This document shows, one piece after another, positions 1 through 64,000 of a stretch of 64,000 nt of DNA (positions are counted from its first letter, which is position 1; each line of letters opens with the position of its first letter). The DNA is from an uncultured Dehalococcoidia bacterium (GTDB lineage Bacteria > Chloroflexota > Dehalococcoidia > Lucifugimonadales > UBA3495). The DNA lies in NCBI GenBank assembly GCA_951813535.1, contig OX638345.1, positions 2,229,158 to 2,293,157 on the forward strand, written 5' to 3'. The translations under genes were made by a program, and so were the position numbers. The notes under the pieces were generated by a model. The model was not told the DNA's origin and did not search any database. It worked only from the letters and a program-made list of their open reading frames with translations.

Positions 1-157
1 AATCGACGTCGTAGGCGACTTCCGGGCCGATCAACTCGATAGCGCCGGTGTCGGAAGCGGCGGCCAAAGCGCCTTTGATGATTTCCCAACCCTGTCCCAG
101 CAAGAGGACGCGAGGAGCGACGTCGTTGGTGGGTTGATAACCTGCATACCTGATCAT
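1..157 (-). CDS. Partial hypothetical protein (N-terminus only)
   Basis: The first 52 codons of a gene that runs off the left edge. Translation from the ATG at 157 starts MIRYAGYQPTNDVAP, followed by a hydrophobic stretch (RVLLLGQGWEIIKG) that could be the first strand and helix of an alpha/beta fold. A GAGG ribosome site lies about 8 nt upstream of the ATG and the frame is open throughout. It is divergent from sfsA. I do not recognise the family from this fragment. Confidence 0.55.
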   Translation of the reverse strand, partial: MIRYAGYQPTNDVAPRVLLLGQGWEIIKGALAAASDTGAIELIGPEVAYDVD

Positions 158-356
158 CGCCGAACCTCATCCGCAGCGGAAGCATTGTTTGGAAAGTCGC
201 TGCCGATGGCCTTATATTGCGTACAACGGATTAACGGACAATTACGAACTGATTAAGCTTTTGTTACATAGCGCGTAAGATCGATACGAACGCGGGCTCG
301 GGGCCACGGTTCGACTGACACCATCAAATGTTGACGGGCAATTCTGGAGACCATCG

Positions 357-1046
357 GTGCGATTTCCTCCCCTGGTTGAAGGGCGATTCATCAAGCGACT
401 GAACCGCTTTGCGGCCCTCGTGGACGTGGAGCGCCGGGAATACCTGGTCCACGTGCCCAATTCAGGCCGGATGGGCGAGTTGCTGGTGCCGGGGTTTCGG
501 GTCCTGTTGGCGCCGGCTCCGAATGGAACCGACCGGAAAACGAGCTTCGATCTGGCGCTGGTGGATACGGGTGATGCGCTGTCGTCCGCCGACGCGCGCC
601 TGCCGAACAAGCTGGTCGCAGAGGCTTTGGCGCAGAAGCGGATGCCGCAGTTCGGCGGCTACCCGGTGGCGCGGGGGGAGCAGGTGTTCGGGGAGAGCCG
701 CTTGGATTTCATGCTCGAAGGGCCAACCGGCAAATGTTATGTCGAAACCAAGTCGGTCACGTTGGTGGAAAACGGCGTCGGCCTGTTTCCGGACGCGCCC
801 ACCCTCAGGGGGGTGAAACACCTGCGCAGCCTGATGGCGGCGCGGGACGTAGGCCACCAGGCTGCGGTGGTGTTCGTGATTCAACGCGCGGACGCTGAGG
901 CGTTCGCGCCCCACGACATTGCGGACCCGTTGCTGGGAGCGACGCTGAGAGAAGCCCACGACGCGGGTGTGGCGGTTTGGGCGTATCGTTGCGAAGTCAC
1001 TGAACGTAGTATCGAACTCACCGACACCGTCCCGGTGCTCCTGTGA
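357..1046 (+). CDS. sfsA: SfsA family DNA/RNA nuclease (sugar fermentation stimulation protein)
   Basis: A 229-residue protein of the usual SfsA length. Recognisable blocks are the N-terminal RFIKRLNRF, the HVPNSGRMGELL loop, the segment GESRLDFML near residue 118, YVETKSVTL near 130, and FPDAPTLRGVKHL near 147. The D...E.K arrangement in the last three blocks is the PD-(D/E)XK-like nuclease core assigned to this family. The start is GTG at 357, with GGAGA 6 nt upstream; no better in-frame ATG exists. SfsA proteins bind DNA and are reported to have nuclease activity; the physiological role is unsettled. The next gene follows within about 30 nt, so the two may be co-transcribed. Confidence 0.93.
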   Translation: MRFPPLVEGRFIKRLNRFAALVDVERREYLVHVPNSGRMGELLVPGFRVLLAPAPNGTDRKTSFDLALVDTGDALSSADARLPNKLVAEALAQKRMPQFGGYPVARGEQVFGESRLDFMLEGPTGKCYVETKSVTLVENGVGLFPDAPTLRGVKHLRSLMAARDVGHQAAVVFVIQRADAEAFAPHDIADPLLGATLREAHDAGVAVWAYRCEVTERSIELTDTVPVLL

Positions 1047-1077
1047 TCCAATGTGCCCGATCGGCAGTGCCACCGGT

Positions 1078-1785
1078 ATGCTGGAGGTGAAAGAGATCAG
1101 CGCCCGACCCTCGTTGATGGATATCTACGATCGGTTGCTCCGCGCCTACGGCCCACAGGGATGGTGGCCGGCAGAGAGCCGGTTCGAGATGATAGCGGGC
1201 GCTATCCTCACGCAGGCGGCGGCGTGGCGAAATGTGGAGCGCGCTTTGGACAACTTGCGTTCCGCCGGGATCGACGGATGGCCGGCCGTGCACGCGATGC
1301 CCGTGGACGCTTTGGCTCAACTGGTGCATCCATCCGGGTACTACAATGCCAAGGCTCGCAAGCTGAAGGCTTTTGCCGCCCACGTGTGCGGGCATTACGG
1401 CGGCAGTCTGGAAGCAATGTTCGCGGCCGAAACGGATGCAGTGCGCGGGGAGTTGCTGGGGATTTATGGGATCGGGCCGGAAACCGCCGACGACATCCTG
1501 GTGTACGCGGCCGGGAAGCCGTCGTTCGTGATCGATGCCTACACGGTGCGCATACTGAAACGGGTGGGCTTTGACCCGGTCGAACGGGACAACTATCACG
1601 GCTGGCAACGACTGTTCCACGATAACCTGTCCCCGGATGTCTCCATGTTCAACGAGTATCATGCCCTTCTTGACCATCACCACATGGCGGCGTGCACGAA
1701 GAATGCGCCACGCTGCGACGGCTGTTGCCTGCGGGACATCTGCGCCACCGGCATGGGCGCTGTTGAGATGTTGCCGGTGCTATGA
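1078..1785 (+). CDS. Endonuclease III-like HhH-GPD DNA glycosylase with 4Fe-4S cluster (COG2231/MagIII type)
   Basis: A DNA base-excision glycosylase of about 235 residues. The HhH-GPD core is visible: the helix-hairpin-helix GIYGIGPETADDILVYA, then FVIDAYTVRIL with the catalytic aspartate. The lysine that endonuclease III carries in its hairpin (GxGRKTA) is Glu here (GPETA), as in the MagIII/COG2231 group. This predicts a monofunctional glycosylase without AP-lyase activity. The C-terminus carries Cys-X6-Cys-X2-Cys-X5-Cys, an endonuclease III-type iron-sulfur loop. The start is uncertain: ATG 1078 is chosen by alignment, but ATG 1051, GTG 1087 or TTG 1114 are possible, and GGAGG at 1084-1088 would suit a later start. 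Substrate is inferred to be alkylated purines. Confidence 0.85.
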   Translation: MLEVKEISARPSLMDIYDRLLRAYGPQGWWPAESRFEMIAGAILTQAAAWRNVERALDNLRSAGIDGWPAVHAMPVDALAQLVHPSGYYNAKARKLKAFAAHVCGHYGGSLEAMFAAETDAVRGELLGIYGIGPETADDILVYAAGKPSFVIDAYTVRILKRVGFDPVERDNYHGWQRLFHDNLSPDVSMFNEYHALLDHHHMAACTKNAPRCDGCCLRDICATGMGAVEMLPVL

Positions 1786-1786
1786 T
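1778..1786 (+). promoter_or_regulatory. Possible extended -10 promoter (TGC TATGAT)
   Basis: TGC followed by TATGAT, 33 nt upstream of the cupin ATG, inside the end of the glycosylase gene. The same TGC-TATAAT pattern recurs upstream of other genes in the window. No convincing -35 box is present. Confidence 0.35.
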
Positions 1787-1818
1787 GTCACCAACCGACC
1801 GGAACCGGAGGACAGCAA

Positions 1819-2196
1819 ATGCAGGTAGTCAGGATCTACACAGGCGATGACGGCGAATCGCACATTGAAGAAATGGAGTTGCCCTTCGAGCAGATGGGCC
1901 ATGCCTTGAGGACCGCGACCGAGGCGGCCACGGGTGTGCAGTTCAGCAGCTTGAAACCAACCCAACTGGTGGACTTCCATACCGCGCCGCGACGGCAGTA
2001 CGTCATCACGCTACAGGGTCAGGTGGAGATCGGCCTGGGCGACGGGACCAAGCGGATTTTCAACGTCGGCGACATCGAATTATGCGAGGATCTGAGTGGC
2101 CGCGGGCATACGACTCGCAGCGTGGGCGACGTGGATCGAATCAGCGTGCAGATTCCGCTGGCCGATCAGACGCCCGGCGGCGGTCTCGGCGTATAG
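1819..2196 (+). CDS. Small cupin-fold protein
   Basis: A 125-residue protein that looks like a single cupin barrel: DFHTAPRRQYVITLQGQVEI (residues 52-71) resembles cupin motif 1, and NVGDIELCEDLSGRGHTTR (77-95) resembles motif 2 with one His. The canonical HxH pair is incomplete (only H54 in motif 1), so metal binding may be altered. The start ATG at 1819 has GGAGGA 6 nt upstream. It is followed 72 nt later by the alpha/beta hydrolase gene on the same strand. Substrate unknown; similar small cupins are often linked to catabolic enzymes, which fits the neighbourhood but is inference only. Confidence 0.75.
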   Translation: MQVVRIYTGDDGESHIEEMELPFEQMGHALRTATEAATGVQFSSLKPTQLVDFHTAPRRQYVITLQGQVEIGLGDGTKRIFNVGDIELCEDLSGRGHTTRSVGDVDRISVQIPLADQTPGGGLGV

Positions 2197-2268
2197 CCTC
2201 GATCACCGCGCACCCGCTCGCAGTAGGCAGACCTCACGCACACAGGCGATCATTCGCAGGAGAGAACC

Positions 2269-3087
2269 ATGCCCATTGCTCCGCTGGCCGGCAACCTGGA
2301 GATGTACTACGACGACGACAATTTTACCGACCCCTGGCGCGATCCGGAGACGGTCGAAACCATCGTGCTGCACCACGGCAACGCCAAGAGCGGGCGCCTC
2401 TGGTACGCGTGGCCCCCTTTGCTGGCCCGGCAATACCGGGTGATCAGAGTGGACATGCGAGGTTTCGGGCGTTCGACCGTGCCCGAGCCCGGCTACGATT
2501 GGTCCCTGGAAGGCTTCGCGGGCGACCTGCGCAACCTGCTCGATTACCTGGAACTGGACAAGGTGCATTTGATCGGCGAGACGATCGGAGGCACCATCGC
2601 GCTGCAATTCGCCTACCAGTTCCCGGAGCGGCTGCACACGGTCACTACCTGCACGTCGCCTTACAATTTCACCGGCGTTGACACCTATCAGAATTACTAC
2701 CGGCTGGTGGCGGAAGAGGGCGTCGAAGGCTGGGCGCGCGCGACCGGGGGCCGCCGAGTGAGCGCCGACGCGGCGCCCGAGCACCACGAATGGTACATCC
2801 AGCAGATGGGCCAGACCTCCCGTCACGTGGTGCTGGAGACGCTGGCCTACCTGGGTACGCAGAACCTCTCGGAAAAGCTGCCGACCATCCATACCCCGGC
2901 AATGGCGATGGTTGGTGAGTTGAGCGAGGGAGACATTCCTGATCGAGCGCAGGGACAGGCTGAAATGATGCCAAATTGCCGCTTGGCTCGGGTTCCCGGA
3001 GCCAGCGGTTATGTCCAGCATTCGGCTCCCGAGGAATGTGTGCAGACGTGGCTGGAATTCGTGGGAACGGTGCACCAGCCGGAGTAG
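2269..3087 (+). CDS. Alpha/beta hydrolase-fold protein with altered catalytic triad
   Basis: A 272-residue single-domain alpha/beta hydrolase. The oxyanion region VLHHGNAKSG (33-42), the strand VIRVDMRGFGRST, and the elbow HLIGETIGGTIAL are all in place. The nucleophile position of the usual GxSxG is Thr here (G-E-T-I-G). Near the C-terminus, the segment where homologues have PGAGH reads RVPGASGYVQHSAPEE, so the general-base His is also missing at its normal place; a His five residues later might substitute. It may be a non-hydrolytic member, a binding protein, or an enzyme with Thr chemistry. ATG 2269 is preceded by AGGAGAGAA. Confidence 0.85.
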   Translation: MPIAPLAGNLEMYYDDDNFTDPWRDPETVETIVLHHGNAKSGRLWYAWPPLLARQYRVIRVDMRGFGRSTVPEPGYDWSLEGFAGDLRNLLDYLELDKVHLIGETIGGTIALQFAYQFPERLHTVTTCTSPYNFTGVDTYQNYYRLVAEEGVEGWARATGGRRVSADAAPEHHEWYIQQMGQTSRHVVLETLAYLGTQNLSEKLPTIHTPAMAMVGELSEGDIPDRAQGQAEMMPNCRLARVPGASGYVQHSAPEECVQTWLEFVGTVHQPE

Positions 3088-3090
3088 TTT

Positions 3091-3198
3091 TCTGAAGCAG
3101 GATTTACCGGATCGGACGGACTGGCAGGATTGAGGCGATTTGCGACACCAGCGTTTCCAATCCCGTCAATCCGACAATCCTGAAAATCCCGCTTCAGA
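3091..3198. repeat. Long imperfect inverted repeat between convergent genes
   Basis: Two arms of about 42 and 41 nt (3091-3132 and 3158-3198) are inverted copies of each other with roughly 79 percent identity and one gap. Each arm is built from short GGATTT / GGATTG units beginning TCTGAAGC. The element fills the whole space between the stops of the hydrolase and the SDR genes. Transcripts from either side would fold into a long hairpin, so it can act as a bidirectional terminator. The modular GGAT-rich composition also resembles dispersed palindromic repeats in other bacteria. Confidence 0.7.
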
Positions 3199-3206
3199 CA
3201 CCACTC

Positions 3207-3983
3207 CTAGAACAGTGACTTGGACTGGCCACCGTCCACGTTGAGGCAAGCGCCCGTGATCAAGCCGGCGCGGTCGGAGGCCAGGAAGGCCACGGTTTCG
3301 CCGATGGGCTCGGGCCAGCCGAACTTGCCCATAGGCAGGTTGCGATCGATGAACTCCGCGACGACTTCGGGGGTGTTGTTCTGCTGGAAACGGTCCCAGG
3401 TGCTGCCCGGAAAGTCGATGCTGCCCGGCGCGACGCAGTTCACCAGCACGCCGGTCTGCGCCAACTGCAGGGCCAGGTGCTTGGAGAAAGCGATCATTCC
3501 TGCCTTCCCCGTCATGTAGTCAACCGAGCCGCCATGCTCGCGCCCGTAAATCGAGGAGATGTTAATCACCCGGCCCCAGCCCTGCGCCTGCATGTGGGGT
3601 AGAGCCAGCTTGGTCATCCGCACGGCCGAGATGAGGTTGACTTCCAGGCCCTCAAGGAACTGTTCCATGGAGGTCTCGTCGAAGAGGACGGAGCCGCGAC
3701 GGCCTCCCACGTTGTTCACCAGGATGTCGGGAGCGCCGAGAGCGGCGGTGGTCTCCTGAAGGAACCGCTCGGCGTCTTCCGGACTGGTGACGTCGGCCTG
3801 GCTGCCGTTGGCCTTGACGCCCAGTCCGGCAAGTTCGGATACCGTTTGTTCGACCGTGTCGCCATCGCGTCCGCAGATGGCCACGGCGCAGCCCTCCCGG
3901 CCCAGGGCCAGAGCGCACTGCCTACCGAGACCACGGCTGCCGCCGGTGATCATCGCTACCTTACCGTTCAGGGTCAAATCCAT
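3207..3983 (-). CDS. SDR family NAD(P)-dependent oxidoreductase
   Basis: A classical short-chain dehydrogenase of 258 residues. It has the cofactor loop TGGSRGLG (14-21), DVT near residue 64, NNVGG (the NNAG motif variant), and the catalytic Ser-Tyr-Lys set in ISSIYGREHGGSVDYMTGK. The C-terminus ends ITGACLNVDGGQS, the standard SDR close. It would interconvert an alcohol and a ketone, or reduce a 3-oxoacyl group; the substrate cannot be read. The start ATG at 3983 has GGGAGG 7 nt upstream. It is divergent from the flavin oxidoreductase at 4140. Confidence 0.93.
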   Translation of the reverse strand: MDLTLNGKVAMITGGSRGLGRQCALALGREGCAVAICGRDGDTVEQTVSELAGLGVKANGSQADVTSPEDAERFLQETTAALGAPDILVNNVGGRRGSVLFDETSMEQFLEGLEVNLISAVRMTKLALPHMQAQGWGRVINISSIYGREHGGSVDYMTGKAGMIAFSKHLALQLAQTGVLVNCVAPGSIDFPGSTWDRFQQNNTPEVVAEFIDRNLPMGKFGWPEPIGETVAFLASDRAGLITGACLNVDGGQSKSLF

Positions 3984-4094
3984 GGGATTACCTCCCTATA
4001 TGATGTGTAATCGAAGTTGCAGAATTATAGCGGGTTGCGGCGACTCGGTTGCCGGTCGCCAGCTACGGCCCAGAAAGGTACCGACGGGCCACCA

Positions 4095-4103
4095 TGCTAT
4101 AAT
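4095..4103 (+). promoter_or_regulatory. Extended -10 promoter (TGC TATAAT)
   Basis: Perfect TATAAT at 4098-4103 preceded by TGC, 37 nt upstream of the ATG of the flavin oxidoreductase. No good -35 hexamer lies 16-18 nt upstream, as expected for an extended -10 promoter. Confidence 0.6.
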
Positions 4104-4139
4104 GCGGCCCGACTCTTATTCGAGCAGGGTACTGATTGG

Positions 4140-5309
4140 ATGATTAAGCGGTTTTCGGTTCTGTACGTGGGGCAGATCGACCTGGACAACGTGGGCGCGG
4201 ACGGCACGCCGGCCGACCAGCGGCGTTACAGCAACGAACAGTTGATCCAGGCATACGATCACGCGGAAGCGCTGGCCAAGCACATGGATGAGCGCGGTTT
4301 CTACTGCATGTGGATGGCGGAGCACCACTTCCAGCACGAGGGCTACGAGTGCATCCCCAACCTGATCCTCATGGGAGTGCACCTGGCGGGACAGACCCAG
4401 AACCTGAAGTTCGGGCAGGCGTTCAACATCATTCCCATGTGGCATCCGCTGCGGGTGGCCGAAGACTTCGCCATGGCCGACATCCTTACCGGTGGGCGCA
4501 TGATCTTCGGCGTCGGACGCGGTTACCACGCGCGGGAAGTGGAGACTTTCGGCGCGCCGGTTATCGACAACGACGCCAACCGTGAGCTCTTCCTGGAACA
4601 GATGGAGGTCATCCTCAAGGCCTTCAACGAAGATTCCTGGAGCCACAGCGGCAAGTATTACACCATCCCCCCTCAGGTGCCCTATCGCGGCTACGACCTG
4701 AAAGAGATCACCATGGTGCCCCGGCCGGTGAGCCGGCCCGTGGAGATCTGGCAACCCATCGCCAGCGGACGTACGCTGAACTACATCGCCGAGCGCGGCA
4801 TCAAGGCCATGGTGGCGCTGACCGGCGAGCGGTACGCCGAGCAGATGATCACCCAGTATCACGACGCGGCCACGGAAGCGGGCCGTGACATTCCTTTGGG
4901 CGGCGATATGGCACTCGGTTTCGGCTTCTACATCGCGGGCAGCCGGGAAGAGGCCATCGAAAAGGTGAGGCCATTCCACGACGAGCGTTACAAGTGGTTC
5001 GCTCCGTTCGGGTTCGTCAGGTACACCGACGAGCAGGGTCGTCCCTGGGGTACGCCGGGCGCGCCGGCGCGTACGCCTCGCATCGAAGACGGTGTCGATC
5101 AGAAAGCATGGTTCTGCGGCAATCCGGATGACTTCATCGGGTTCCTGCATGAAATCGAGGACAAGTACCCCGGACTGGAGGACATCGTGCTCCAGTGGCC
5201 GGAAGGCATGCCGTGGAGCGAGTTCAGAGACCAGTTGTCCATATTCGCTGACGAAGTGATGCCGGCCTTCGCGGGGCGAGCAGCCGCCCTCCCGGTCGGC
5301 GACGACTAG
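4140..5309 (+). CDS. LLM class flavin-dependent oxidoreductase (luciferase-like monooxygenase)
   Basis: A protein of 389 residues with the bacterial luciferase TIM-barrel layout: an early GFYCMWMAEHHF segment, GQTQNLKFGQAFNIIPMWHPLRVAEDFAMAD (given here only as the region around residues 82-112), then GGRMIFGVGRGYHAREVETFG. These match the F420/FMN-dependent luciferase-like family. It is expected to use reduced FMN or F420 to oxidise an organic substrate. Families of this kind are strongly expanded in SAR202-like Chloroflexota, which supports the taxonomic guess. The start ATG 4140 is chosen because homology begins at IKRFSVLYVGQIDL and a GAGCAGGG site precedes it; upstream codons in frame are spurious. 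Confidence 0.88.
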   Translation: MIKRFSVLYVGQIDLDNVGADGTPADQRRYSNEQLIQAYDHAEALAKHMDERGFYCMWMAEHHFQHEGYECIPNLILMGVHLAGQTQNLKFGQAFNIIPMWHPLRVAEDFAMADILTGGRMIFGVGRGYHAREVETFGAPVIDNDANRELFLEQMEVILKAFNEDSWSHSGKYYTIPPQVPYRGYDLKEITMVPRPVSRPVEIWQPIASGRTLNYIAERGIKAMVALTGERYAEQMITQYHDAATEAGRDIPLGGDMALGFGFYIAGSREEAIEKVRPFHDERYKWFAPFGFVRYTDEQGRPWGTPGAPARTPRIEDGVDQKAWFCGNPDDFIGFLHEIEDKYPGLEDIVLQWPEGMPWSEFRDQLSIFADEVMPAFAGRAAALPVGDD

Positions 5310-5338
5310 GGCGGAGACAGTAGGGTCGGAGCTTTTGC

Positions 5339-6622
5339 TTGGCGAACCCTGAGCACGTTGCCATCGCCAAGAGGCGAACCTTCGCCATAGCACGCTGGCG
5401 GGCGCGCGAGTTTCAAAGCCGCCCGCGCCTCGACCTGTCGGGCGCCTACCTCAGCGGGATCAGGATGCCCGGCGTGGACCTCGGGTTTGACGACCTGACC
5501 CAGATCGACCTCACCTCGGCGAACCTGCGGCATGCCAACTTCGGCGGCGCCCGTTTGCGCGGGGCTTTCCTCACTCGTTGCAATCTGAACCGGGCGAATT
5601 TCGCTGACTGCCAGGCAGCCGAAGCTTCGTTTCTGCGTTCGGACCTCAGGGGCAGCAATCTGGATAACGCGGACCTGAGGGGCGCCGACCTTTCCAACTG
5701 CGACATCGCGTTCGCAACGTTGGTGGGCGCCAATCTGGCCGGCGCGGACCTGACCGAGGCCGATCTGACCATGGCGGACTTGACCGACGCTAACCTCAGC
5801 GGGGCCAAGCTGAGCGCGGCATGTTTGGACGTGGCCAATCTCACCCGGTGCGATCTGCGCCGCGCGGTCCTGGTGCGAACCCGCCTGGACCGGACATTGC
5901 TGGAAGACGCAGTCCTCGACATGACCCTGTTCGCGGACTGCGATCTGAGCGGCGCACTGGGACTGGAAACCTTGCGCCACGAGGGGCCCAGCATAATCGG
6001 GGCGGATACTCTGGCGCGTTCCAACGGTGGCATCCCGGAATCCTTCTTGCGACCAGCCGGGGTGCCGCCGGAATTCATCGAGAGCCAGGCCAGTTTGGGC
6101 AATCAGGCGCGGCCCCACCGGCGAGTTCTGCTGATCGGTTCGGTGGTGGACGATACCATCGTTAGATGGTTGGAAACTGAGCTGAGGTCTATGGGTTTGC
6201 AATGCTGGAGCCTGCTGGCAGACGACGAGGAAGCGGCGTATAACGCTTCGGTGATCCCACCGATGAGCCGATTCAGAGACTTTGACCGGGTGGCGCTGAT
6301 CTGTTCCCGGGACGCCCTGGAAAGTCCCGCCTGCTGGCGCCTGTACCAGGAGATAATGCAGCGTCAGGCCACTTCCGCAGCGCGGCGATCCTACGTGGCG
6401 GCGCTGGCGATGGACGAATGCCTGGACAACGAAGGCGACGAATTGTACCGACAGCTGAAAAGCGGGCCCACGGCGCGCCTGAGACCGCGCAAGGACCGGG
6501 TGGGCGGATACCGGCGCGACCTGGCGGGCGTGCTGGCGACGCTGACGGCGGAACTCAAAGTGCAGCCGGACAATTGGGACGACGAGCCGCAGGACGACGA
6601 AGCTGAGGCGGCGACTGGGTAA
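5339..6622 (+). CDS. Pentapeptide-repeat protein with divergent C-terminal TIR-like domain
   Basis: A protein of 427 residues. Residues about 30-215 are tandem A(D/N)LXX pentapeptides (for example DLRGSNLDNADLRGADLSNC) forming a right-handed quadrilateral helix. A short linker with GGIPESFLRPAGVPPEFIE is typical of the pentapeptide-TIR family. Residues about 255-385 then match that family's TIR-like tail: RRVLLIGSVVDD, LGLQCW-type strand (MGLQCWSLLADDEE), VALICSRDALESPACW. Typical members have FISYS-like and S.WV..E motifs; here the first strand and the Glu region are diverged. Function is probably signalling or defence, but this is inference. Start TTG 5339 follows a GGAG site; it lies 29 nt after the flavin oxidoreductase stop. 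Confidence 0.8.
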   Translation: MANPEHVAIAKRRTFAIARWRAREFQSRPRLDLSGAYLSGIRMPGVDLGFDDLTQIDLTSANLRHANFGGARLRGAFLTRCNLNRANFADCQAAEASFLRSDLRGSNLDNADLRGADLSNCDIAFATLVGANLAGADLTEADLTMADLTDANLSGAKLSAACLDVANLTRCDLRRAVLVRTRLDRTLLEDAVLDMTLFADCDLSGALGLETLRHEGPSIIGADTLARSNGGIPESFLRPAGVPPEFIESQASLGNQARPHRRVLLIGSVVDDTIVRWLETELRSMGLQCWSLLADDEEAAYNASVIPPMSRFRDFDRVALICSRDALESPACWRLYQEIMQRQATSAARRSYVAALAMDECLDNEGDELYRQLKSGPTARLRPRKDRVGGYRRDLAGVLATLTAELKVQPDNWDDEPQDDEAEAATG

Positions 6623-6634
6623 CGCAGCTCGGGG

Positions 6635-7018
6635 TCAGTGCGGGTGTTGGGAGTAATCCCACTCCGCCGGGACGTACTCGATGCGAACGTCGCTGCCCAG
6701 CATCAGGCATGGCTCGCCCCATTGGCCGGCGGCGCCGATGTCCCAGATGTCGCCGCTGTCGGCGGGTCGCAGGCGGATGCCGTCCTCGCCCCCGTAGATC
6801 AGCATAATCACGCCCTCGCCGGAGTCCTCTGACAACGCGGCCATGGCCGGGCGCGGTTCGCCGCTTTCCCATCCCACCACATCGCACCAGACATCGTCAC
6901 CCATGGGGTCAGGTGCCAGGACTCGCACTATCGGTTGCGGGTCGGTCAGCAGGTCGAAGACCCGATTGAGGTCCATTGGGCTGTTGGCGTCTGCGATTAC
7001 TTCTACTTCGTACAGCAT
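6635..7018 (-). CDS. Hypothetical protein
   Basis: A 127-residue acidic protein, start chosen at ATG 7018 (MLYEVEVIADANSPMDL). The composition is rich in Asp, Glu, Gly and Trp. It has no signal peptide or membrane segment. The pattern of short hydrophobic strands (VIMLIYGGEDGIRL, IEYVPAEWDY) suggests a small beta-rich fold. It is convergent with the pentapeptide-repeat gene and divergent from the M16 protease. I do not recognise the family. Confidence rests on coding-like composition and the lack of a competing gene. Confidence 0.5.
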   Translation of the reverse strand: MLYEVEVIADANSPMDLNRVFDLLTDPQPIVRVLAPDPMGDDVWCDVVGWESGEPRPAMAALSEDSGEGVIMLIYGGEDGIRLRPADSGDIWDIGAAGQWGEPCLMLGSDVRIEYVPAEWDYSQHPH

Positions 7019-7086
7019 CCTGGTGGTCCAAACGCGGCGGCGCGTCGGGCGGCCCATGGTTCGCTACGGTAGTGGGCCCGGCCCGG

Positions 7087-7095
7087 TGCTACAAT
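7087..7095 (+). promoter_or_regulatory. Extended -10 promoter (TGC TACAAT)
   Basis: TGC followed by TACAAT at 7090-7095, 47 nt upstream of the protease ATG. It belongs to the recurrent TGC-TATAAT set in this window. No strong -35 box. Confidence 0.5.
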
Positions 7096-7142
7096 GTCGG
7101 CGCCGTTGGTATCCAGACATACCGTGGCGCAAGGGAGTGGTT

Positions 7143-9800
7143 ATGGTTGGCATCGCTTTTGAAAAACACACGCTGCCCAACGGTCTGGATGTGATACTGC
7201 ATCAAGACCGCTCGATTCCAGTGGCGGCAATCAACCTGTGGTACCATGTGGGGTCCAAGGACGAGGAGATCGGTCGAACCGGCTTCGCCCATCTTTTCGA
7301 GCATATCATGTTCCGTGGGACGCGACACCACAAAGCCAGCCATTTTGAGCCGTTGCAGAAAATCGGGGCGTCGCTGAACGGCTCGACCACCGGCGACCGG
7401 ACGAATTACTGGGAGGACGTGCCTTCCAATTACCTGGAGCTGGCATTGTGGCTGGAGGCGGACCGCATGGGTTTCCTGCTGGACGCGCTGGACCAGGACG
7501 GGTTCGACACCGAGCGCGACGTGGTGAAGAACGAGCGGCGACAGAGCTACGAAAACCGGCCCTACGGCATGGCCCAGTGGCACATCCAGCAGTCACTGTT
7601 CCCGCTGCCCCATCCCTATCACTGGATGACAATCGGCTCCCAGGAGGACCTCGACGCCGCCAGTCTGGACGACGTGAAGGACTTCTTCCGGCAATATTAC
7701 TCGCCGTCCAACGCCAGCCTGGCCATCGCCGGAGACATCGACACTGCCGAAGCGCTTGACCTGGCGCATCGCTACTTCGCGGACCTGAATCCGGGGCCAA
7801 GCGTTCGCCGCATCGAAAGGGCCGATTCGCTGCTATCCGGCAGAGTTGATCTGGAAATGACCGATCGCGTCACGTTGCCCCGAATCTATGCGGCGTGGCT
7901 GGCACCGGCAAATTTCTCGGGCGACGACGATGCGGGCGACATCTTGCGCGCCATCCTGTCCGACGGGCAGAGCAGCCGGATGTACCGCAACCTGGTGTAC
8001 GAAAAGCAGATTGCCCAATCGGCCTCGGTGGGATACCACGCCGCCGAGATCGCTGGGCAATTTCGGATGGAACTGACGCCTGCGGAAGGGCACACGCTGG
8101 ATGAGGTCGAGGAGGCAGCCGAGGCCGTGCTGGCCAGCATCGCCGATGACCCGCCGACCGAAGAGGAGTTCGAGCGGGCGGTCAACCGCATCGAGATGCA
8201 GCACCAGAGGACCCTCTCCCGAGTCGGCGGGTTTGGCGGACGCGCTGACGCCCTGAATTACTTCAACGTGTTTACCGGGGACCCGGATGGCCTGAACCGG
8301 GTGATGGACCAGTATCGTCGCGTTACCCTGGATGACGTATTGGAAGCGCATCACCAGATCATGGAAGCCGGACAGGTCCGGATGCGCGTTTACCCGGAGC
8401 GTTCCCTGAGCACCGCTACCGTTGCGTTGGACCGAACCCAACAGCCCCCAGGGGGACCGGCTCCGACGTTTGTCCCGCCGGTTCCGGAGCAGGCCCGGCT
8501 TCCGAACGGGATGGACGTGACTGTTGTCTCCAGGCCGGGCACGCCGTTGGTGACCTTCGCGCTGTTGGCTCGGACCGGAGCAATCGGAGATCCCGTTGGC
8601 CTCCCGGGCGTGACTTCGTTCATGGCGGCGATGATGGACGAGGGGACCGCGAACAGGAACAGCCAGGAAATCGCCGCCGCGTTCGAGCATATCGGCTCGC
8701 GGCTTTCGATAGAAGCGCGCAAAGAGGTAACGCTGCTCACCGCGGAGACCCTGAACCGGCACTGGCGGCATGCCCTGGGGTTGGCCGCCGACGTGGCGCG
8801 CAACGCGAGTTTCCCGGACCACGAACTGGAAAGGGTGAGACGCGAACGGTTGACCGATCTGCGCCGGGCCCGGGACGACGCCGGGTTCGTGGCCGAATCT
8901 AACTTTGGCGCGCTGATTTTCGGTCCCGATTCGCCCTATGGGCACTCGAACCTGGGCAATGAAGCCACGGTGTCGGCATCTCGGAGGGACGATCTGGTCG
9001 CGCGCTACCGCGACGCCCTGCGACCGGACAGATTATGCCTCTTGGTGGCCGGAGACGTGGGACTGACCGAGGCGGTGCGCGCCGCAGAAGAATGTTTCGG
9101 CGATTGGTCGGTGGACACCGATGGCGCCCCGGGCGTAGACATCGCGAGCGGAATGGCGACGGCCGGTCCGCGCCTGTTCCTCATCGACAAGCCGGGCGCC
9201 GCGCAGTCGGTGATCCGGGCGGGCATGCCCCTCGTGGAACGCAACGATCCGGATCACATGCCCCTGTCCGTGTTGAACTATGCCTTCGGGGGACAGTTTT
9301 CCGCTCGCCTCAACCAGAACTTGCGCCAGGACAAAGGGTACTCCTACGGCTATAACTCGGGGATATCGTGGTACAACGCGCCGTCGTTGCTCTCTGCCGG
9401 TGGAAGCGTGCAGACCGAAGTCACGCGGGAGGCGGTGGTGGAGACACTGCGTGAATTCGAGGACATCAGCGGCGGAAGGCCGCTCACGACGGAAGAATTG
9501 GAAAACGCCCAGAACGGATTGCGGCTGGGCTATCCGTCCGGGTTTGAGAGACCAGCGCAGCTGTTGGGCCAGTTGATACCACTGGTCCAGTTCAACCTTC
9601 CGATGGACTATTTCAAGACGTTCGAGCAGCGACTGGCTGGCGTGACCTTGTCCGACACGCACCGGGCGGGAGCCGAATACCTCGCGACGGAGCGGTTGCG
9701 GGTATTGGTGGTGGGAGACCGCGAGCGCGTCGAAGAGCCGCTGCGCGAGTTAGGGTACGAGTTGACTGTGCTGGATGCTGAGGGCGCGGTTGCAAGCTGA
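7143..9800 (+). CDS. M16 family zinc metalloprotease, two fused M16 units
   Basis: A protein of 885 residues formed by an active and an inactive M16 half. The N-terminal unit carries the inverted zinc motif HLFEH (HxxEH) within GFAHLFEHIMFRGTRH, followed about 75 residues later by the third ligand region NERRQSYENRPYG. The second unit (from about residue 450) lacks HxxEH but keeps the QDKGYSYGYNSG substrate-side motif. This fused form parallels PqqL/insulysin-type proteins rather than the two-subunit PqqF/MPP layout. No signal peptide is visible at this start, so a cytoplasmic peptidase is likely. ATG 7143 has AGGGAG 6 nt upstream; the longer in-frame extension to 6843 overlaps the divergent gene and is rejected. 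Confidence 0.92.
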   Translation: MVGIAFEKHTLPNGLDVILHQDRSIPVAAINLWYHVGSKDEEIGRTGFAHLFEHIMFRGTRHHKASHFEPLQKIGASLNGSTTGDRTNYWEDVPSNYLELALWLEADRMGFLLDALDQDGFDTERDVVKNERRQSYENRPYGMAQWHIQQSLFPLPHPYHWMTIGSQEDLDAASLDDVKDFFRQYYSPSNASLAIAGDIDTAEALDLAHRYFADLNPGPSVRRIERADSLLSGRVDLEMTDRVTLPRIYAAWLAPANFSGDDDAGDILRAILSDGQSSRMYRNLVYEKQIAQSASVGYHAAEIAGQFRMELTPAEGHTLDEVEEAAEAVLASIADDPPTEEEFERAVNRIEMQHQRTLSRVGGFGGRADALNYFNVFTGDPDGLNRVMDQYRRVTLDDVLEAHHQIMEAGQVRMRVYPERSLSTATVALDRTQQPPGGPAPTFVPPVPEQARLPNGMDVTVVSRPGTPLVTFALLARTGAIGDPVGLPGVTSFMAAMMDEGTANRNSQEIAAAFEHIGSRLSIEARKEVTLLTAETLNRHWRHALGLAADVARNASFPDHELERVRRERLTDLRRARDDAGFVAESNFGALIFGPDSPYGHSNLGNEATVSASRRDDLVARYRDALRPDRLCLLVAGDVGLTEAVRAAEECFGDWSVDTDGAPGVDIASGMATAGPRLFLIDKPGAAQSVIRAGMPLVERNDPDHMPLSVLNYAFGGQFSARLNQNLRQDKGYSYGYNSGISWYNAPSLLSAGGSVQTEVTREAVVETLREFEDISGGRPLTTEELENAQNGLRLGYPSGFERPAQLLGQLIPLVQFNLPMDYFKTFEQRLAGVTLSDTHRAGAEYLATERLRVLVVGDRERVEEPLRELGYELTVLDAEGAVAS

Positions 9801-9907
9801 CCTGTTGCCAGGTGCGATGGCCCGGGCGACGGGCAACGTTTGGTTCTGACGCGCCTCATGCATGTCGGTGCGGGTACCTCGTGATGCCTGGCGAACCCCA
9901 GACCAGG

Positions 9908-10636
9908 CTACACCAGGGCCGCCCGCTGTGCGGCAAACAGCGGCTCCATGCCCTGGGCCGCCAATGCCAGGGCTTCTCCCACCCTTTGACGCGGGAAGGC
10001 TCTGCCTTCGGCGGTGCCCTGTATTTCAACCACTGCTCCAGCGTCGGTCATGACGATATTGAAGTCGGCATCGGCAGTGGAGTCTTCTGAGTAGTCCAAG
10101 TCGAGCAGCAGGTTGTCGTTTGACAATCCGACGCTTATTGCCGCCACGCAGCAGAGCAGAGGAACGGTGTTCAACTTCTCCGCTGATACCAGCGAGTCCA
10201 AGGCGAGGCGCAGTGCGACGTAGGCGCCGGTAATGGCGGCGGTGCGCGTGCCACCATCGGCCTGGAGCACGTCGCAATCAAGGTAAACTGCCCGCTCTCC
10301 CAGGGCTTCCAAATCCGTGGCTGCCCGGAGCGAACGGCCGATCAGGCGTTGGATCTCCTGGGACCGGCTGGCGGTCCGGCCGGAGTCCCGGTCTCGAGGT
10401 CGACGTGACGACGTGGCACGGGGCAGCATGTCGTACTCGGCCGTGACCCACCCGGTGCCTCGGCCCTGCATCCACCGGGGCACCTGTTCCTCTATCGATG
10501 CGGCGCACAGAATCGCCGTGTTGCCCATTTCGATCATGGCGGATCCTTCTGCGAAAGGTTGGCATCCCGGGGTGATGCGAACGCTGCGGGCCTGGTCCCA
10601 TCGCCGGCCGTCCGCGCGTACGAGCTTGTTGTTCAT
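9908..10636 (-). CDS. rph: Ribonuclease PH
   Basis: A 242-residue RNase PH, the phosphorolytic 3'-5' exonuclease that trims tRNA 3' ends. Family motifs are clear: RADGRRWDQAR at the start, EGSAMIEMGNTAILCAA, VTAEYDMLPRATSSR, GRSLRAATDLEALGER, VYLDCDVLQADGGTRTAAI, LLLDLDYSEDSTADADFNIVM and EIQGTAEGRAF. All expected catalytic and phosphate-binding regions appear present. Start ATG 10636 agrees with family length; a longer reading frame to 10861 is spurious. The gene converges on the M16 protease. Confidence 0.96.
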   Translation of the reverse strand: MNNKLVRADGRRWDQARSVRITPGCQPFAEGSAMIEMGNTAILCAASIEEQVPRWMQGRGTGWVTAEYDMLPRATSSRRPRDRDSGRTASRSQEIQRLIGRSLRAATDLEALGERAVYLDCDVLQADGGTRTAAITGAYVALRLALDSLVSAEKLNTVPLLCCVAAISVGLSNDNLLLDLDYSEDSTADADFNIVMTDAGAVVEIQGTAEGRAFPRQRVGEALALAAQGMEPLFAAQRAALV

Positions 10637-10752
10637 GGTGTCCCTGTCCTGCTTGGAGTGTCGGTCATTGTGCCACAGGATCTGGAGAATGAGGGTCGTC
10701 TTGAAACCCCGCGTCAGTTGCATCGTTGCACCAGAAAGCGCAAAATCGGCGG

Positions 10753-11100
10753 GTGATTTTCGGATTATTCGACTCGCCATGGCAGTTGCTGGGCCTCGCC
10801 GGCTGGTGTTTCCTGATGGGTTGGGGCTTTCGGATCGGCCTGTTGCGCATGGCGCTGTCACTGGGTGCGTTGTCCGTCCTGATCGGTTTGGCGTGGCTGT
10901 TCAAAGACGCGGAGACGCCGGCGCTCGTGTATGGACCGTTGGTGTTCGTCGGCGTTGTCAGCGTTATCAGCGTCGGCATTTTCGGACGCCAGTTGGAACA
11001 GCGCCTGGGTTACGGGTCCACGGCGGTCAGGTTCAATCATGCCGGGGGTCTGTTGCTCGGGTTGCTCATTGGTGCGGCAGTTTGGCTCTTTGTGCTTTGA
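10753..11100 (+). CDS. CvpA-like small membrane protein
   Basis: A protein of about 115 residues with three to four predicted membrane helices. The segment GFRIGLLRMALSLGALSVL resembles the GxxxGLIREVLSL helix of CvpA (colicin V production) proteins, and FNHAGGLLLGLLIGAAVW matches their C-terminal small-residue helix. The start is uncertain: GTG 10753 or an upstream ATG at 10726. It is divergent from rph and lies upstream of glmU. The family is linked to envelope processes, but its molecular function is not established. Confidence 0.6.
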   Translation: MIFGLFDSPWQLLGLAGWCFLMGWGFRIGLLRMALSLGALSVLIGLAWLFKDAETPALVYGPLVFVGVVSVISVGIFGRQLEQRLGYGSTAVRFNHAGGLLLGLLIGAAVWLFVL

Positions 11101-11175
11101 GGTCGGATACCGACTGCGGGCCGTCGCTCCTTGTTCTCGCCTGGGACCGACCCATCAGGGATGGCAAATCGACGC

Positions 11176-11184
11176 TGCTATAAT
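11176..11184 (+). promoter_or_regulatory. Extended -10 promoter (TGC TATAAT) of glmU
   Basis: TGC followed by perfect TATAAT at 11179-11184, 46 nt upstream of the glmU ATG. No -35 consensus at 16-18 nt. Confidence 0.6.
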
Positions 11185-11230
11185 CCTGCTCACTTAGAGT
11201 ACGGACAAATGACGACCGCGAGGCTGGCGT

Positions 11231-12631
11231 ATGAACGCGATCAACTCAGACATCGACGCCGTGGGGATAGTCCTCGCCGCAGGGCGCGGGTCGAGGATGC
11301 GCTCGCGGATTCCTAAACCGCTGCACACGCTTGCGGGACGAGAGCTGATACGCTTTCCAATCGCGGCATTGAAAAACTGCGGCCTTTCCCGGTTCGTGGT
11401 CGTCGCATCTCCGGAAAACAAGGATGCGATTGCGGGTATCCTTGGCGATGAAGTTGTCTGCGCCGTACAAATCTCGCCCGAAGGAACGGCCGACGCCGTC
11501 GCCTGTGGCCTGCGAGCCATGACGGCCATCCCAAGCCTGGTGGTTGTCCTGGCCGCTGATACCCCGTTGGTGAGACCGGAATCGGTCGTGAGATTGATCC
11601 AGAGTCATCGCAGTGCTCCGACGCGTCGGATGACTGTTCTGTCTGCTGCCGGCGCTATCGGCCCGGATTTGGGGCACATCAAGAGGGCGGCATGCCAATC
11701 GGCGGATGCACTCGGGGGGCTGTTGGGCATAGAGGAAGCCGCCGACCGGGCTGAACCCGCTTACTATCCTGCTGAGATCAACACCGGGGTCTACTGCTTT
11801 GACGGTCTGTGGCTCAACAAATCCGTAGAAGCCGTGCCGAAATCCGCTACAGGGGAACGCTACCTGACCACGTTGGTGGCCATGGCGGTGGACGCGGGCG
11901 ACAAGGTCGAAGCCGAGCCAATCGCGCTGGCCGACGAAGCGATGGGAGTGAACGACCGGGAGCAACTGGCTGCGGCTGGAGCGGTGCTACGGGACCGGAT
12001 CAACCGCTTCTGGATGTCCGAAGGCGTTACGCTGGTGGACCCAGCCGCGACCTACATCGACGTCGATGTGGTGATAGGGCAGGATACGGTGCTCCAACCC
12101 AACACGATGCTCATGGACGACACGGTCATCGGCGAGGCGTGCGAAATCGGCCCCAACGCCAGTATCCGGAGTTCCAGAGTAGGCGACCGGTGCCGTATCA
12201 TCGCGTCCACGCTCGAAGAATCGCGAGTCGAGGACGATGTCGAAATAGGCCCCTACAGCCACCTGCGCCCGGCGGCATTGATAGAGGCAGGGGTGCATCT
12301 GGGGAACTACGTAGAGGTCAAGAACACCCGGGTCGGTTCGGGTACCGCGGCCGGCCACTTTTGCTACCTGGGGGACGCCGACATCGGGGATGGAGTGAAT
12401 ATTGGCGCGGGCACGATCACCTGCAACTACGACGGCGTGGACAAGCATCAGACGGTGATCGGGAAGGACGCCTTCATTGGGAGCGACACCATGCTGGTCG
12501 CACCGGTCACCGTGGGCCAGGCTGCGGCCACCGGTGCGGGGGCGGTGGTTACCCGCGACGTCCCGGAGGGTAGACGCGCCGTCGGCGTTCCTGCTAGACT
12601 TCTTCCGCAACAACAAAGCGGGAGCGATTGA
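11231..12631 (+). CDS. glmU: Bifunctional GlmU: GlcN-1-P acetyltransferase / GlcNAc-1-P uridyltransferase
   Basis: A 466-residue bifunctional enzyme that makes UDP-GlcNAc for peptidoglycan. The N-terminal uridyltransferase has LAAGRGSRMRSRIPKPLH (15-32), and sugar-site motifs such as AADTPL and YYPAEINTGVYCF. The C-terminal half (from about 250) is a left-handed beta-helix of hexapeptide repeats with GPYSHLRPAALIE, NYVEVKNTRVGSGT, FCYLGDADIGDGVNIGAG and TITCNYDG. The N-terminal domain is slightly diverged but complete. It overlaps the next gene by four bases (TTGA), indicating translational coupling. Presence supports a peptidoglycan wall. Confidence 0.95.
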   Translation: MNAINSDIDAVGIVLAAGRGSRMRSRIPKPLHTLAGRELIRFPIAALKNCGLSRFVVVASPENKDAIAGILGDEVVCAVQISPEGTADAVACGLRAMTAIPSLVVVLAADTPLVRPESVVRLIQSHRSAPTRRMTVLSAAGAIGPDLGHIKRAACQSADALGGLLGIEEAADRAEPAYYPAEINTGVYCFDGLWLNKSVEAVPKSATGERYLTTLVAMAVDAGDKVEAEPIALADEAMGVNDREQLAAAGAVLRDRINRFWMSEGVTLVDPAATYIDVDVVIGQDTVLQPNTMLMDDTVIGEACEIGPNASIRSSRVGDRCRIIASTLEESRVEDDVEIGPYSHLRPAALIEAGVHLGNYVEVKNTRVGSGTAAGHFCYLGDADIGDGVNIGAGTITCNYDGVDKHQTVIGKDAFIGSDTMLVAPVTVGQAAATGAGAVVTRDVPEGRRAVGVPARLLPQQQSGSD

Positions 12632-13887
12632 CCCGCTCTCGGCGCCGCGAGCGCCGGTTGAGGGCCACCGGCTTGGATACTGATAGTAGCTTACCTCCGT
12701 TATTGTTCCTGGCAGCCTCGCTGCTGATCTTCGGTTGGGCCAGCGTCGCTGTAGCGTCCAGACGACAAAGCCAAGCCAGCGCGGTTTTTTTGAACCGGCC
12801 GGCATCCCCGGTGATCGGAATCTTGTTGGCCGCCGCCGCTGCCACAGCCGGCGGCTCAGTCTTGGCGATCGCGTATCAGCTTGCCAACGGATCGCCTGCG
12901 GTGATCGCGCTGGCGGTGGCGGTACTGGCGACCTCGGCAATTCTGGCGTGCGTGTTCCTCGGTGCGCGTGTTTGGGCCCGGCATTCCCCCAGAGTTGTGC
13001 GCAGGGTAGCCGATCCCAGGCGTTGGGCCGGGGACGGAAACTGGGTCGGTTCCGCTAACGAGCCCAGCCTGCCGATCGCTGTTGAGGGAAGCGCCGATGG
13101 CGACCCGGAGAACGGCCACGCCGACGGGCCGACGCTAACCCCGGCGGAGTTGATGAACCTGGACCGCCATGATATCGATATGGTTCGATCCATCAGTCAC
13201 ATGGACGATCTCGACGTCCAGGACATCATGGTACCCCGGTTGGATGTTCAGGCCGTAGAGGTAACAACGCGCATGACCGATTTGGTCGAGATGTTGGTCA
13301 GTACCCGGCATACGCGCGTGCCGGTGTACCGCGACACGATGGACAACGTGGTGGGGATCGTCCACATCAGCGATGTGTTGCAGGCCGTGGCGGCCGGCTC
13401 AACCGAATCCAGCGTGGATGCCATCATGCGCGAACCCGAATTCGTGGCGGAAAATATGGCCGTCGACGATCTGCTCCACTTGATGAGGTCAAAATCGTTG
13501 CAGATGGCGATTGTGGTCGACGAGTACGGGGGAGTTGAGGGAATAGTCACCCTGGAGGACGTGCTGGAAGAGATTGTTGGGGAGATCGACGACGAGTTCG
13601 ATGACGCCGAAGCGGAAGAGCTCGAACCCGCCGCTGATGGATCCTGGCTGGTCAAAGCGACAACCCCGGTGGATGACGTTTCCCGCGTCGTAGGTCTGGA
13701 GCTGGACCACGGCGACGTCAACACGATCGGCGGCTACGTGTACACCCGGTTGGGACGTATGCCATCCGTAGGAGACGTGGTCGTTACGGATCGGACGTTG
13801 ATCGAGGTTACGCAAGTGCGGGGACGCCGGATATACGAACTGCGGCTGGTTCCCCCAGCCGCAGAAAAGCAAAGCAAGACCGGATAG
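12628..13887 (+). CDS. CorC/HlyC-like CBS-pair membrane protein
   Basis: A 419-residue protein. It begins with two to three membrane helices (about 22-42, 60-85 and 90-113), then a CBS pair: VQDIMVPRLDVQAVEV, HTRVPVYRDTMDNVVGIVHI and IVVDEYGGVEGIVTLEDVLEEIVGEI (position about 290-315). It ends with a CorC_HlyC domain (GSWLVKATTPVDDVSRV...TIGGYVYTRLGRMPSVGD). This is the cytosolic architecture of CNNM/CorC ion-transport proteins, but the membrane part is shorter than, and unlike, the usual DUF21 domain. Start TTG 12628 overlaps the glmU stop and has GGGAG upstream. Role: probably divalent cation homeostasis. Confidence 0.85.
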   Translation: MTRSRRRERRLRATGLDTDSSLPPLLFLAASLLIFGWASVAVASRRQSQASAVFLNRPASPVIGILLAAAAATAGGSVLAIAYQLANGSPAVIALAVAVLATSAILACVFLGARVWARHSPRVVRRVADPRRWAGDGNWVGSANEPSLPIAVEGSADGDPENGHADGPTLTPAELMNLDRHDIDMVRSISHMDDLDVQDIMVPRLDVQAVEVTTRMTDLVEMLVSTRHTRVPVYRDTMDNVVGIVHISDVLQAVAAGSTESSVDAIMREPEFVAENMAVDDLLHLMRSKSLQMAIVVDEYGGVEGIVTLEDVLEEIVGEIDDEFDDAEAEELEPAADGSWLVKATTPVDDVSRVVGLELDHGDVNTIGGYVYTRLGRMPSVGDVVVTDRTLIEVTQVRGRRIYELRLVPPAAEKQSKTG

Positions 13888-13912
13888 CTTTCCGGCCGGC
13901 GAGTTGGCGACC

Positions 13913-14677
13913 TCAGCGGACGCCCACCAACTCTCCGCTCAGGATCAGGAAGTGGTCGTACCATCCGCTGGGAACGGGTACGACCAGGTGGATGGTTGCG
14001 CGGTCGCTGCTGTTCAGACGCAGGTCGGACGCTTGGACCACCTCCGTATGCGTTGCCGCATACAGGTAGTTTCGGTCAGACGTGTTCACGAACATCAGCA
14101 ATTCGTCGCCTTCTGTTATCAGGCGGGGAGCACGGGTGATGCTCCCGAAACTGCGTACACCCGACCCGTCGGGTCCGAACAACCACATGGCTCCGCGCTC
14201 GCCGGGATTGGCCGTGACCGAAGCGTATCCGGCGGCAGGATTGTCCCCGGAGGCGTAGTTGGCGATTGAGGTGCCGGACACGCTGACCTCATCCAGCCTG
14301 GCGTCGATTCCCAGCGCCGGCACGATCAGGCGGGAGGCTGGCGGTTGGGTTCCGACCGGCCAGGCTGCGGCGCCGGGCATCTCGGCGTAACCCAGTTCCG
14401 CCATCCGTTGCGAGTGGGCGCCAGCTGGCAGGGAGACGATCGATGCCCCCGTCCCGCCATCGCTTCCCGCCGGAGCTGCGGCTTGGATTAGCGTCGCGTC
14501 CTGACGGTGCGCTTCGTATTCGTCAAGACCGGCCCTCAAGACATAGAGATACCCGTAATACGCGATTCCGGCGGCGGCCAGTGTCCCGCCGATTGCGAGG
14601 AGCGAGATGCCCGCCCAGCGCAACCCGTAATATTGCGCTCGGGTGCGCATCTGAATGTAATCAAGTCCGATCTGCAT
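13913..14677 (-). CDS. Membrane-anchored sortase-like protein lacking the catalytic Cys and His
   Basis: A 254-residue protein with one N-terminal membrane helix (about 21-47) and a sortase-type barrel from about residue 115: SRLIVPALGIDARLDEVSV, then GERGAMWLFGPDG, LITEGDELLMFV, YLYAATHTEVVQASDLRL, and ATIHLVVPVPSGWYDHFLI. These blocks line up with class E/D sortases, in which the first block leads to a GH motif and the last reads TLxTC. Here the His position reads MWLFG and the Cys position is Val or Pro, so transpeptidase activity is not expected. It could be a scaffold or pseudo-enzyme. ATG 14677 has AGGAAA 7 nt upstream. Confidence 0.65.
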   Translation of the reverse strand: MQIGLDYIQMRTRAQYYGLRWAGISLLAIGGTLAAAGIAYYGYLYVLRAGLDEYEAHRQDATLIQAAAPAGSDGGTGASIVSLPAGAHSQRMAELGYAEMPGAAAWPVGTQPPASRLIVPALGIDARLDEVSVSGTSIANYASGDNPAAGYASVTANPGERGAMWLFGPDGSGVRSFGSITRAPRLITEGDELLMFVNTSDRNYLYAATHTEVVQASDLRLNSSDRATIHLVVPVPSGWYDHFLILSGELVGVR

Positions 14678-14787
14678 ATCCGTTTCCTGAGTATTTCCCG
14701 CGCCATATTCCGTTCATGCGCGCGATCCCGTGCCGCCGAAATTTCGGCGGGCTGCATATGAAATCCCGCTCAGGCAGGCTGGCGTGG

Positions 14788-14988
14788 TCAGTGCCTGCCC
14801 GCCCGGATGGGTTCGTTGACAAAGATATCTCCGTTGCGGATCTTGATGTTGTACCCGCAACCGGGATTGGTGCATGTCCAGGCTTTGTAGTGGACCGCCG
14901 CACCCTGGGCGCCGTAGTCCGAGAGTGGCACCAACGCCCCAATGTTGCACTGTTGACAGATTGGCAACTCCATCGCTTCCACCGACAT
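14788..14988 (-). CDS. Small zinc-ribbon protein
   Basis: A protein of 66 residues with CQQC near the N-terminus and CTNPGC near residue 39 (C-X2-C and C-X4-C spacing), consistent with one structural zinc site. No other domain is present. The ribosome site GGGAGG sits just upstream of ATG 14988, which strongly supports translation. It lies between rpoD and the sortase-like gene on the same strand. Function unknown; such ribbons often act in nucleic-acid or protein binding. Confidence 0.75.
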   Translation of the reverse strand: MSVEAMELPICQQCNIGALVPLSDYGAQGAAVHYKAWTCTNPGCGYNIKIRNGDIFVNEPIRAGRH

Positions 14989-15122
14989 TACCTCCCTTAC
15001 CCTTTCCTGACTGGGTATGCGGCCCGGAGTATAGGCGTGTCGGCGCGGATTTGCCTTCGTATCCGCTAACGTTCTTTGGCAGTTTTACAAAAAGTCTATG
15101 AGGAACGGGCCACAGCGCAACC

Positions 15123-15158
15123 GAAAAATATGCGGGGCAGTATCCAATACTGCCCCGC
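15123..15158 (-). terminator. Rho-independent terminator of rpoD
   Basis: A perfect 12-bp stem (15132-15143 with 15147-15158) with a 3-nt loop, followed on the minus strand by ATATTTTTC. It is placed 28-63 nt after the rpoD stop. Confidence 0.9.
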
Positions 15159-15185
15159 ACCGCGATACGCTTGCAGGCGACGGCA

Positions 15186-17045
<1,860 letters not shown>

Positions 17046-17056
17046 AAACCTCTCCT

Positions 17057-18898
17057 TTATTTGTGGTGTGGCGAAGCCGACTGCAATTGCAGGTCGATCT
17101 CGCGACGGCGGTTCGTACTGATCAACCAGGAGCGGACGATCTCCGAATCGGTTTCGAAAATATCCTTATCTTCCATGGCATCGGTTGATTGAAAGATTTC
17201 TTTGTTCAGGTGGTCCCTTTCGAGATTCAGACAGGCCTGTTGCCAAGCTCGTTCGACCTTCGCCGGTGTAGGCAGCATCAGGTCGCCGTTGAGCAACCGT
17301 TCGAGATATGGTTCCAACTCCGTTGGCACCGATACCTCGTCATTAATGTTCGGTTCCATACGAGAAAATACGTATCGCAAAATTTCCCGGTTCTCAGACC
17401 GGCTGAACCACTCCGGGCGCACCGACCTGACTGTGTCTCCGCTGAGTTGCTCCCCGTATTGCAGCAACAATTGCAATACCCATTCCTCGGTGGCGTTCCG
17501 GTCACGACCGGGCAGCGGTACCGCTTCGTCGGCTATAGCAGGCGCGCGACGACTGCGCCTCCCCGGACCGTTCGTCCGCGCAACAGCCGGCATGGCTGCT
17601 CGCAGGGTTGCTACGTCCACGCCGAAACGAACCGACAGCGCGTCAAGGTAGAAATCTCGTTTGATCAGGTCCGGAACGTGGGCCACGAAGCGCAACATGG
17701 TTTGCGCGGCCCAGGTTCGTCCGTCTGCGTTCGTCGTGTCGACGCGTTCGGTCAGCGCGGCCAAGAGGTAGTCGAACAACGGCGCAGCGGCTTCAATAAA
17801 TTCGGCCCACTGGTCGGGAGACTGTCGAATGTAGTCGTCAGGGTCTTTCCCGGGTGGCAACTCCGCCACCCGGAGGTCCAATGCCTCCGGCTGTTGCAGC
17901 ACCGATGCGCCGGCCTGGCCGGCGGATCTTTGGTCACGCTGTTGAAAAACGCCCCAGGACGATTCCAGGCTCCGCAGCGTCGCGTTGCGGCCAGCCGGGT
18001 CGCCGTCGAGGGCCATGGTCACGCGATGGGTCAACCGTCGCACCAGGGCCACCTGGTGCTCCGTCAGAGCGGTTCCCATGGACGCGACCACGTTGTCGAA
18101 CCCGTGCTGGTGGGCCATCACGGCGTCCATGTAGCCTTCGACGATGACGGCGCCGTGCTGACGGACGGGTTCTTTGGCCAGGTGCATAGCGTACAGGATG
18201 CGGGACTTGTCGAATACCGGCGTACCGGGCGTATTGAGATATTTCGGGGTGGCATTGTCATCCAGGGCGCGACTGCCGAAACCCGCGACGCGGGCCGACC
18301 AGTCCCGAATGGGGATCATGAGCCGACCCCGAAACAGGTCGTAGTAGCGTCCGTCGTCCGTTTCCCGGGCCAAACCGGCTTCGGCAATGTCTTCCGCCGA
18401 ATAACCGGAATTGGTCAAATGCGCAAGCAGTCGATTGTCCCGCGCCGGACTGTAGCCGAACTCGAAGGTCTGCAACGAACGGTCGTTGAGACCGCGCCGG
18501 TGCAGATATTCTCGAACGAAGGCCGCTCCCGGCTCCGCGAGCATGCGCTGGAAAAACTGCCGTGCCGCGTCGTTGATTTCGAATAGCAACCGAGAGCGAC
18601 CGCCGGACTCTGCCTGGTCAGTGATGGTGATGCCAACACGGGCGCCCAGACGGACCAAGGCTTCGCGGAAGTCCACCCGCTCTTGCTTCATCAGGAAGGA
18701 AAAGGCGTCGCCGCCCTCAGCGCACGCGCCGAAACAGCGCCACGACTGGCGGTCCGGGAACACGAAGAAAGACGGTGTCCTTTCCTGGTGGAAAGGACAA
18801 TTCGCCTTGAAGGAGCTGCCCGCCCTCTGCAACTGAACGTAACCGCCGACCAATTCGACGATGTCCAGCCGGCTTTTTACGTCATCAAGTTGCGTCAT
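17057..18898 (-). CDS. dnaG: DNA primase DnaG
   Basis: About 613 residues. The N-terminal CHC2 zinc-binding domain is visible: [16 protein letters not shown] with [12 protein letters not shown]. The TOPRIM core follows, with [16 protein letters not shown] (around 260), the [11 protein letters not shown] block and SMGTALT. The C-terminal helicase-interaction part is short and diverged. It makes RNA primers for replication. ATG 18898 ([17 protein letters not shown]) is chosen by family alignment; GTG 18916 is an alternative, and neither has a clear ribosome site. Operon with rpoD. Confidence 0.95.
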
Positions 18899-18936
18899 AG
18901 GAAAGCAAATCACCACAAAGACAATTTGCCAAACCT

Positions 18937-18945
18937 ATTTTATCA
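18937..18945 (-). promoter_or_regulatory. Extended -10 promoter upstream of dnaG
   Basis: On the minus strand TGA precedes TAAAAT (rc of 18937-18942), about 39 nt upstream of the dnaG ATG, in an AT-rich patch. No -35 consensus. Confidence 0.4.
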
Positions 18946-19073
18946 CAAAACCCTTGATTTGCGTACCGCCGGGTTCCGGTCACGTGGGTGAGCGCGAGCG
19001 TGCAATTGGCGTACCGCATCAGTGGCTCGGTCGGGAGCGACAGGCCGGTCTAACCGCGTGGCCTGAGCACGTG

Positions 19074-19913
19074 TCACGGTTCCGGTTGATAGGTGACCGC
19101 AATCACTGCTTCGGTTACTTCGTCGCCCCTGGACGCCACCACCCGGATGGTGTTGACGCCTGGCTGAAGCAGCAGGCTGGCTGTCCAAAGGCCGGTAGGA
19201 TCCGGCGGCGCGGGTATCAAACCGCTGACGACCACCTCGGCGTCTGGCGCCGTGTACCCGGTCACGGTCAGGACTCGGTCGCTCACTGTGGACCCATCCG
19301 GCGGGTCCGAAATGGTCAAAGCCAGCTCTTCCTGGGATCCCGCGTAATTTACCTGCAGGAATTGGCGTTGCTGTCGTGAAGACGAGCCGTGGTATGCGAT
19401 CACCTCGATCACGTTTATCCCGGCCGACAACGGTACCGTAGCGCCATAGTTTCCCGACGCATCCGCCTGGACCCGTACGTCGCGCTCCGGGAATGCGCTG
19501 CTGGAATAGATGAACTCGACGATTGACCAGGGCAACGTGGACCCGGAGACGACTATGACCGGAGGACCGTAGAAGGTCGCCATATCCGCCGGGTCGTGCA
19601 CTTCTAGGAAATGAGGTCGCGGTGTGGGCGTAGGTTGAGGCCGCGTCGGAGTGGGACTCCGCGTAGGCGTGGGCACCAGCGTGGCAGGTGGAGTAGGCGT
19701 GGGCGCTGCAGTCGGCGTGGGGGTGGGCGAGGGGGTCGGCGTGGCGGTCACGACGACGGCAGTAGGCGCGATCGGCGTGGGGGTTGCTGTAGGCTGCGGT
19801 CGCGCTGCCTGGTACGGAATGGACGGCAGACCGGGCAGATTGGAAACCCAAACCGCCAGGAACAGAGCCACCAGCAGGATGGCAGCGGTGACGGCTACGA
19901 TCTGCTGCCGCAA
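19074..19913 (-). CDS. Membrane-anchored surface protein with PT-rich stalk and Ig-like domains
   Basis: A 279-residue protein. An N-terminal hydrophobic helix (about 5-24) serves as signal anchor. Residues about 40-100 are a Pro/Thr-rich stalk. Two beta-sandwich domains follow: the first holds VIVVSGSTLPWSIVEF and SAGINVIEVIAYHGSS, the second holds VLTVTGYTAPDAEVVVSG and QPGVNTIRVVASRGDE. This repeat is the bacterial Ig-like (glucodextranase-B type) module. The protein is predicted to be extracytoplasmic. It is 29 nt downstream of the histidine kinase on the same strand and so probably in its operon; it may sense or modify the envelope. Confidence 0.75.
   Translation of the reverse strand: MRQQIVAVTAAILLVALFLAVWVSNLPGLPSIPYQAARPQPTATPTPIAPTAVVVTATPTPSPTPTPTAAPTPTPPATLVPTPTRSPTPTRPQPTPTPRPHFLEVHDPADMATFYGPPVIVVSGSTLPWSIVEFIYSSSAFPERDVRVQADASGNYGATVPLSAGINVIEVIAYHGSSSRQQRQFLQVNYAGSQEELALTISDPPDGSTVSDRVLTVTGYTAPDAEVVVSGLIPAPPDPTGLWTASLLLQPGVNTIRVVASRGDEVTEAVIAVTYQPEP
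19612..19800. repeat. Low-complexity PT-codon repeat in surface protein gene
   Basis: Imperfect tandem of GTGGGCGTAGG-like units that encodes the Pro-Thr stalk on the minus strand. The same kind of coding repeat occurs in the other surface protein at 24103-24300. Confidence 0.75.
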
Positions 19914-19942
19914 CGTATAACGGTCCGATGCGGGAAACGGCG

Positions 19943-20926
19943 CTAGGAATCAGGGGCGCCGACGGGAAGCGTCAGCGTGAACACCGTGTGAGCGCCCTCG
20001 GCCGTGGCCAGAGTCGACTCCACAGTCAGGTCGCCTCCGTACCTCAGGGCCAGGGTGCGGCTGATGTACAACCCGAGACCCGAGGAGGTTTTTTCTTCGC
20101 TACGACCAAGCTGTGGCGTCCATCCCCGGTCAAACAGGTGGGTCCGGTAATGCACGGGGATGCCCGGCCCGTCGTCGGACACGCGTACCTGGAGGTTGTA
20201 GGAATCGCGGGTGACGGTAATCTCGATGTAGTCCCCGCCGTAGCGCAGCGCGTTGTCCACCAGGTTGGCGATGATGTGCTCCAGGGCGGTGGCGTCCGAA
20301 TACACGAGGCCAAAATCCTCGGGTTCCGACCACCATGCGATGTCCTTGCCCTGCTCCGCAGCCTGACCGGTGTAGCGCTCCACGATGCGGCTCACGACTG
20401 CCGAGGGCTCCACGGGATACCGTTCGATGGGGCCGTCCGGCGTCTCCAGGTTGATCATGACCTGGATGTTGCCCATCATGAGTCGGAACGACGGCGCCTG
20501 CTCCTCGATCTCATCCAGGAGCTCGTGGATGACTGCCGATACGTCCTCCCCGGTGGCCGCAAGGACGCCCCGAACCTCACGACACTTTCCCAGGATGCGA
20601 CGCATGGGGCGGCCAAGGTCGTGCTGGAAGGTCTCGAAGTGCTGCTCGGTCAGCTTGCTCCAGTCGTCCGCGCCATTGAGGCCGTTGGCGTGGCGGTGCC
20701 GCATGCTGGAGACGACGTAAACGCTCACGGCGATGGCCAATCCGAGCACGACGCCGGCAACGCCCATGTAAGACAGCGGCTCTATGGCCCACGGCTCCGC
20801 GGACATTCGGGCGGGCGGTAAGAATAACGACGATATCATCGCGGCGAGGCCCAGGACAGCCAGGCCGATGCCGACCAGGGCGGGCCACGGGTGGAAGGAG
20901 AGTCGTCGCCGGGTCAATACGGCCAT
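19943..20926 (-). CDS. Sensor histidine kinase
   Basis: A 327-residue membrane kinase. Two helices (about 14-37 and 52-73) flank a short extracytoplasmic loop, so no large sensor domain exists. The dimerisation segment has H102 in FETFQHDLGRPMRRIL. The ATPase has the N box NLVDNALRYGG, G1 DDGPGI and G2 SSGLGLYISR. It is expected to phosphorylate the response regulator encoded 9 nt upstream. With so small a periplasmic loop it probably senses membrane state or a partner; the surface protein encoded next is a candidate. Confidence 0.92.
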   Translation of the reverse strand: MAVLTRRRLSFHPWPALVGIGLAVLGLAAMISSLFLPPARMSAEPWAIEPLSYMGVAGVVLGLAIAVSVYVVSSMRHRHANGLNGADDWSKLTEQHFETFQHDLGRPMRRILGKCREVRGVLAATGEDVSAVIHELLDEIEEQAPSFRLMMGNIQVMINLETPDGPIERYPVEPSAVVSRIVERYTGQAAEQGKDIAWWSEPEDFGLVYSDATALEHIIANLVDNALRYGGDYIEITVTRDSYNLQVRVSDDGPGIPVHYRTHLFDRGWTPQLGRSEEKTSSGLGLYISRTLALRYGGDLTVESTLATAEGAHTVFTLTLPVGAPDS

Positions 20927-20935
20927 CGGATCGCT

Positions 20936-21724
20936 CTACTCACGCGGGGGCAACAGACGGTAACCGCGGTCCCGCACGCTGACGATGAAATCGTTGGCCC
21001 CTAGTGACAAGCCCATCGCGCGGCCCAGGGACACTTTTATCTCCCGGATGCGAACTCGCAACGACGCGCGGGTATCGTCTCCTTCCAGATAGCGCTCCAG
21101 GCGGTCGAATGGGACCATGTTCCCGGGGCTGCGGTACCAGGCTTCGGCCAGTTCCCTCAGGATGTCGAAACGGCGACCGGACACGTCCGCGACCGGTGAT
21201 GTGCGCCCGCTTTCGTCTCGAACCAGCACGGCGCGGGCGTCGGTGTCAACGATGATGCGGCCTCCGATGGCGATGGAGCGCGGCTCGGCTCCTACCAGGC
21301 GACGGATGCGCAGAGCGACTTCCTCGGGCGAGGCCAGCTTGTCAATGAACTCCACCGGGGCCTCAACCTGGAGCGCGCTGCGGGCCACGGTGTCGCGCTC
21401 GACCCCCTGGCTGTACTGGGTGAACATCAGCACGGGAAGGCGGGGGTGCTGCTCCACAATGCGCTTCAGGATGTCCAATCCCTTGAACTGGTCGTCGCGG
21501 TATTCGCCGAGCCGGACATCCAGGATGACTCCGTCCGGCAGGTGCTGGTTGATGGCGTCCAGCGCGGCCCACATCATCTCGTCAGCGGAGCCGTGTTCGT
21601 CTTTGCCGACCACCGTTGTGCCCCAGCCTTCCTCCTCCAGGCGGCGACGCACGGCGCGAACTATCGCGGACGCGGCTTCGTCATCGACTATCAGTATGTT
21701 GCCTGAGCGCGGGGACAAGCGCAT
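20936..21724 (-). CDS. Response regulator with C-terminal winged-helix domain
   Basis: A 262-residue protein. The receiver domain has ILIVDDE (acidic pocket D14, D15), phospho-acceptor D69 in DGVILDVRLGEY, switch Thr 102 and K129 in EFIDKLASPEEV. The C-terminal part (about 175-262) is an OmpR/PhoB-like winged helix (RASLRVRIREIKVSLGRAM, FIVSVRDRGYRLLPP). It heads the three-gene minus-strand set RR, kinase, surface protein. The gene for the large surface protein is divergent, a likely regulatory target by position. Confidence 0.9.
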   Translation of the reverse strand: MRLSPRSGNILIVDDEAASAIVRAVRRRLEEEGWGTTVVGKDEHGSADEMMWAALDAINQHLPDGVILDVRLGEYRDDQFKGLDILKRIVEQHPRLPVLMFTQYSQGVERDTVARSALQVEAPVEFIDKLASPEEVALRIRRLVGAEPRSIAIGGRIIVDTDARAVLVRDESGRTSPVADVSGRRFDILRELAEAWYRSPGNMVPFDRLERYLEGDDTRASLRVRIREIKVSLGRAMGLSLGANDFIVSVRDRGYRLLPPRE

Positions 21725-22053
21725 TCTCCGATCAACGATCTTCGGCGCCGGGAATTCGGCCGGCTACACGCGAACATTATACGTGCCGCCGGGCCCACTC
21801 GATTTGCTGGCCGCATCGGCCCTTCGCTTCAACCTTACGGTACAGAATTATAAAGCCGTTGGCATTTTTGCGTCGTAGGTGTTGTGTCGCCGGTCGGGCG
21901 GTTTCCCGAGTGTGCTCCGCACCGAAAATGGCTTGAACCGGCCGGCTAGGGTCGGCCAGACACTCCTCCGCGTGTCATATACTGGAAAGGCCGGCCGCTA
22001 CGGGACTGGTAGGGCGGCGTGAATATTGGGTTGCATACCCAGGGAGGATACCC
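21725..22053. other. Intergenic control region between response regulator and large surface protein
   Basis: 329 nt without a gene. It holds a minus-strand -10 (21776-21781), a plus-strand TATACT at 21978-21983, and the AGGGAGGA ribosome site before the GTG at 22054. The middle part is GC-rich with no recognisable repeat or RNA gene. Confidence 0.5.
21776..21781 (-). promoter_or_regulatory. -10 box (TATAAT) for the two-component operon
   Basis: Perfect TATAAT on the minus strand, 51 nt upstream of the response-regulator ATG. The -35 position is not close to consensus. Confidence 0.45.
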
Positions 22054-24564
22054 GTGCGTGGATACAAACGGATTTTCATGTTAGGCGGATCCCGTCGTGC
22101 CCTGGTCTGGCCGGCGGTGGGGCTGCTCCTTTCGGTGGTGGCGTTGACGATCGCGCTGGTGGCTACGAACCCGGGCTCGGTCCAGGCGCAGCAGGACTGC
22201 ACGCCGACGGTAACCCAGGACGATACCGTGCCCGGAGAGGACTTCGACCTGACCTTCGACTTCGGTTCGAACTGCGCGGCGCCGGACCAGGAGATCACGA
22301 TCATCCTGCATGAGGACATCGGCATACCATCGGGTTTCGATAAAGAGGACGTAACTATATTCGCGGGCGGCCGGTATATCCCCACCTTTGTTGACCCGGG
22401 TGAGTCAGGCGACGACACGGAAATCGTGCTACCCCAGTGCTCCGGTTGGAGGTCACCCGGTAACGAGGATTTCAGACTGGATTGTCCCAATGTTCTGCTG
22501 GATGCGATCCGCTTGGAAGGATTGATCCTGCCAGACATGCCGCTGGACGATGGTGATGAATATCACGTGTCCATTGAATGGGGCAGCGTGGGCCCGTTCT
22601 CCGATAGCGTGGGCGTCGATGCCGCGCTGGAAATTGATGGCGACAACGAGGTGGGGTACGGCGAGACGGTTGAAATCGATGGCCTGGGGTTCACGGACGG
22701 GCTTTCCGTTGACCTGTACGCCCGGAGCGCTGCGACGCCAGAAGGTTGCGGCAACGCGGGCGGCAGCGGATGGACGTCCATCGGCTCGGCCACCGTGGCG
22801 CCGGACCACCGTTTCGAGGCCGAGATAGAAATTGCCACAAACTATTTCCGCAATGCTGGCACGTATGAGGTGTGCGCCGTAGACGGCGCTGGAGTCCGAA
22901 GCAACGAGGCGCTGCGGCTCACCATCACCGCAGGATTGGAGGTCGTGGGCAGGACCGAGGTGTCCCCCGGTGACGAAGTCACGCTCAAATTCATCGGCGG
23001 TAGTCGCGGCAATGTGAACGCAGTGCAGGTTGCCGGCCGTCAGGCCAGCTATAGTCTGGCTGGGGACAACATCATCGTCACCCTGCCAACCAACGTGAGC
23101 GGGACGGTGGTGATCACGGTGTACATCGGGAACAACCCGGTTTCCGCCAAGGTCACCATCGGCGACGCTGACCTGACTGTGAGCGGCGTCTCCTCCCGTG
23201 GGGTTGGCCTCGGTCACCAGTTCCTCGTTCGTTCCAACAACCTGCCGGGCGATGAGGTTTGCCAGGTGACCTTGGGCGGCATCCCGCTGGCTTTCCTGGA
23301 TGAAGGCAATGATCGAGTTCGTTCATCCGGCGACTGTCCAGAGATTCAGAGGGGTGGACGGTTCTTGGGCACAGTGGCTGTCCTGAATGACGACGGCAGC
23401 ATCCGGAGCGATCTGATCACCAAGCTCCTGGACTCCGGGGGAGAGGAGGAAGTGGAAATCACCAGCGACGCCGGCGTAAAAGCGTCCGTCGAGATCGACG
23501 TCGCCGCGCCCAGGCTTACGGTTACTCCCGACGAGGGCGAGGTGGCTCCGGGCGACTACCTGCTCTTCCGGGGTGAAAATTTCCCGCCGGACCGACAATA
23601 CTACAATCCACCGCACGTTACCCTGGAGATTAATGACCGGATCGAGCACAGCATTTATACGCCCGACGGTCAGTGGACTCACGAGTACCGTGTCACGTCC
23701 CGGACGGAGGGCGGGGAGCGCATACGCCCTATTATCAAGATCGATGGCTACCCGATCCATGAACTCACCCTGAACTTGGAGATCGAGGTCGCCGCTGGCA
23801 AGCTGGAGGTAAATCCTGAGGACGTCCGTATTGGTCAACCCATCCGTGTGACCGTGAGCGGACTGGACCGGTTCTCCCCGGGATACTCCGTACGTATCAG
23901 CGGCGGGCCGACCTTGTTGCTGGACGGCGAAACCAGAGTGAATTCGGATACGTCAGGAATGATCTCCAGAACTACCGTGATTCCTGAGGACTATCACCGG
24001 GACTGGGCCGAAGAGCGGACCTATCCGGCTACCCTGCACGTTTATCAGGGGCGAGATCGACTGCCCGGCGTGGTTGCCACGGTGACTCTCCTGCCCCAGC
24101 GATATGCGACGCCGACACCCATTCCTACCAACACGCCTCTTCCGACCAATACGCCGTTGCCCACGCCGACTCCGGAACCGACGGCAACCCCGGAACCCAC
24201 ACCGACGCCGGAACCGACACCCACCCCGGTGCCGCCCACGCCTACGCCGGAGCCAACGGCGACGCCTGAACCCACGGCTACTCCGGTACCGCCCCCGCCG
24301 ACCATTGACCAGGGAGCCCTGACCTCCACGATAGTGGCGGCCGTGGCGACCGGGGACAGCGAGACGCGGGACCGGCCGGTGGCTGAGGAGGAACCGGGCG
24401 GCGGCGGTCTCAGCGGCCTGGCTATCGCGCTCATCGTGGTGGCGGTGGTTGTGGTCCTGGCCGTGGCCGGAGCCGTGGTTGCCCTGGTGATACGGCGCCG
24501 AGGGACTGGCGGTGGACCCGGAGGCGGAGAGGGTGGCGGCGGTGGCGGCGACCCCGACGCGTAG
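22054..24564 (+). CDS. Large secreted cell-surface protein with Ig/IPT-like repeats, PT stalk and C-terminal membrane anchor
   Basis: An 836-residue protein. A signal peptide (about 15-45) probably ends at SVQA-QQD. The body (about 48-675) is made of beta-sandwich repeats with recurring phrases such as [32 protein letters not shown] and [16 protein letters not shown], resembling IPT/TIG or filamin-type modules. Residues about 680-750 are a Pro-Thr stalk, followed by a helix (about 788-812) and a short basic, Gly-rich tail. This topology anchors the protein in the cytoplasmic membrane with the repeats outside, as in single-membrane Chloroflexota. Start GTG 22054 has AGGGAGGA upstream. Function unknown; adhesion or envelope structure is likely. 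Confidence 0.85.
24103..24300. repeat. PT-rich coding repeat
   Basis: Degenerate tandem repeat of ACGCCGGAACCGAC-type units that encodes the Pro-Thr-Glu stalk of the surface protein. Not a CRISPR: unit length is irregular and the frame is preserved. Confidence 0.8.
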
Positions 24565-24573
24565 CACAAAATA

Positions 24574-24596
24574 GAGGCGGGTTTCATACCCGCCTC
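24574..24596 (-). terminator. Bidirectional hairpin terminator between surface protein and rho
   Basis: Perfect 9-bp GC stem (24574-24582 with 24588-24596) and 5-nt loop. On the minus strand it is followed by TATTTTGTG, so it mainly serves rho; it also closes the plus-strand gene. Confidence 0.8.
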
Positions 24597-24626
24597 TTCA
24601 CTTGGCGATTGCTATTTCGGCTGCGG

Positions 24627-26063
24627 CTACGAGTCTTTGGTCAGGTTCGTGAGAAATTCCGAGTTGGAACGGGTCCGCGCCAGGCGTTCCAGCACGCGCT
24701 TGGTGGCATCGCCCATGTTGGCCTGGTCGCCTCCGGATGCCAGCGTCACCATGCGGCGCAGGAGCCAAATCTGGGACATGGCTTCCTGGTCGTAGAGCAG
24801 TTCCTCGCGGCGGGTGCCGCTGCGGACCACGTCGATGGCCGGGAAGTAGCGCTGGTCGGCAAGCCGGCGGTCCAGGTGCAGTTCCATGTTGCCGGTGCCC
24901 TTGAACTCCTCGTAGATCACTTCATCCATTCGGCTGCCCGTGTCGAGAAGGCAGGTCGCGATTATGGTAAGTGAGCCGCCTTCTTCAAGGTTGCGGGCGG
25001 CGCCAATGAAACGCTTGGCCGGGTATAGGGCCGCCGGGTCGATGCCGCCGGACAGCGTGCGCCCGGAGGTAGGCAGAGCCAGGTTGTAGGCGCGCGTGAG
25101 CCGCGTGATGCTGTCGAGCAGGATCACAACGTCGCGTCCGGCTTCGGTCATGCGCTTGGCGCGTTCCACAGCCAGCTCTGCCACTCGACACTGTTCCTCT
25201 ACCGACTCGTCGAAGGTTGACGCGAATACGTCGCCCTTGACCGCGCGGCGCATTTCCGTGACCTCTTCGGGGCGCTCGCCGATGAGCACCACCATCAGCA
25301 TCACTTCGGGCCGGTTCTCGGTAATCGCGGCGGCTATCTGGCGCAACACGGTGGTCTTGCCAGCTTTGGGCGGTGAAACCACCAAGCCACGCTGCCCCAA
25401 CCCGATCGGCGCGAACAGGTCGATCATGCGCGAGGAAATCCCGCCTTGCGGATGTTCCAGCACGATGTGGTCGTCGGGAAAAATTGGCGTCAACGACTCG
25501 AACATCCGGCGTGACCCGGGTTTCTGGTCCTCGGGGTCCATCAGGTTAACGCTGGTCGCGCGGGTCAAACCGTAGCGGCGTTCGCCCTCTTTCGGTGGCC
25601 TCACCAACCCCTCTACCGTATCGCCGGTCTTGAGGTTGAACCGGCGAATCTGCGATTGCCCGACGAACACGTCGCCGGATACCGGTGGGTATTGCAACGA
25701 GCGTAGCAGCCCGTGCCCGGCGTCCATCACTTCGAGGATGCCCGAGGCGGTCAACAGATTGCGGTTGGCGGCCGAGTGCCGGACACGGTTCAGCAGCGCG
25801 TCCCGGCCAAGGTCGGCCAAAGCCCCATCCTCCCTCAGGCCCACGTCGGGGGCGAGATCAAGGAGTTCATCGTGCGACATTGTGCTGAGTTCGGCAACAT
25901 CGACATAGCATCCGGGTTGGGAGCCGTTGGCGTACGGCGGATCCCCCTCGGGTGAGTCGTCGGCCGGAACGGAGTCGGTGAGCGCGACGCCCGCCTCATC
26001 GTTTGCCGGCGGACGCCGGCGTCGTCGGGGTGCGGTCGAGGTGCCAGTGCGGGCGCGGACCAT
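24627..26063 (-). CDS. rho: Transcription termination factor Rho
   Basis: A 478-residue hexameric RNA helicase. It has a basic and acidic N-terminal extension (1-60), the OB fold (GILEVMDAGHGLLRS, DVFVGQSQIRRFNLKTGD), Walker A GLVVSPPKAGKTTVL, Walker B DVVILLDSITRLTRAYN, and the Q/R loops (PTSGRTLSGGID, LLDTGSRMDEVIYEEFKGTGN). All motifs for ATP hydrolysis are intact. It sits 4 nt downstream of the transaldolase gene. Its presence means that Rho-dependent termination works alongside the hairpins listed here. Confidence 0.97.
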   Translation of the reverse strand: MVRARTGTSTAPRRRRRPPANDEAGVALTDSVPADDSPEGDPPYANGSQPGCYVDVAELSTMSHDELLDLAPDVGLREDGALADLGRDALLNRVRHSAANRNLLTASGILEVMDAGHGLLRSLQYPPVSGDVFVGQSQIRRFNLKTGDTVEGLVRPPKEGERRYGLTRATSVNLMDPEDQKPGSRRMFESLTPIFPDDHIVLEHPQGGISSRMIDLFAPIGLGQRGLVVSPPKAGKTTVLRQIAAAITENRPEVMLMVVLIGERPEEVTEMRRAVKGDVFASTFDESVEEQCRVAELAVERAKRMTEAGRDVVILLDSITRLTRAYNLALPTSGRTLSGGIDPAALYPAKRFIGAARNLEEGGSLTIIATCLLDTGSRMDEVIYEEFKGTGNMELHLDRRLADQRYFPAIDVVRSGTRREELLYDQEAMSQIWLLRRMVTLASGGDQANMGDATKRVLERLARTRSNSEFLTNLTKDS

Positions 26064-26067
26064 TTTG

Positions 26068-26727
26068 TCAGCCTCCGGATGCTTGCTGCCAGTCCTGCAG
26101 GAATCGCGACAGACCGGCGTCAGTGAGGGGGTGTTTTATCATTTGCGTCAATACGTTGTACGGTATGGTTGCGATATCGGCGCCGGCCGCGGCCGCGGTC
26201 ACACAATGCCGCGCTCCGCGAATGCTGGCGGCCATCACCTTGGTTTCCACGGATTGCTGGCGGTATACGGCCACTATGTCCTCGATCAAAGCCATGCCGT
26301 CCTGGCCAATATCGTCGAGTCGTCCCACGAAGGGGCTAACCACTGTACTGCCGGCGTTGGCTCCCAGCAGCGCCTGGTTGACCGTGAAAACCAGCGTCTG
26401 GTTGATCTGGATGCCGTCACGGGCCAGGACGCTGATGGCTTTGAACCCTTCCTCGGTGCTGGGAATTTTGACCCACGGGTTGGGGATCCATTCCGCGATG
26501 TCCCGACCTTCGGCGATCATGCCGGGCGCGTCGGTGCTTACCACCTCCACGGAGATGGGCCCGTCGACTATGTCGGCGATCTCCTGCACCGCAGCGCGGT
26601 AGCCGGCAGCGCCGCCGATGCCTTCTTTGGCAGCCAGAGACGGATTGGTGGTGACCCCGGAAATCACGCCCAATTCGGCGCCCAACCGGATCTCATCGAT
26701 GTTGGCGGTGTCCAAAAACAACTTCAT
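26068..26727 (-). CDS. fsa: Small transaldolase / fructose-6-phosphate aldolase family
   Basis: A 219-residue TIM barrel of the short transaldolase (FSA/TalC) type. Motifs are MKLFLDTANIDEIR, GVTTNPSLAAKEG, PWVKIPSTEEGFKA with the Schiff-base Lys, INQTLVFTVNQALLGANAG, and VSPFVGRLDDIGQDG. It acts in C3 transfer or fructose-6-phosphate cleavage in the cytoplasm; sequence alone does not tell transaldolase from aldolase. GAGGAGGA lies 8 nt before ATG 26727. It is followed by rho with only 4 nt between. Confidence 0.93.
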   Translation of the reverse strand: MKLFLDTANIDEIRLGAELGVISGVTTNPSLAAKEGIGGAAGYRAAVQEIADIVDGPISVEVVSTDAPGMIAEGRDIAEWIPNPWVKIPSTEEGFKAISVLARDGIQINQTLVFTVNQALLGANAGSTVVSPFVGRLDDIGQDGMALIEDIVAVYRQQSVETKVMAASIRGARHCVTAAAAGADIATIPYNVLTQMIKHPLTDAGLSRFLQDWQQASGG

Positions 26728-26919
26728 TGGTGGATCCTCCTCGAGCCCGGGAGAAAGTCCTTTGCCGATATCACGGCGCCGAGTTTCCGCCGCCGGCGGC
26801 GAACAATCGCCGTAGCGAATGGCGCCTTGCCGATTTCACTAGTCGGGAACCAGGGATCCGGCTCGTACCGGAACGTAGGTTGAGATGTAAATTGACGGGT
26901 TTGCGGTCCGTGGAAACGG

Positions 26920-28575
26920 TTAGTCCGCGGAAAATGACCACCCGCCGGCGCGCCGGAAGGGCAATTGTCTTCCTTCTCGTACCGTCTGTTGTGCCTGCTC
27001 AATCAGAGCGCTGAACAAGGGATGCGGGCGGTTGGGACGCGACTGGAATTCAGGATGAAACTGCACGCCAACCATAAACGGATGATCCGGTACTTCGGTG
27101 GCTTCAACCAATTCGCCGTCGGGGGACAACCCACTCATAACCATGCCAGATGCTTCGAGACATTCCCGGTAGGTGTTGTTCACCTCATATCGATGCCGGT
27201 GGCGTTCTCTAATTTCGGCACGGGAGTACGCGTCGGAGGTCCGGGTATTGCTTTGAGGCCGGCACGGGTAATGGCCCAGACGCATCGTGCCGCCCAAGTC
27301 GGTGATGGCGCGCTGACCGTGCATTATGTCGATCACTGGATGCTCGCAGTCAGGGTCAAGCTCCGACGAATTGGCGTGCTTGAGGCCGGTGACGTCTCGC
27401 GCCCAGTCGATCACCATAACCTGCATGCCCAGACACAAACCCAGATAGGGCACGTGCTTGCTCCTGGCGTAGCGGCTCGTGTCGATCATCCCTTCGACGC
27501 CTCTGGAGCCAAATCCACCTGGGACCACTATTCCCGAGACGTCGGCCAGGTGGGCATCCGGGCCGTCGCGCTCGATGGCTTCGGAATGGACCCAGCGCAC
27601 ATCAGCGCGCAAACCGCAGGATGACGCGGCGTGTCGCAATGCTTCACGTACTGACATGTAGGAGTCGGGGTATTCGACGTACTTGCCAACCACCGCGATC
27701 GGAACCGTGCCTGTGGCTCCGTTCATCTGATCAACGAGACTACTCCACTCATCCAGTTGAGTTTGCCCGTTCAGTCCAAGGGACTCTGAGAGGCAACGCC
27801 CGACGCCAAAATAGTCCATCACCAGAGGCACTTCGTAGACGTTGTTCACCGTGGGCATCGGGAAAACGGCCTCGGTGGCGACGTCGCAGAACAGGGAAAG
27901 CTTCTCCCTGATGCCGGGTGTGATATCGGCATCGCTGCGACACACCAGAGCGTCCGGTTGTATTCCGATGCTCCTCAATTCCTTTACGCTGTGTTGGGTC
28001 GGTTTGGTTTTCAACTCTTCCGACGCCGAGATGTACGGGAGCAAGGTCAGGTGCATGTAGAAGACGTGATTCCGCCCTACCGTATTTCGCATCTGCCGAA
28101 TGGCTTCGAGGAACGGCAGTCCCTCAATGTCTCCAACAGTCCCTCCGACTTCTACGACAACGACATCCGCGTTCGATTTTTCCGCCAAGCTGACAAGCCG
28201 GTCCTTGATTTCATTGGTCAAGTGAGGCACGGTCTGGATGGTGCCGCCAAGGAAGTCGCCACGCCGCTCCCTGGTGATCAGTTCGAGGTAGGTCTGCCCG
28301 GCGGTTACGTTGCTGTCCCGAGTAAGTTCAACGTCGATGAACCTCTCGTAATGTCCGAGGTCGAGATCGGTCTCGCCGCCATCTTTGGTTACGAAGACCT
28401 CGCCATGCTGGTACGGGGACATGGTCCCCGGGTCGACGTTCAGGTAAGGGTCCAGTTTGATGACGGTTACTGAGAGACCCTGGCTTTTCAAGATGCGCCC
28501 AATCGAAGCGACGCAGATCCCTTTGCCGATGGAGCTGACGACTCCCCCGGTAACGAAGATGTATTTAGTGGGCAT
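26920..28575 (-). CDS. pyrG: CTP synthase
   Basis: A 551-residue enzyme that converts UTP to CTP with glutamine. The N-terminal synthetase domain has KYIFVTGGVVSSIGKGI, DPYLNVDPGTMSPYQHGEV and GGTVGDIEGLPFLEAIRQ. The C-terminal class I amidotransferase has GGFGSRGVEGMI, the nucleophile in YLGLCLGMQVMVID, and the His-Glu pair in VGVQFHPEFQSRP. Length and all motifs are standard. An intergenic stretch of 367 nt separates it from sucD. Confidence 0.97.
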   Translation of the reverse strand: MPTKYIFVTGGVVSSIGKGICVASIGRILKSQGLSVTVIKLDPYLNVDPGTMSPYQHGEVFVTKDGGETDLDLGHYERFIDVELTRDSNVTAGQTYLELITRERRGDFLGGTIQTVPHLTNEIKDRLVSLAEKSNADVVVVEVGGTVGDIEGLPFLEAIRQMRNTVGRNHVFYMHLTLLPYISASEELKTKPTQHSVKELRSIGIQPDALVCRSDADITPGIREKLSLFCDVATEAVFPMPTVNNVYEVPLVMDYFGVGRCLSESLGLNGQTQLDEWSSLVDQMNGATGTVPIAVVGKYVEYPDSYMSVREALRHAASSCGLRADVRWVHSEAIERDGPDAHLADVSGIVVPGGFGSRGVEGMIDTSRYARSKHVPYLGLCLGMQVMVIDWARDVTGLKHANSSELDPDCEHPVIDIMHGQRAITDLGGTMRLGHYPCRPQSNTRTSDAYSRAEIRERHRHRYEVNNTYRECLEASGMVMSGLSPDGELVEATEVPDHPFMVGVQFHPEFQSRPNRPHPLFSALIEQAQQTVREGRQLPFRRAGGWSFSAD

Positions 28576-28942
28576 ACGGGTAGTAGGCCATCCTACGCCA
28601 CACAGAAATCAGGATCACTTTGCGGGTCCTGTCGAACAATCGCGGTCCCCTTGCTGGAACCTTGCGGTCTTGCCTGGTTGGGAGATGCGCCGGCCGCTAT
28701 TTCAAATCGGTCGCCGGCTTGCCAAAGTCAGTCCGCATCGGGACATCAATAATGGATAGGAAATGATACCTTTGGCAAGCGTATCGTACACGCCGAGTTT
28801 GCGAGCGTCAAGCGCACGGATTGAGCCGAATTCGCTGATTTGCTCGATTGGCAGCCGATTTGAGGGTTCTCACCGTTCGGATACGACGCTACTGCGTCGA
28901 GTGAACAAGGCGGCCTCCACCCGTCGGAATGGGCCCGAAAGC
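28576..28942. other. Intergenic region between sucD and pyrG without recognised content
   Basis: 367 nt. It must contain the pyrG promoter, but no hexamer pair close to consensus stands out. No tRNA-like cloverleaf, hairpin with T-run, repeat or credible short gene was found. The frame on the plus strand entering sucD is an antisense shadow. Confidence 0.4.
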
Positions 28943-29839
28943 CTAGGCGCGGAGGCCGATCTCCGTGAGAGCTTTGGCCACGGTATCGCCAATATCGGCC
29001 GGAGTGGGAATGATGCGGGCGCCGGCTCGTTCCAGAGCGCGAATTTTAGACTCGGCGGTGGCAGACTCGCCGGTGATGATCGCTCCAGCGTGGCCCATGC
29101 GTTTCCCGGACGGGGCGGTGGCGCCAACGATCAGGGAGCAGACTGGTTTCCCGAACTCCGACGAGCCGATGTACTCGGCGGCTTCCTGCTCCATGTTACC
29201 GCCAATTTCACCGATGAACACCACGAGATCAGTGTCGGGATCGTCGTTATAAAGGCGGAGAATGTCGACGAAACTGCTGCCGATGATCGGGTCTCCGCCG
29301 ATGCCGACACAGGAAGACTGGCCGATTTCCTGGGCGGTCAACTGGCCGACGGCCTCGTAGGTCAAAGTGCCGCTGCGGGATACGACGCCCACCCGACCGG
29401 GCATGTGAATGTTCCCGGGCATTATGCCCACTTTGCAGCGCGCGCCGGGGTTGATCATGCCTGGGCAATTGGGCCCAATCAGGCGAACCGGGTTCGCGTT
29501 CACGTACCGGTACAGGCCAACCATATCGTGCACCGGGATCCCCTCAGTGATGCAGGCGACCAATGGAATCCCCGCGTCTACTGATTCCGCGATGGCGTCC
29601 GCGGCGAACGGCGGAGGCACGAAGATCAGCGATACGTTGGCCTGGGTGGCGTCTACCGCTTCTCCCACCGAGTCGAACACGGGAACCGCATCGTCGAACA
29701 ACTGCCCGCCTCGTCCGGGCGTGACGCCTGCCACCAGCTGTGTTCCGTAATCCTTGCAGGCTCGAGCGTGGAAACTGCCCTCCCGCCCCGTGATGCCCTG
29801 CACCAAGACCTTGGACTGTTCGTTGAGTAGGATGCCCAT
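28943..29839 (-). CDS. sucD: Succinyl-CoA ligase, alpha subunit
   Basis: A 298-residue subunit of the TCA-cycle succinyl-CoA synthetase. Motifs: [16 protein letters not shown] for CoA binding, [42 protein letters not shown] and the phospho-histidine segment [14 protein letters not shown]. It lies 4 nt downstream of sucC in the same operon. Confidence 0.96.
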
Positions 29840-29843
29840 GAGA

Positions 29844-31007
29844 CTACGCTTCCGCCGTAGGGTTGGAGAGCGCCGCCGTGACTTCCGTCAGCGTGTCAGC
29901 GAAGGTCACGTCGAGCCCTGAGCCGGCGAGGATCGATTTCCCTTCATCCAGGTTGGTGCCCAGCATTCGCACGACCAGCGGCTGCTTCGCCTGGAGTTGT
30001 TCGTAAGCCATCGTTATGCCTCGGGCCGCAACGTCGCAGCGGAGTATGCCACCGAATACGTTGACCAACACGCGGTCGACTTTCGGGTCGGACAGTATGA
30101 TGCTGACCGCCTTCGCCACCTTTTCGTCGGTAGCGCCGCCCCCAACGTCAAGGAAATTGGCGGGAGCCGCGCCGGCGGCGTTTGCCACGTCGAGCGTAGC
30201 CATCGCCAAGCCGGCTCCGTTTACCAGGCATCCCACCGAACCATCGAGGCTGACGTAGGCGATGTCATCGTCAGCCGCCTCGGCTTCAAGGGGGTCTTCC
30301 TGGTTACGGTCGCGCAGCTGCTGCAGGTCAGTGTGCCGGAAAAGTGCGTCGTCCTCGACGTCCATCTTGGCGTCGAGCGCCATGATCGACCCGCCCCCGG
30401 TGACAATCAGAGGGTTAACTTCGACGAGCGAGCAATCGTTTTCAACGAAGATACGGTATAGGGCGGAAAGCACACCTGCTGCATCGCGCAGCGTTGGTCC
30501 GCTCAAACCGAGGCGCGTCGCCACCCGTCGGCACTGGTAGGGCATCAATCCCAGAACTGGGTCGACGGGCTCGGTGATGATTGCGTCAGGATCTTCGGCG
30601 GCCAACTGCTCAATGGACGTTCCGCCGCCCGCGCTGGCGATCAGCACCGGCCCGCGGTGGTCACGGTCCATGGTCATGGCCACGTACATTTCCTTATCGA
30701 TGTTCGCCAACGCTTCAACCAGGACGGAATCCACCGGCACTCCGTTGGGATCGGTCTGGTTGGTGACGAGACGGGAACCCAGCAGCCCGGCGGCAAAACT
30801 GCTTGCCTCTTCGGGGCTGCTCACCACCCTGACACCGCCAGCCAACCCGCGCCCACCGGCGTGGACCTGGGCCTTGACGGCTGCCCTCCCGCCGAACGAT
30901 GCGGTCGCTGCCGCGGTTTCGTCCGCAGTGTGCGCCAGGTTACCATCGGGCACGGCAATACCGTAGCGGGCGAATATTGCCTTGGCTTGATACTCGTGGA
31001 GTTTCAT
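29844..31007 (-). CDS. sucC: Succinyl-CoA ligase, beta subunit
   Basis: A 387-residue ATP-grasp subunit. [17 protein letters not shown] opens the protein; [16 protein letters not shown] binds the nucleotide. [24 protein letters not shown] and NFLDVGGGA complete the family pattern, and [15 protein letters not shown] closes it. ATG 31007 is chosen over an in-frame upstream codon because homology begins at MKLHEYQ. A minus-strand TTGACG lies about 40 nt upstream, with AT-rich sequence close to the start, so the leader may be very short. Confidence 0.96.
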
Positions 31008-31243
31008 GGCGCGAATTATTGTGCCGCAAGTCTTGTTGGGCGTCAACGCGCACGGGGCCGTGAACTCGCCACAGGCCAACGGTGTTGCCAGGCGCCGGGA
31101 TACCGAACGGACGGGTATGGTATGGTATTAATGGCGCAATACCGGGCGACCCGGATGTCATAGCGAACCTGCGCACGCGGTCCGTCCGGTCCTTAGTTGC
31201 AAAATGTCCACGAATGCCAGTTGATGTTTGAGGTGTTTCACCG

Positions 31244-32038
31244 ATGGTTGCTCACACTGAGCGTATGGTGTCCGTTCGCGGCGGGATGTTCAACATCCAG
31301 GTTGCGGAAGGCGGTTCCGGCGATCCGTTGATATATCTGCACGGAGCAGGCGGATACGTCGGATGGCCCGATTTCCTGGACCGGTTGGCAGCGGACTATC
31401 ATGTATACGCGCCGGCGCACCCCGGTGTCGCCCAGTCCACCGGTCTAAACCAACTGGACGACCTCTGGGACCTGGTGCAGTTCTTTGAAGAGTTTCTGGA
31501 CGCATTGGGGATCGAGCGATGCCACCTGATCGGGCATTCGTACGGCGGGTTCTGCGCCGCCGAACTGGCGGCCCATCGCCCGGACCGCATCTCCCGGTTG
31601 GTGCTGGTGAACTCGCTGGGACTGTGGCTGGAGGACAAACCGGTTGCAGATTTCTTCATCCTGACACCGGACGAGCGGCGCGAGATGCTGTGGCACGACT
31701 CGGACGGAGAGCTGGCCCACGCCTACGTTGCGCAGCCCACTGAGCCCGAAGCCCGGCTGGAATACACGCTGGACCGCATTCAGACCCTCCAGTCGGTTGC
31801 CAAGTTCACTTGGCCAATCCCCGAACGAGGGCTCACCAAGCGAGTCCATCGGATCGTGATGCCCACGTTGATCGTCTGGGGAGACTCCGACCAGGTGATC
31901 CCTCCGGAGTACGGTGAGGCTTTCCGCGACCTGCTGCCCAATGCGACACTGACCGTCATCCCGCAGTGCGGTCATATTCCGCAGCTGGAGAGACCTGAGG
32001 CGTTCTTCGACACGGTTCTGGGCTTCCTTCACGACTGA
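31244..32038 (+). CDS. Alpha/beta hydrolase
   Basis: A 264-residue hydrolase with a complete triad: Ser in HLIGHSYGGFCAAELA (nucleophile elbow), Asp in VWGDSDQVIPPEYG and His in PQCGHIPQLERPE. The oxyanion strand LIYLHGAGG is normal. It most resembles meta-cleavage-product or epoxide hydrolase relatives, but substrate cannot be assigned. It contrasts with the triad-defective hydrolase at 2269. It is divergent from sucC and is followed by ferritin. Confidence 0.92.
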   Translation: MVAHTERMVSVRGGMFNIQVAEGGSGDPLIYLHGAGGYVGWPDFLDRLAADYHVYAPAHPGVAQSTGLNQLDDLWDLVQFFEEFLDALGIERCHLIGHSYGGFCAAELAAHRPDRISRLVLVNSLGLWLEDKPVADFFILTPDERREMLWHDSDGELAHAYVAQPTEPEARLEYTLDRIQTLQSVAKFTWPIPERGLTKRVHRIVMPTLIVWGDSDQVIPPEYGEAFRDLLPNATLTVIPQCGHIPQLERPEAFFDTVLGFLHD

Positions 32039-32098
32039 GCGGCTGCGCAACCGCCAGGCATTCATCACCCCCACCGGATCAGCACGCGGAGTTCCAAC

Positions 32099-32608
32099 AT
32101 GGCCGTCAGCACCGCCCTGCAGGAGGCGTTCAACCGCCACATCAACGCCGAGTTCTACTCGTCGTATCTTTACCTGTCCATGTCCACCTACTGCGACTCC
32201 ATCGACCTTCCCGGGTTCGCCCACTGGATGCGCATCCAGAGCCAGGAAGAGTACGACCACGCTATGCGTTTGCTGACTTACCTGGAGGATCGGGACGGGC
32301 GGGTTACCCTCCTGCCCATCCAGCAGCCGCCGATAGAATTTGACTCCGTGGAAGGCGTGATGCGACAAACCCTCCAGCATGAGCAGCAGGTGTCGCGGTT
32401 GATCAACGAGCTCTATGCCGTGGCCGCCGAATCTGCGGACTTCGCCAGCCAGGTGATGCTGCAATGGTTCGTGAACGAGCAGGTTGAGGAAGAGAAAACC
32501 GCCCGCGACGTGATCGCCTCCCTGGACAAAGTGTCCGGACGCAGCGATGCCTTGCTGCTGCTGGACCGAGAGATGGGAGCCCGCACCCCGGCGCGCGCCG
32601 CCGCCTGA
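32099..32608 (+). CDS. ftnA: Ferritin (non-heme, FtnA type)
   Basis: A 169-residue iron-storage protein. The four-helix bundle carries ferroxidase ligands in FNRHINAEFYSSYLYLSMS (Glu), MRIQSQEEYDHAMRL (Glu, Glu, His), and QWFVNEQVEEEKTARDV (Glu, Glu). Length and motif spacing fit prokaryotic ferritin rather than bacterioferritin; no heme-binding Met pattern is seen. GGAG lies upstream of ATG 32099. The DinB gene follows after 19 nt. Confidence 0.93.
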   Translation: MAVSTALQEAFNRHINAEFYSSYLYLSMSTYCDSIDLPGFAHWMRIQSQEEYDHAMRLLTYLEDRDGRVTLLPIQQPPIEFDSVEGVMRQTLQHEQQVSRLINELYAVAAESADFASQVMLQWFVNEQVEEEKTARDVIASLDKVSGRSDALLLLDREMGARTPARAAA

Positions 32609-32627
32609 TCACCATAGAGGTCGTGCA

Positions 32628-33128
32628 ATGACTCTTAGCGAATTCATCGTTGACGCGCTCGATAAGGAAAATGGCTTCCTTCTGGATGCCGTGGAAGGGT
32701 TGGGTCCGGATGAGCTTGCCTGGCAGCCGGCCGCTGATGCCAACTCCATCGGTTGGATCCTTTGGCATATGGTCCGTGTCGAGGATATGTGGATCCAGTT
32801 CTTTGCCCAGTTTCAGACGGAACTGTGGGAGACCGGGGGCTGGCACGAGAAATTCGGTCTGCCCACCCGGGATAACGGTTTCGGGCACACCGCCGAACAG
32901 GTGAACAACTTCCCCGGCGTGGACCTGGCCGAGTTTCTCAGGTACCGCGCCGCCGTGCGGCAAGCTACTCTGGCCTATCTCGACACGCTGACAACGGAGG
33001 ACATGGAAACCGTGCCCCGTGAGCGGCGGCCCGAAATGTCCTTGGGAGCCATGTTCCGCCAGATCATCGGCGAGATGTACCAGCACGTCGGTCACATCGC
33101 CTACCTGCGGGGTTTGCAAGGGAAGTGA
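32628..33128 (+). CDS. DinB family protein
   Basis: A 166-residue four-helix-bundle protein of the DinB/YfiT superfamily. The three metal-ligand His positions are in SIGWILWHMVRVEDMW (His 47) and in MYQHVGHIAYLRGL (two His near 149-153). In this family the bundle binds a divalent metal and often works as a thiol-dependent transferase or a damage-induced protein. ATG 32628 has AGAGG 7 nt before it. Its stop overlaps the GTG of the following lipoprotein gene by four bases. Confidence 0.88.
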   Translation: MTLSEFIVDALDKENGFLLDAVEGLGPDELAWQPAADANSIGWILWHMVRVEDMWIQFFAQFQTELWETGGWHEKFGLPTRDNGFGHTAEQVNNFPGVDLAEFLRYRAAVRQATLAYLDTLTTEDMETVPRERRPEMSLGAMFRQIIGEMYQHVGHIAYLRGLQGK

Positions 33129-34069
33129 CCTCCGCCGGCCGGCGCAACTCGATTGTGGCCGCCGCCATCTCGTTCCTGCTGGCGCTTGGGCTGGTTCTGG
33201 CCGGTTGCACGGCGCAGTCGACGGCAACTGATGTCGATGAGAAGGTGACCAACCTCGGGGACATCCACCCTCGGGCGACCGACCCCACCGCCGTAGACAC
33301 CGGAGTTATCGAACCCTAGGCTATCGACGGAACGATCGCCGAGTCATCCTCCATCCGGGAGATCACCGTGGGTACGGCACGCCGGGAGTGCTTTGGGCCG
33401 TTCCGTCGCATGTGCCTGATCGTGGGCGGCGAGTTCTTCTACTATGAGATTGAAGGGTTCACCCACGAACCTGGATACAGGTCTCACCTCCGCATTGAAG
33501 AGTACGATGCCTACTCCGGTCAGAAGGAGCCTCCCCAGGACGCGGGCAGGCACGGCTATCGCCTGCTGGAAGTGCTTTCCAAAACCCGCGTCGACGGCTC
33601 GGTTCAGGCGGGCACGGTCGCGCCGGTGCGAGTGTAATGCCCGAAATCGGACGAACGATGCCTGTTGGTTGATCGCCGGCCGCTGCGAAATTCCATCGAT
33701 GGTTTTCAGTACGAGCCTGGCTTCGAGTATCTGATTCGATTCGAGAGATTCGAAAGCGTAACCCATCACCTGATCGACCTTGTCGGCCGAGCCCCGGTGA
33801 GCGGCGCCGAGGTGGAAATCACGGTCGGCCCTTGGCGGGTGGGCTGTTACCAAGACGCGCCCACCACGGCCGCTTATATCGTCGTTAACGACGAACCGTA
33901 CTATGGTGTGATCGAGGAGTTCCCGAGGCGCCACGGCAGCGAATACCGCCTGCGGGCGGAAAGGTACGACCTCTTCCCCGACATCGGCGAGCCTCCTCCT
34001 GAGCTGTCCAGGTACGGTTATCGATTGCTGGAGGTGCTGTCCGAGATGTCGGGATCCAGCCCGACGTAG
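33125..34069 (+). pseudogene. Lipoprotein with three DUF4377-like repeats, interrupted by two in-frame stops
   Basis: One continuous frame from GTG 33125 to the stop at 34069, broken by TAG at 33317-33319 and TAA at 33635-33637. The first part is a lipoprotein signal (lipobox LAGC, Cys 28). The second holds a DUF4377-like unit: ECFGPFRRMCLIVGG, FFYYEIEGFTHEPGYRS, RHGYRLLEVLSKTRV. The third part has two more units, with RNSIDGFQYEPGFEYLIRF and WRVGCYQDAPTT...YRLLEVLSEM. Because all pieces share one frame and one repeat pattern, this was a single gene of about 314 codons. Decay by nonsense mutation is likeliest; reinitiation at GTG 33368 (GGGAG upstream), or sequencing error, are alternatives. 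Confidence 0.7.
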
Positions 34070-34074
34070 AGCAA

Positions 34075-34557
34075 CTAACCGCCCGCCGGGCTCCTCCGGC
34101 TCAGCCGGCGCAAACCTTCTTCCAGCGCCACCCACGGCAACAGTGCGCACTTGATCCGTACGGGATACTGCCGCACCACCTCCAGGGCTTCAAGATCGCC
34201 CAGTTCCGACAGAGCCACCGGCGGCAGCGGCTTGCCCTGCATCAGGTCCCGGAACAACTGGGACAGGTCGGCGGCTTGCTCGAGGGTGCGCCCATGCAAG
34301 TTGTCGGCGAGCAATGACGCGGAAGCCTGGATGATGCTGCATCCCTCGGCGAGGGCGCTTACGTCCTCGATTGCCGGCGCGTCGTGTCTTGGCCGACCCA
34401 ACCGCAATTGGAGCGTGGCCCGGTCTCCGCAGAAGGGATTGAACTCTTCGGCTTCAACGTCAGCGCTGCGCAGCGGCGCACGATGCCGCGGGCTGCGATA
34501 GTGGTCCATGATGACGTCGCCATACAGCGCGTCGGGATTGTCGGGCAGGGAAGCCAT
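34075..34557 (-). CDS. sufU: SufU-like Fe-S assembly protein, second copy
   Basis: A 160-residue member of the SufU/IscU family. The three zinc/cluster Cys are kept: NPFCGDR, AEGCSIIQASAS and RIKCALLPW, with the Asp after the first Cys. It is the last gene of the suf operon and a diverged tandem duplicate of the sufU just upstream (21 nt gap). SufU in Gram-positive bacteria accepts sulfur from SufS through a zinc site. What the second copy does is unknown. Confidence 0.9.
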   Translation of the reverse strand: MASLPDNPDALYGDVIMDHYRSPRHRAPLRSADVEAEEFNPFCGDRATLQLRLGRPRHDAPAIEDVSALAEGCSIIQASASLLADNLHGRTLEQAADLSQLFRDLMQGKPLPPVALSELGDLEALEVVRQYPVRIKCALLPWVALEEGLRRLSRRSPAGG

Positions 34558-34578
34558 CGGGGCCCGCCGAGGGATCGG

Positions 34579-35028
34579 CTACTCGGTGGTGGCGATGTCC
34601 TCGCCGTCCATTGCCGCTTTCAGGGTGTGCCAGGCCAGAATGGCACACTTGATTCGCGTGGGATAGGCGATCACCCCGGCCAGCATTTCCAGGTCACCCA
34701 GCACGTCGTAGTTGAGGTCGGCGTCGGGTTCCGTGAGCATCCGGTGAAACTCGTCGAACATGGCGATGGCATCGGAGATCGAAGCGCCCTTCACGGCCTG
34801 TGTCAAAAGGGACGCGGAAGCTCGGCTAATAGCGCAGCCGTGTCCCTGGAACCCCACGTCGCCAACAGTTTGCTCATCCACGCGGAGTTGCAGCGATATT
34901 TCGTCGCCGCACAGCGGATTGAACCCGTCCGCGTGGTGGGTGGGGTCCTCCAGGGTGCGGAAGTTACGGGGCCGCCGGTTGTGTTCGAGAAGGATTTCCT
35001 GGTAGAGATCGCTCAGGTCGGATGCCAT
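34579..35028 (-). CDS. sufU: SufU-like Fe-S assembly protein, first copy
   Basis: A 149-residue SufU with ligands in FNPLCGDE, GHGCAISRASAS and RIKCAILAW. It is more typical than the downstream copy. Its ATG shares one base with the sufS stop (TGATG), so translation is coupled. Expected to receive persulfide sulfur from SufS and deliver it to SufBCD. Confidence 0.92.
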   Translation of the reverse strand: MASDLSDLYQEILLEHNRRPRNFRTLEDPTHHADGFNPLCGDEISLQLRVDEQTVGDVGFQGHGCAISRASASLLTQAVKGASISDAIAMFDEFHRMLTEPDADLNYDVLGDLEMLAGVIAYPTRIKCAILAWHTLKAAMDGEDIATTE

Positions 35029-36296
35029 CAGCCGAAAACCTCAATGACCCGATCAATGCCCTTGATCAGGGCGTCAATTTCCTCGGTGGTATTGTAAAAC
35101 GACAGGGATGCCCGCACGGTCGCCGGAATTTCATAGCGAGCCATTACCGGCTGAGCGCAGTGGTGGCCAGTGCGCACCGCAATGCCTTCGGCGTCCAGGA
35201 TGGTGCCGATGTCATGGGCGTGGGCCGATTCCATGTAAAACGAGAGGACGCCGCCCCGATTTTCCGCCGTTCCGATCAGCCTCACGCCTTCGATCTCAGC
35301 GAGACGCTCGGCGCCGTAGCGCATCAACGCCTGTTCGTACGCGGCGATGCGGTCCATCCCGATGGCCTCGAGATACTCCACTGCCGCACCGAGGCCGATG
35401 GCGCCGGCGATGTCCGGGGTGCCGGCCTCGAATTTGTGCGGGATCACGTTGTAGATGGTTTCCTCGTAGGTGACCGAACGGATCATCTCGCCACCAGACT
35501 GGTATGGCGGCATTTCGTTCAGCAGATCCGCTCGTCCCCAAAGCACGCCGATGCCAGTGGGCCCGTACATTTTGTGCCCGGAGAAGGTCAGGAAATCAGC
35601 TCCCATAGCCTGCACGTCGACGGGCATGTGCGGGATCGATTGCGCGGCGTCAATCATGACGGGAATTCCGCGCGCGTGGGCCATCTCGACGATGGACGAC
35701 ACCGGGTTGATGGTGCCAAGCGCGTTGGATTGATGCACCACGGACACGAGACGAGTGCGCTCGTTCAGCATGCTCTCGTACTCGTCCATCAGCAGTTCGC
35801 CCTGGTCGGTGAATGGAATGACCCGCAGGCGGATACCGATTTCCTTGCCCAAAATCTGCCACGGCACAATGTTGGAGTGGTGCTCCATGCCGGTGATAAT
35901 CACCTCATCCCCGGCCTTGAAGAACTTGCGCCCATAGCTGCTGGCGACCAGGTTCAGCCCCTCGGTCGTCCCGCGCACGTAGATTATCTCGGAGGAGTCG
36001 GGGGCGTTGATGAACCGGCGAATAGCCTCGCGACCCACCTCGTAATCGTCGGTGGCCCGCTGGCTCAGGGTATGCACACCGCGGTGCACGTTGGCGTTGT
36101 TGTGCAGGTAATAATTGCTGATCGCATCGATCACTGGCCGGGGTTTTTGCGTGGTCGCCGCGTTGTCCAGATAGACCAGGGGCTTCCCGTTGATGAGTTG
36201 ATCCAGGACCGGGAAGTCCATGCGGATGCGTGCCACGTCGTCTGCGGTCAGCGCACCGTAGGAGGAACCGTGGGGGTCTCCGTTAGTGGCGGTCAC
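35028..36296 (-). CDS. sufS: Cysteine desulfurase SufS
   Basis: A 422-residue PLP enzyme. Markers: VYLDNAATTQKPRPVIDAI, YEVGREAIRRFINAP, GMEHHSNIVPWQ, VMIDAAQSIPHMPVDVQ, the PLP lysine in FLTFSGHKMYGPTGIGVLWG, and the active Cys in VRTGHHCAQPVM. It releases sulfur from cysteine for cluster assembly. Its start overlaps the sufD stop by four bases. Confidence 0.97.
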   Translation of the reverse strand: MTATNGDPHGSSYGALTADDVARIRMDFPVLDQLINGKPLVYLDNAATTQKPRPVIDAISNYYLHNNANVHRGVHTLSQRATDDYEVGREAIRRFINAPDSSEIIYVRGTTEGLNLVASSYGRKFFKAGDEVIITGMEHHSNIVPWQILGKEIGIRLRVIPFTDQGELLMDEYESMLNERTRLVSVVHQSNALGTINPVSSIVEMAHARGIPVMIDAAQSIPHMPVDVQAMGADFLTFSGHKMYGPTGIGVLWGRADLLNEMPPYQSGGEMIRSVTYEETIYNVIPHKFEAGTPDIAGAIGLGAAVEYLEAIGMDRIAAYEQALMRYGAERLAEIEGVRLIGTAENRGGVLSFYMESAHAHDIGTILDAEGIAVRTGHHCAQPVMARYEIPATVRASLSFYNTTEEIDALIKGIDRVIEVFG

Positions 36297-37654
36297 GAGC
36301 GGCCTCCGATGGGCAGGGCGATGCTGGCGGAAGGGATGGCGTTCCGGAACCGTTCGTCGAGATATTCCCGCAGCGGTTCCAGCGCCACCGTGTCGATGAT
36401 CTCACTGGCGAACGCATGGATCAGGAGGCGACTGGCTGTCGGCAGATCCAGCCCCCGACTGCGCATGTAGAACACCACGTCCTCGTCGATGTGCCCGGCC
36501 GTCGCGCCGTGTCCGCATTTCACGTCGTCGGCGTATATCAGGAGGCTGGGCTTGCTGTCCACCTCGGCTTCCTCGGACAGGAGCAGATTCTTGTCGGTTT
36601 GTTGAGCGTCGGTTTTTTGCGCGTGCTTGCGCACGGTGACGTTGCCGCCGAACACGGCCCGGGAGCGTCCGTCCAGGATCCCCTTGTAGAAGAGCCGGCT
36701 GGTCCCGTAGGGCTCCGCGTGATCGATGTTGATGTAGTTGTCGATGTGCTGGTCTCCGTTCGTGAGGTACAGGCCGTTGAGCATGCACTCGGCTCCGGTT
36801 CCGGCGAGAGTGATGCCGAAATCGTTGCGTCCCAAGACGGCTCCGTGGGCGATCGCCACCGAGGAGAACGTCGAGTCCTTTTGCTGCACAACCCGGCTCA
36901 CCCCGACGTGGTAGGCTTCCGGTCCCTCGAGCAGGAGACGGTAGTGTTCCACACTGGCTCCCTCACCCACAGAGGTTTCCATGACGGTGTTGGTCAGGTA
37001 ACGCACGTCAGGACCGATGAAGGTCTCGATGACGGTGGCGTGAGAATTCGGAGCGGCGGATATCAGGAGTCGTGGGTGGGTGGCTCGGGGTTGCTCCCGG
37101 CCAGTGGTCAGGTATACGACGTTGATGACGCCGGCATCCGTCCCCGCCGGCACCGAAATACCCACACCGTCGCCCGCAAAGGCAGCATTGAGCGCGGCGA
37201 ACCCATCTTCGTCGGGGGTTGCCAGGGAGCCCAGCACTGTTGCGCCAAGTTCGGGGTCCGCTAGCACGGCATCGGCCAATCCCGTCGCGATGCCCGCACC
37301 GGCCACGTTTCCGGTGGACAGACCAGGGGCGAGCGCTCCGTCCACAACCACCAGGGTACGCCAGTCGGGTTGCCACGGCGCGATCCCCTGCACATCCGCA
37401 ATGGCCAATGCGTCATCGCTGCCCGGGGAGACGTCGGAATACGTGAAACTTTGCCTCGCGATTGGGCCCGCGTTGGTGTATTTCCAGGGTTCATTGCCGC
37501 GACGCGCGGTGGGCAATCCGAGGTTGTTGAACGCCTCCCAGCCACGCTCGCGCATTTCCTGTATTGCGGGCACGTTGCTGGCCCGTTGCGCCACGTAGGC
37601 GGCAACGTAGTTGGGGAAGTCGTCGGCGACCGATTTTGGTGCAATGGTAGTCAT
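36293..37654 (-). CDS. sufD: Fe-S cluster scaffold subunit SufD
   Basis: A 453-residue beta-helix subunit. The C-terminal core matches SufB/SufD: VSVGEGASVEHYRLL-type repeats, GTSRLFYKGILDGRSRAVFGG, AQKTDAQQTDKNLLLSEEAE, and PSLLIYADDVKCGHGATAGH with the conserved Cys-His pair. The N-terminal 130 residues are variable, as usual. It pairs with SufB and SufC. A 131-nt gap without features separates it from sufC. Confidence 0.95.
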   Translation of the reverse strand: MTTIAPKSVADDFPNYVAAYVAQRASNVPAIQEMRERGWEAFNNLGLPTARRGNEPWKYTNAGPIARQSFTYSDVSPGSDDALAIADVQGIAPWQPDWRTLVVVDGALAPGLSTGNVAGAGIATGLADAVLADPELGATVLGSLATPDEDGFAALNAAFAGDGVGISVPAGTDAGVINVVYLTTGREQPRATHPRLLISAAPNSHATVIETFIGPDVRYLTNTVMETSVGEGASVEHYRLLLEGPEAYHVGVSRVVQQKDSTFSSVAIAHGAVLGRNDFGITLAGTGAECMLNGLYLTNGDQHIDNYINIDHAEPYGTSRLFYKGILDGRSRAVFGGNVTVRKHAQKTDAQQTDKNLLLSEEAEVDSKPSLLIYADDVKCGHGATAGHIDEDVVFYMRSRGLDLPTASRLLIHAFASEIIDTVALEPLREYLDERFRNAIPSASIALPIGGRS

Positions 37655-37786
37655 TCAGTCGGCTCTGGTTTGAATCGTGAGAATGGTTGCCTCTAACAGG
37701 TCAACGTCGGACAAGTTGCGGGGGATCGTTGCAGGCTGGAAGCGGACGCTTGGGCCTCGGGACGCAAGTGCAAATTCCTGGCGTCC

Positions 37787-38578
37787 CTAACCGGCTGCGG
37801 CTTCCACTTCTTCGCGTACCCAGTCGTAGCCTCTGGCTTCGAGCTGTTCGGCCAGCTCCGGGCCCCCGCTCCGGACGATACGGCCGTCCACCAAAACGTG
37901 GACCTGGTCCGGGGTTATGTAATTGAGGATGCGCTGGTAGTGGGTCACCACCACGGCTGCATTATCCGGGCGTCGCAGACGGTTCACACCGTCGGCCACG
38001 ATTCGCAGGGCGTCAATGTCCAGGCCGGAGTCGGTCTCATCCAGGAGCGAAAGGGTGGGCTCCAGCAAGGCCATTTGCAGCACTTCGTTGCGTTTCTTCT
38101 CGCCGCCGGAAAAGCCCTCGTTGACGGAACGGCGTACGAGCTCCGGGTCAATTTCGACTTCAGCGACCTTGCTGCGGAGCAGCCGGTCGAACTCGCGGGC
38201 TCCCATTTCCTCTTCGCCCAGGTGGACCCGTTTGGCGTCCACTGCCGCTTTGAGGAATTGCCATGCGCGCACCCCCGGCAGTTCCACGGGATACTGGAAG
38301 GCCAGGAAGACGCCCGCGCGAGCCCGATCTTCCGGCTCCATCCCCAACAGGTTCATGCCTTTGTACACGGCGGAACCACCGGTGACGGTATATTCAGGGC
38401 GGCCGGCCAGCGTGTTGGCCAGCGTGCTCTTGCCGGACCCGTTGGGTCCCATGATGGCATGCACCTCGCCGGGCCGTACTGAAAGGTTCACGCCTCGAAG
38501 GATCTCCTGATCGTCTATGGAGACCTGGAGGTCCTTGACCTCGAGCATAGGTGAAACGGTTTCGTTAGCGGTGGTCAT
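37787..38578 (-). CDS. sufC: Fe-S assembly ATPase SufC
   Basis: About 263 residues. An ABC ATPase with Walker A IMGPNGSGKSTLANTL, Q-loop AFQYPVELPGV, signature FSGGEKKRNEVLQM, Walker B LSLLDETDSGLDIDAL and H-loop VVVTHYQRIL, all in the SufC-specific form. The start is uncertain: ATG 38578 is used, ATG 38548 (MLEVKDLQVSIDD) fits family length best, and a TTG at 38617 is possible. It powers the SufBCD scaffold. Confidence 0.95.
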   Translation of the reverse strand: MTTANETVSPMLEVKDLQVSIDDQEILRGVNLSVRPGEVHAIMGPNGSGKSTLANTLAGRPEYTVTGGSAVYKGMNLLGMEPEDRARAGVFLAFQYPVELPGVRAWQFLKAAVDAKRVHLGEEEMGAREFDRLLRSKVAEVEIDPELVRRSVNEGFSGGEKKRNEVLQMALLEPTLSLLDETDSGLDIDALRIVADGVNRLRRPDNAAVVVTHYQRILNYITPDQVHVLVDGRIVRSGGPELAEQLEARGYDWVREEVEAAAG

Positions 38579-38638
38579 CTTGGTGTTGCGCGTCCTCGTT
38601 GCGGGTTGGATGGTCAAAACTGCGGGATCGATCGGGCA

Positions 38639-40111
<1,473 letters not shown>

Positions 40112-40177
40112 TGGGCTCACATCCTCCCCTGTCGGCGGCAGATAGCGGCATGCCGGCGGATCGATCAACTAATTCCC

Positions 40178-40190
40178 GACCGTTAAGGTC
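40178..40190. promoter_or_regulatory. Candidate operator: quasi-palindrome in suf leader
   Basis: GACC-GTTAA-GGTC directly downstream of the suf -10 box, where a repressor would block transcription. No SufR or IscR gene is present in the window, so the binding protein is unknown. Confidence 0.3.
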
Positions 40191-40197
40191 AACAATT

Positions 40198-40226
40198 ATC
40201 GTAGACCAGGGCCGTGGTTCTGTCAA
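40198..40226 (-). promoter_or_regulatory. Sigma-70 promoter of the suf operon
   Basis: On the minus strand TTGACA (rc of 40221-40226), 17-nt spacer, TACGAT (rc of 40198-40203). The -35 is perfect; the -10 has four of six bases. It is 87 nt upstream of the sufB ATG. Confidence 0.65.
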
Positions 40227-40660
40227 CGGGAACTGTTCGTCCTCGAATCACCGGCGTTGCGGCCGCGGAATTGGTGGCAAACAAGGCGACGGCGACACCA
40301 ACCGTACTATCCCCGGAGGATGCCGGATGGCTGCCACAATCGCATCGCCAGAACCTGGAACCGACGCCATCGCCGCGCGATACAGTGCCCAGGCAACCGG
40401 ACTGCGAGCCTCAGCTATCCGGTTGGCGCCCGCTTCACATGTCGAGAATCCGGTCCGCACTTTGGCGGTGGCCTGGGCGAAGACTCCATTCCGAATATTG
40501 CGGAGGCACTCCCCGCCTCCCTAATCGCACTGGCGGATGCCGGTGGAAGTACTTCTCGGGCCGATGCTTGAAGTTTTGCCCTGGTTCCGGTTACCCTTGA
40601 TGCATAAGATTTTCAGCGTTTATCAACGTACATAATTCCAAATGGAGGTCTATAACTCTG
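40227..40660. other. Intergenic region between suf promoter and globin gene
   Basis: About 430 nt. Frames on both strands are short, with Arg/Pro-rich shadow composition. The last 60 nt are AT-rich (TACATAAT near 40629) and probably hold the globin promoter. No RNA gene or repeat recognised. Confidence 0.4.
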
Positions 40661-41107
40661 ATGAACGATGCAGATATTCGCCTGGTGCAGGACTCATTCA
40701 CCAAAGTCGAGCCCATAGCCGGCACCGCCGCCGAACTTTTCTACGACCGGCTATTCGAGCTGGACGGCGGCCTGAAGCCACTGTTCCACTCGGATCTCGA
40801 GAAGCAGGGGCGGCTGCTGATGAAAATGGTCGGAACCGCCGTCGATCACCTCACCGACCTGGACACCCTGGTTCCCATCGTGCAAGGGTTGGGCGCCCGG
40901 CACAGGATCTACGGAGTCGAGCCTTCCCACTACGACACCGTGGGGCAGGCGTTGCTGTGGACCTTGGAGCAGGGGCTCGGCGACAACTTCACTCCCGAAG
41001 TCGCCTCGGCCTGGGCCAACGCCTACGGCCTGCTGTCGGGCGTCATGATGGAAGCCGCCGGATACGAGGAAGTCTCGGGCCGGGTGCCTGAGCTCAGCGT
41101 CACTTGA
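40661..41107 (+). CDS. Single-domain bacterial globin
   Basis: A 148-residue heme globin of the flavohemoglobin/Vgb-like type without a reductase domain. The proximal His is in GLGARHRIYGVEPSHY, followed by the family phrase ALLWTLEQGLGDNFTPEV and the H-helix AWANAYGLLSGVMMEAA. The distal side is in YDRLFELDGGLKPLF. It probably binds O2 or NO in the cytoplasm. A GGAGG site is about 11 nt before ATG 40661. Confidence 0.88.
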   Translation: MNDADIRLVQDSFTKVEPIAGTAAELFYDRLFELDGGLKPLFHSDLEKQGRLLMKMVGTAVDHLTDLDTLVPIVQGLGARHRIYGVEPSHYDTVGQALLWTLEQGLGDNFTPEVASAWANAYGLLSGVMMEAAGYEEVSGRVPELSVT

Positions 41108-41156
41108 CCTTGCACAACCTTCGACGGTGTGGCGCCCGTTCCCGCGCGAACGCGCG

Positions 41157-41744
41157 TCACGGCGTTGTGGGCTTCCGGGCCCACGGCTCCCACTCCCAAA
41201 CGCGGTCGCCGCCGTCTGAGTAATGCGACACGCCGCCGGGCTCGACCCGTGACCTGCCAGTCCGGCGGTGACTATCCGACCAGGATTCGTGCCCCAATAG
41301 TCCGGCGCCGTTCGGTAGCGATAGAAACCATTCCCTGAATCGTCCCGCAACCAGGGCTTCAATGGTTTGTCTGAACCTTTCGAACTGCTCCTCGGCGTCT
41401 TCGTCGCAACCATCGCAGGCGCAATCGGGAAACGGTTCGATGCGGAAGCGTCCAAAACGCACGTAGATTCCAGGAAGTTCGTTGAACGCCACTGCGACAG
41501 GCGCGGAGTTGTCCTGTCGAGGTGTCAACCGCACGGTCGGCCTGAACGGATTCGTTACAGTCAAATACGGGTCCAGGCAATAGCCTTCGTCCCGGCTGAC
41601 CTCGTACTCGGACTCCAATCTGGACAGCAACTCCAGTGTCCAATTCACCAGCGGCAGGAACCGCTCGGGCTCGGTGACCCGAGAGTACGCTTCTCTCGGC
41701 GGCCCCTGCGGCCCCAATTGAATCTTCCCATCTCCTCCTCTCAC
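41157..41744 (-). CDS. DUF6226-like family protein
   Basis: About 195 residues. Sequence blocks SRVTEPERFLPLVNWTLEL, PFRPTVRLTPRQDN, VAFNELPGIYVRFGRF and PDCACDGCDEDAEEQFERF resemble the actinobacterial DUF6226 family as I remember it. The CxCxxC cluster suggests metal binding. The start is uncertain: GTG 41744 is chosen because family homology starts just after; TTG 41825 is the longest option. Function unknown. It is divergent from tatD. Confidence 0.6.
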   Translation of the reverse strand: MRGGDGKIQLGPQGPPREAYSRVTEPERFLPLVNWTLELLSRLESEYEVSRDEGYCLDPYLTVTNPFRPTVRLTPRQDNSAPVAVAFNELPGIYVRFGRFRIEPFPDCACDGCDEDAEEQFERFRQTIEALVAGRFREWFLSLPNGAGLLGHESWSDSHRRTGRSRVEPGGVSHYSDGGDRVWEWEPWARKPTTP

Positions 41745-41826
41745 GGCGGCGATTGGAACAACACGACAATTCGTCGAGTGTGACTGCCCCGATCTTAAGC
41801 CCAAACGCGCGGTCGGAGCCGCCAAA

Positions 41827-41835
41827 TGCTATACT
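41827..41835 (+). promoter_or_regulatory. Extended -10 promoter (TGC TATACT) of tatD
   Basis: TGC followed by TATACT, 42 nt upstream of the tatD ATG. Same form as the other TGC-TATAAT elements; no -35 box. Confidence 0.5.
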
Positions 41836-41877
41836 TCCGGCAGTAGTGCCGGGCATTGCCCGGGTTCGGAAATCTTT

Positions 41878-42693
41878 ATGGCAACAACGCCCATTTTTTG
41901 CGACGCCCATACCCATCTGGACCAGTATGTGCCGGAAGAAATACCCGGCATACTGCAACGGGCGCAGGAAGCCGGCGTCGGCTACATCCTTCTTGCCGGC
42001 ACCACCTTCGAATCCACGGAGCGGTGCATCGCCCTGACCGACGAGCACCCGATGTTCTACGCCGGGGTGGGCATCCACCCGATGCAGGCCGACGACCCGG
42101 TGGATGACGACGCCTACGCCCGGCTTGAATCCCTGGCACGGGACAACCCTCGGGTCGTTTGCATCTCGGAGGTTGGCCTGGATTACCTGCCGAGTTCTCC
42201 CGACCACGAGGTTCAGGACCAGGTATTCCGCGCCCACATCCACCTGGCCAAGAGCCTGGGGTTGCCGATAATCTTCCACTCCCGCGAATCTCATCCCGCC
42301 GTGTTCAAGGTCCTGCGCGAGGAAAACGCCGGCCTCGTGGGCGGCGCGATGCACTACTTCCAGGGCGATGCCGAGACGGCCCGAGAGGCCATCGACTGTG
42401 GTTTCTTCATCTCCCTGGCCCGGCCGCTGACTAGACTGGAGGAACTGCGCGAAGTAGCGCGCGATATTCCGCTGGAAAACATCGTGCTTGAAACCGACGC
42501 CTACCCGCAGCCGTTCAAGAAGTACCGGCACAACTGGACCGAACCGCGTCACTTGGCCGACGTGGCCCAGTGCCTTGCCACCGTCAAGGGCATCTCGGTG
42601 GAGGAGGTGGCGGAGGTGACGACGGCAAACCTGAGCCGGCTGCTCCGCATCGATATCCCAAGCGTCCCCGGCTCTACCGATGCGCTGACGTAG
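41878..42693 (+). CDS. tatD: TatD family metal-dependent hydrolase
   Basis: A 271-residue TIM-barrel nuclease. Metal ligands are DAHTHLD, SEVGLDY (Glu), IIFHSRES, GAMHYFQGD and LETDAYPQP. The GIHP motif is present. TatD proteins act as DNases or D-aminoacyl-tRNA deacylase-like enzymes. The ATG follows the promoter noted above. The Tag-like gene begins 52 nt later. Confidence 0.93.
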   Translation: MATTPIFCDAHTHLDQYVPEEIPGILQRAQEAGVGYILLAGTTFESTERCIALTDEHPMFYAGVGIHPMQADDPVDDDAYARLESLARDNPRVVCISEVGLDYLPSSPDHEVQDQVFRAHIHLAKSLGLPIIFHSRESHPAVFKVLREENAGLVGGAMHYFQGDAETAREAIDCGFFISLARPLTRLEELREVARDIPLENIVLETDAYPQPFKKYRHNWTEPRHLADVAQCLATVKGISVEEVAEVTTANLSRLLRIDIPSVPGSTDALT

Positions 42694-42745
42694 TGGTGGG
42701 TCGTCTTGCGCCCGACCGGTTCGAGTATTCAGCCAGGAGCACGTT

Positions 42746-43219
42746 ATGACCACGCAACAGGAACGCCAGCATCCCGAAGCTCCGGAACAAATCGAACCGC
42801 AGAGCCTGAATGACTACCTTGAGGTCATGACCAAGGCCGTGTTCCAGAGCGGCATGTCCTGGAAGGTGGTCAACACCAAGTGGCCCGGGTTCCAGACCGG
42901 CTTCCAAGGGTTCGACGTGGCTGCGGTGGCAGCCATGGACGAATCGGCCATCGATACGCTGGTCGCCGACACGGCCATCATCCGAAACCGTCGCAAGATC
43001 GTCGCCACCGTGCACAACGCCCAGAAACTCATCGAATTGGAGGAAGAGCACGGCGGGGACATCCGCAACTACCTGCGATCCCACGGTGACCTCGAGGCCA
43101 CCATCAAGGATGTGCGCAAGCAGTTCAAGTACATGGGCGACGTCGGCACCTACTACTGGCTGTACGTCACCGGCGAAGACGTGCCCAGCTGGGATGAATT
43201 CTGCAGCCGCAGCCACTAA
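42746..43219 (+). CDS. Short DNA-3-methyladenine glycosylase I (Tag)-like protein
   Basis: A 157-residue protein. The core phrases MTKAVFQSGMSWKVVNTKW, FQGFDVAAVAAMDES and IRNRRKIVATVHNAQKLIEL correspond to the Tag helical domain. E. coli Tag has an N-terminal Cys/His and a C-terminal HxxxC that bind zinc; here the N-terminal part is different and the C-terminus ends just after YYWLYVTGEDVP, so the zinc snap appears absent. Possibly a divergent glycosylase or a non-catalytic relative. Confidence 0.75.
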   Translation: MTTQQERQHPEAPEQIEPQSLNDYLEVMTKAVFQSGMSWKVVNTKWPGFQTGFQGFDVAAVAAMDESAIDTLVADTAIIRNRRKIVATVHNAQKLIELEEEHGGDIRNYLRSHGDLEATIKDVRKQFKYMGDVGTYYWLYVTGEDVPSWDEFCSRSH

Positions 43220-43282
43220 GAATCCGTCCAATTCAATCCCGACCATCTGTCCATCCATGCGATTCCCTCGGAGGTTGAGGCC

Positions 43283-43873
43283 ATGACCACCCCCGCGACC
43301 TGCCAACTGGCCCTGAAAGAGTGGGCGATCACCGTCAAGGCCCTGGCCGACGGCGACCAGATCATGATGCTGCGCAAGGGCGGCATCCACGAGGAGAGCA
43401 AGGACTTCCGGGTGGTGCACCCCGAGTTCCTGCTCTACCCCACCTATCTGCACCAGAAGGAAGACCTGCTCAAGGACAGCCATCAGCCCGCGTTGCGCCA
43501 ACTGCTGGCCGACGATCCAGACGACAAGGACGCCGTCACCTTCACCCACTGGGCCCGTGTCCACGAGCTCATCGAAATCGACCAGCAGGGCAAGGTCGAA
43601 GGCCTGGCGCCGCACCACATCTGGACGGACACCTACGCCCAGTCGCGGCTGCACTGGAAGCCCATGGTCCCGCTGACCATCATGCTGCTGCGGGTATACG
43701 CGATGGAACAACCCACCACCGCGCCGTTCATCCCCGAATACGGCGGGTGCAAGTCTTGGGTTGACATCATCCCCACCGTCCGCCTGGGAGACGCCAAGCC
43801 GGTGCTGGACGACGCTCGCTTCAACGAAATGGTGGAAGCGGTGCGGGGGAGCCTGGGGTTGGTGCCGGTTTAG
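43283..43873 (+). CDS. DUF1802 family protein
   Basis: A 196-residue protein whose N-terminus CQLALKEWAITVKALADGD, then IMMLRKGGIHEESKDF and PEFLLYPTYLHQKEDLLK, match DUF1802. No catalytic motif with a known role is visible. It is 63 nt downstream of the Tag-like gene with GGAGG before the ATG. In some genomes this family lies near DNA repair or restriction genes, which fits, but that is a weak argument. Confidence 0.8.
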   Translation: MTTPATCQLALKEWAITVKALADGDQIMMLRKGGIHEESKDFRVVHPEFLLYPTYLHQKEDLLKDSHQPALRQLLADDPDDKDAVTFTHWARVHELIEIDQQGKVEGLAPHHIWTDTYAQSRLHWKPMVPLTIMLLRVYAMEQPTTAPFIPEYGGCKSWVDIIPTVRLGDAKPVLDDARFNEMVEAVRGSLGLVPV

Positions 43874-43985
43874 CTCCCTGGAAAATTTGCTGACACCGTC
43901 CGGTTGACGGCCAAGAGCCGGGTTCGCTACATCATAGTCGCACTAATCCTGCCGACTATCCCCGGGCGGCGCGTGGCATAAACCG

Positions 43986-44687
43986 GTGGGATTGAGCGCC
44001 GTCACTACGGAGTTGACCGCTTTGGTACAGAAAGAACTGGTCGCGGCGGAGGGGTATCAGCCCATCAGCAGTGTGTGGGAAGGCAATGATGGGGACCTGT
44101 TAGAAAACATGCTGCAGTTCTATGCATCAATCGCCCCAGAGCCGATATTGGACGCCACATACAACCGGGGACGCTTCTGGAAGGGGTCGTCACGGCACGT
44201 TATATCGATGGACATCAACCCGAAATTCGAGCCAATGATCGTAGGCGACAATCGGGTTATGGAAGGTGTGCCGGACGCCGAGTTTGGAGCTGTCGTTTAC
44301 GATCCCCCTCACGTTGGTCCACAGGGCCGGGACAAGAGCAGCAAGAAATTCGATGAGGATTTCGGGGCCACAGTTGCCTGCGGGAAGGAACACGACTGGA
44401 GCTTGAGCTATCTCTACCCGCCATTTTTGGACCAGGCGAAACGGGTATTGAAACCTGAAGGTTTGCTGTTGGCTAAAATCACGGACATGGTCAATAGCCA
44501 CCGTTCGAAGTGGAGTCACTGCGATTTCATGAGAATGGCCGATGAAGCCGGCTTTACAGTTTGCGATTTGATCATCAAGATCCGCTCCGGGCCGATGACG
44601 TCAACGAAGTGGTCCACCGCTTATCATGCCCGGAAGCGGCATTGCTTTTGGATCGTGTGCCGAAACAGCTCCAAGTGCGAGCGGTAG
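43986..44687 (+). CDS. DNA amino-methyltransferase of a type II restriction-modification system
   Basis: A 233-residue SAM-dependent methylase. Motif I-like segment PILDATYNRGRFW, acidic strand HVISMDINPKFEP, and motif IV VVYDPPHVGPQGRDKSSKKF are present. The DPPH tetrapeptide marks N4-cytosine or N6-adenine methylases, not C5 enzymes. It precedes the Eco29kI-like nuclease by 3 nt and presumably protects the same site. Base composition is less GC-rich than the flanks, suggesting horizontal acquisition. Start GTG 43986 has no strong ribosome site; other starts are possible. Confidence 0.78.
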   Translation: MGLSAVTTELTALVQKELVAAEGYQPISSVWEGNDGDLLENMLQFYASIAPEPILDATYNRGRFWKGSSRHVISMDINPKFEPMIVGDNRVMEGVPDAEFGAVVYDPPHVGPQGRDKSSKKFDEDFGATVACGKEHDWSLSYLYPPFLDQAKRVLKPEGLLLAKITDMVNSHRSKWSHCDFMRMADEAGFTVCDLIIKIRSGPMTSTKWSTAYHARKRHCFWIVCRNSSKCER

Positions 44688-44690
44688 TCC

Positions 44691-45275
44691 GTGCGAGCCT
44701 ATGATCCTTTGAGCGTGGACGAGTTGGGTCGCAATGCGGCACGCGCCTTGATGGAATATCCGGCTGACGCATTGCCACCGAACGCGAGTTTTGTTGGTGT
44801 GGGAGTGTATACACTGCACTATGTTGGGACGTTCCCTGCGTACATCGGCCTCGGTGAGGACGCGCCCATCTACGTTGGCAAGGCAGACCCGCCGGGGAGG
44901 CGACAAGGGCGAACTTCAGTGACTTCGGGCACAACTGCGTTGTACCGCCGGCTGTCGCATCACGCAGAGTCGATCAAATCAGCATCTAACTTGGACCTTG
45001 CGGATTTTCGTTGTCGCTGGCTAGTGCTTGATCCGGTATGGATTGGTCTCACCGAGCAAGTGCTGATCGCTGAGTATCAACCGATATGGAATGTGGCCAT
45101 CGACGGATTTGGTAACAACGATCCTGGTCGAGGGAGATGGAATCAGCGGCGCTCACAGTGGGACACCTTGCACCCTGGTCGAACGTGGGCGTTCAATCTC
45201 CAGGATCGCGCCGAAACAGTGACTGAGGTCATGGATGTCATCAGCACTTTCCGAGCCAGCGACAGTCCCAAGTAG
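44691..45275 (+). CDS. Eco29kI-like GIY-YIG type II restriction endonuclease
   Basis: A 194-residue nuclease closely following the Eco29kI pattern: YDPLSVDELGRN at the start, GVGVYTLHYVG and APIYVGKADP as the GIY and YIG strands, LYRRLSHHAESI, LDLADFRCRWLVLD, TEQVLIAEYQPIWN, VAIDGFGNNDPGRGRWNQ, DTLHPGRTWA. Residues equivalent to the catalytic set are all there: Y40, Y61, R87, H91, E122, N134, with the R-x3-H and E-x11-N spacings of Eco29kI. Eco29kI cuts CCGCGG; the same target is inferred, not shown. Start GTG 44691. Confidence 0.88.
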   Translation: MRAYDPLSVDELGRNAARALMEYPADALPPNASFVGVGVYTLHYVGTFPAYIGLGEDAPIYVGKADPPGRRQGRTSVTSGTTALYRRLSHHAESIKSASNLDLADFRCRWLVLDPVWIGLTEQVLIAEYQPIWNVAIDGFGNNDPGRGRWNQRRSQWDTLHPGRTWAFNLQDRAETVTEVMDVISTFRASDSPK

Positions 45276-45426
45276 CCTGATCGCATTACGGTCGTCTATC
45301 AATTGTCGTATCGTAGAACCCAACGTGGAGGACGAATTCCTGCCGACCGGAACGTCGGCAAGTCCACAGCCAAACCACTCACATAGATTGAAAATCCACC
45401 TCACCAGTACACGAGGACGTACCACC

Positions 45427-46434
45427 ATGAAATACCGCCAACTCCCCCGCACCGACCTGATGCTCTCCGAGGTTGGCTTCGGCGTTTGGACCGTGGCCAC
45501 CAACTGGTGGGGCCGCATCCCCGAGGAGACGCGCCGCCAATTGCTGGAGGAAGCGCTGGAACTGGGCATCAACTTTTTCGACACCGCCGACACCTACGGC
45601 GATGGCTACGGCGAAGACGTACTCGCCAAGTTCATGAGCCACCGCCGCCACGAGATGATCATCGCCACCAAGTTCGGCTATGACATCTACGACCAGACCA
45701 CCCCCCGCGTCGGCCACCAGGAGCGCCCGCAGAAGTTCGAGCCGGAGTTCATCCGCTTCGCCTGCGAGCAGTCCCTGCGCCGCCTCAAGACCGACTACAT
45801 CGACCTCTACCAGCTGCACAACCCTCGCATCGAGGCCATCGAAAACGACGAGGTCTTCGAGACCCTCGAGGAGTTGAAGCACGAGGGAAAAATTCGTTAC
45901 TACGGCTCCGCCCTGGGCCCCGACATCGGCTGGTTCGAGGAAGGCCAGGCCAGCATGGAAGAACGCCATGTCAGCAGTTGCCAGATCATCTACAGCATCC
46001 TCGAGCAGGATCCGGCGAAGGACTTCTTCCCCATTGCCTCGAAGGAACAGGTCGGCCTGCTGTCCCGCGTGCCCCACGCCTCCGAGGCGCTGACGGGCCG
46101 CTACGACGAGCCGCCCGAATTCGATGAGAACGACCACCGCTCATACCGCCGGCACCAGTGGCTCAGCGAGGCCTTGATCAAGGTCGATCAGGTTAAATTC
46201 CTCGCCGGCGAGGAGGTCGGGCGCACCATGAGCCAGGCCGCCATCCAGTTCGTGCTCCACCAACCGACCATCACCAGCGTGTTGCCCAACTTCACCACGC
46301 TGGACGAGTTGAAAGAGTACTCGGATGCAGTGGACACACCTCCCATTACCGAGGGCGACCAGGCCATTATCGATGATCTCTGGGCCAACAATTTCCACAT
46401 CGAAGAGGCGGAACCGGCCTTCCGCGAGATCTAG
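45427..46434 (+). CDS. Aldo/keto reductase
   Basis: A 335-residue AKR barrel. The catalytic tetrad is visible: Asp in NFFDTADTYGDG, Tyr in the same loop, Lys in IATKFGYD, His in LYQLHNPRI. The C-terminal cofactor part follows as SQAAIQFVLHQPTITSVLPN. NADPH-dependent carbonyl reduction is expected; substrate unknown. ATG 45427 is chosen because family homology begins at MKYRQL and GAGGACG precedes it; the frame extends upstream without support. Confidence 0.93.
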   Translation: MKYRQLPRTDLMLSEVGFGVWTVATNWWGRIPEETRRQLLEEALELGINFFDTADTYGDGYGEDVLAKFMSHRRHEMIIATKFGYDIYDQTTPRVGHQERPQKFEPEFIRFACEQSLRRLKTDYIDLYQLHNPRIEAIENDEVFETLEELKHEGKIRYYGSALGPDIGWFEEGQASMEERHVSSCQIIYSILEQDPAKDFFPIASKEQVGLLSRVPHASEALTGRYDEPPEFDENDHRSYRRHQWLSEALIKVDQVKFLAGEEVGRTMSQAAIQFVLHQPTITSVLPNFTTLDELKEYSDAVDTPPITEGDQAIIDDLWANNFHIEEAEPAFREI

Positions 46435-46551
46435 GTGAACCCGCCGCGGGTGAATCGCGGGCTACGATAGCTCCGTGCATTGCAACGTGCCCCGGCTTGA
46501 TTCGCCCTTCCGTCCCGAAAGCGTTGTCAACGCGACGAATTCGGCGACAGT

Positions 46552-46594
46552 TTGACACTGGAATGGGCTAGTGATAACTTTCACATAGCCCATT
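46552..46594 (+). promoter_or_regulatory. etfBA promoter overlapped by a perfect dyad (operator or leader hairpin)
   Basis: TTGACA at 46552-46557 and an AT-rich -10 (GATAACTT, 46574-46581). A 9-bp perfect dyad, AATGGGCTA at 46562-46570 and its complement at 46586-46594, brackets the -10. An inner GTGA/TCAC pair extends it to 13 bp with one bulge. A dimeric regulator could bind here. Confidence 0.55.
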
Positions 46595-46624
46595 TTCGTA
46601 TTGCCACAGGAGAGTGCGTTCCTG

Positions 46625-47425
46625 ATGCCCGTTAACATTTGCGTGCTGGCCAAACAGGTCGTCGACCCGGAGATGCCCGCCGCCGCCTTCCGTATTGATC
46701 CCGATGCCCGGCAGGTGGTCCCGCCGGCCAACATCCCGCCCGTGGTCAACGGCTTCGACGAAAACGCCGTCGAGGCCGCCCTGCAGATCAAGGATGAGCA
46801 GGGCGCCAACATCACCGTCATCTCCTCCGGCACCACCTTCGCCCTCGACGTGATGAAGAAGCCGCTGTCCATGGGCGCCGACGAGCTGGTGCTCCTGCAG
46901 GACGACGCGTTCGCCAACTCGGTGGACTCGTTCTTCACCGTGCAGCTGCTCACCGCCGCCATCAACAAGCTGGGCGGCTTTGACCTGATCATTTGCGGCC
47001 GTCAGGCCTCCGACTGGGACAACGCCCAGGTGCCCTTGGGCGTGGCCGAAACCCTCGGGATGGCGTGCATCACCCTGGGCAAGAAGGTGGATGTGCAGGA
47101 CAGCAAGGTGGTCGTGGAACGTCTCGCCCCCGACGGCTTCGAGGTCGTCGAGGCGGACCTGCCCGCGCTGGTCACCGTCAGCAACGAGCTGGGCCAGCCC
47201 CGATATCCCACGCTGCGGGGAATCATGGCGGCCACCCGCAAGCGGCCGACGGTGTGGACGACCGGCGACCTAGACCTCGACGACGCCCAGCTGGAGCCAC
47301 GCCTGACCTTGCACGATCTGTTCGTGCCCGAGCGCGACCAGGACTGCGAGATCATCGAAGGCGACGACGATATGGATTCCGCCCGCAAGCTGGCGTTGCG
47401 GCTCCGCGAGGACCGCCTCATCTAA
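46625..47425 (+). CDS. etfB: Electron transfer flavoprotein, beta subunit
   Basis: A 266-residue ETF beta. Family blocks are ICVLAKQVVDPE, NGFDENAVEAALQIKDE, ADELVLLQDDAF, DLIICGRQASDWDNAQV and LPALVTVSNELGQPRYPTL. With EtfA it carries electrons from acyl-CoA or other flavin dehydrogenases to the quinone pool. ATG 46625 is used; GGAG lies about 13 nt upstream, slightly long. etfA follows after 67 nt. Confidence 0.94.
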   Translation: MPVNICVLAKQVVDPEMPAAAFRIDPDARQVVPPANIPPVVNGFDENAVEAALQIKDEQGANITVISSGTTFALDVMKKPLSMGADELVLLQDDAFANSVDSFFTVQLLTAAINKLGGFDLIICGRQASDWDNAQVPLGVAETLGMACITLGKKVDVQDSKVVVERLAPDGFEVVEADLPALVTVSNELGQPRYPTLRGIMAATRKRPTVWTTGDLDLDDAQLEPRLTLHDLFVPERDQDCEIIEGDDDMDSARKLALRLREDRLI

Positions 47426-47492
47426 CCTCATTGCAACGCATCGGCGGGTCGGCGACCCGTCCCATTTTCGGACCCCAACCACGGAGTGAAAA

Positions 47493-48491
47493 ATGGCAGA
47501 CGCAACCGGCATCCTCGTTTTCGGCGACGCCCCCGACGGGCAGTTGGCTTCAACCGCTCAGGAACTGCTGGCCGCCGGACGTGCCCTGGCCGACACCCTC
47601 AATCAGGAACTGGCCATCGCTATAGTCGGCGCCGATCCTGCCGACGCTCCCCAGCAGGCCATCACCCAGGGTGCGGACAAGGCCTACGCGGTGACCAACC
47701 CCGCCCTCGCCGACTATCACCCTGATCTATACCTGTCCGCGATGCAGTCCGTGGCCGCTGAAGCCAACCCGGGGATCATCCTAATCGCGCGCAACAACGA
47801 AGGCCGCGAATTGGCGCCGCGTCTTGCATTCCGCCTTGGCGTAGGCTTGGCGCAGGACTGTCTCGAAGTGTCCGCCGACGCTGGCACGGGTCGCCTGTTG
47901 GCGAACCGCCCCGTTTATGGCGGTAGCGCCATTGCCGTGGTCAGTTGCACCCATACTCCCCAGATCGCCGCCATCCGGCCCAAGACCTATGAGCCGTTGG
48001 ACGCCGACGCCGGACGCAGCGGCCAGGTCGTCGCCTTCCCAGTGGAAATCGATGCCTCGGCAGCGAAAACCCGCGTCGTTGACGTTGTGAAGGAGGAGGC
48101 CGAAGGCATCAAGCTGGAGGACGCCCGCATCGTCGTGTCCGGCGGGCGCGGCCTCGGCGGACCCGAGCCCTTCTCCCAGCTTGAAGAGTTGGCCGGCCTG
48201 TTGGGCGGAGCAGTGGGAGCGTCCCGCGCCGCCGTGGACTCCGGTTGGGTTCCAGCTAACTACCAGGTGGGGCTCACGGGCAAGACGATCACTCCCGATC
48301 TCTACATCACGGTTGCGATCTCCGGCGCCAGCCAGCACATGGCCGGCTGCAGCGGGTCCAAGGCCATCGTCGCCATCAACAGGGACGCCGACGCCAACAT
48401 CTTCAAGGAAGCCCGCTACGGTGTGGTCGGCGACTGGGAGAAGGTGATCCCCGCCCTGATGGAGACGGTGCGGGAGTTGACGCAGTCTTAG
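47493..48491 (+). CDS. etfA: Electron transfer flavoprotein, alpha subunit
   Basis: A 332-residue ETF alpha. The C-terminal FAD domain has [54 protein letters not shown] and [20 protein letters not shown] with [17 protein letters not shown]. All FAD-contact motifs are intact. It ends in a clear hairpin terminator, so etfBA forms one unit. Confidence 0.96.
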
Positions 48492-48515
48492 CGACCGGGT
48501 CACCGTAGACTTCGA

Positions 48516-48545
48516 GCCGCCGGGATTACAGTTCCGGCGGCTTTT
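48516..48545 (+). terminator. Rho-independent terminator of etfBA
   Basis: 8-bp GC stem (48516-48523 with 48534-48541), 10-nt loop, then TTTTC. It lies 25 nt after the etfA stop. Confidence 0.85.
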
Positions 48546-48601
48546 CATTAGTGTGCTCCGCGAATCACCCCGCCGCGAGCGCGCTTTGGGCTCCTGGCCG
48601 C

Positions 48602-49444
48602 TTACTCCAACACCAGGTTATCGATGAGCCGCACCGCCCCCACCCGCACCGCCACGGCAATCATCACCGGCCGGTCCTCGGGGGTGGTAGCCAGCGGTCG
48701 CATGGTTTCCGCATCCACGATGCCGACGTAGTCCACCGCATCGACCAGGGTCTCCCGTCCCAGGATGTTGTGGGCGGCTCGTCGTATGCGTCCCGCATCT
48801 CTCTCGCCCCGTCGCCATACATCCTCTGCTGCGCACAGCGCCCGGTACACTGCGGGCGCGGCCTCCCGCTCGTCCGGCGTCAGGTAGGCATTGCGGCTGC
48901 TCAGGGCCAGGCCATCCGGTTCACGCATCGTCGGCATGGTGACGACCTCAACGCCCAGGTTCAGGTCGGCGTTCATCTTGCGGATCACTGCCACCTGCTG
49001 GCCGTCTTTCTGGCCGAAGTAGGCCCGGTCAGGCCGCGTAATGGTGAACAACTTGGCGACCACCGTTGCCACCCCTCGGAAGTGGCCTGGCCTGGCCTCG
49101 CCCTCCATGCCCTCCGCCACTGAACCCGGCTCTATCCAGGTATCGAATCCCTCCGGGTACACCTCCTCCGGCGGAGGCGCGAACACCAGATCGGCGCCTT
49201 CCTCTTCGAGGAGTTGCAGGTCGCGTTCGAAACTGCGCGGGTATTTCGCGAAATCCTCGTTGGGTCCGAATTGCGAAGGGTTGACGAAAATGGATGCGGC
49301 CAAAGTCTCGTTGTCGGCTCTCGCCTGGCGGACCAACGAGAGGTGTCCGTCGTGCAATGCCCCCATGGTGGGAACCAGACCCAAAGGTCGCTGAGCGGCC
49401 GCGCACAACGCGGCCATTTCGGCGCAAGTCTCGATGACCTTCAT
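48602..49444 (-). CDS. panC: Pantothenate synthetase
   Basis: A 280-residue enzyme that joins pantoate and beta-alanine. Motifs: LVPTMGALHDGHLSLVRQA, IFVNPSQFGPNEDFAKYPR, GHFRGVATVVAKLF, PDRAYFGQKDGQQVAVIR and MREPDGLALSSRNAYL, complete and in order. The gene stands alone here, 49 nt from the HerA-type gene, on the same strand; panB and panD are not in the window. Confidence 0.96.
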   Translation of the reverse strand: MKVIETCAEMAALCAAAQRPLGLVPTMGALHDGHLSLVRQARADNETLAASIFVNPSQFGPNEDFAKYPRSFERDLQLLEEEGADLVFAPPPEEVYPEGFDTWIEPGSVAEGMEGEARPGHFRGVATVVAKLFTITRPDRAYFGQKDGQQVAVIRKMNADLNLGVEVVTMPTMREPDGLALSSRNAYLTPDEREAAPAVYRALCAAEDVWRRGERDAGRIRRAAHNILGRETLVDAVDYVGIVDAETMRPLATTPEDRPVMIAVAVRVGAVRLIDNLVLE

Positions 49445-49493
49445 ATCAGATGCCTAAGCCAACTGGCGCGAACGAGACTGGGAGAGCCGTCCG

Positions 49494-51200
49494 CTATTCC
49501 GGTGGAAACAGTTCGTTGATTTCCCGCTGCATCCGCTCGGCGTCGGATTCTGCCAGGGCAGTCCCGACCATCGCTCCGGAAGGCACCCCCATTTCGGCGT
49601 AGAACGTTTCGTCGTAGTCCCGGGGGCGAACGACCACGGGCATGGGCACGGCGTGGCCGAATACCAGCGCCTGCTGCTTGCTGTCCAGCCGGGCCAGCAC
49701 GTTTCTGAGTTGCCCCGTGTCCCGCGCGCCCATCAGCACGGCGTTCATGTCCCTATCGTCGTTCAGAGCGCATGAAAGCCGCGTGCCAAGCTGGCTCATT
49801 ACCTCGGAGTCGATGCCGCTGGGCCGCTGATCGACGATCATCAACGTAACGTTGTATTTTCGCAACTCGCGGGCGATGGTGCCAAAAATCGTCTGCGAGG
49901 CAATGTCCGGCGTCAAAAACTTGTGCGCCTCCTCAACGAAAATCACCAGCGGTCTTGGTTCGTCCCCGCGCCCGCCGTCGGCCAACTCCTTGCGTCGCAC
50001 CCAGGTCTCGTGGATACGACGCGTCAGCAGGTTGCTCACCAGCACGTACGCCGCCGTGTTGCGTCCGTATTGTCCAAACTCCAGAACCACGTGGTTGCCG
50101 CGTTCCAACTGTTCAATGATGCCGCCGGCGCTGGCGTTGCCTTGACTTTCGTCGGCCAGGAACCCAAACCGCTCCCAGGACAATAGACGACGGTGCAATG
50201 TTTGCAGAGCGGACAGATTGACGCCGATTTCGCCGGCAAGTTCGCCGACATCTGCAGCGCTCAACGCCATGAATTCACGAAGCCAGCGCTCTTTGAAATG
50301 CCTGGCGACGTTCCACGCGGTGGCGGCCGCCACCTCTGACAGGTTGAGCGACTCGCGCAGCACCTCGATGTCCGCTGGCTCGACCTCGTCGTACCCTATC
50401 CTGACCACCCCATCCGGTGTTGCTCCTCTGCGGCGGCTGCTTTCTTCGTCCAGGGTGAATGTGACTACCCGCGAAGGAAACAGTTGCTTGAGCCCTTTCA
50501 CCTGGCGTCCTCGGTCATTGTCCTGCCCCTGCCAGCCGTACTCGCTCTCCATGTCGAATATCAGCGAAACGGCGGAGGTTTGTTTCACCAGACCGGCCAG
50601 CAGCATACGCGCCAGGAATGTCTTGCCCGTGCCGGAAGCGCCGAACACGCCGACCGACCGGTTGGCCAGGGCCGCGAGGTCCAGCCGCACCAGCGACGCG
50701 TCCATGCCCTGCGGTGAGCCGAGGGCGAAGTCTCCCTCGTGGGCCCGAAATACTGCGTCAATGTCCTCCTGGGACGCGGGATACACCGGCGCGAAATGCT
50801 CGGGTATCGTCTTGGCTTGTTCGGCAATCGCCTGCTGGGGTCCTCCGATGGAAACGGCCATGCCGGGCATGACCGACAGCTGCCCATAGGCCACCGTCCC
50901 CGCAATGACTTCCGCGATGAAACCGCCATCGTCTATATCGCCGGGTTCCAAAGCAGGAGGGAAATGACGCACTCCGTCGTCCACTGCTCGCAGTTCTACG
51001 TCAGTGACCACCGCGAAATAGCGCTGACTGCGCCCCTGGATTGTTACGAAGGATCCCACGGCAACATCCTCGGTCCGTGCGCGGGAATTGTCCAGCCGGA
51101 CATCAAGACCCCGGGACAATGAACCACCCACAACTTGTCCCAACCGACGCCTCCCGGCCGCCACCGAGCCGTTGCTGCTGAATCCGTCAGCCAGCATCAT
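49494..51200 (-). CDS. HerA-type hexameric DNA translocase/ATPase (DUF87)
   Basis: A 568-residue ATPase of the HerA/FtsK superfamily. An N-terminal beta-barrel (VGSFVTIQGRSQRYFAVVTDV) precedes Walker A GVFGASGTGKTFLARML, a helical insertion, Walker B PLVIFVEEAHKFL, and the sensor/Arg region RELRKYNVTLMIVDQRPSGI. HerA usually works with the nuclease NurA in end resection; no NurA is seen, but the preceding gene overlaps by four bases and encodes a partner. A role in repair or DNA uptake or defence is inferred. Confidence 0.88.
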   Translation of the reverse strand: MMLADGFSSNGSVAAGRRRLGQVVGGSLSRGLDVRLDNSRARTEDVAVGSFVTIQGRSQRYFAVVTDVELRAVDDGVRHFPPALEPGDIDDGGFIAEVIAGTVAYGQLSVMPGMAVSIGGPQQAIAEQAKTIPEHFAPVYPASQEDIDAVFRAHEGDFALGSPQGMDASLVRLDLAALANRSVGVFGASGTGKTFLARMLLAGLVKQTSAVSLIFDMESEYGWQGQDNDRGRQVKGLKQLFPSRVVTFTLDEESSRRRGATPDGVVRIGYDEVEPADIEVLRESLNLSEVAAATAWNVARHFKERWLREFMALSAADVGELAGEIGVNLSALQTLHRRLLSWERFGFLADESQGNASAGGIIEQLERGNHVVLEFGQYGRNTAAYVLVSNLLTRRIHETWVRRKELADGGRGDEPRPLVIFVEEAHKFLTPDIASQTIFGTIARELRKYNVTLMIVDQRPSGIDSEVMSQLGTRLSCALNDDRDMNAVLMGARDTGQLRNVLARLDSKQQALVFGHAVPMPVVVRPRDYDETFYAEMGVPSGAMVGTALAESDAERMQREINELFPPE

Positions 51201-51790
51201 CCGCCGACCTCACGCAACAAAGCGCGCATGCGATGGGGCTCGCTGGATAACTCGACGGCCAGCGCCTTGCCGGCTCCGATAAGGAATTTCCGGGAATCGG
51301 TTTTCGTATCGGCAGCTTGCCGCAGTAAATTCGCGATTGCAGTATCCGACGCCGGGGACCTCTCCTCCAAAAGCAGCCTCAACCACTCGAAATTGCCGCC
51401 GAAACTGCTCAAATCCCCGGCGTCGCACAGGAAGACGAACGAATGCAGGTCCGGCGGCAGGCTCGGCAGCCCCGCACGGATGCCGGCACTGTCCCGATAA
51501 CCGACGATGGCCGCAGTAAATCGCGTGGTCAGGACGGCGTCCAGTTGAGGGTTGGCCGCGTAGAGCTCCTCTTCCGTTTCCAGGTCTGCCCCCCGGGGCG
51601 CCAGCGGCCGGGTGGGATCCAACGGTTCGTGCCGGATTTCCAATACCACGGCATAGATCGGTGGCGATCCGATCCGGACCAACGACCCCAGGGGCGGAGC
51701 GGAGTGCGCTCGGTAGCACTGAGCCTCGACGCGCTGCGTGCGCGACGCCGTAACCTCCGCCAGGCGCTGACCGGGTCGAACTTCCTTCAT
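51197..51790 (-). CDS. HerA-associated small protein with barrel-like N-terminus
   Basis: A 197-residue protein. Residues 8-60 (LAEVTASRTQRVEAQCY, LGSLVRIGSPPIYAVVLEI) resemble the HAS-type barrel found at HerA N-termini. The rest is helical (residues 100-197) with no NurA-type Asp motif that I can recognise. The start overlap with the ATPase gene indicates a fixed pair. It could be a NurA substitute or loading factor; function unknown. Confidence 0.6.
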   Translation of the reverse strand: MKEVRPGQRLAEVTASRTQRVEAQCYRAHSAPPLGSLVRIGSPPIYAVVLEIRHEPLDPTRPLAPRGADLETEEELYAANPQLDAVLTTRFTAAIVGYRDSAGIRAGLPSLPPDLHSFVFLCDAGDLSSFGGNFEWLRLLLEERSPASDTAIANLLRQAADTKTDSRKFLIGAGKALAVELSSEPHRMRALLREVGG

Positions 51791-51863
51791 GGTTCGGATT
51801 TTAGCACGACGATCCGGGTCACAGTCGACGCTGCGGAAGCCCGGGATACTTACGCTGATTCAG

Positions 51864-51891
51864 TTGACAACCGAGGGACCGATGCTATAAT
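51864..51891 (+). promoter_or_regulatory. Strong sigma-70 promoter of the zinc regulator gene
   Basis: TTGACA (51864-51869), 16-nt spacer, TATAAT (51886-51891) with an upstream TGC extended element. The best consensus promoter in the window; 39 nt before the ATG. Confidence 0.85.
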
Positions 51892-51929
51892 CCGTAACGG
51901 CAAATCACTGCAACAACGGTGGGTGGCAT

Positions 51930-52364
51930 ATGCTTGGACACGAATCAGCTATCGGCCGCTTGCGCTCGCAGGGCTACCGAATTACGCCACAGCGACTTTC
52001 CGTACTGGATATCGTAGCCGGCCGATCCGGTCACATTGGAGCCGACGAGGTTTGGTCCCTGGCCAAGCAGCAGCACCCGTACGTTGACCTGGCAACGATC
52101 TACCGGACTCTCCAGTTGTTGAAGCGCCTCGGTGTAGTAACTGAGGTGGTAATTGGCAACAAGCTTCATTTTGAACTTGCGGACAAGGACAACCGGCACA
52201 ACCACATGGTCTGCTCCGTGTGCGACACGGTTCAAACCTTGAGCCCGGACTATCTGGACGAATTCAGCCAGCGTTTGGAGCAGGAATTCGGCTTCACGCC
52301 AGACCTTGACAATCTCACCATCGGAGGCAAATGCGCGAAATGTCAATCCGCCACAACCGAATAG
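51930..52364 (+). CDS. Fur family regulator, probably zinc-responsive Zur
   Basis: A 144-residue Fur-type repressor. The winged helix has RLRSQGYRITPQRLSVLDIV and DLATIYRTLQLLKRLGVVTE. The dimer domain has HFELADKDNRHNHMVCSVCD and a second pair GGKCAKC, giving the structural zinc CxxC...CxxC. The next genes are znuA, znuC and znuB, so Zur function is the best guess. Fur or other metal specificity cannot be excluded. A near-perfect promoter precedes it. Confidence 0.9.
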   Translation: MLGHESAIGRLRSQGYRITPQRLSVLDIVAGRSGHIGADEVWSLAKQQHPYVDLATIYRTLQLLKRLGVVTEVVIGNKLHFELADKDNRHNHMVCSVCDTVQTLSPDYLDEFSQRLEQEFGFTPDLDNLTIGGKCAKCQSATTE

Positions 52365-52409
52365 CCGGCTGCTCAATCCGATGCAATGACTTGCTGGGAG
52401 GAGTTTCCG

Positions 52410-53450
52410 GTGTCGGTATTGCGTAGCTCCGTATTAATTTGCGCGGTCCTGAATGTCGTCCTACTTTCATCTGCCTGCGGCGGTCAGTCGCCTGAACCTC
52501 AAGGTGCCCCAACCGGAAATGCAGGAGGCGAAACCGCTCGACTCAGAGTGGTCACCACCGTGTCGCCCATCACCAGTATCGTAGAGAATATCGGTGGGAC
52601 CCGGATCAGCCTGGAAGGGGTGGTACCGGAAGGCGTCAACTCGCACACGTTCGAGCCGGCCCCGTCGGTGGCAGCGCTCATCTCCCAGGCTGACCTGATT
52701 TTTCTCAATGGGCTGTTTCTGGAAGAACCCACGCTGGAGATGGCCCGCGCCAACCTGAAATCCGGCGGAATGATTGTCCGTCTCGGGGGACAGACTATCA
52801 CCCGCGAAGAGTGGAAATTCGATTTTTCCTTTCCGGAGGCGGACGGCCAGCCGAATCCTCACCTGTGGCCTGATCCCATTCTCGCCTTGCGATACGCGGA
52901 ACTTGTTCGCGACCACCTGGCCGCCAGTGACCCGGATAACGCCGAGCACTATTCCACGAATTACGATGCCTTCGCGGCTCGCATCGCCACGCTGGACGCA
53001 GCCATCCGGACAGCAATACCCACCATACCGGTCGAAAACCGCCGGCTGTTGACCTACCACGACTCCTGGGCGTACTTTGCGGATCGTTACGGGCTGACGG
53101 TGGTCGGGGCGATACAGCCGTCCGACTTCTCCGAGCCTTCGGCTAAAGAGGTTGCTGACCTCATTCGTCAAATCCGAACGGAGGGTATCCCCGCTGTGTT
53201 CGGCTCCGCAGTCTTTCCCAGCGACGTCATGCAGACCATCGCCGCAGAATCCGGGGCAGCTTACGTCGACGAACTCAGCGACGATGATCTGCCTGGGTTA
53301 CCTGGCGATCCCTACCACAGTTACCTGGGACTGGCGGTGACGAACCTACGGGTAATGATCCCAGCCCTGGGAGGCGACGCTTCCGCATTGGATCAGGTCG
53401 ACGTCTCTCCCGTTTTCGACGGTGTTTCCGACGCTGTTTACGTCCAATAG
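52410..53450 (+). CDS. znuA: Zinc/manganese ABC transporter substrate-binding lipoprotein (ZnuA type)
   Basis: A 346-residue cluster A-1 binding protein. Metal ligands are His in EGVNSHTFEPAPS, His in QPNPHLWPDPILALRYAE, His in LLTYHDSWAYFADRYGL and an acidic residue in the final FGSAVFPS...YVDELSDD region. No His-rich loop is present. The N-terminus has a signal with a relaxed lipobox (LSSAC, Cys 23). GTG 52410 is chosen because GGGAGGAG sits 7 nt upstream. Confidence 0.92.
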   Translation: MSVLRSSVLICAVLNVVLLSSACGGQSPEPQGAPTGNAGGETARLRVVTTVSPITSIVENIGGTRISLEGVVPEGVNSHTFEPAPSVAALISQADLIFLNGLFLEEPTLEMARANLKSGGMIVRLGGQTITREEWKFDFSFPEADGQPNPHLWPDPILALRYAELVRDHLAASDPDNAEHYSTNYDAFAARIATLDAAIRTAIPTIPVENRRLLTYHDSWAYFADRYGLTVVGAIQPSDFSEPSAKEVADLIRQIRTEGIPAVFGSAVFPSDVMQTIAAESGAAYVDELSDDDLPGLPGDPYHSYLGLAVTNLRVMIPALGGDASALDQVDVSPVFDGVSDAVYVQ

Positions 53451-53486
53451 GCAGTTTTTGTCCCCATTTCACCCTTTCGCGACGAT

Positions 53487-54431
53487 ATGCTTCATCCACC
53501 CGAACTAGAGCACCTTCATCGACCCGACCCGGACGCCCGTCCCATTGTCGAATTCGCGAACGTCAACGCCGGCTACAACGGTTCCAGCGTTCTGGAGAGG
53601 GTCAATCTCCGTATCATGCCCGGCGATTTCGTCGGTTTGTTGGGACCCAGCGGATCCGGGAAGACCACCTTGCTGCGGACGGTGCTCGGCGCCGTGCCAG
53701 TGCAATCCGGCCAGGTCTGGGTGAACGACAAGTTGGTACGCGGGCGCCGCCACCGTGCCGGCTACGTGCCGCAGCTTGAAACCATCGACTGGAACTTCCC
53801 CGTGACCGTTGAAGAAGCGGTGTTGATGGGACGAACCATGTCGAACTCCCTGTTTCCCTGGTTTCGCCGACAGGAACGCGAACTGGCCTACGACATGATG
53901 CAGCGGCTCGGTATCGACAATCTGGCGAAGCGGCATATCCGCCAACTGTCCGGCGGCCAACAGCAGCGGGTTTTCCTGGCGCGAGCTTTGGTCAGCAACC
54001 CGGAACTGCTGCTGCTGGACGAACCCACCTCGGGCGTCGACCTCAAGACCCGGGATGACGTGATGCATTTGCTCCACGACCTGAACCACGCTGGGGTCAC
54101 CATCGTGATGACCACGCACGAAATCAATGCGGTCGCGGTGCACTTGCCTCGGATTGTCTGTCTGAACGGCACCATAGTGGCCGACGGGCCGCCGCACCGC
54201 GTGATCACACCCCACATCCTGCGCGAAGTCTACGGAGCGGAAATGCCGGTGATCCAGTACCAGGGCATGACGCTGGTCGCGGAGAGCGCCCACTTCTGGA
54301 TTGACCGCAACGGCGGGGAGCCCCTGGCCACCGTCTCGGACGACAGTCACAAGGAGCAGATCCTGGCGCATACCCACCCGTCCGACGGAAATGTTCCCGT
54401 CCATCACCATCACGACAACGCCGATGCCTGA
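53487..54431 (+). CDS. znuC: Zinc ABC transporter ATPase (ZnuC type) with His-rich tail
   Basis: A 314-residue ATPase: Walker A GLLGPSGSGKTTLLRTVL, Q-loop YVPQLETIDWNFPVTVEE, signature RQLSGGQQQRVFLARAL, Walker B LLLLDEPTSGVD, H-loop VMTTHEINAVA. The C-terminal 60 residues are an extension ending in HTHPSDGNVPVHHHHDNAD, a likely metal-binding tail. It energises import through ZnuB. Confidence 0.94.
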   Translation: MLHPPELEHLHRPDPDARPIVEFANVNAGYNGSSVLERVNLRIMPGDFVGLLGPSGSGKTTLLRTVLGAVPVQSGQVWVNDKLVRGRRHRAGYVPQLETIDWNFPVTVEEAVLMGRTMSNSLFPWFRRQERELAYDMMQRLGIDNLAKRHIRQLSGGQQQRVFLARALVSNPELLLLDEPTSGVDLKTRDDVMHLLHDLNHAGVTIVMTTHEINAVAVHLPRIVCLNGTIVADGPPHRVITPHILREVYGAEMPVIQYQGMTLVAESAHFWIDRNGGEPLATVSDDSHKEQILAHTHPSDGNVPVHHHHDNADA

Positions 54432-54538
54432 ACGCCCCGGGGAACCCGGATCGCACGCGGCTTGCCCGCAGCGGCACGGATGTTAGTTGGACTGCCGCCG
54501 CGACCTACCAGTTTGACAGCCTCGGTTTACCAACTTTG

Positions 54539-55417
54539 ATGCTATTGGAGCCATTCGAATTCGGTTTTTTCGTGCGGGCGATTATCGCGGCTTGCCTGAT
54601 TGGTGGGCTGTGCGGCCTAATGGGCGTCTATATTGTGCTGCGCGGCATGTCTTACATTGGCCATGGCCTGTCCCATGCCATTTTCGGCGGGGCGGTGGTC
54701 AGCTGGATTATGTCGATCAACTTTTTCGTTGGAGCGACGGTCTGGGGATTCCTGTCGGCGGTGCTGGTGGCTTGGACCACCCGACGCAACCCCATCGGTT
54801 CCGACGCTGCCATCGGCATCATCACGACCGCCAGCTTCGCCTTGGGCATCGCCATCATCAGCCGTTTCGGCAGCTTCACCCGGGACTTCGAGGCCTCTCT
54901 GTGGGGTAGCGTACTGGCCGTGGACCGTGAAGATCTGATCGCGATCGCCGTGGTGTCCGCCATCGTCGCCGCGGTAATCTTCGTCGGTTACAAGCTTTTC
55001 CTGTTCGCGACCTTCGATTCCGACGTTGCCCAGTTCTATGGTGTACCCACTGGCTGGGTAGACACCCTGTTCGCATTGCTGCTGGCAGGAACCATCGTCG
55101 TTTCGATGCAGGTGCTGGGGGTGACGATGATAGCCGCTGCAGTGGTCATCCCCCCGATAGTTGCGCGGTTGCTGACTAACAGCTTCCGCAAAATGACATT
55201 GCTGTCCGTCGCCATCGGTATAATGTGCTCCGTGCTGGGCATCTACATCAGTTATTTCGTTGACGTGTCGTCCGGGGCCAGTGTGGTGCTGTTATCGGCG
55301 GCGCTGTTCGTGGGCACTCTCTCCTGGTCCAAGATCCGCGATCGCATCAGCCGCTCGCCGGCCACTTCGAGCGGGATCTCGCAACTGCCCCGAAGCGCCG
55401 GTGGTTCCCTGGAATAG
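54539..55417 (+). CDS. znuB: Zinc ABC transporter permease (ZnuB type)
   Basis: A 292-residue ABC-3 permease with about eight membrane helices. Typical segments: GLMGVYIVLRGMSYIGHGLSH, NPIGSDAAIGIITTASFALG, SLWGSVLAVDREDL and MQVLGVTMIAAAVVIPPIVA. ATG 54539 is used; TTG 54536 is equally in frame. A 107-nt gap separates it from znuC. Confidence 0.94.
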   Translation: MLLEPFEFGFFVRAIIAACLIGGLCGLMGVYIVLRGMSYIGHGLSHAIFGGAVVSWIMSINFFVGATVWGFLSAVLVAWTTRRNPIGSDAAIGIITTASFALGIAIISRFGSFTRDFEASLWGSVLAVDREDLIAIAVVSAIVAAVIFVGYKLFLFATFDSDVAQFYGVPTGWVDTLFALLLAGTIVVSMQVLGVTMIAAAVVIPPIVARLLTNSFRKMTLLSVAIGIMCSVLGIYISYFVDVSSGASVVLLSAALFVGTLSWSKIRDRISRSPATSSGISQLPRSAGGSLE

Positions 55418-55448
55418 CCTCCAAACTTAACGGCCACAGGAGGTCGCT

Positions 55449-56942
55449 ATGGCGCATGCACATCATCACGCGGTGCCTTCGGTAGTGGAGGGCCGCACCG
55501 GCTTCCGAAGGGGGGCGGCGTTCATCATCGGCGGCCTGACCAGCGGACACGGCGTGTTCCACTGGGTGGCTCAGAGCTTTATCGTGGTGCTGCCCGAGGT
55601 TCGCGATCTGCTCCTGGGCGGCGACACCATCGCTGGCAACCTCAGGGCCACCAGCATCCAGAGCACCCGGGAAATCGCCTCCGGTGTGGTCGCTTTGCCC
55701 GGCGGAATCCTCACCGACGTTCTGCGCCGCTACTGGGGATGGGTGATGGCGGTCTGCATGGCCCTGTTCGGCGTTGGCTGGCTTATGATGGCCTCCGCCG
55801 GGTGGCAGATGCCGGGGAGTACCTGGGTCACCACCGCCGAAACCGCCGGCGCGGTGGGTTCGTTCAACGCCTTGGGCTATGTTCTGTTACTGATCGGCAT
55901 GGCGATCGTCGCGATTGCCGCGTCGGTTTGGCACCTGCCAGCCATGGCCGCGCTATCGTCGCACTTCGCCCACCGCCGCGCCTCCGTGCTGACGTTCCAC
56001 GGCGTGGGCGGAAACGTCGGTGACGTCGCCGGCCCTGTACTGACCGGCTTCCTGCTAGCCATCCTGACCTGGCATGCCGTCATCACCATCTACGCCGCCG
56101 TGCCCCTGTTCCTGGCTTTTCTGGTGTTCTGGGCCTTCCGGGATATCGGCCAGCGAGCCCAGGCGGCCGTCGTGGAAACGGCGGCCAACACTATGCGCAT
56201 GCAGGTCGCCGAGACCAGGCTGTTGGTGCGCAACCCACGCATCTGGGGTATTACGGCAGTAGCCGGTCTCCGCGGCATGGCGTACGTCGGGTTCATCACC
56301 ATCCTGCCCCTCTATCTGGCCGATGAGTTAGGCTTGAAGATCGTGGAAGGGCAGAGCAGTTTTGAAAACCTCTTCTACCGTGGTTCGCTCATCGGCTTGC
56401 TTGTGCTGGTGGGGATATTCGCCAGCCCCGTGATGGGTTATCTCTCCGACCGGTATGGACGTAAGATAGTGCTGATCCCAGGGATGCTGGTGCTGGCGGT
56501 GGTGACGCTGCTGATGGCCCCCCTGGGTGACGACATCCTGACCATGACCATCCTCCTGGCGGCCTTGGGGCTCTTCCTCTACAGCGACCAGCCGATCCTC
56601 ACCGCCGCTGCCATGGACATCGTTCGTGAGGGAACCGCGGCTACCACGCTGGGGTTGCTCTCGACATCGCGGTTCCTTTTCAGCGCCATTTCCCCGCTGG
56701 CCGCCGCTGCCCTGTACAACGCCAACGCGGACTATCTCTTCTACTACACCGCCGCCCTGTACTTGGCCGCCGTGGTCATCCTCGCCCTGGTGCGGTTGCC
56801 CCAGGTGGCGCCGGTGGAAGACCACCACGACGATCACGGACATCATGAAGGCCACGGCGATCATGGGCACCACGACGATCACGGCCACGATGATCATGGC
56901 CACGGTCACGGTCAGGGGGACCACGGCCACCGCCACCACTGA
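55449..56942 (+). CDS. MFS transporter with His-rich C-terminal tail
   Basis: A 497-residue major facilitator with about 12 helices and the loop motif GYLSDRYGRKIVLIPG (MFS motif A). The N-terminus is MAHAHHHAVP and the last 50 residues are almost only His, Asp, Gly (DHHDDHGHHEGHGDHGHHDD). The AGGAGG site and 31-nt spacing place it in the zinc operon. A link to zinc or a zinc chelate is inferred from tail and context; classical MFS proteins carry organic solutes, so export or import of a metallophore is one possibility. Confidence 0.85.
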   Translation: MAHAHHHAVPSVVEGRTGFRRGAAFIIGGLTSGHGVFHWVAQSFIVVLPEVRDLLLGGDTIAGNLRATSIQSTREIASGVVALPGGILTDVLRRYWGWVMAVCMALFGVGWLMMASAGWQMPGSTWVTTAETAGAVGSFNALGYVLLLIGMAIVAIAASVWHLPAMAALSSHFAHRRASVLTFHGVGGNVGDVAGPVLTGFLLAILTWHAVITIYAAVPLFLAFLVFWAFRDIGQRAQAAVVETAANTMRMQVAETRLLVRNPRIWGITAVAGLRGMAYVGFITILPLYLADELGLKIVEGQSSFENLFYRGSLIGLLVLVGIFASPVMGYLSDRYGRKIVLIPGMLVLAVVTLLMAPLGDDILTMTILLAALGLFLYSDQPILTAAAMDIVREGTAATTLGLLSTSRFLFSAISPLAAAALYNANADYLFYYTAALYLAAVVILALVRLPQVAPVEDHHDDHGHHEGHGDHGHHDDHGHDDHGHGHGQGDHGHRHH

Positions 56943-56963
56943 TCGTGCACGACGCCAAAAATC

Positions 56964-56995
56964 AGGGGCGACCCCAATGGGGCCGCCCCTATTTT
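56964..56995. terminator. Bidirectional terminator between MFS and cupin genes
   Basis: Hairpin AGGGGCG-a-CCCC / GGGG-c-CGCCCCT (56964-56990) followed by ATTTTTC on the plus strand and GATTTTTGG on the minus strand. Confidence 0.85.
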
Positions 56996-57019
56996 TCGGG
57001 CATCGCCTACCGAGGTGGT

Positions 57020-57379
57020 TTAGTCCTCGTTCTGCTGGGTCTGGCTGCCCTTCACGGTGATGGTGATGTGGGACATGGCGGTTTCACGGGAACCGTGCCA
57101 GTGGTCTTCGCCGGCGGGGATGATCGCCACGTCGCCTTCCGTAACCGACACTTCCTCGTCACGCGTGGCGACGATGCCGGTACCTTCGGTGACAATGAGT
57201 ATCTGGTCGCCGCTGTGGGTGTGGAACTTGTTGCGGACGCCGGCGCCGAAGTGAACGATGCCGAAATTGAAGTTGTTGCTGTCGTCGGGGTCCAGGATAG
57301 CTTGCCGGCCCACGGGACCGGTAAACAGGGGAGCGGTTCCTTCAGTTCTTTCCACTGCAGACATCTTTACGATTTTCAT
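57020..57379 (-). CDS. Cupin domain protein
   Basis: A 119-residue single cupin. Motif 1 is NKFHTHSGDQILIVTEGTG with the HxH and Asp/Gln; motif 2 is EGDVAIIPAGEDHWHGSRE with two His. It is thus a complete metal-binding cupin, unlike the one at 1819. It ends at a shared terminator. Substrate unknown. Confidence 0.88.
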   Translation of the reverse strand: MKIVKMSAVERTEGTAPLFTGPVGRQAILDPDDSNNFNFGIVHFGAGVRNKFHTHSGDQILIVTEGTGIVATRDEEVSVTEGDVAIIPAGEDHWHGSRETAMSHITITVKGSQTQQNED

Positions 57380-57427
57380 GGGTTTCGATTACCTCCAGGG
57401 TGAGTAGCCGGATCGAATGTCCCGAAA

Positions 57428-57456
57428 ATGATACCTTGCACTGCTTATGTAGTCTA
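57428..57456 (-). promoter_or_regulatory. Promoter of the cupin gene
   Basis: On the minus strand TAGACT (rc of 57451-57456), 17-nt spacer, TATCAT (rc of 57428-57433), 49 nt upstream of the cupin ATG. Confidence 0.5.
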
Positions 57457-57506
57457 GCCGGGCGTGAGACCAAGTGGCGTTGCGGGTCGCGACGCGACGC
57501 ATCTCG

Positions 57507-57535
57507 TTGACTCCACAAACGGCGGGCCGTACACT
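57507..57535 (+). promoter_or_regulatory. Promoter of the small protein / HAD / MFS unit
   Basis: TTGACT (57507-57512), 17-nt spacer, TACACT (57530-57535). It is 60 nt upstream of the ATG at 57595. Confidence 0.6.
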
Positions 57536-57594
57536 GCGGGGCCAGTTAGCCCCTCAATTCGAGCTCGACGGAAATCCCCCGAGGAGGTACCGAT

Positions 57595-57834
57595 ATGAGT
57601 TTTGACCTGTACGAAAAGGGAATGAAAGTCGAAGCCATCGCCGATTTCGAAGTTCGCGAGGTGATGGCCTCCCCGGTGGGTTCTTCGGTGCGCAGCATTT
57701 CCGTCGGCGATGTTGGCGAGGTACGGGAAAAGCGGACGATCGGTCCCGCGACGTGGCTCATTGTTTACTTCGACAGTGTGAAACGCCAGATCAACGTGGA
57801 CCAGACCAACATCGTTAACATCAAGCCTGCCTGA
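57595..57834 (+). CDS. Small conserved-looking protein, SH3-like
   Basis: A 79-residue protein: KVEAIADFEVREVMASPVG, VGDVGEVREKRTIGPATWL and IVYFDSVKRQINVDQTNIVN. The strand-rich pattern resembles an SH3-like barrel. GAGGAGGTA stands 6 nt before ATG 57595, an excellent ribosome site. It begins a unit with the HAD hydrolase, 20 nt away. Function unknown. Confidence 0.7.
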   Translation: MSFDLYEKGMKVEAIADFEVREVMASPVGSSVRSISVGDVGEVREKRTIGPATWLIVYFDSVKRQINVDQTNIVNIKPA

Positions 57835-57854
57835 GGACATCGAGGCATCCTGCT

Positions 57855-58592
57855 ATGATCGACAACTCCACGGCCCAGGTCAACACGCTGGTTTTTGATA
57901 TCTTCGGCACTGTGCTTGACCTGGGCGGAAGTTTGTCCGGGCCGGCGGGTCGCTTCCTGGCAGAGCACGGCTCCTCGGTAACGGCCGACGAATTCTGGGC
58001 CGACTGGCGAGGGCGCCAGCGCATTGAACAGTACCAGGACAATCTGTTCATGCTGGGGCACAGCGGGTACCTGGAGACCTGCCGCCGGTCTTTCGTTTAC
58101 TGCCTGCGTCTCCACGGCGTGACCTTCGAACTTGGCGACGTGGACCGGTTCATGGCCGTTTACGACGATTTGCGCCCGTTCGACGATGCGGTGCAGGGCC
58201 TGCAACAGTTGGTTGACAGCAAGCGGTTCAGTTTGGTTGTGTTGTCCAACGGCGAGCAATCGTACTTGGAGCGCATGGCCGGGAATAATGTCGGTATTCC
58301 GTTCGATCACGTCATCTCGGTGGAGAAAGCGGGCGTATTTAAACCCCATCCGGCAGTGTACCGGACCGCGACCCGAATTCTGGGCAAGGCGCCTGGCGAA
58401 ATCATGATGGTTTCCTCGCATTCGTTTGACGTTACCGGCGCCCGGGCGTCCGGATTCCGCGCTGGTTACGTGAATCGTTACAATCTCCCAAACGAGGAAT
58501 CGGTGTACCTGCCCGATTTCGAGGTGCCGGACTTTCACCGGTTGGTGGATCGGCTGGTCCCATCTTCAAAGCCCGTGGCTGGCGCTTCGTAA
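57855..58592 (+). CDS. HAD hydrolase, haloacid dehalogenase type II-like
   Basis: A 245-residue HAD enzyme. Motif I VFDIFGTVLDLG (nucleophile Asp), motif II VVLSNGEQ, motif III AGVFKPHPAVY, and the type II phrase MMVSSHSFDVTGARASGFR followed by AGYVNR. These fit L-2-haloacid dehalogenases, which hydrolyse C-halogen bonds; phosphatase activity cannot be excluded. The MFS gene follows 3 nt later. Confidence 0.9.
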   Translation: MIDNSTAQVNTLVFDIFGTVLDLGGSLSGPAGRFLAEHGSSVTADEFWADWRGRQRIEQYQDNLFMLGHSGYLETCRRSFVYCLRLHGVTFELGDVDRFMAVYDDLRPFDDAVQGLQQLVDSKRFSLVVLSNGEQSYLERMAGNNVGIPFDHVISVEKAGVFKPHPAVYRTATRILGKAPGEIMMVSSHSFDVTGARASGFRAGYVNRYNLPNEESVYLPDFEVPDFHRLVDRLVPSSKPVAGAS

Positions 58593-58595
58593 CCC

Positions 58596-59831
58596 ATGGC
58601 TTCCGTCGCTGCCGCTGGCCGGCTGCGCGCGTTCTCCGCTCTCCGCCACCGGGATTTCCGGTGGTTCTTTCTGAACATCGGGGTGCAGTCCTTCGGCCAG
58701 GGCATCCAGTTCCTGGGTATCGGCTTCTTGATCATTGACCTGGGCGGTGAGAAGACCGCGCTGGGTCTGGCGGTCAGTCTGTTCGGGGTTTCCAACCTGG
58801 TCTTCACTTTCGTGGGCGGCGTGCTTGCCGACCGAGTGGATCGGAAACTGTTCCTGATCTGCTGCGTCCTGGGCAACGCCGTTGTGACGTTGACGCTGGC
58901 CTTCCTGGCGTTGACCGGCCTGGCCCAGATTTGGCACGTGTACACCCTTGTGTTCATCCTGGGCGGACTGATGGCGGTCCAGATGCCGGCCCGGTTCGCC
59001 CTGGCCGCCGACCTGGTGCCACGGGAAGACATGATGAACGCGGTGGCCCTGCACACGTCCGTTGGCCAGATCGGCAATATGCTGGGCCCGCTGGTCGGCG
59101 GCTGGGCCATCCAGTACATCGATACCTGGGCCGGGATAATGATCAACGGGGTGAGCTATCTGCTGGGCATCGCATTCCTGGTGATGGTGTCACGGCCTGT
59201 CACCGCTACCCGCCGGAATTCATCCCCGGTCAGCGACTTCGTGGGTGGGTTTGCACACGCCCTTCGCACTCCCATGGCAGCGGTGCTGATCTTTCTGTCC
59301 GCTACCTTTGGCTTTTTCGGCATGGCCTACATGCAGGTCGTGCCCGCGTTCACCACTGAATTCCTGCGCCTGAACGCGTTCCAAACCGGCGTATTCATGG
59401 TCTGCCGGGGCGCCGGAGCATTCATGGGGTCCATGGTGGTTGCCAGTTGGGGCGACAGCAAGAACAAGGGTCTCCTGATGTACCTGCAGCTCGTCATCTG
59501 TTGTGTCGGGTTGATAGCCATGGCCTGGTCGCAATGGTTCTGGGCCGCGTGCATGCTGGTTGCTTTGGTCGGATCCACCAGCATCGGGGGGTTTTGGCCG
59601 GTATCCAGTTCGATGATGCAACTGACGACGGCGCCGGATATGCGAGGCCGAATGATGGCTATGATGCAACTCGCTCCCGTATTTCACTTCCTGGGAGCAT
59701 GGCCACTGACCTGGCTGGCTCAACTTTACGGTTGGTCGATAGCAATAACCAGCGGCGCCGTCGTGCTTTTGGCGATCTCCTTGGCCGGATGGATGTATCG
59801 TCCAATGGTACGTCGCATGAACCAAATCTGA
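58596..59831 (+). CDS. MFS transporter (MFS_3, enterobactin-exporter-like)
   Basis: A 411-residue transporter with about 12 helices. Start ASVAAAGRLRAFSALRHRDFRWF, the GVLADRVDRKLFL motif A loop, and ALAADLVPREDMMNAVALH are typical of the EntS/MFS_3 branch. It probably exports a small molecule; in context it may serve the neighbouring HAD enzyme. No separate ribosome site, so translational coupling with the HAD gene is likely. Confidence 0.88.
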   Translation: MASVAAAGRLRAFSALRHRDFRWFFLNIGVQSFGQGIQFLGIGFLIIDLGGEKTALGLAVSLFGVSNLVFTFVGGVLADRVDRKLFLICCVLGNAVVTLTLAFLALTGLAQIWHVYTLVFILGGLMAVQMPARFALAADLVPREDMMNAVALHTSVGQIGNMLGPLVGGWAIQYIDTWAGIMINGVSYLLGIAFLVMVSRPVTATRRNSSPVSDFVGGFAHALRTPMAAVLIFLSATFGFFGMAYMQVVPAFTTEFLRLNAFQTGVFMVCRGAGAFMGSMVVASWGDSKNKGLLMYLQLVICCVGLIAMAWSQWFWAACMLVALVGSTSIGGFWPVSSSMMQLTTAPDMRGRMMAMMQLAPVFHFLGAWPLTWLAQLYGWSIAITSGAVVLLAISLAGWMYRPMVRRMNQI

Positions 59832-59890
59832 GCACAGTCTGCCGTTCCCGGCGACCGTTTCCAGCCGATGAATTCGGAAACGTCGCTTTC

Positions 59891-59919
59891 TTGCCCGTGG
59901 GCGGATACTGTCGTATAGT
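59891..59919 (+). promoter_or_regulatory. Promoter of the VOC gene
   Basis: TTGCCC (59891-59896), 17-nt spacer, TATAGT (59914-59919). ATG is 46 nt downstream with AAGGAGAG as ribosome site. Confidence 0.6.
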
Positions 59920-59964
59920 TGCCGACAACAGGCGCCCAAAATTCGCCAGACTAAGGAGAGAAAA

Positions 59965-60414
59965 ATGGTCAAACCCAAGCAGGTAGGACACCTCGTAATC
60001 AACGTCTCTGACGTTGCGGCATCCACCAAGTTCTATACCGAAATCCTCGGATTTCAAATCGCCGTCCAGCGACCGACCGCCACATTCCTGACCTGTGGCG
60101 AGATCCACCACGATCTGGCCCTTTTCCAGGCGTCCGAGGACTCCCCGGAGACACGGAAGGGCAACGTCGGGCTCAACCACTTCGCGGTGCAGGTGGCAGA
60201 CTTCGACTCCCTGCGTGACCTGTACCACACGCTGCTGGAACACGACGTCAAGGTTGATCGCACCACCGACCACGGCATGACCGGAAGCGTGTATTTCGAG
60301 GACCCGGACGGCAACGGCATCGAGTTCTACTACGACAAGTTCGAGACCCCCGAAGAGGGTCTGGCCGAGATGCGGCGCGAAGGCCGCGAGAACACGGTGC
60401 TGGTCCTCGACTAG
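59965..60414 (+). CDS. VOC family (glyoxalase / extradiol dioxygenase-like) protein
   Basis: A 149-residue protein with two beta-alpha-beta-beta-beta modules. Ligands: His 9 in VGHLVINVSDV, His in GLNHFAVQVADFDS, and Glu in GNGIEFYYDKFE. The metal triad of the family is thus complete. It resembles catechol 2,3-dioxygenase-like small VOC proteins; the reaction is not assignable. Monocistronic with its own promoter and terminator. Confidence 0.9.
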   Translation: MVKPKQVGHLVINVSDVAASTKFYTEILGFQIAVQRPTATFLTCGEIHHDLALFQASEDSPETRKGNVGLNHFAVQVADFDSLRDLYHTLLEHDVKVDRTTDHGMTGSVYFEDPDGNGIEFYYDKFETPEEGLAEMRREGRENTVLVLD

Positions 60415-60441
60415 CCTCGACTGTTCCGGCGCAAATGTTGA

Positions 60442-60471
60442 GGGGCGGGTTGTGCGACCCGCCCCTTTTTT
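60442..60471 (+). terminator. Rho-independent terminator of the VOC gene
   Basis: Perfect 9-bp stem (60442-60450 with 60457-60465), 6-nt loop, then six T. 28 nt after the stop. Confidence 0.92.
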
Positions 60472-60492
60472 GGCGCGACATTGTCCGCCTGA

Positions 60493-61479
60493 TTAGCTTT
60501 CCCGGTCCGGATCGTCGTCGGAGCCGGGCAGGTTGAACTGTCCCAGGATGTCTGCCAACGTCCCCTCGATGCTCGGGTCGAGTTCGACCGGCTCTTCGAA
60601 GGGCTGGAACTGGTAATCGTTGCGCACCCGGTCGATGTATCTCCGCGCCTCTTCGTTGCGCTGGGCTACCCGGTCCAGCGATTCCAACAAACGCGACGAT
60701 TCTTCCTCGTACCGGGGCCTCAGGTCGGACAAATCTATATCCAGGGAATACAGCGCGCGCAACCGACGCATGATGTCGTAGAAAGCCCGGTGGTCCGTGG
60801 TGATGCCCAGCTGGCCGCCTCCACTTCCGCTTCCGCTGCCCCCGCTGAAGGGGAACATGGGCGCCATGGCGCCAACCCGTACCATCTCCACGTCGGGATG
60901 CTGGTAGTGGGCAATACTGACCAACGCCATCCCCACCGTGGGCCCCTGGCGTTGCTGCGACCCATAGCTTGAGAATAACATTCCGTGCTGACGCAACTCT
61001 TCCGCCATCGACGCTTTGCTATAAACGCAGGAAACCCGGCGTTCCAACTCGGGTGGAGCCGGCCCGTTGTAGCCCTCGACGGCGGCGATCTTGGGATTGC
61101 CCAATGCCGCCGCGGCCTCAAAGAATGCGTCGCCGTAGAGGTCAATCCGGTACCACGGTTCGACCCCCAGGAATATGACCACACCATCTCCGGCGTCCCA
61201 GAAGCCGTTGTCCCATTGCATGGGACGGCTCGGGAGACCGTCGTCGAAGGCGGCCCTGGGACGGTACAGGTCGTGGGTGCCGGCTACCTGGAAGGGGAAG
61301 CACATCCTGGAGATCTCTTCGGTCATACTGCCGATCCGCCGCGCCGACAACTTGTCGATGAGCCAACGCGGCATACCGCTCGAGATATTGCCCCCGTCGG
61401 ACCATTGCCGCCGCCAGCCGGCGATGAGTACCCGCGTCTGCGGGGTTTCATCCAGGGCGATCAGCGGCTCTGCCATCAC
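60493..61479 (-). CDS. PAC2 family protein
   Basis: A 328-residue protein. VLIAGWRRQWSDGGNI and WLIDKLSARRIGSM fit the opening of the PAC2 (proteasome assembly chaperone 2/COG2047) family; VVIFLGVEPWYRIDLYGDAF and VYSKASMAEELRQHG follow the same fold. The C-terminal 90 residues form a long charged helix region (RPRYEEESSRLLESLDRVAQ) and an acidic tail. Bacterial PAC2 proteins have no settled role. It is the last gene of the GMC / glutaredoxin-DinB operon (18-nt gap). Confidence 0.75.
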   Translation of the reverse strand: MMAEPLIALDETPQTRVLIAGWRRQWSDGGNISSGMPRWLIDKLSARRIGSMTEEISRMCFPFQVAGTHDLYRPRAAFDDGLPSRPMQWDNGFWDAGDGVVIFLGVEPWYRIDLYGDAFFEAAAALGNPKIAAVEGYNGPAPPELERRVSCVYSKASMAEELRQHGMLFSSYGSQQRQGPTVGMALVSIAHYQHPDVEMVRVGAMAPMFPFSGGSGSGSGGGQLGITTDHRAFYDIMRRLRALYSLDIDLSDLRPRYEEESSRLLESLDRVAQRNEEARRYIDRVRNDYQFQPFEEPVELDPSIEGTLADILGQFNLPGSDDDPDRES

Positions 61480-61497
61480 GTCCTCCTAACAGCGCCT

Positions 61498-62277
61498 CTA
61501 GATCAGCTGGGCCGGTGTAAAGATGCCATCCATGTCCTCGGCGGACGCGGGGCTCTTGGGTGGCTGGCCCAGTTGGTCATCCATGAACCAGTACACCTGC
61601 TTCAGATGGTGGGTGCTGTGGCTCAGGATTATGTTGAGCAACTCCAGGACGGTGACCTCGCCGCCGTAGTGCGCCGGGACCACACGGTCGAAGCCCGCCG
61701 TGTCGCCGCTGGCCAGGAACTCGGCGATGTCGTCGGCAACCTTGAGCGCGTAGGTTGCGATGTCGTCAGGGGCGTTCATGTCAGCGAGGCCCTCTTTACA
61801 AGCCCGCATATCATCCGTGTTCATCGAACCGCGGGTGCTGCTGGTGTAGGCCAACTCCGGGAAGGACACGATGTGTACCAGCGTGTCCCGGAGCATTTCC
61901 GGCCGCCATTGCACGGGTTGGGCCAACTGATCTGCCGACAGTTCGCACGTTGCTCGGGCCGCCGCGCCCAGGATGCGCTTGTACTTGTCGGCCAACCAGG
62001 CGGTGCGGCCCGACAAGTCGATGGGCGCGTCAGCCAGTCCCAGGGCCGGAATCAACTTCTTGGGGTAGTAACCTATGATGACCTCGGCGCCGTCAATGAT
62101 GGTCACCGGCGCGGACAGGATGCCGCGCGATTTCAGGTCTTCCCTTGCCGGCTCGTCGGTCAACAGGTCGTGGTGTTCATACTGAACACCGTTGGACGCC
62201 AGGAATTCCTCCAGCGTCCGGCAGCTGAATCAACCAGGGTTGGTGTAGACGTGGACTTCTCGCTGTGCGGTTGTCAT
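61498..62277 (-). CDS. Selenoprotein candidate: UxxC glutaredoxin fused to DinB domain
   Basis: Read from ATG 62277 (GAGGTAA 8 nt upstream) the frame gives 259 residues with one TGA at 62232-62230. Residues 1-75 are a glutaredoxin: VHVYTNPG, then TGA, FSC, then RTLEEFLASNGVQYEHHDLL and the cis-Pro loop SAPVTIIDG (Pro 57). The TGA stands where every glutaredoxin has the first Cys of CxxC, giving U16-F-S-C19. Residues about 87-245 are a DinB bundle with ILSHSTHHLKQVYWF. A SECIS-like hairpin follows the TGA. Without recoding only a DinB fragment from TTG 62163 would be made, beginning inside the glutaredoxin fold. Alternative: a pseudogene with TGC/TGT to TGA mutation. Confidence 0.82.
62194..62219 (-). 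promoter_or_regulatory. Candidate bacterial SECIS hairpin
   Basis: Begins 10 nt after the TGA. Stem of nine pairs (GGACGCUGG with CCUGGCGUCC region, two of them G-U) and an 8-nt apical loop starting AGG. The loop guanines lie 21-22 nt after the UGA, close to the 19-20 nt of E. coli fdhF and inside the usual 16-37 nt range. It is also coding sequence. Confidence 0.65.
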
Positions 62278-62302
62278 GGTTATTTACCTCGCGCTTTTTG
62301 GT

Positions 62303-63841
62303 CTATTCCCCGGAGCGGAACCAGTCGGATTTCCGTTCGGCGATCATGATCGTGGTGCAGTTGGTGTTGGCGCGGATGCAGTCAGGCATCACCGAGGCGT
62401 CGGCCACATGGAGGTTTTCCATGCCGTGGACGCGGCAATGCTGGTCGACAACCGCCATGGGATCATCGGCCGGCCCGATCTTGCAGGTGCCGGAGATGTG
62501 TTGCGAGGTGCTCACGACCCGCTTCAGCCAATCGTTCAACGCCTCGTCGCTCTCCAGGTCCGCCGGCGACGGGTCCAAAAGTTCGTCTGCGACGTCCCGG
62601 TAGTGGTCGCTGTCCAGGAGGTTGACGCACACGCGCACCGCTTCGCGCATCCGCGACAGGTCGAATTCTTCCTGGAAGTAATTGTAGTTCAGATTTGGCT
62701 GGTCCTGCGGGTCGGTACTGGCCAAGCGCAATTGCCCTGATCCGATTGCGAGCTCCAGTATGCAGGTGAAGCGAATGCCCTCGGCCTCCAGCGGGTCGCC
62801 GGCGATCGGCGACGAGAAGGAAGATTGCATGATCTGGATGTCGTTGCGCAGGTGGCTGCCGGAGGCGGTATAGCGGAGGCACACCTGGGTCCGTGGGGCC
62901 GATGGGTCCAGCGGGAAATCGTCCTTGACCTTCACAGGCACGCGAATGTTGGGATGGTCCCGCAGATTCTGGCCGACGCCCGGGAGTTCATGCACCACTG
63001 GGATGCCCATCTCACGCAGGTGATCGGCCGGACCAACGCCCGACAGCAGGAGCAACTGTGGCGAAGCGATCGCCCCGGAGCTCAGGATGATGTCGTCGGC
63101 TTCCACGGTGAACACCTCACCGCCGCTTTCCACCTCAACGCCCACTGCCTTCTTGCCTTCGAAGATGATCCTCCGGCAGGTGACGTTGGGACGGATGGTC
63201 AGGTTGAGTCGGTGCCTCGCCTCGCGAAGGTACGTGATCGACGTGCTCATGCGCACGCCGTTGGGGTTGTTCATCGGCACGGGACCAACGCCACCCGAGT
63301 CCGGGTTGTTCATGTCCGGGTCGTGAGGATGGCCGGCGTCGCGGCACGCGTTCCAAAAGGCCACCTGAGCGGGCAGCCAATCTTCCTGGCGGTGCCGTCG
63401 CACCGGAATGGGTCCGGTATTGCCGTGGAAGTCGTCGCTGATGTCAACGTCTGTTTCCATCTTCCGGAAATAGGGCAGGCATTCAGTGAACTTCCATTCG
63501 TCGTTACCCAGCGCCGCCCAGGCGTCATAGTCTTCGGGGAGGCCACGGAGCAGCACCTGGCCGTTGATGGCAGACGACCCGCCGACCACTTTGCCGCGTG
63601 GGACAGGCATCGGGTTAGCCTGGCCTGGGTTCTGCGCCCAGAAGGTCCAGTTATGGGGCGCGTCTACCGCAGAAGCGGTCTGGTCGTATCCGTACTTCAG
63701 ATCATCCGGATAGAGTTCAAAATCGGGATAGTCCGGTCCCGCCTCAAGCAGGAGCACGGACCGGTCTGGATCTTCGGTCAGCCGCGCCGCCATGGTGCAG
63801 CCGGCGGAACCCGCGCCGATAATGATTACGTCGTACTTCAT
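62303..63841 (-). CDS. GMC family FAD-dependent oxidoreductase (choline dehydrogenase-like)
   Basis: A 512-residue flavoenzyme. FAD motif DVIIIGAGSAGCTMAARLTE, GMC signature 1 PRGKVVGGSSAINGQVLLRG, signature 2 SSGAIASPQLLLLSGVGP, and the active-site His in TSQHISGTCKIG with Asn in IRANTNCTTIMIAE. It oxidises an alcohol; substrate unknown. ATG 63841 has GGAGG upstream; the frame extends further without support. First gene of the operon with the selenoprotein candidate (25-nt gap). Confidence 0.94.
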   Translation of the reverse strand: MKYDVIIIGAGSAGCTMAARLTEDPDRSVLLLEAGPDYPDFELYPDDLKYGYDQTASAVDAPHNWTFWAQNPGQANPMPVPRGKVVGGSSAINGQVLLRGLPEDYDAWAALGNDEWKFTECLPYFRKMETDVDISDDFHGNTGPIPVRRHRQEDWLPAQVAFWNACRDAGHPHDPDMNNPDSGGVGPVPMNNPNGVRMSTSITYLREARHRLNLTIRPNVTCRRIIFEGKKAVGVEVESGGEVFTVEADDIILSSGAIASPQLLLLSGVGPADHLREMGIPVVHELPGVGQNLRDHPNIRVPVKVKDDFPLDPSAPRTQVCLRYTASGSHLRNDIQIMQSSFSSPIAGDPLEAEGIRFTCILELAIGSGQLRLASTDPQDQPNLNYNYFQEEFDLSRMREAVRVCVNLLDSDHYRDVADELLDPSPADLESDEALNDWLKRVVSTSQHISGTCKIGPADDPMAVVDQHCRVHGMENLHVADASVMPDCIRANTNCTTIMIAERKSDWFRSGE

Positions 63842-63887
63842 GGCGTTACGCCTCCTGGTGAACGCTCGGATCAATGCTTTGAGCCGG

Positions 63888-63916
63888 ATTATCGCCCTTA
63901 TCGCCGCCGCCGGCAA
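63888..63916 (-). promoter_or_regulatory. Promoter of the GMC / selenoprotein / PAC2 operon
   Basis: On the minus strand TTGCCG (rc of 63911-63916), 17-nt spacer, GATAAT (rc of 63888-63893), 47 nt upstream of the GMC ATG. Confidence 0.65.
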
Positions 63917-63940
63917 GGGGCCAGTCCGGGAGCGACGGTT

Positions 63941-63946
63941 TATAAT
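63941..63946 (+). promoter_or_regulatory. -10 box (TATAAT) for a plus-strand gene beyond the window
   Basis: Perfect TATAAT about 25 nt from the divergent minus-strand promoter. No -35 consensus; no gene start before the window ends. Confidence 0.4.
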
Positions 63947-64000
63947 CGCACGCGCCGCGCTTGGGGGCTGGAGTGGCCCGAAGTGCGGTCACTTTATCAT

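Follow-up and report, generated by a model that had tools for sequence, protein, structure and literature searches.

A His-ended MFS transporter stably joined to a zinc-type ABC uptake operon with a Fur-family regulator in an uncultured Chloroflexota lineage

Introduction

To our knowledge, most MFS proteins with a link to transition metals carry metals or metal ligands out of the cell, and export is also the function assigned to the His-tailed members described so far. Staphylopine-type systems combine an MFS exporter with an ABC importer. NrsD of Synechocystis, whose C-terminus is rich in His, is a putative permease of nickel efflux (PMC4284471). NreB of Achromobacter/Cupriavidus and Streptomyces is an MFS protein of nickel resistance (PMC9195940), and its match to the TIGR00900 model (2.A.1.21) is reported. 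The plant ZIFL proteins are zinc-linked MFS exporters (PMC8747725). His-rich tails on MFS metal transporters and ZnuABC operons are both already known.

Here we describe an operon of an uncultured Dehalococcoidia bacterium in which an MFS protein with His-rich N- and C-terminal ends follows the genes of a ZnuABC-type importer. The operon lies in a stretch of 64,000 nucleotides, the whole of which is called the window below. A first-pass annotation, made from the letters alone, had called a His-rich tail unusual on an MFS protein. It is unusual, but not new, as NrsD has one (PMC4284471). A literature search for the arrangement in Chloroflexi found no account of it, and one that also allowed for SAR202 listed no paper on SAR202. 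The literature searched describes neither the combination, nor its conservation across a clade, nor how far the protein stands from the NreB subfamily.

Results

Layout of the operon

Positions 51864–56998 of the plus strand form a predicted transcription unit of five genes with short gaps, in the order Fur-family regulator, ZnuA, ZnuC, ZnuB and MFS protein. The genes are at the positions given by the first-pass annotation, and all five products match Pfam families above the cut-off (FUR, ZnuA, ABC_tran, ABC-3 and MFS_1).

51864..51891, plus strand: promoter-like TTGACA-N16-TATAAT, all 12 consensus bases present, the -10 hexamer preceded by TG
51898..51913, plus strand: putative operator CGGCAA-ATCA-CTGCAA just 3' of the -10 hexamer; recurs upstream of fur at nearly all of 29 loci
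51930..52364, plus strand: Fur-family metalloregulator, 144 aa; Pfam FUR 80.6 bits
52410..53450, plus strand (ORF opens at 52386): ZnuA-type substrate-binding lipoprotein; Pfam ZnuA 215 bits
53487..54431, plus strand: ZnuC-type ATPase with a C-terminal extension; ABC_tran 109.8 bits
54539..55417, plus strand: ZnuB-type permease; Pfam ABC-3 207.9 bits
55449..56942, plus strand: MFS transporter, 497 aa, 12 predicted helices, Shine-Dalgarno-like AGGAGG in front; MFS_1 117 bits
56963..56991, no strand assigned: terminator-like 13-pair hairpin, flanked on each side by A/T runs; separates the MFS gene from a convergent cupin gene

The start proposed earlier for the unit, 51864, is the first base of the promoter with its full set of consensus bases. 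In the alignment of upstream DNA, TTGAC and TATAAT-like hexamers are at the same location 5' of the orthologous fur genes. The hairpin, listed by the scan on the minus strand, reads AGGGGCGACCCC...GGGGCCGCCCCTATTTTT in plus-strand letters. Together with the promoter it flanks all five genes.

The ABC importer

The GTG at 52410, preceded by GGGAGGAG, is a likelier start of znuA than 52386. Ligand-type histidines of ZnuA are found in NSHTFEP, NPHLW and YHDSWAYF. Aligned with the ZnuA of E. coli and of Synechocystis, the protein has the same three ligand histidines, the third of which is replaced by Glu in the manganese binder MntA, and the three-His set is maintained across 16 ZnuA sequences. 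ZnuC terminates with ...PVHHHHDNADA, with HHHH at 54402–54413, and the His cluster noted earlier at this end is thus confirmed. Close orthologues have the HHHH end too, others have lost or altered it, and it is also present in an operon without the MFS gene (L203).

The best NCBIfam matches of ZnuA and ZnuB are AztC (175/350 bits) and AztB (187/280 bits), and AztA scores 181/220 bits, all below cut-off. None of the zinc-equivalog cut-offs of the ZnuA/B/C and AztA/B/C models is reached, so the NCBIfam models assign no metal. Judged by family and ligand residues, the ABC part is of the ZnuABC/AztABC type, below the equivalog level; it is the ligand residues that support the earlier reading of these genes as zinc-type.

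The Fur-family regulator and its putative operator

Like Zur, Fur and Nur, the regulator has the Fur fold, CxxC pairs and Fur-like regulatory residues (H33, E81 and HxH). It scores 93.5 bits with the NCBIfam model of Fur, 68.2 bits with that of PerR and 50.9 bits with that of Zur, all below cut-off. Its best PDB match is Fur (3.6e-22), followed by Nur (2e-20), with E. coli Zur at 8.4e-9. Unlike E. coli Zur, it lacks the regulatory Cys (C88), and the aligned column holds Phe/Tyr in the whole group. Unlike Nur, it lacks the extra Ni-site histidines, with TEVV in place of SHAH in the alignment of the PDB match. By its residues the protein belongs to the Fur family and has the distinguishing residues of neither Zur nor Nur.

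The family consensus of the operator over the 29 loci is TYGCAA-N4-TTGCAA, and its position and form are constant in nearly all of them. The scores at single loci are matched by 0 to 18 of 200 shuffles (81 at the exception, L080), so the strength of the operator is its recurrence at a fixed place. Operator-like sites are found also at ZnuACB loci without the MFS gene and at one locus with a NicO-like gene instead. The first-pass annotation had called the regulator Zur-like and proposed a search for Zur boxes near 51860–51930. There is indeed an operator-like site at 51898–51913; however, in its half-sites it agrees with the Nur box, tTGCaa-N5-ttGCAA (PMC3919588), with the N4 spacer here versus N5 there. 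With the regulatory Cys of E. coli Zur also absent, the name Zur-like is not established.

Without mismatch, GCAAATCNNTGCAA has its sole occurrence in the 4.38 Mb genome at the operator, which makes a local autoregulated unit likelier than a wide regulon. We rejected a wider regulon defined by the operator pattern: with one mismatch allowed there are 11 matches, the reversed control has 7, and none of the matches is a convincing site at a second promoter.

The metal of the operon

The regulator raises the possibility that the operon serves nickel or cobalt, with a Nur-like switch and an unrecognised Ni/Co importer of the ABC type. The operator shares its half-sites with the Nur box, though its spacer has one base less, only Fur scores better than Nur among the PDB matches of the regulator, and in a related operon (L079) the same regulator family heads a weakly NicO-like transporter gene. 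However, the Ni-site histidines of Nur are replaced in the regulator, the ZnuA ligands are zinc-type, and the NicO match is under the Pfam cut-off. In addition, the metals established for ABC-3/ZnuA systems are Zn, Mn and Fe. We therefore regard nickel or cobalt as improbable.

Zinc is, on the residues, the probable metal. It is favoured by the three ligand histidines of ZnuA, of which the third is unlike the Glu of MntA, and by the persistence of this pattern in the 16 sequences. Some uncertainty comes from the zinc NCBIfam models staying below cut-off, from the Fur-like regulator without the Zur Cys, from Nur as its second-best match and from a second ZnuABC in the same genome. The ZnuA of this second system (L157) has a His-rich loop, and the system of the window thus need not be the zinc one. 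The genome also has two Fur-ZnuA loci carrying the AztD domain. Manganese or iron would be an unlikely cargo, though somewhat less so than nickel or cobalt.

The MFS protein

The MFS protein belongs to the superfamily by its MFS_1 match (117 bits) and by both motif-A loops, GGILTDVLRR after TM2 and GYLSDRYGRK after TM8, with D90 and D334/R338 invariant. Four further features of its gene are the following.

55449..55472, plus strand: N-terminal His cluster MAHAHHHA; in all full-length orthologues
55797..55871, plus strand: insertion confined to the clade, near residues 117–141 in the TM3-TM4 loop, predicted extracytoplasmic (alignment A2)
56337..56378, plus strand: second insertion confined to the clade, near residues 297–310 in the TM7-TM8 loop, predicted extracytoplasmic (alignment A2)
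56799..56939, plus strand: C-terminal His/Asp/Gly tail, residues 451–497; of its 47 residues 18 are H, 10 are G and 9 are D

The His-rich ends reported at first are fully borne out: there are 18 His in the last 47 residues and the MAHAHHH start, and a His-rich end at each terminus is present in 21 of 21 orthologues. The two cytosolic motif-A loops and the 12 helices of the MFS fold imply that both ends should face the cytoplasm. The AlphaFold2 model, built with 16 close orthologues (alignment A3), has a mean pLDDT of 50 and an unreliable core, and is too poor to add anything to the placing of the ends.

The TM3-TM4 insertion is found in the clade members, and alignment A2 shows it in none of the more distant sequences. 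Invariant core residues, in turn, include H34, H38, R74, H162, H184 and R275, and these are common to tail-less paralogues outside metal loci. Hence, the core chemistry is not unique to the znu operon, and in the alignments it is the His ends and the outer loops that distinguish the orthologue clade. It also follows that the core may carry something other than metal. It might transport an organic anion or a small ligand, such as a metallophore, a carboxylate or a phosphorylated compound, with the His ends only tuning it to the metal state. The best PDB profile matches of the protein, GlpT (glycerol-3-phosphate transporter, 1.3e-14), then the glucose-6-phosphate exchanger and sialin, agree with such a cargo, as do the shared core residues and the pairing of the MFS exporter with the ABC importer in staphylopine-type systems. 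However, a gene for ligand synthesis was not found in the operon or its neighbourhood. The match to GlpT is at the superfamily level and the Arg residues are not exactly aligned, and the assignment of the core to the GlpT/OPA family was rejected on these grounds. We consider this cargo rather unlikely.

The TIGR00900 model stood in for a direct comparison with the NreB sequence. It is not among the 18 NCBIfam matches of the MFS protein at E<=0.01, and it does match two controls, the MFS proteins encoded at 58596–59828 of the window and at 3569–4831 of L079. Two MFS genes of pMOL30 were also read, and neither has a His tail.

These comparisons bear on whether the protein is an exporter, that is, a valve for the imported metal or for mis-entered nickel, cobalt or cadmium, with the tail as a cytosolic sensor. 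Precedents are the His-tailed NrsD of a nickel efflux operon (PMC4284471), NreB, which confers nickel resistance (PMC9195940), and the exporting ZIFL members (PMC8747725), and the predicted location of both His ends is the cytosol. On the other side, the MFS gene shares one predicted promoter with the uptake system, and efflux induced by metal shortage makes little sense unless the cargo is another metal. Moreover, the model matched by NreB does not match this protein. Export is thus doubtful, though of the readings other than import it is the one we take most seriously.

Conservation and origin of the linkage

A preliminary scan of a sequence collection gave 15 close relatives, all in metagenome assemblies of Chloroflexota/Dehalococcoidia/SAR202. 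Since its search words included His stretches, 250 genomes of the window's order were then scanned with the whole MFS protein. About 100 loci were extracted, and their tails and neighbours were read. In the tree of 99 proteins the MFS protein of the window and 20 others form one clade with support 100/100, the 20 orthologues being 68–96% identical to it. The MFS gene is directly 3' of znuB, at short spacing, in 18 of the 21, and the MFS-His-tail combination that had been proposed for a search next to znu genes is thereby found. Mapped on the tree, the linkage needs one change.

The C-terminal sequence and length vary among the 21 full-length orthologues, with 6–22 His per last 60 residues. The presence of both His ends in every one of them despite this variation is not a matter of chance. 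Three orthologues (L067, L070 and L074) are not beside znu genes and still have both ends; in the genomes of two of these (G452 and G454) the znuB orthologue is at another locus. None of the 78 more distant proteins of the tree was found beside znuB, some of the contigs being short. A His-rich C-tail is present in 5 of the 78 and only the N-terminal His in 16; most have neither, and many have no His cluster at all. A search of the plasmid collection with the MFS protein gave weak partial matches only. Homologues mainly outside metal operons and without the tail had been named as what would speak against a metal role. This describes the wider family, but not the orthologue clade.

It could be argued from these data that the MFS gene merely belongs to the neighbourhood, and that the His ends are a habit of the lineage with no role in metal handling. 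His-rich N- or C-ends occur in relatives away from znu (L082, L083, L086, L094 and L115), and three orthologues are located elsewhere. The short-spaced linkage in 18 of 21 and the retention of both ends in all 21 in spite of a drifting tail sequence argue against it, and we hold it to be very unlikely.

Orthologues of znuB are present in 68 of the 250 genomes. Among the 16 znuB loci without an adjacent MFS gene that were read, most are fur-znuA-znuC-znuB in the same order, and the operon is therefore older than its fifth gene. Together with the single change on the tree, this suggests that the MFS gene was probably added once to the older operon. Next to join the clade on the tree are L079 and L080 (support 88/90). 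Their loci are headed by a regulator gene of the same Fur subgroup, which is followed by a weakly NicO-like gene (the match in the L079 operon is below the Pfam cut-off), then a TIGR00900-type MFS gene and then the MFS relative. A cupin gene is nearby in the window, L078, L079, L080 and L211 alike, which suggests that these are one syntenic locus with exchanged transporter modules.

Discussion

Our proposal starts from the gene order, the conservation of the unit, the operator-like site, the His ends, the zinc-type ligands of ZnuA and the single origin of the linkage, all read in the sequences. From them we infer repression of the operon by metal, zinc as the metal, the cytoplasmic placing of the His ends (from the two motif-A loops), metal binding by these ends and, above all, inward transport by the MFS protein. 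We tentatively suggest that the operon takes up metal, most likely zinc, under the control of its own regulator, and that the MFS protein imports the same metal, free or chelated.

The metal-loaded Fur-family protein would bind the TYGCAA-N4-TTGCAA operator touching the -10 box and switch the whole operon off, and metal shortage would lift the repression. ZnuA would then capture the metal outside, and ZnuBC would bring it in at the expense of ATP. The fifth gene, which joined the operon once in the lineage, would provide a secondary transporter that is induced under the same conditions and, on the reading we favour, takes up this metal as well, either free or chelated, by coupling to an ion. 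Its cytoplasmic His-rich ends may bind metal at the inner face, either receiving it or gating transport.

The operon shared with the uptake genes argues for a role of the MFS protein under metal shortage. L079 and L080, the nearest relatives outside the clade, are also in a fur-led operon, which counts in favour of the proposal. We also note, against import, that known His-tailed MFS metal transporters export and that three orthologues are not beside znu. Import of the metal or its chelate ranks first, short of an even chance, ahead of efflux, then of the ligand or anion cargo, with the neighbourhood effect last. The narrower proposal of a zinc or zinc-chelate importer, parallel to ZnuABC under one Fur-family switch and with the His ends as metal-binding gates, is unlikely as a whole. 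The position of the gene had been taken at first to suggest a new zinc or zinc-chelate transporter; the place in the operon is conserved (18 of 21), but position does not show import.

If true, the proposal means a secondary-transport route of zinc uptake outside the ZIP, NRAMP and ABC families. A His-ended MFS protein stably joined to a zinc-type uptake operon in an uncultured Chloroflexota lineage is a candidate new secondary metal importer; alternatively, it would represent an unexpected pairing of uptake and valve. In addition, the TYGCAA-N4-TTGCAA site and the mixed Fur/Nur features of the regulator make the metal specificity of a common, unstudied Fur subgroup testable.

Comparison with known systems

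The operon is similar to the ZnuABC/AztABC systems (cluster A-I) in its ZnuA, ZnuC and ZnuB families, the three-His ligand set and the uptake operon. However, its ZnuA has no His-rich loop, its ZnuC has an extension with the His cluster, and the fifth gene is added.

Fsr, the fosmidomycin efflux protein of E. coli, aligns over its full length to the family profile of the MFS protein with 21% identity and an hhalign probability of 98%, a level expected between any two MFS proteins. Fsr has no His ends, and membership in its family was rejected since the match is not specific among MFS proteins. Like plant ZIF1/ZIFL, which export zinc or nicotianamine, the protein is an MFS member probably tied to zinc homeostasis; however, those are eukaryotic exporters, and the likeness is one of description.

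With NrsD and NreB it shares the 12 helices of an MFS protein and the place in a metal operon, and with NrsD also the His-rich C-terminal tail. Unlike NreB, it has no TIGR00900 match and has an extra N-terminal His cluster. Furthermore, it ends a Fur-led uptake operon, whereas NrsD and NreB belong to nickel-induced efflux operons.

Further ZnuA-type genes in the same genome

The genome carrying the operon also holds a second znu set, about 40 kb past the end of the window, and two ZnuA-type lipoproteins with an added domain (locus coordinates, then genome position).

L157:3673-6378, about 2.330-2.333 Mb: second ZnuA-ZnuC-ZnuB set
L134:5835-8108, about 3.145 Mb: ZnuA-type lipoprotein with AztD domain
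L135:5328-7649, about 3.837 Mb: ZnuA-type lipoprotein with AztD domain

The ZnuA of L157 has a His-rich loop, DDHDHGDGNADHDHGDADHDHG, and an extra ABC-3 permease match adjoins this set on the opposite strand. In both lipoproteins an almost full-length AztD zinc-chaperone domain is inserted between the two ZnuA lobes, at the position of the ZnuA His loop; the profile match, checked in L134 of the pair, is to NF038015 (NCBIfam, AztD; 2e-36). Each of these two genes is preceded by a Fur-family gene, and no adjoining permease gene was seen at L134 or L135.

Variation at related loci

His-rich ends are expanded by repeats in two proteins from genomes of the order.

L066:7547-8650: ZnuC, C-terminal end of HTDGP-like tandem repeats
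L073:6142-7911: MFS protein (589 aa), tail of repeated GHEDHGEHGHGHDHGAHAEH units

Syntenic loci without znuACB occur in other genomes, and a cupin gene lies beside the operon.

L079:2084-7909: syntenic locus
L080:3100-9155: syntenic locus
Window 57020-57379, minus strand: small cupin protein (Cupin_2), convergent with the operon

In L079 and L080 the place of znuACB behind fur is taken by a gene for a membrane protein weakly resembling NicO/DsbD_2 and by a pair of MFS genes; next come a dehydrogenase-like gene (DUF1932) and one for a cupin. L078, L079, L080 and L211 each carry a homologue of the window's Cupin_2 protein at this locus.

Other MFS proteins

More distant MFS relatives (L082, L083, L086, L094 and L112) also bear His/Gly-rich C-tails; judged by eye, several of their genes adjoin ligA-like or gatB-like genes and lie outside metal operons. 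On the tree of 99 MFS proteins the C-tail label requires four changes. Another MFS protein is encoded 1.7 kb past the operon.

Window 58596-59828: TIGR00900/MFS_3-type MFS protein

It has no His tail and belongs to the same class, the TIGR00900/MFS_3 type, as the nickel exporter NreB.
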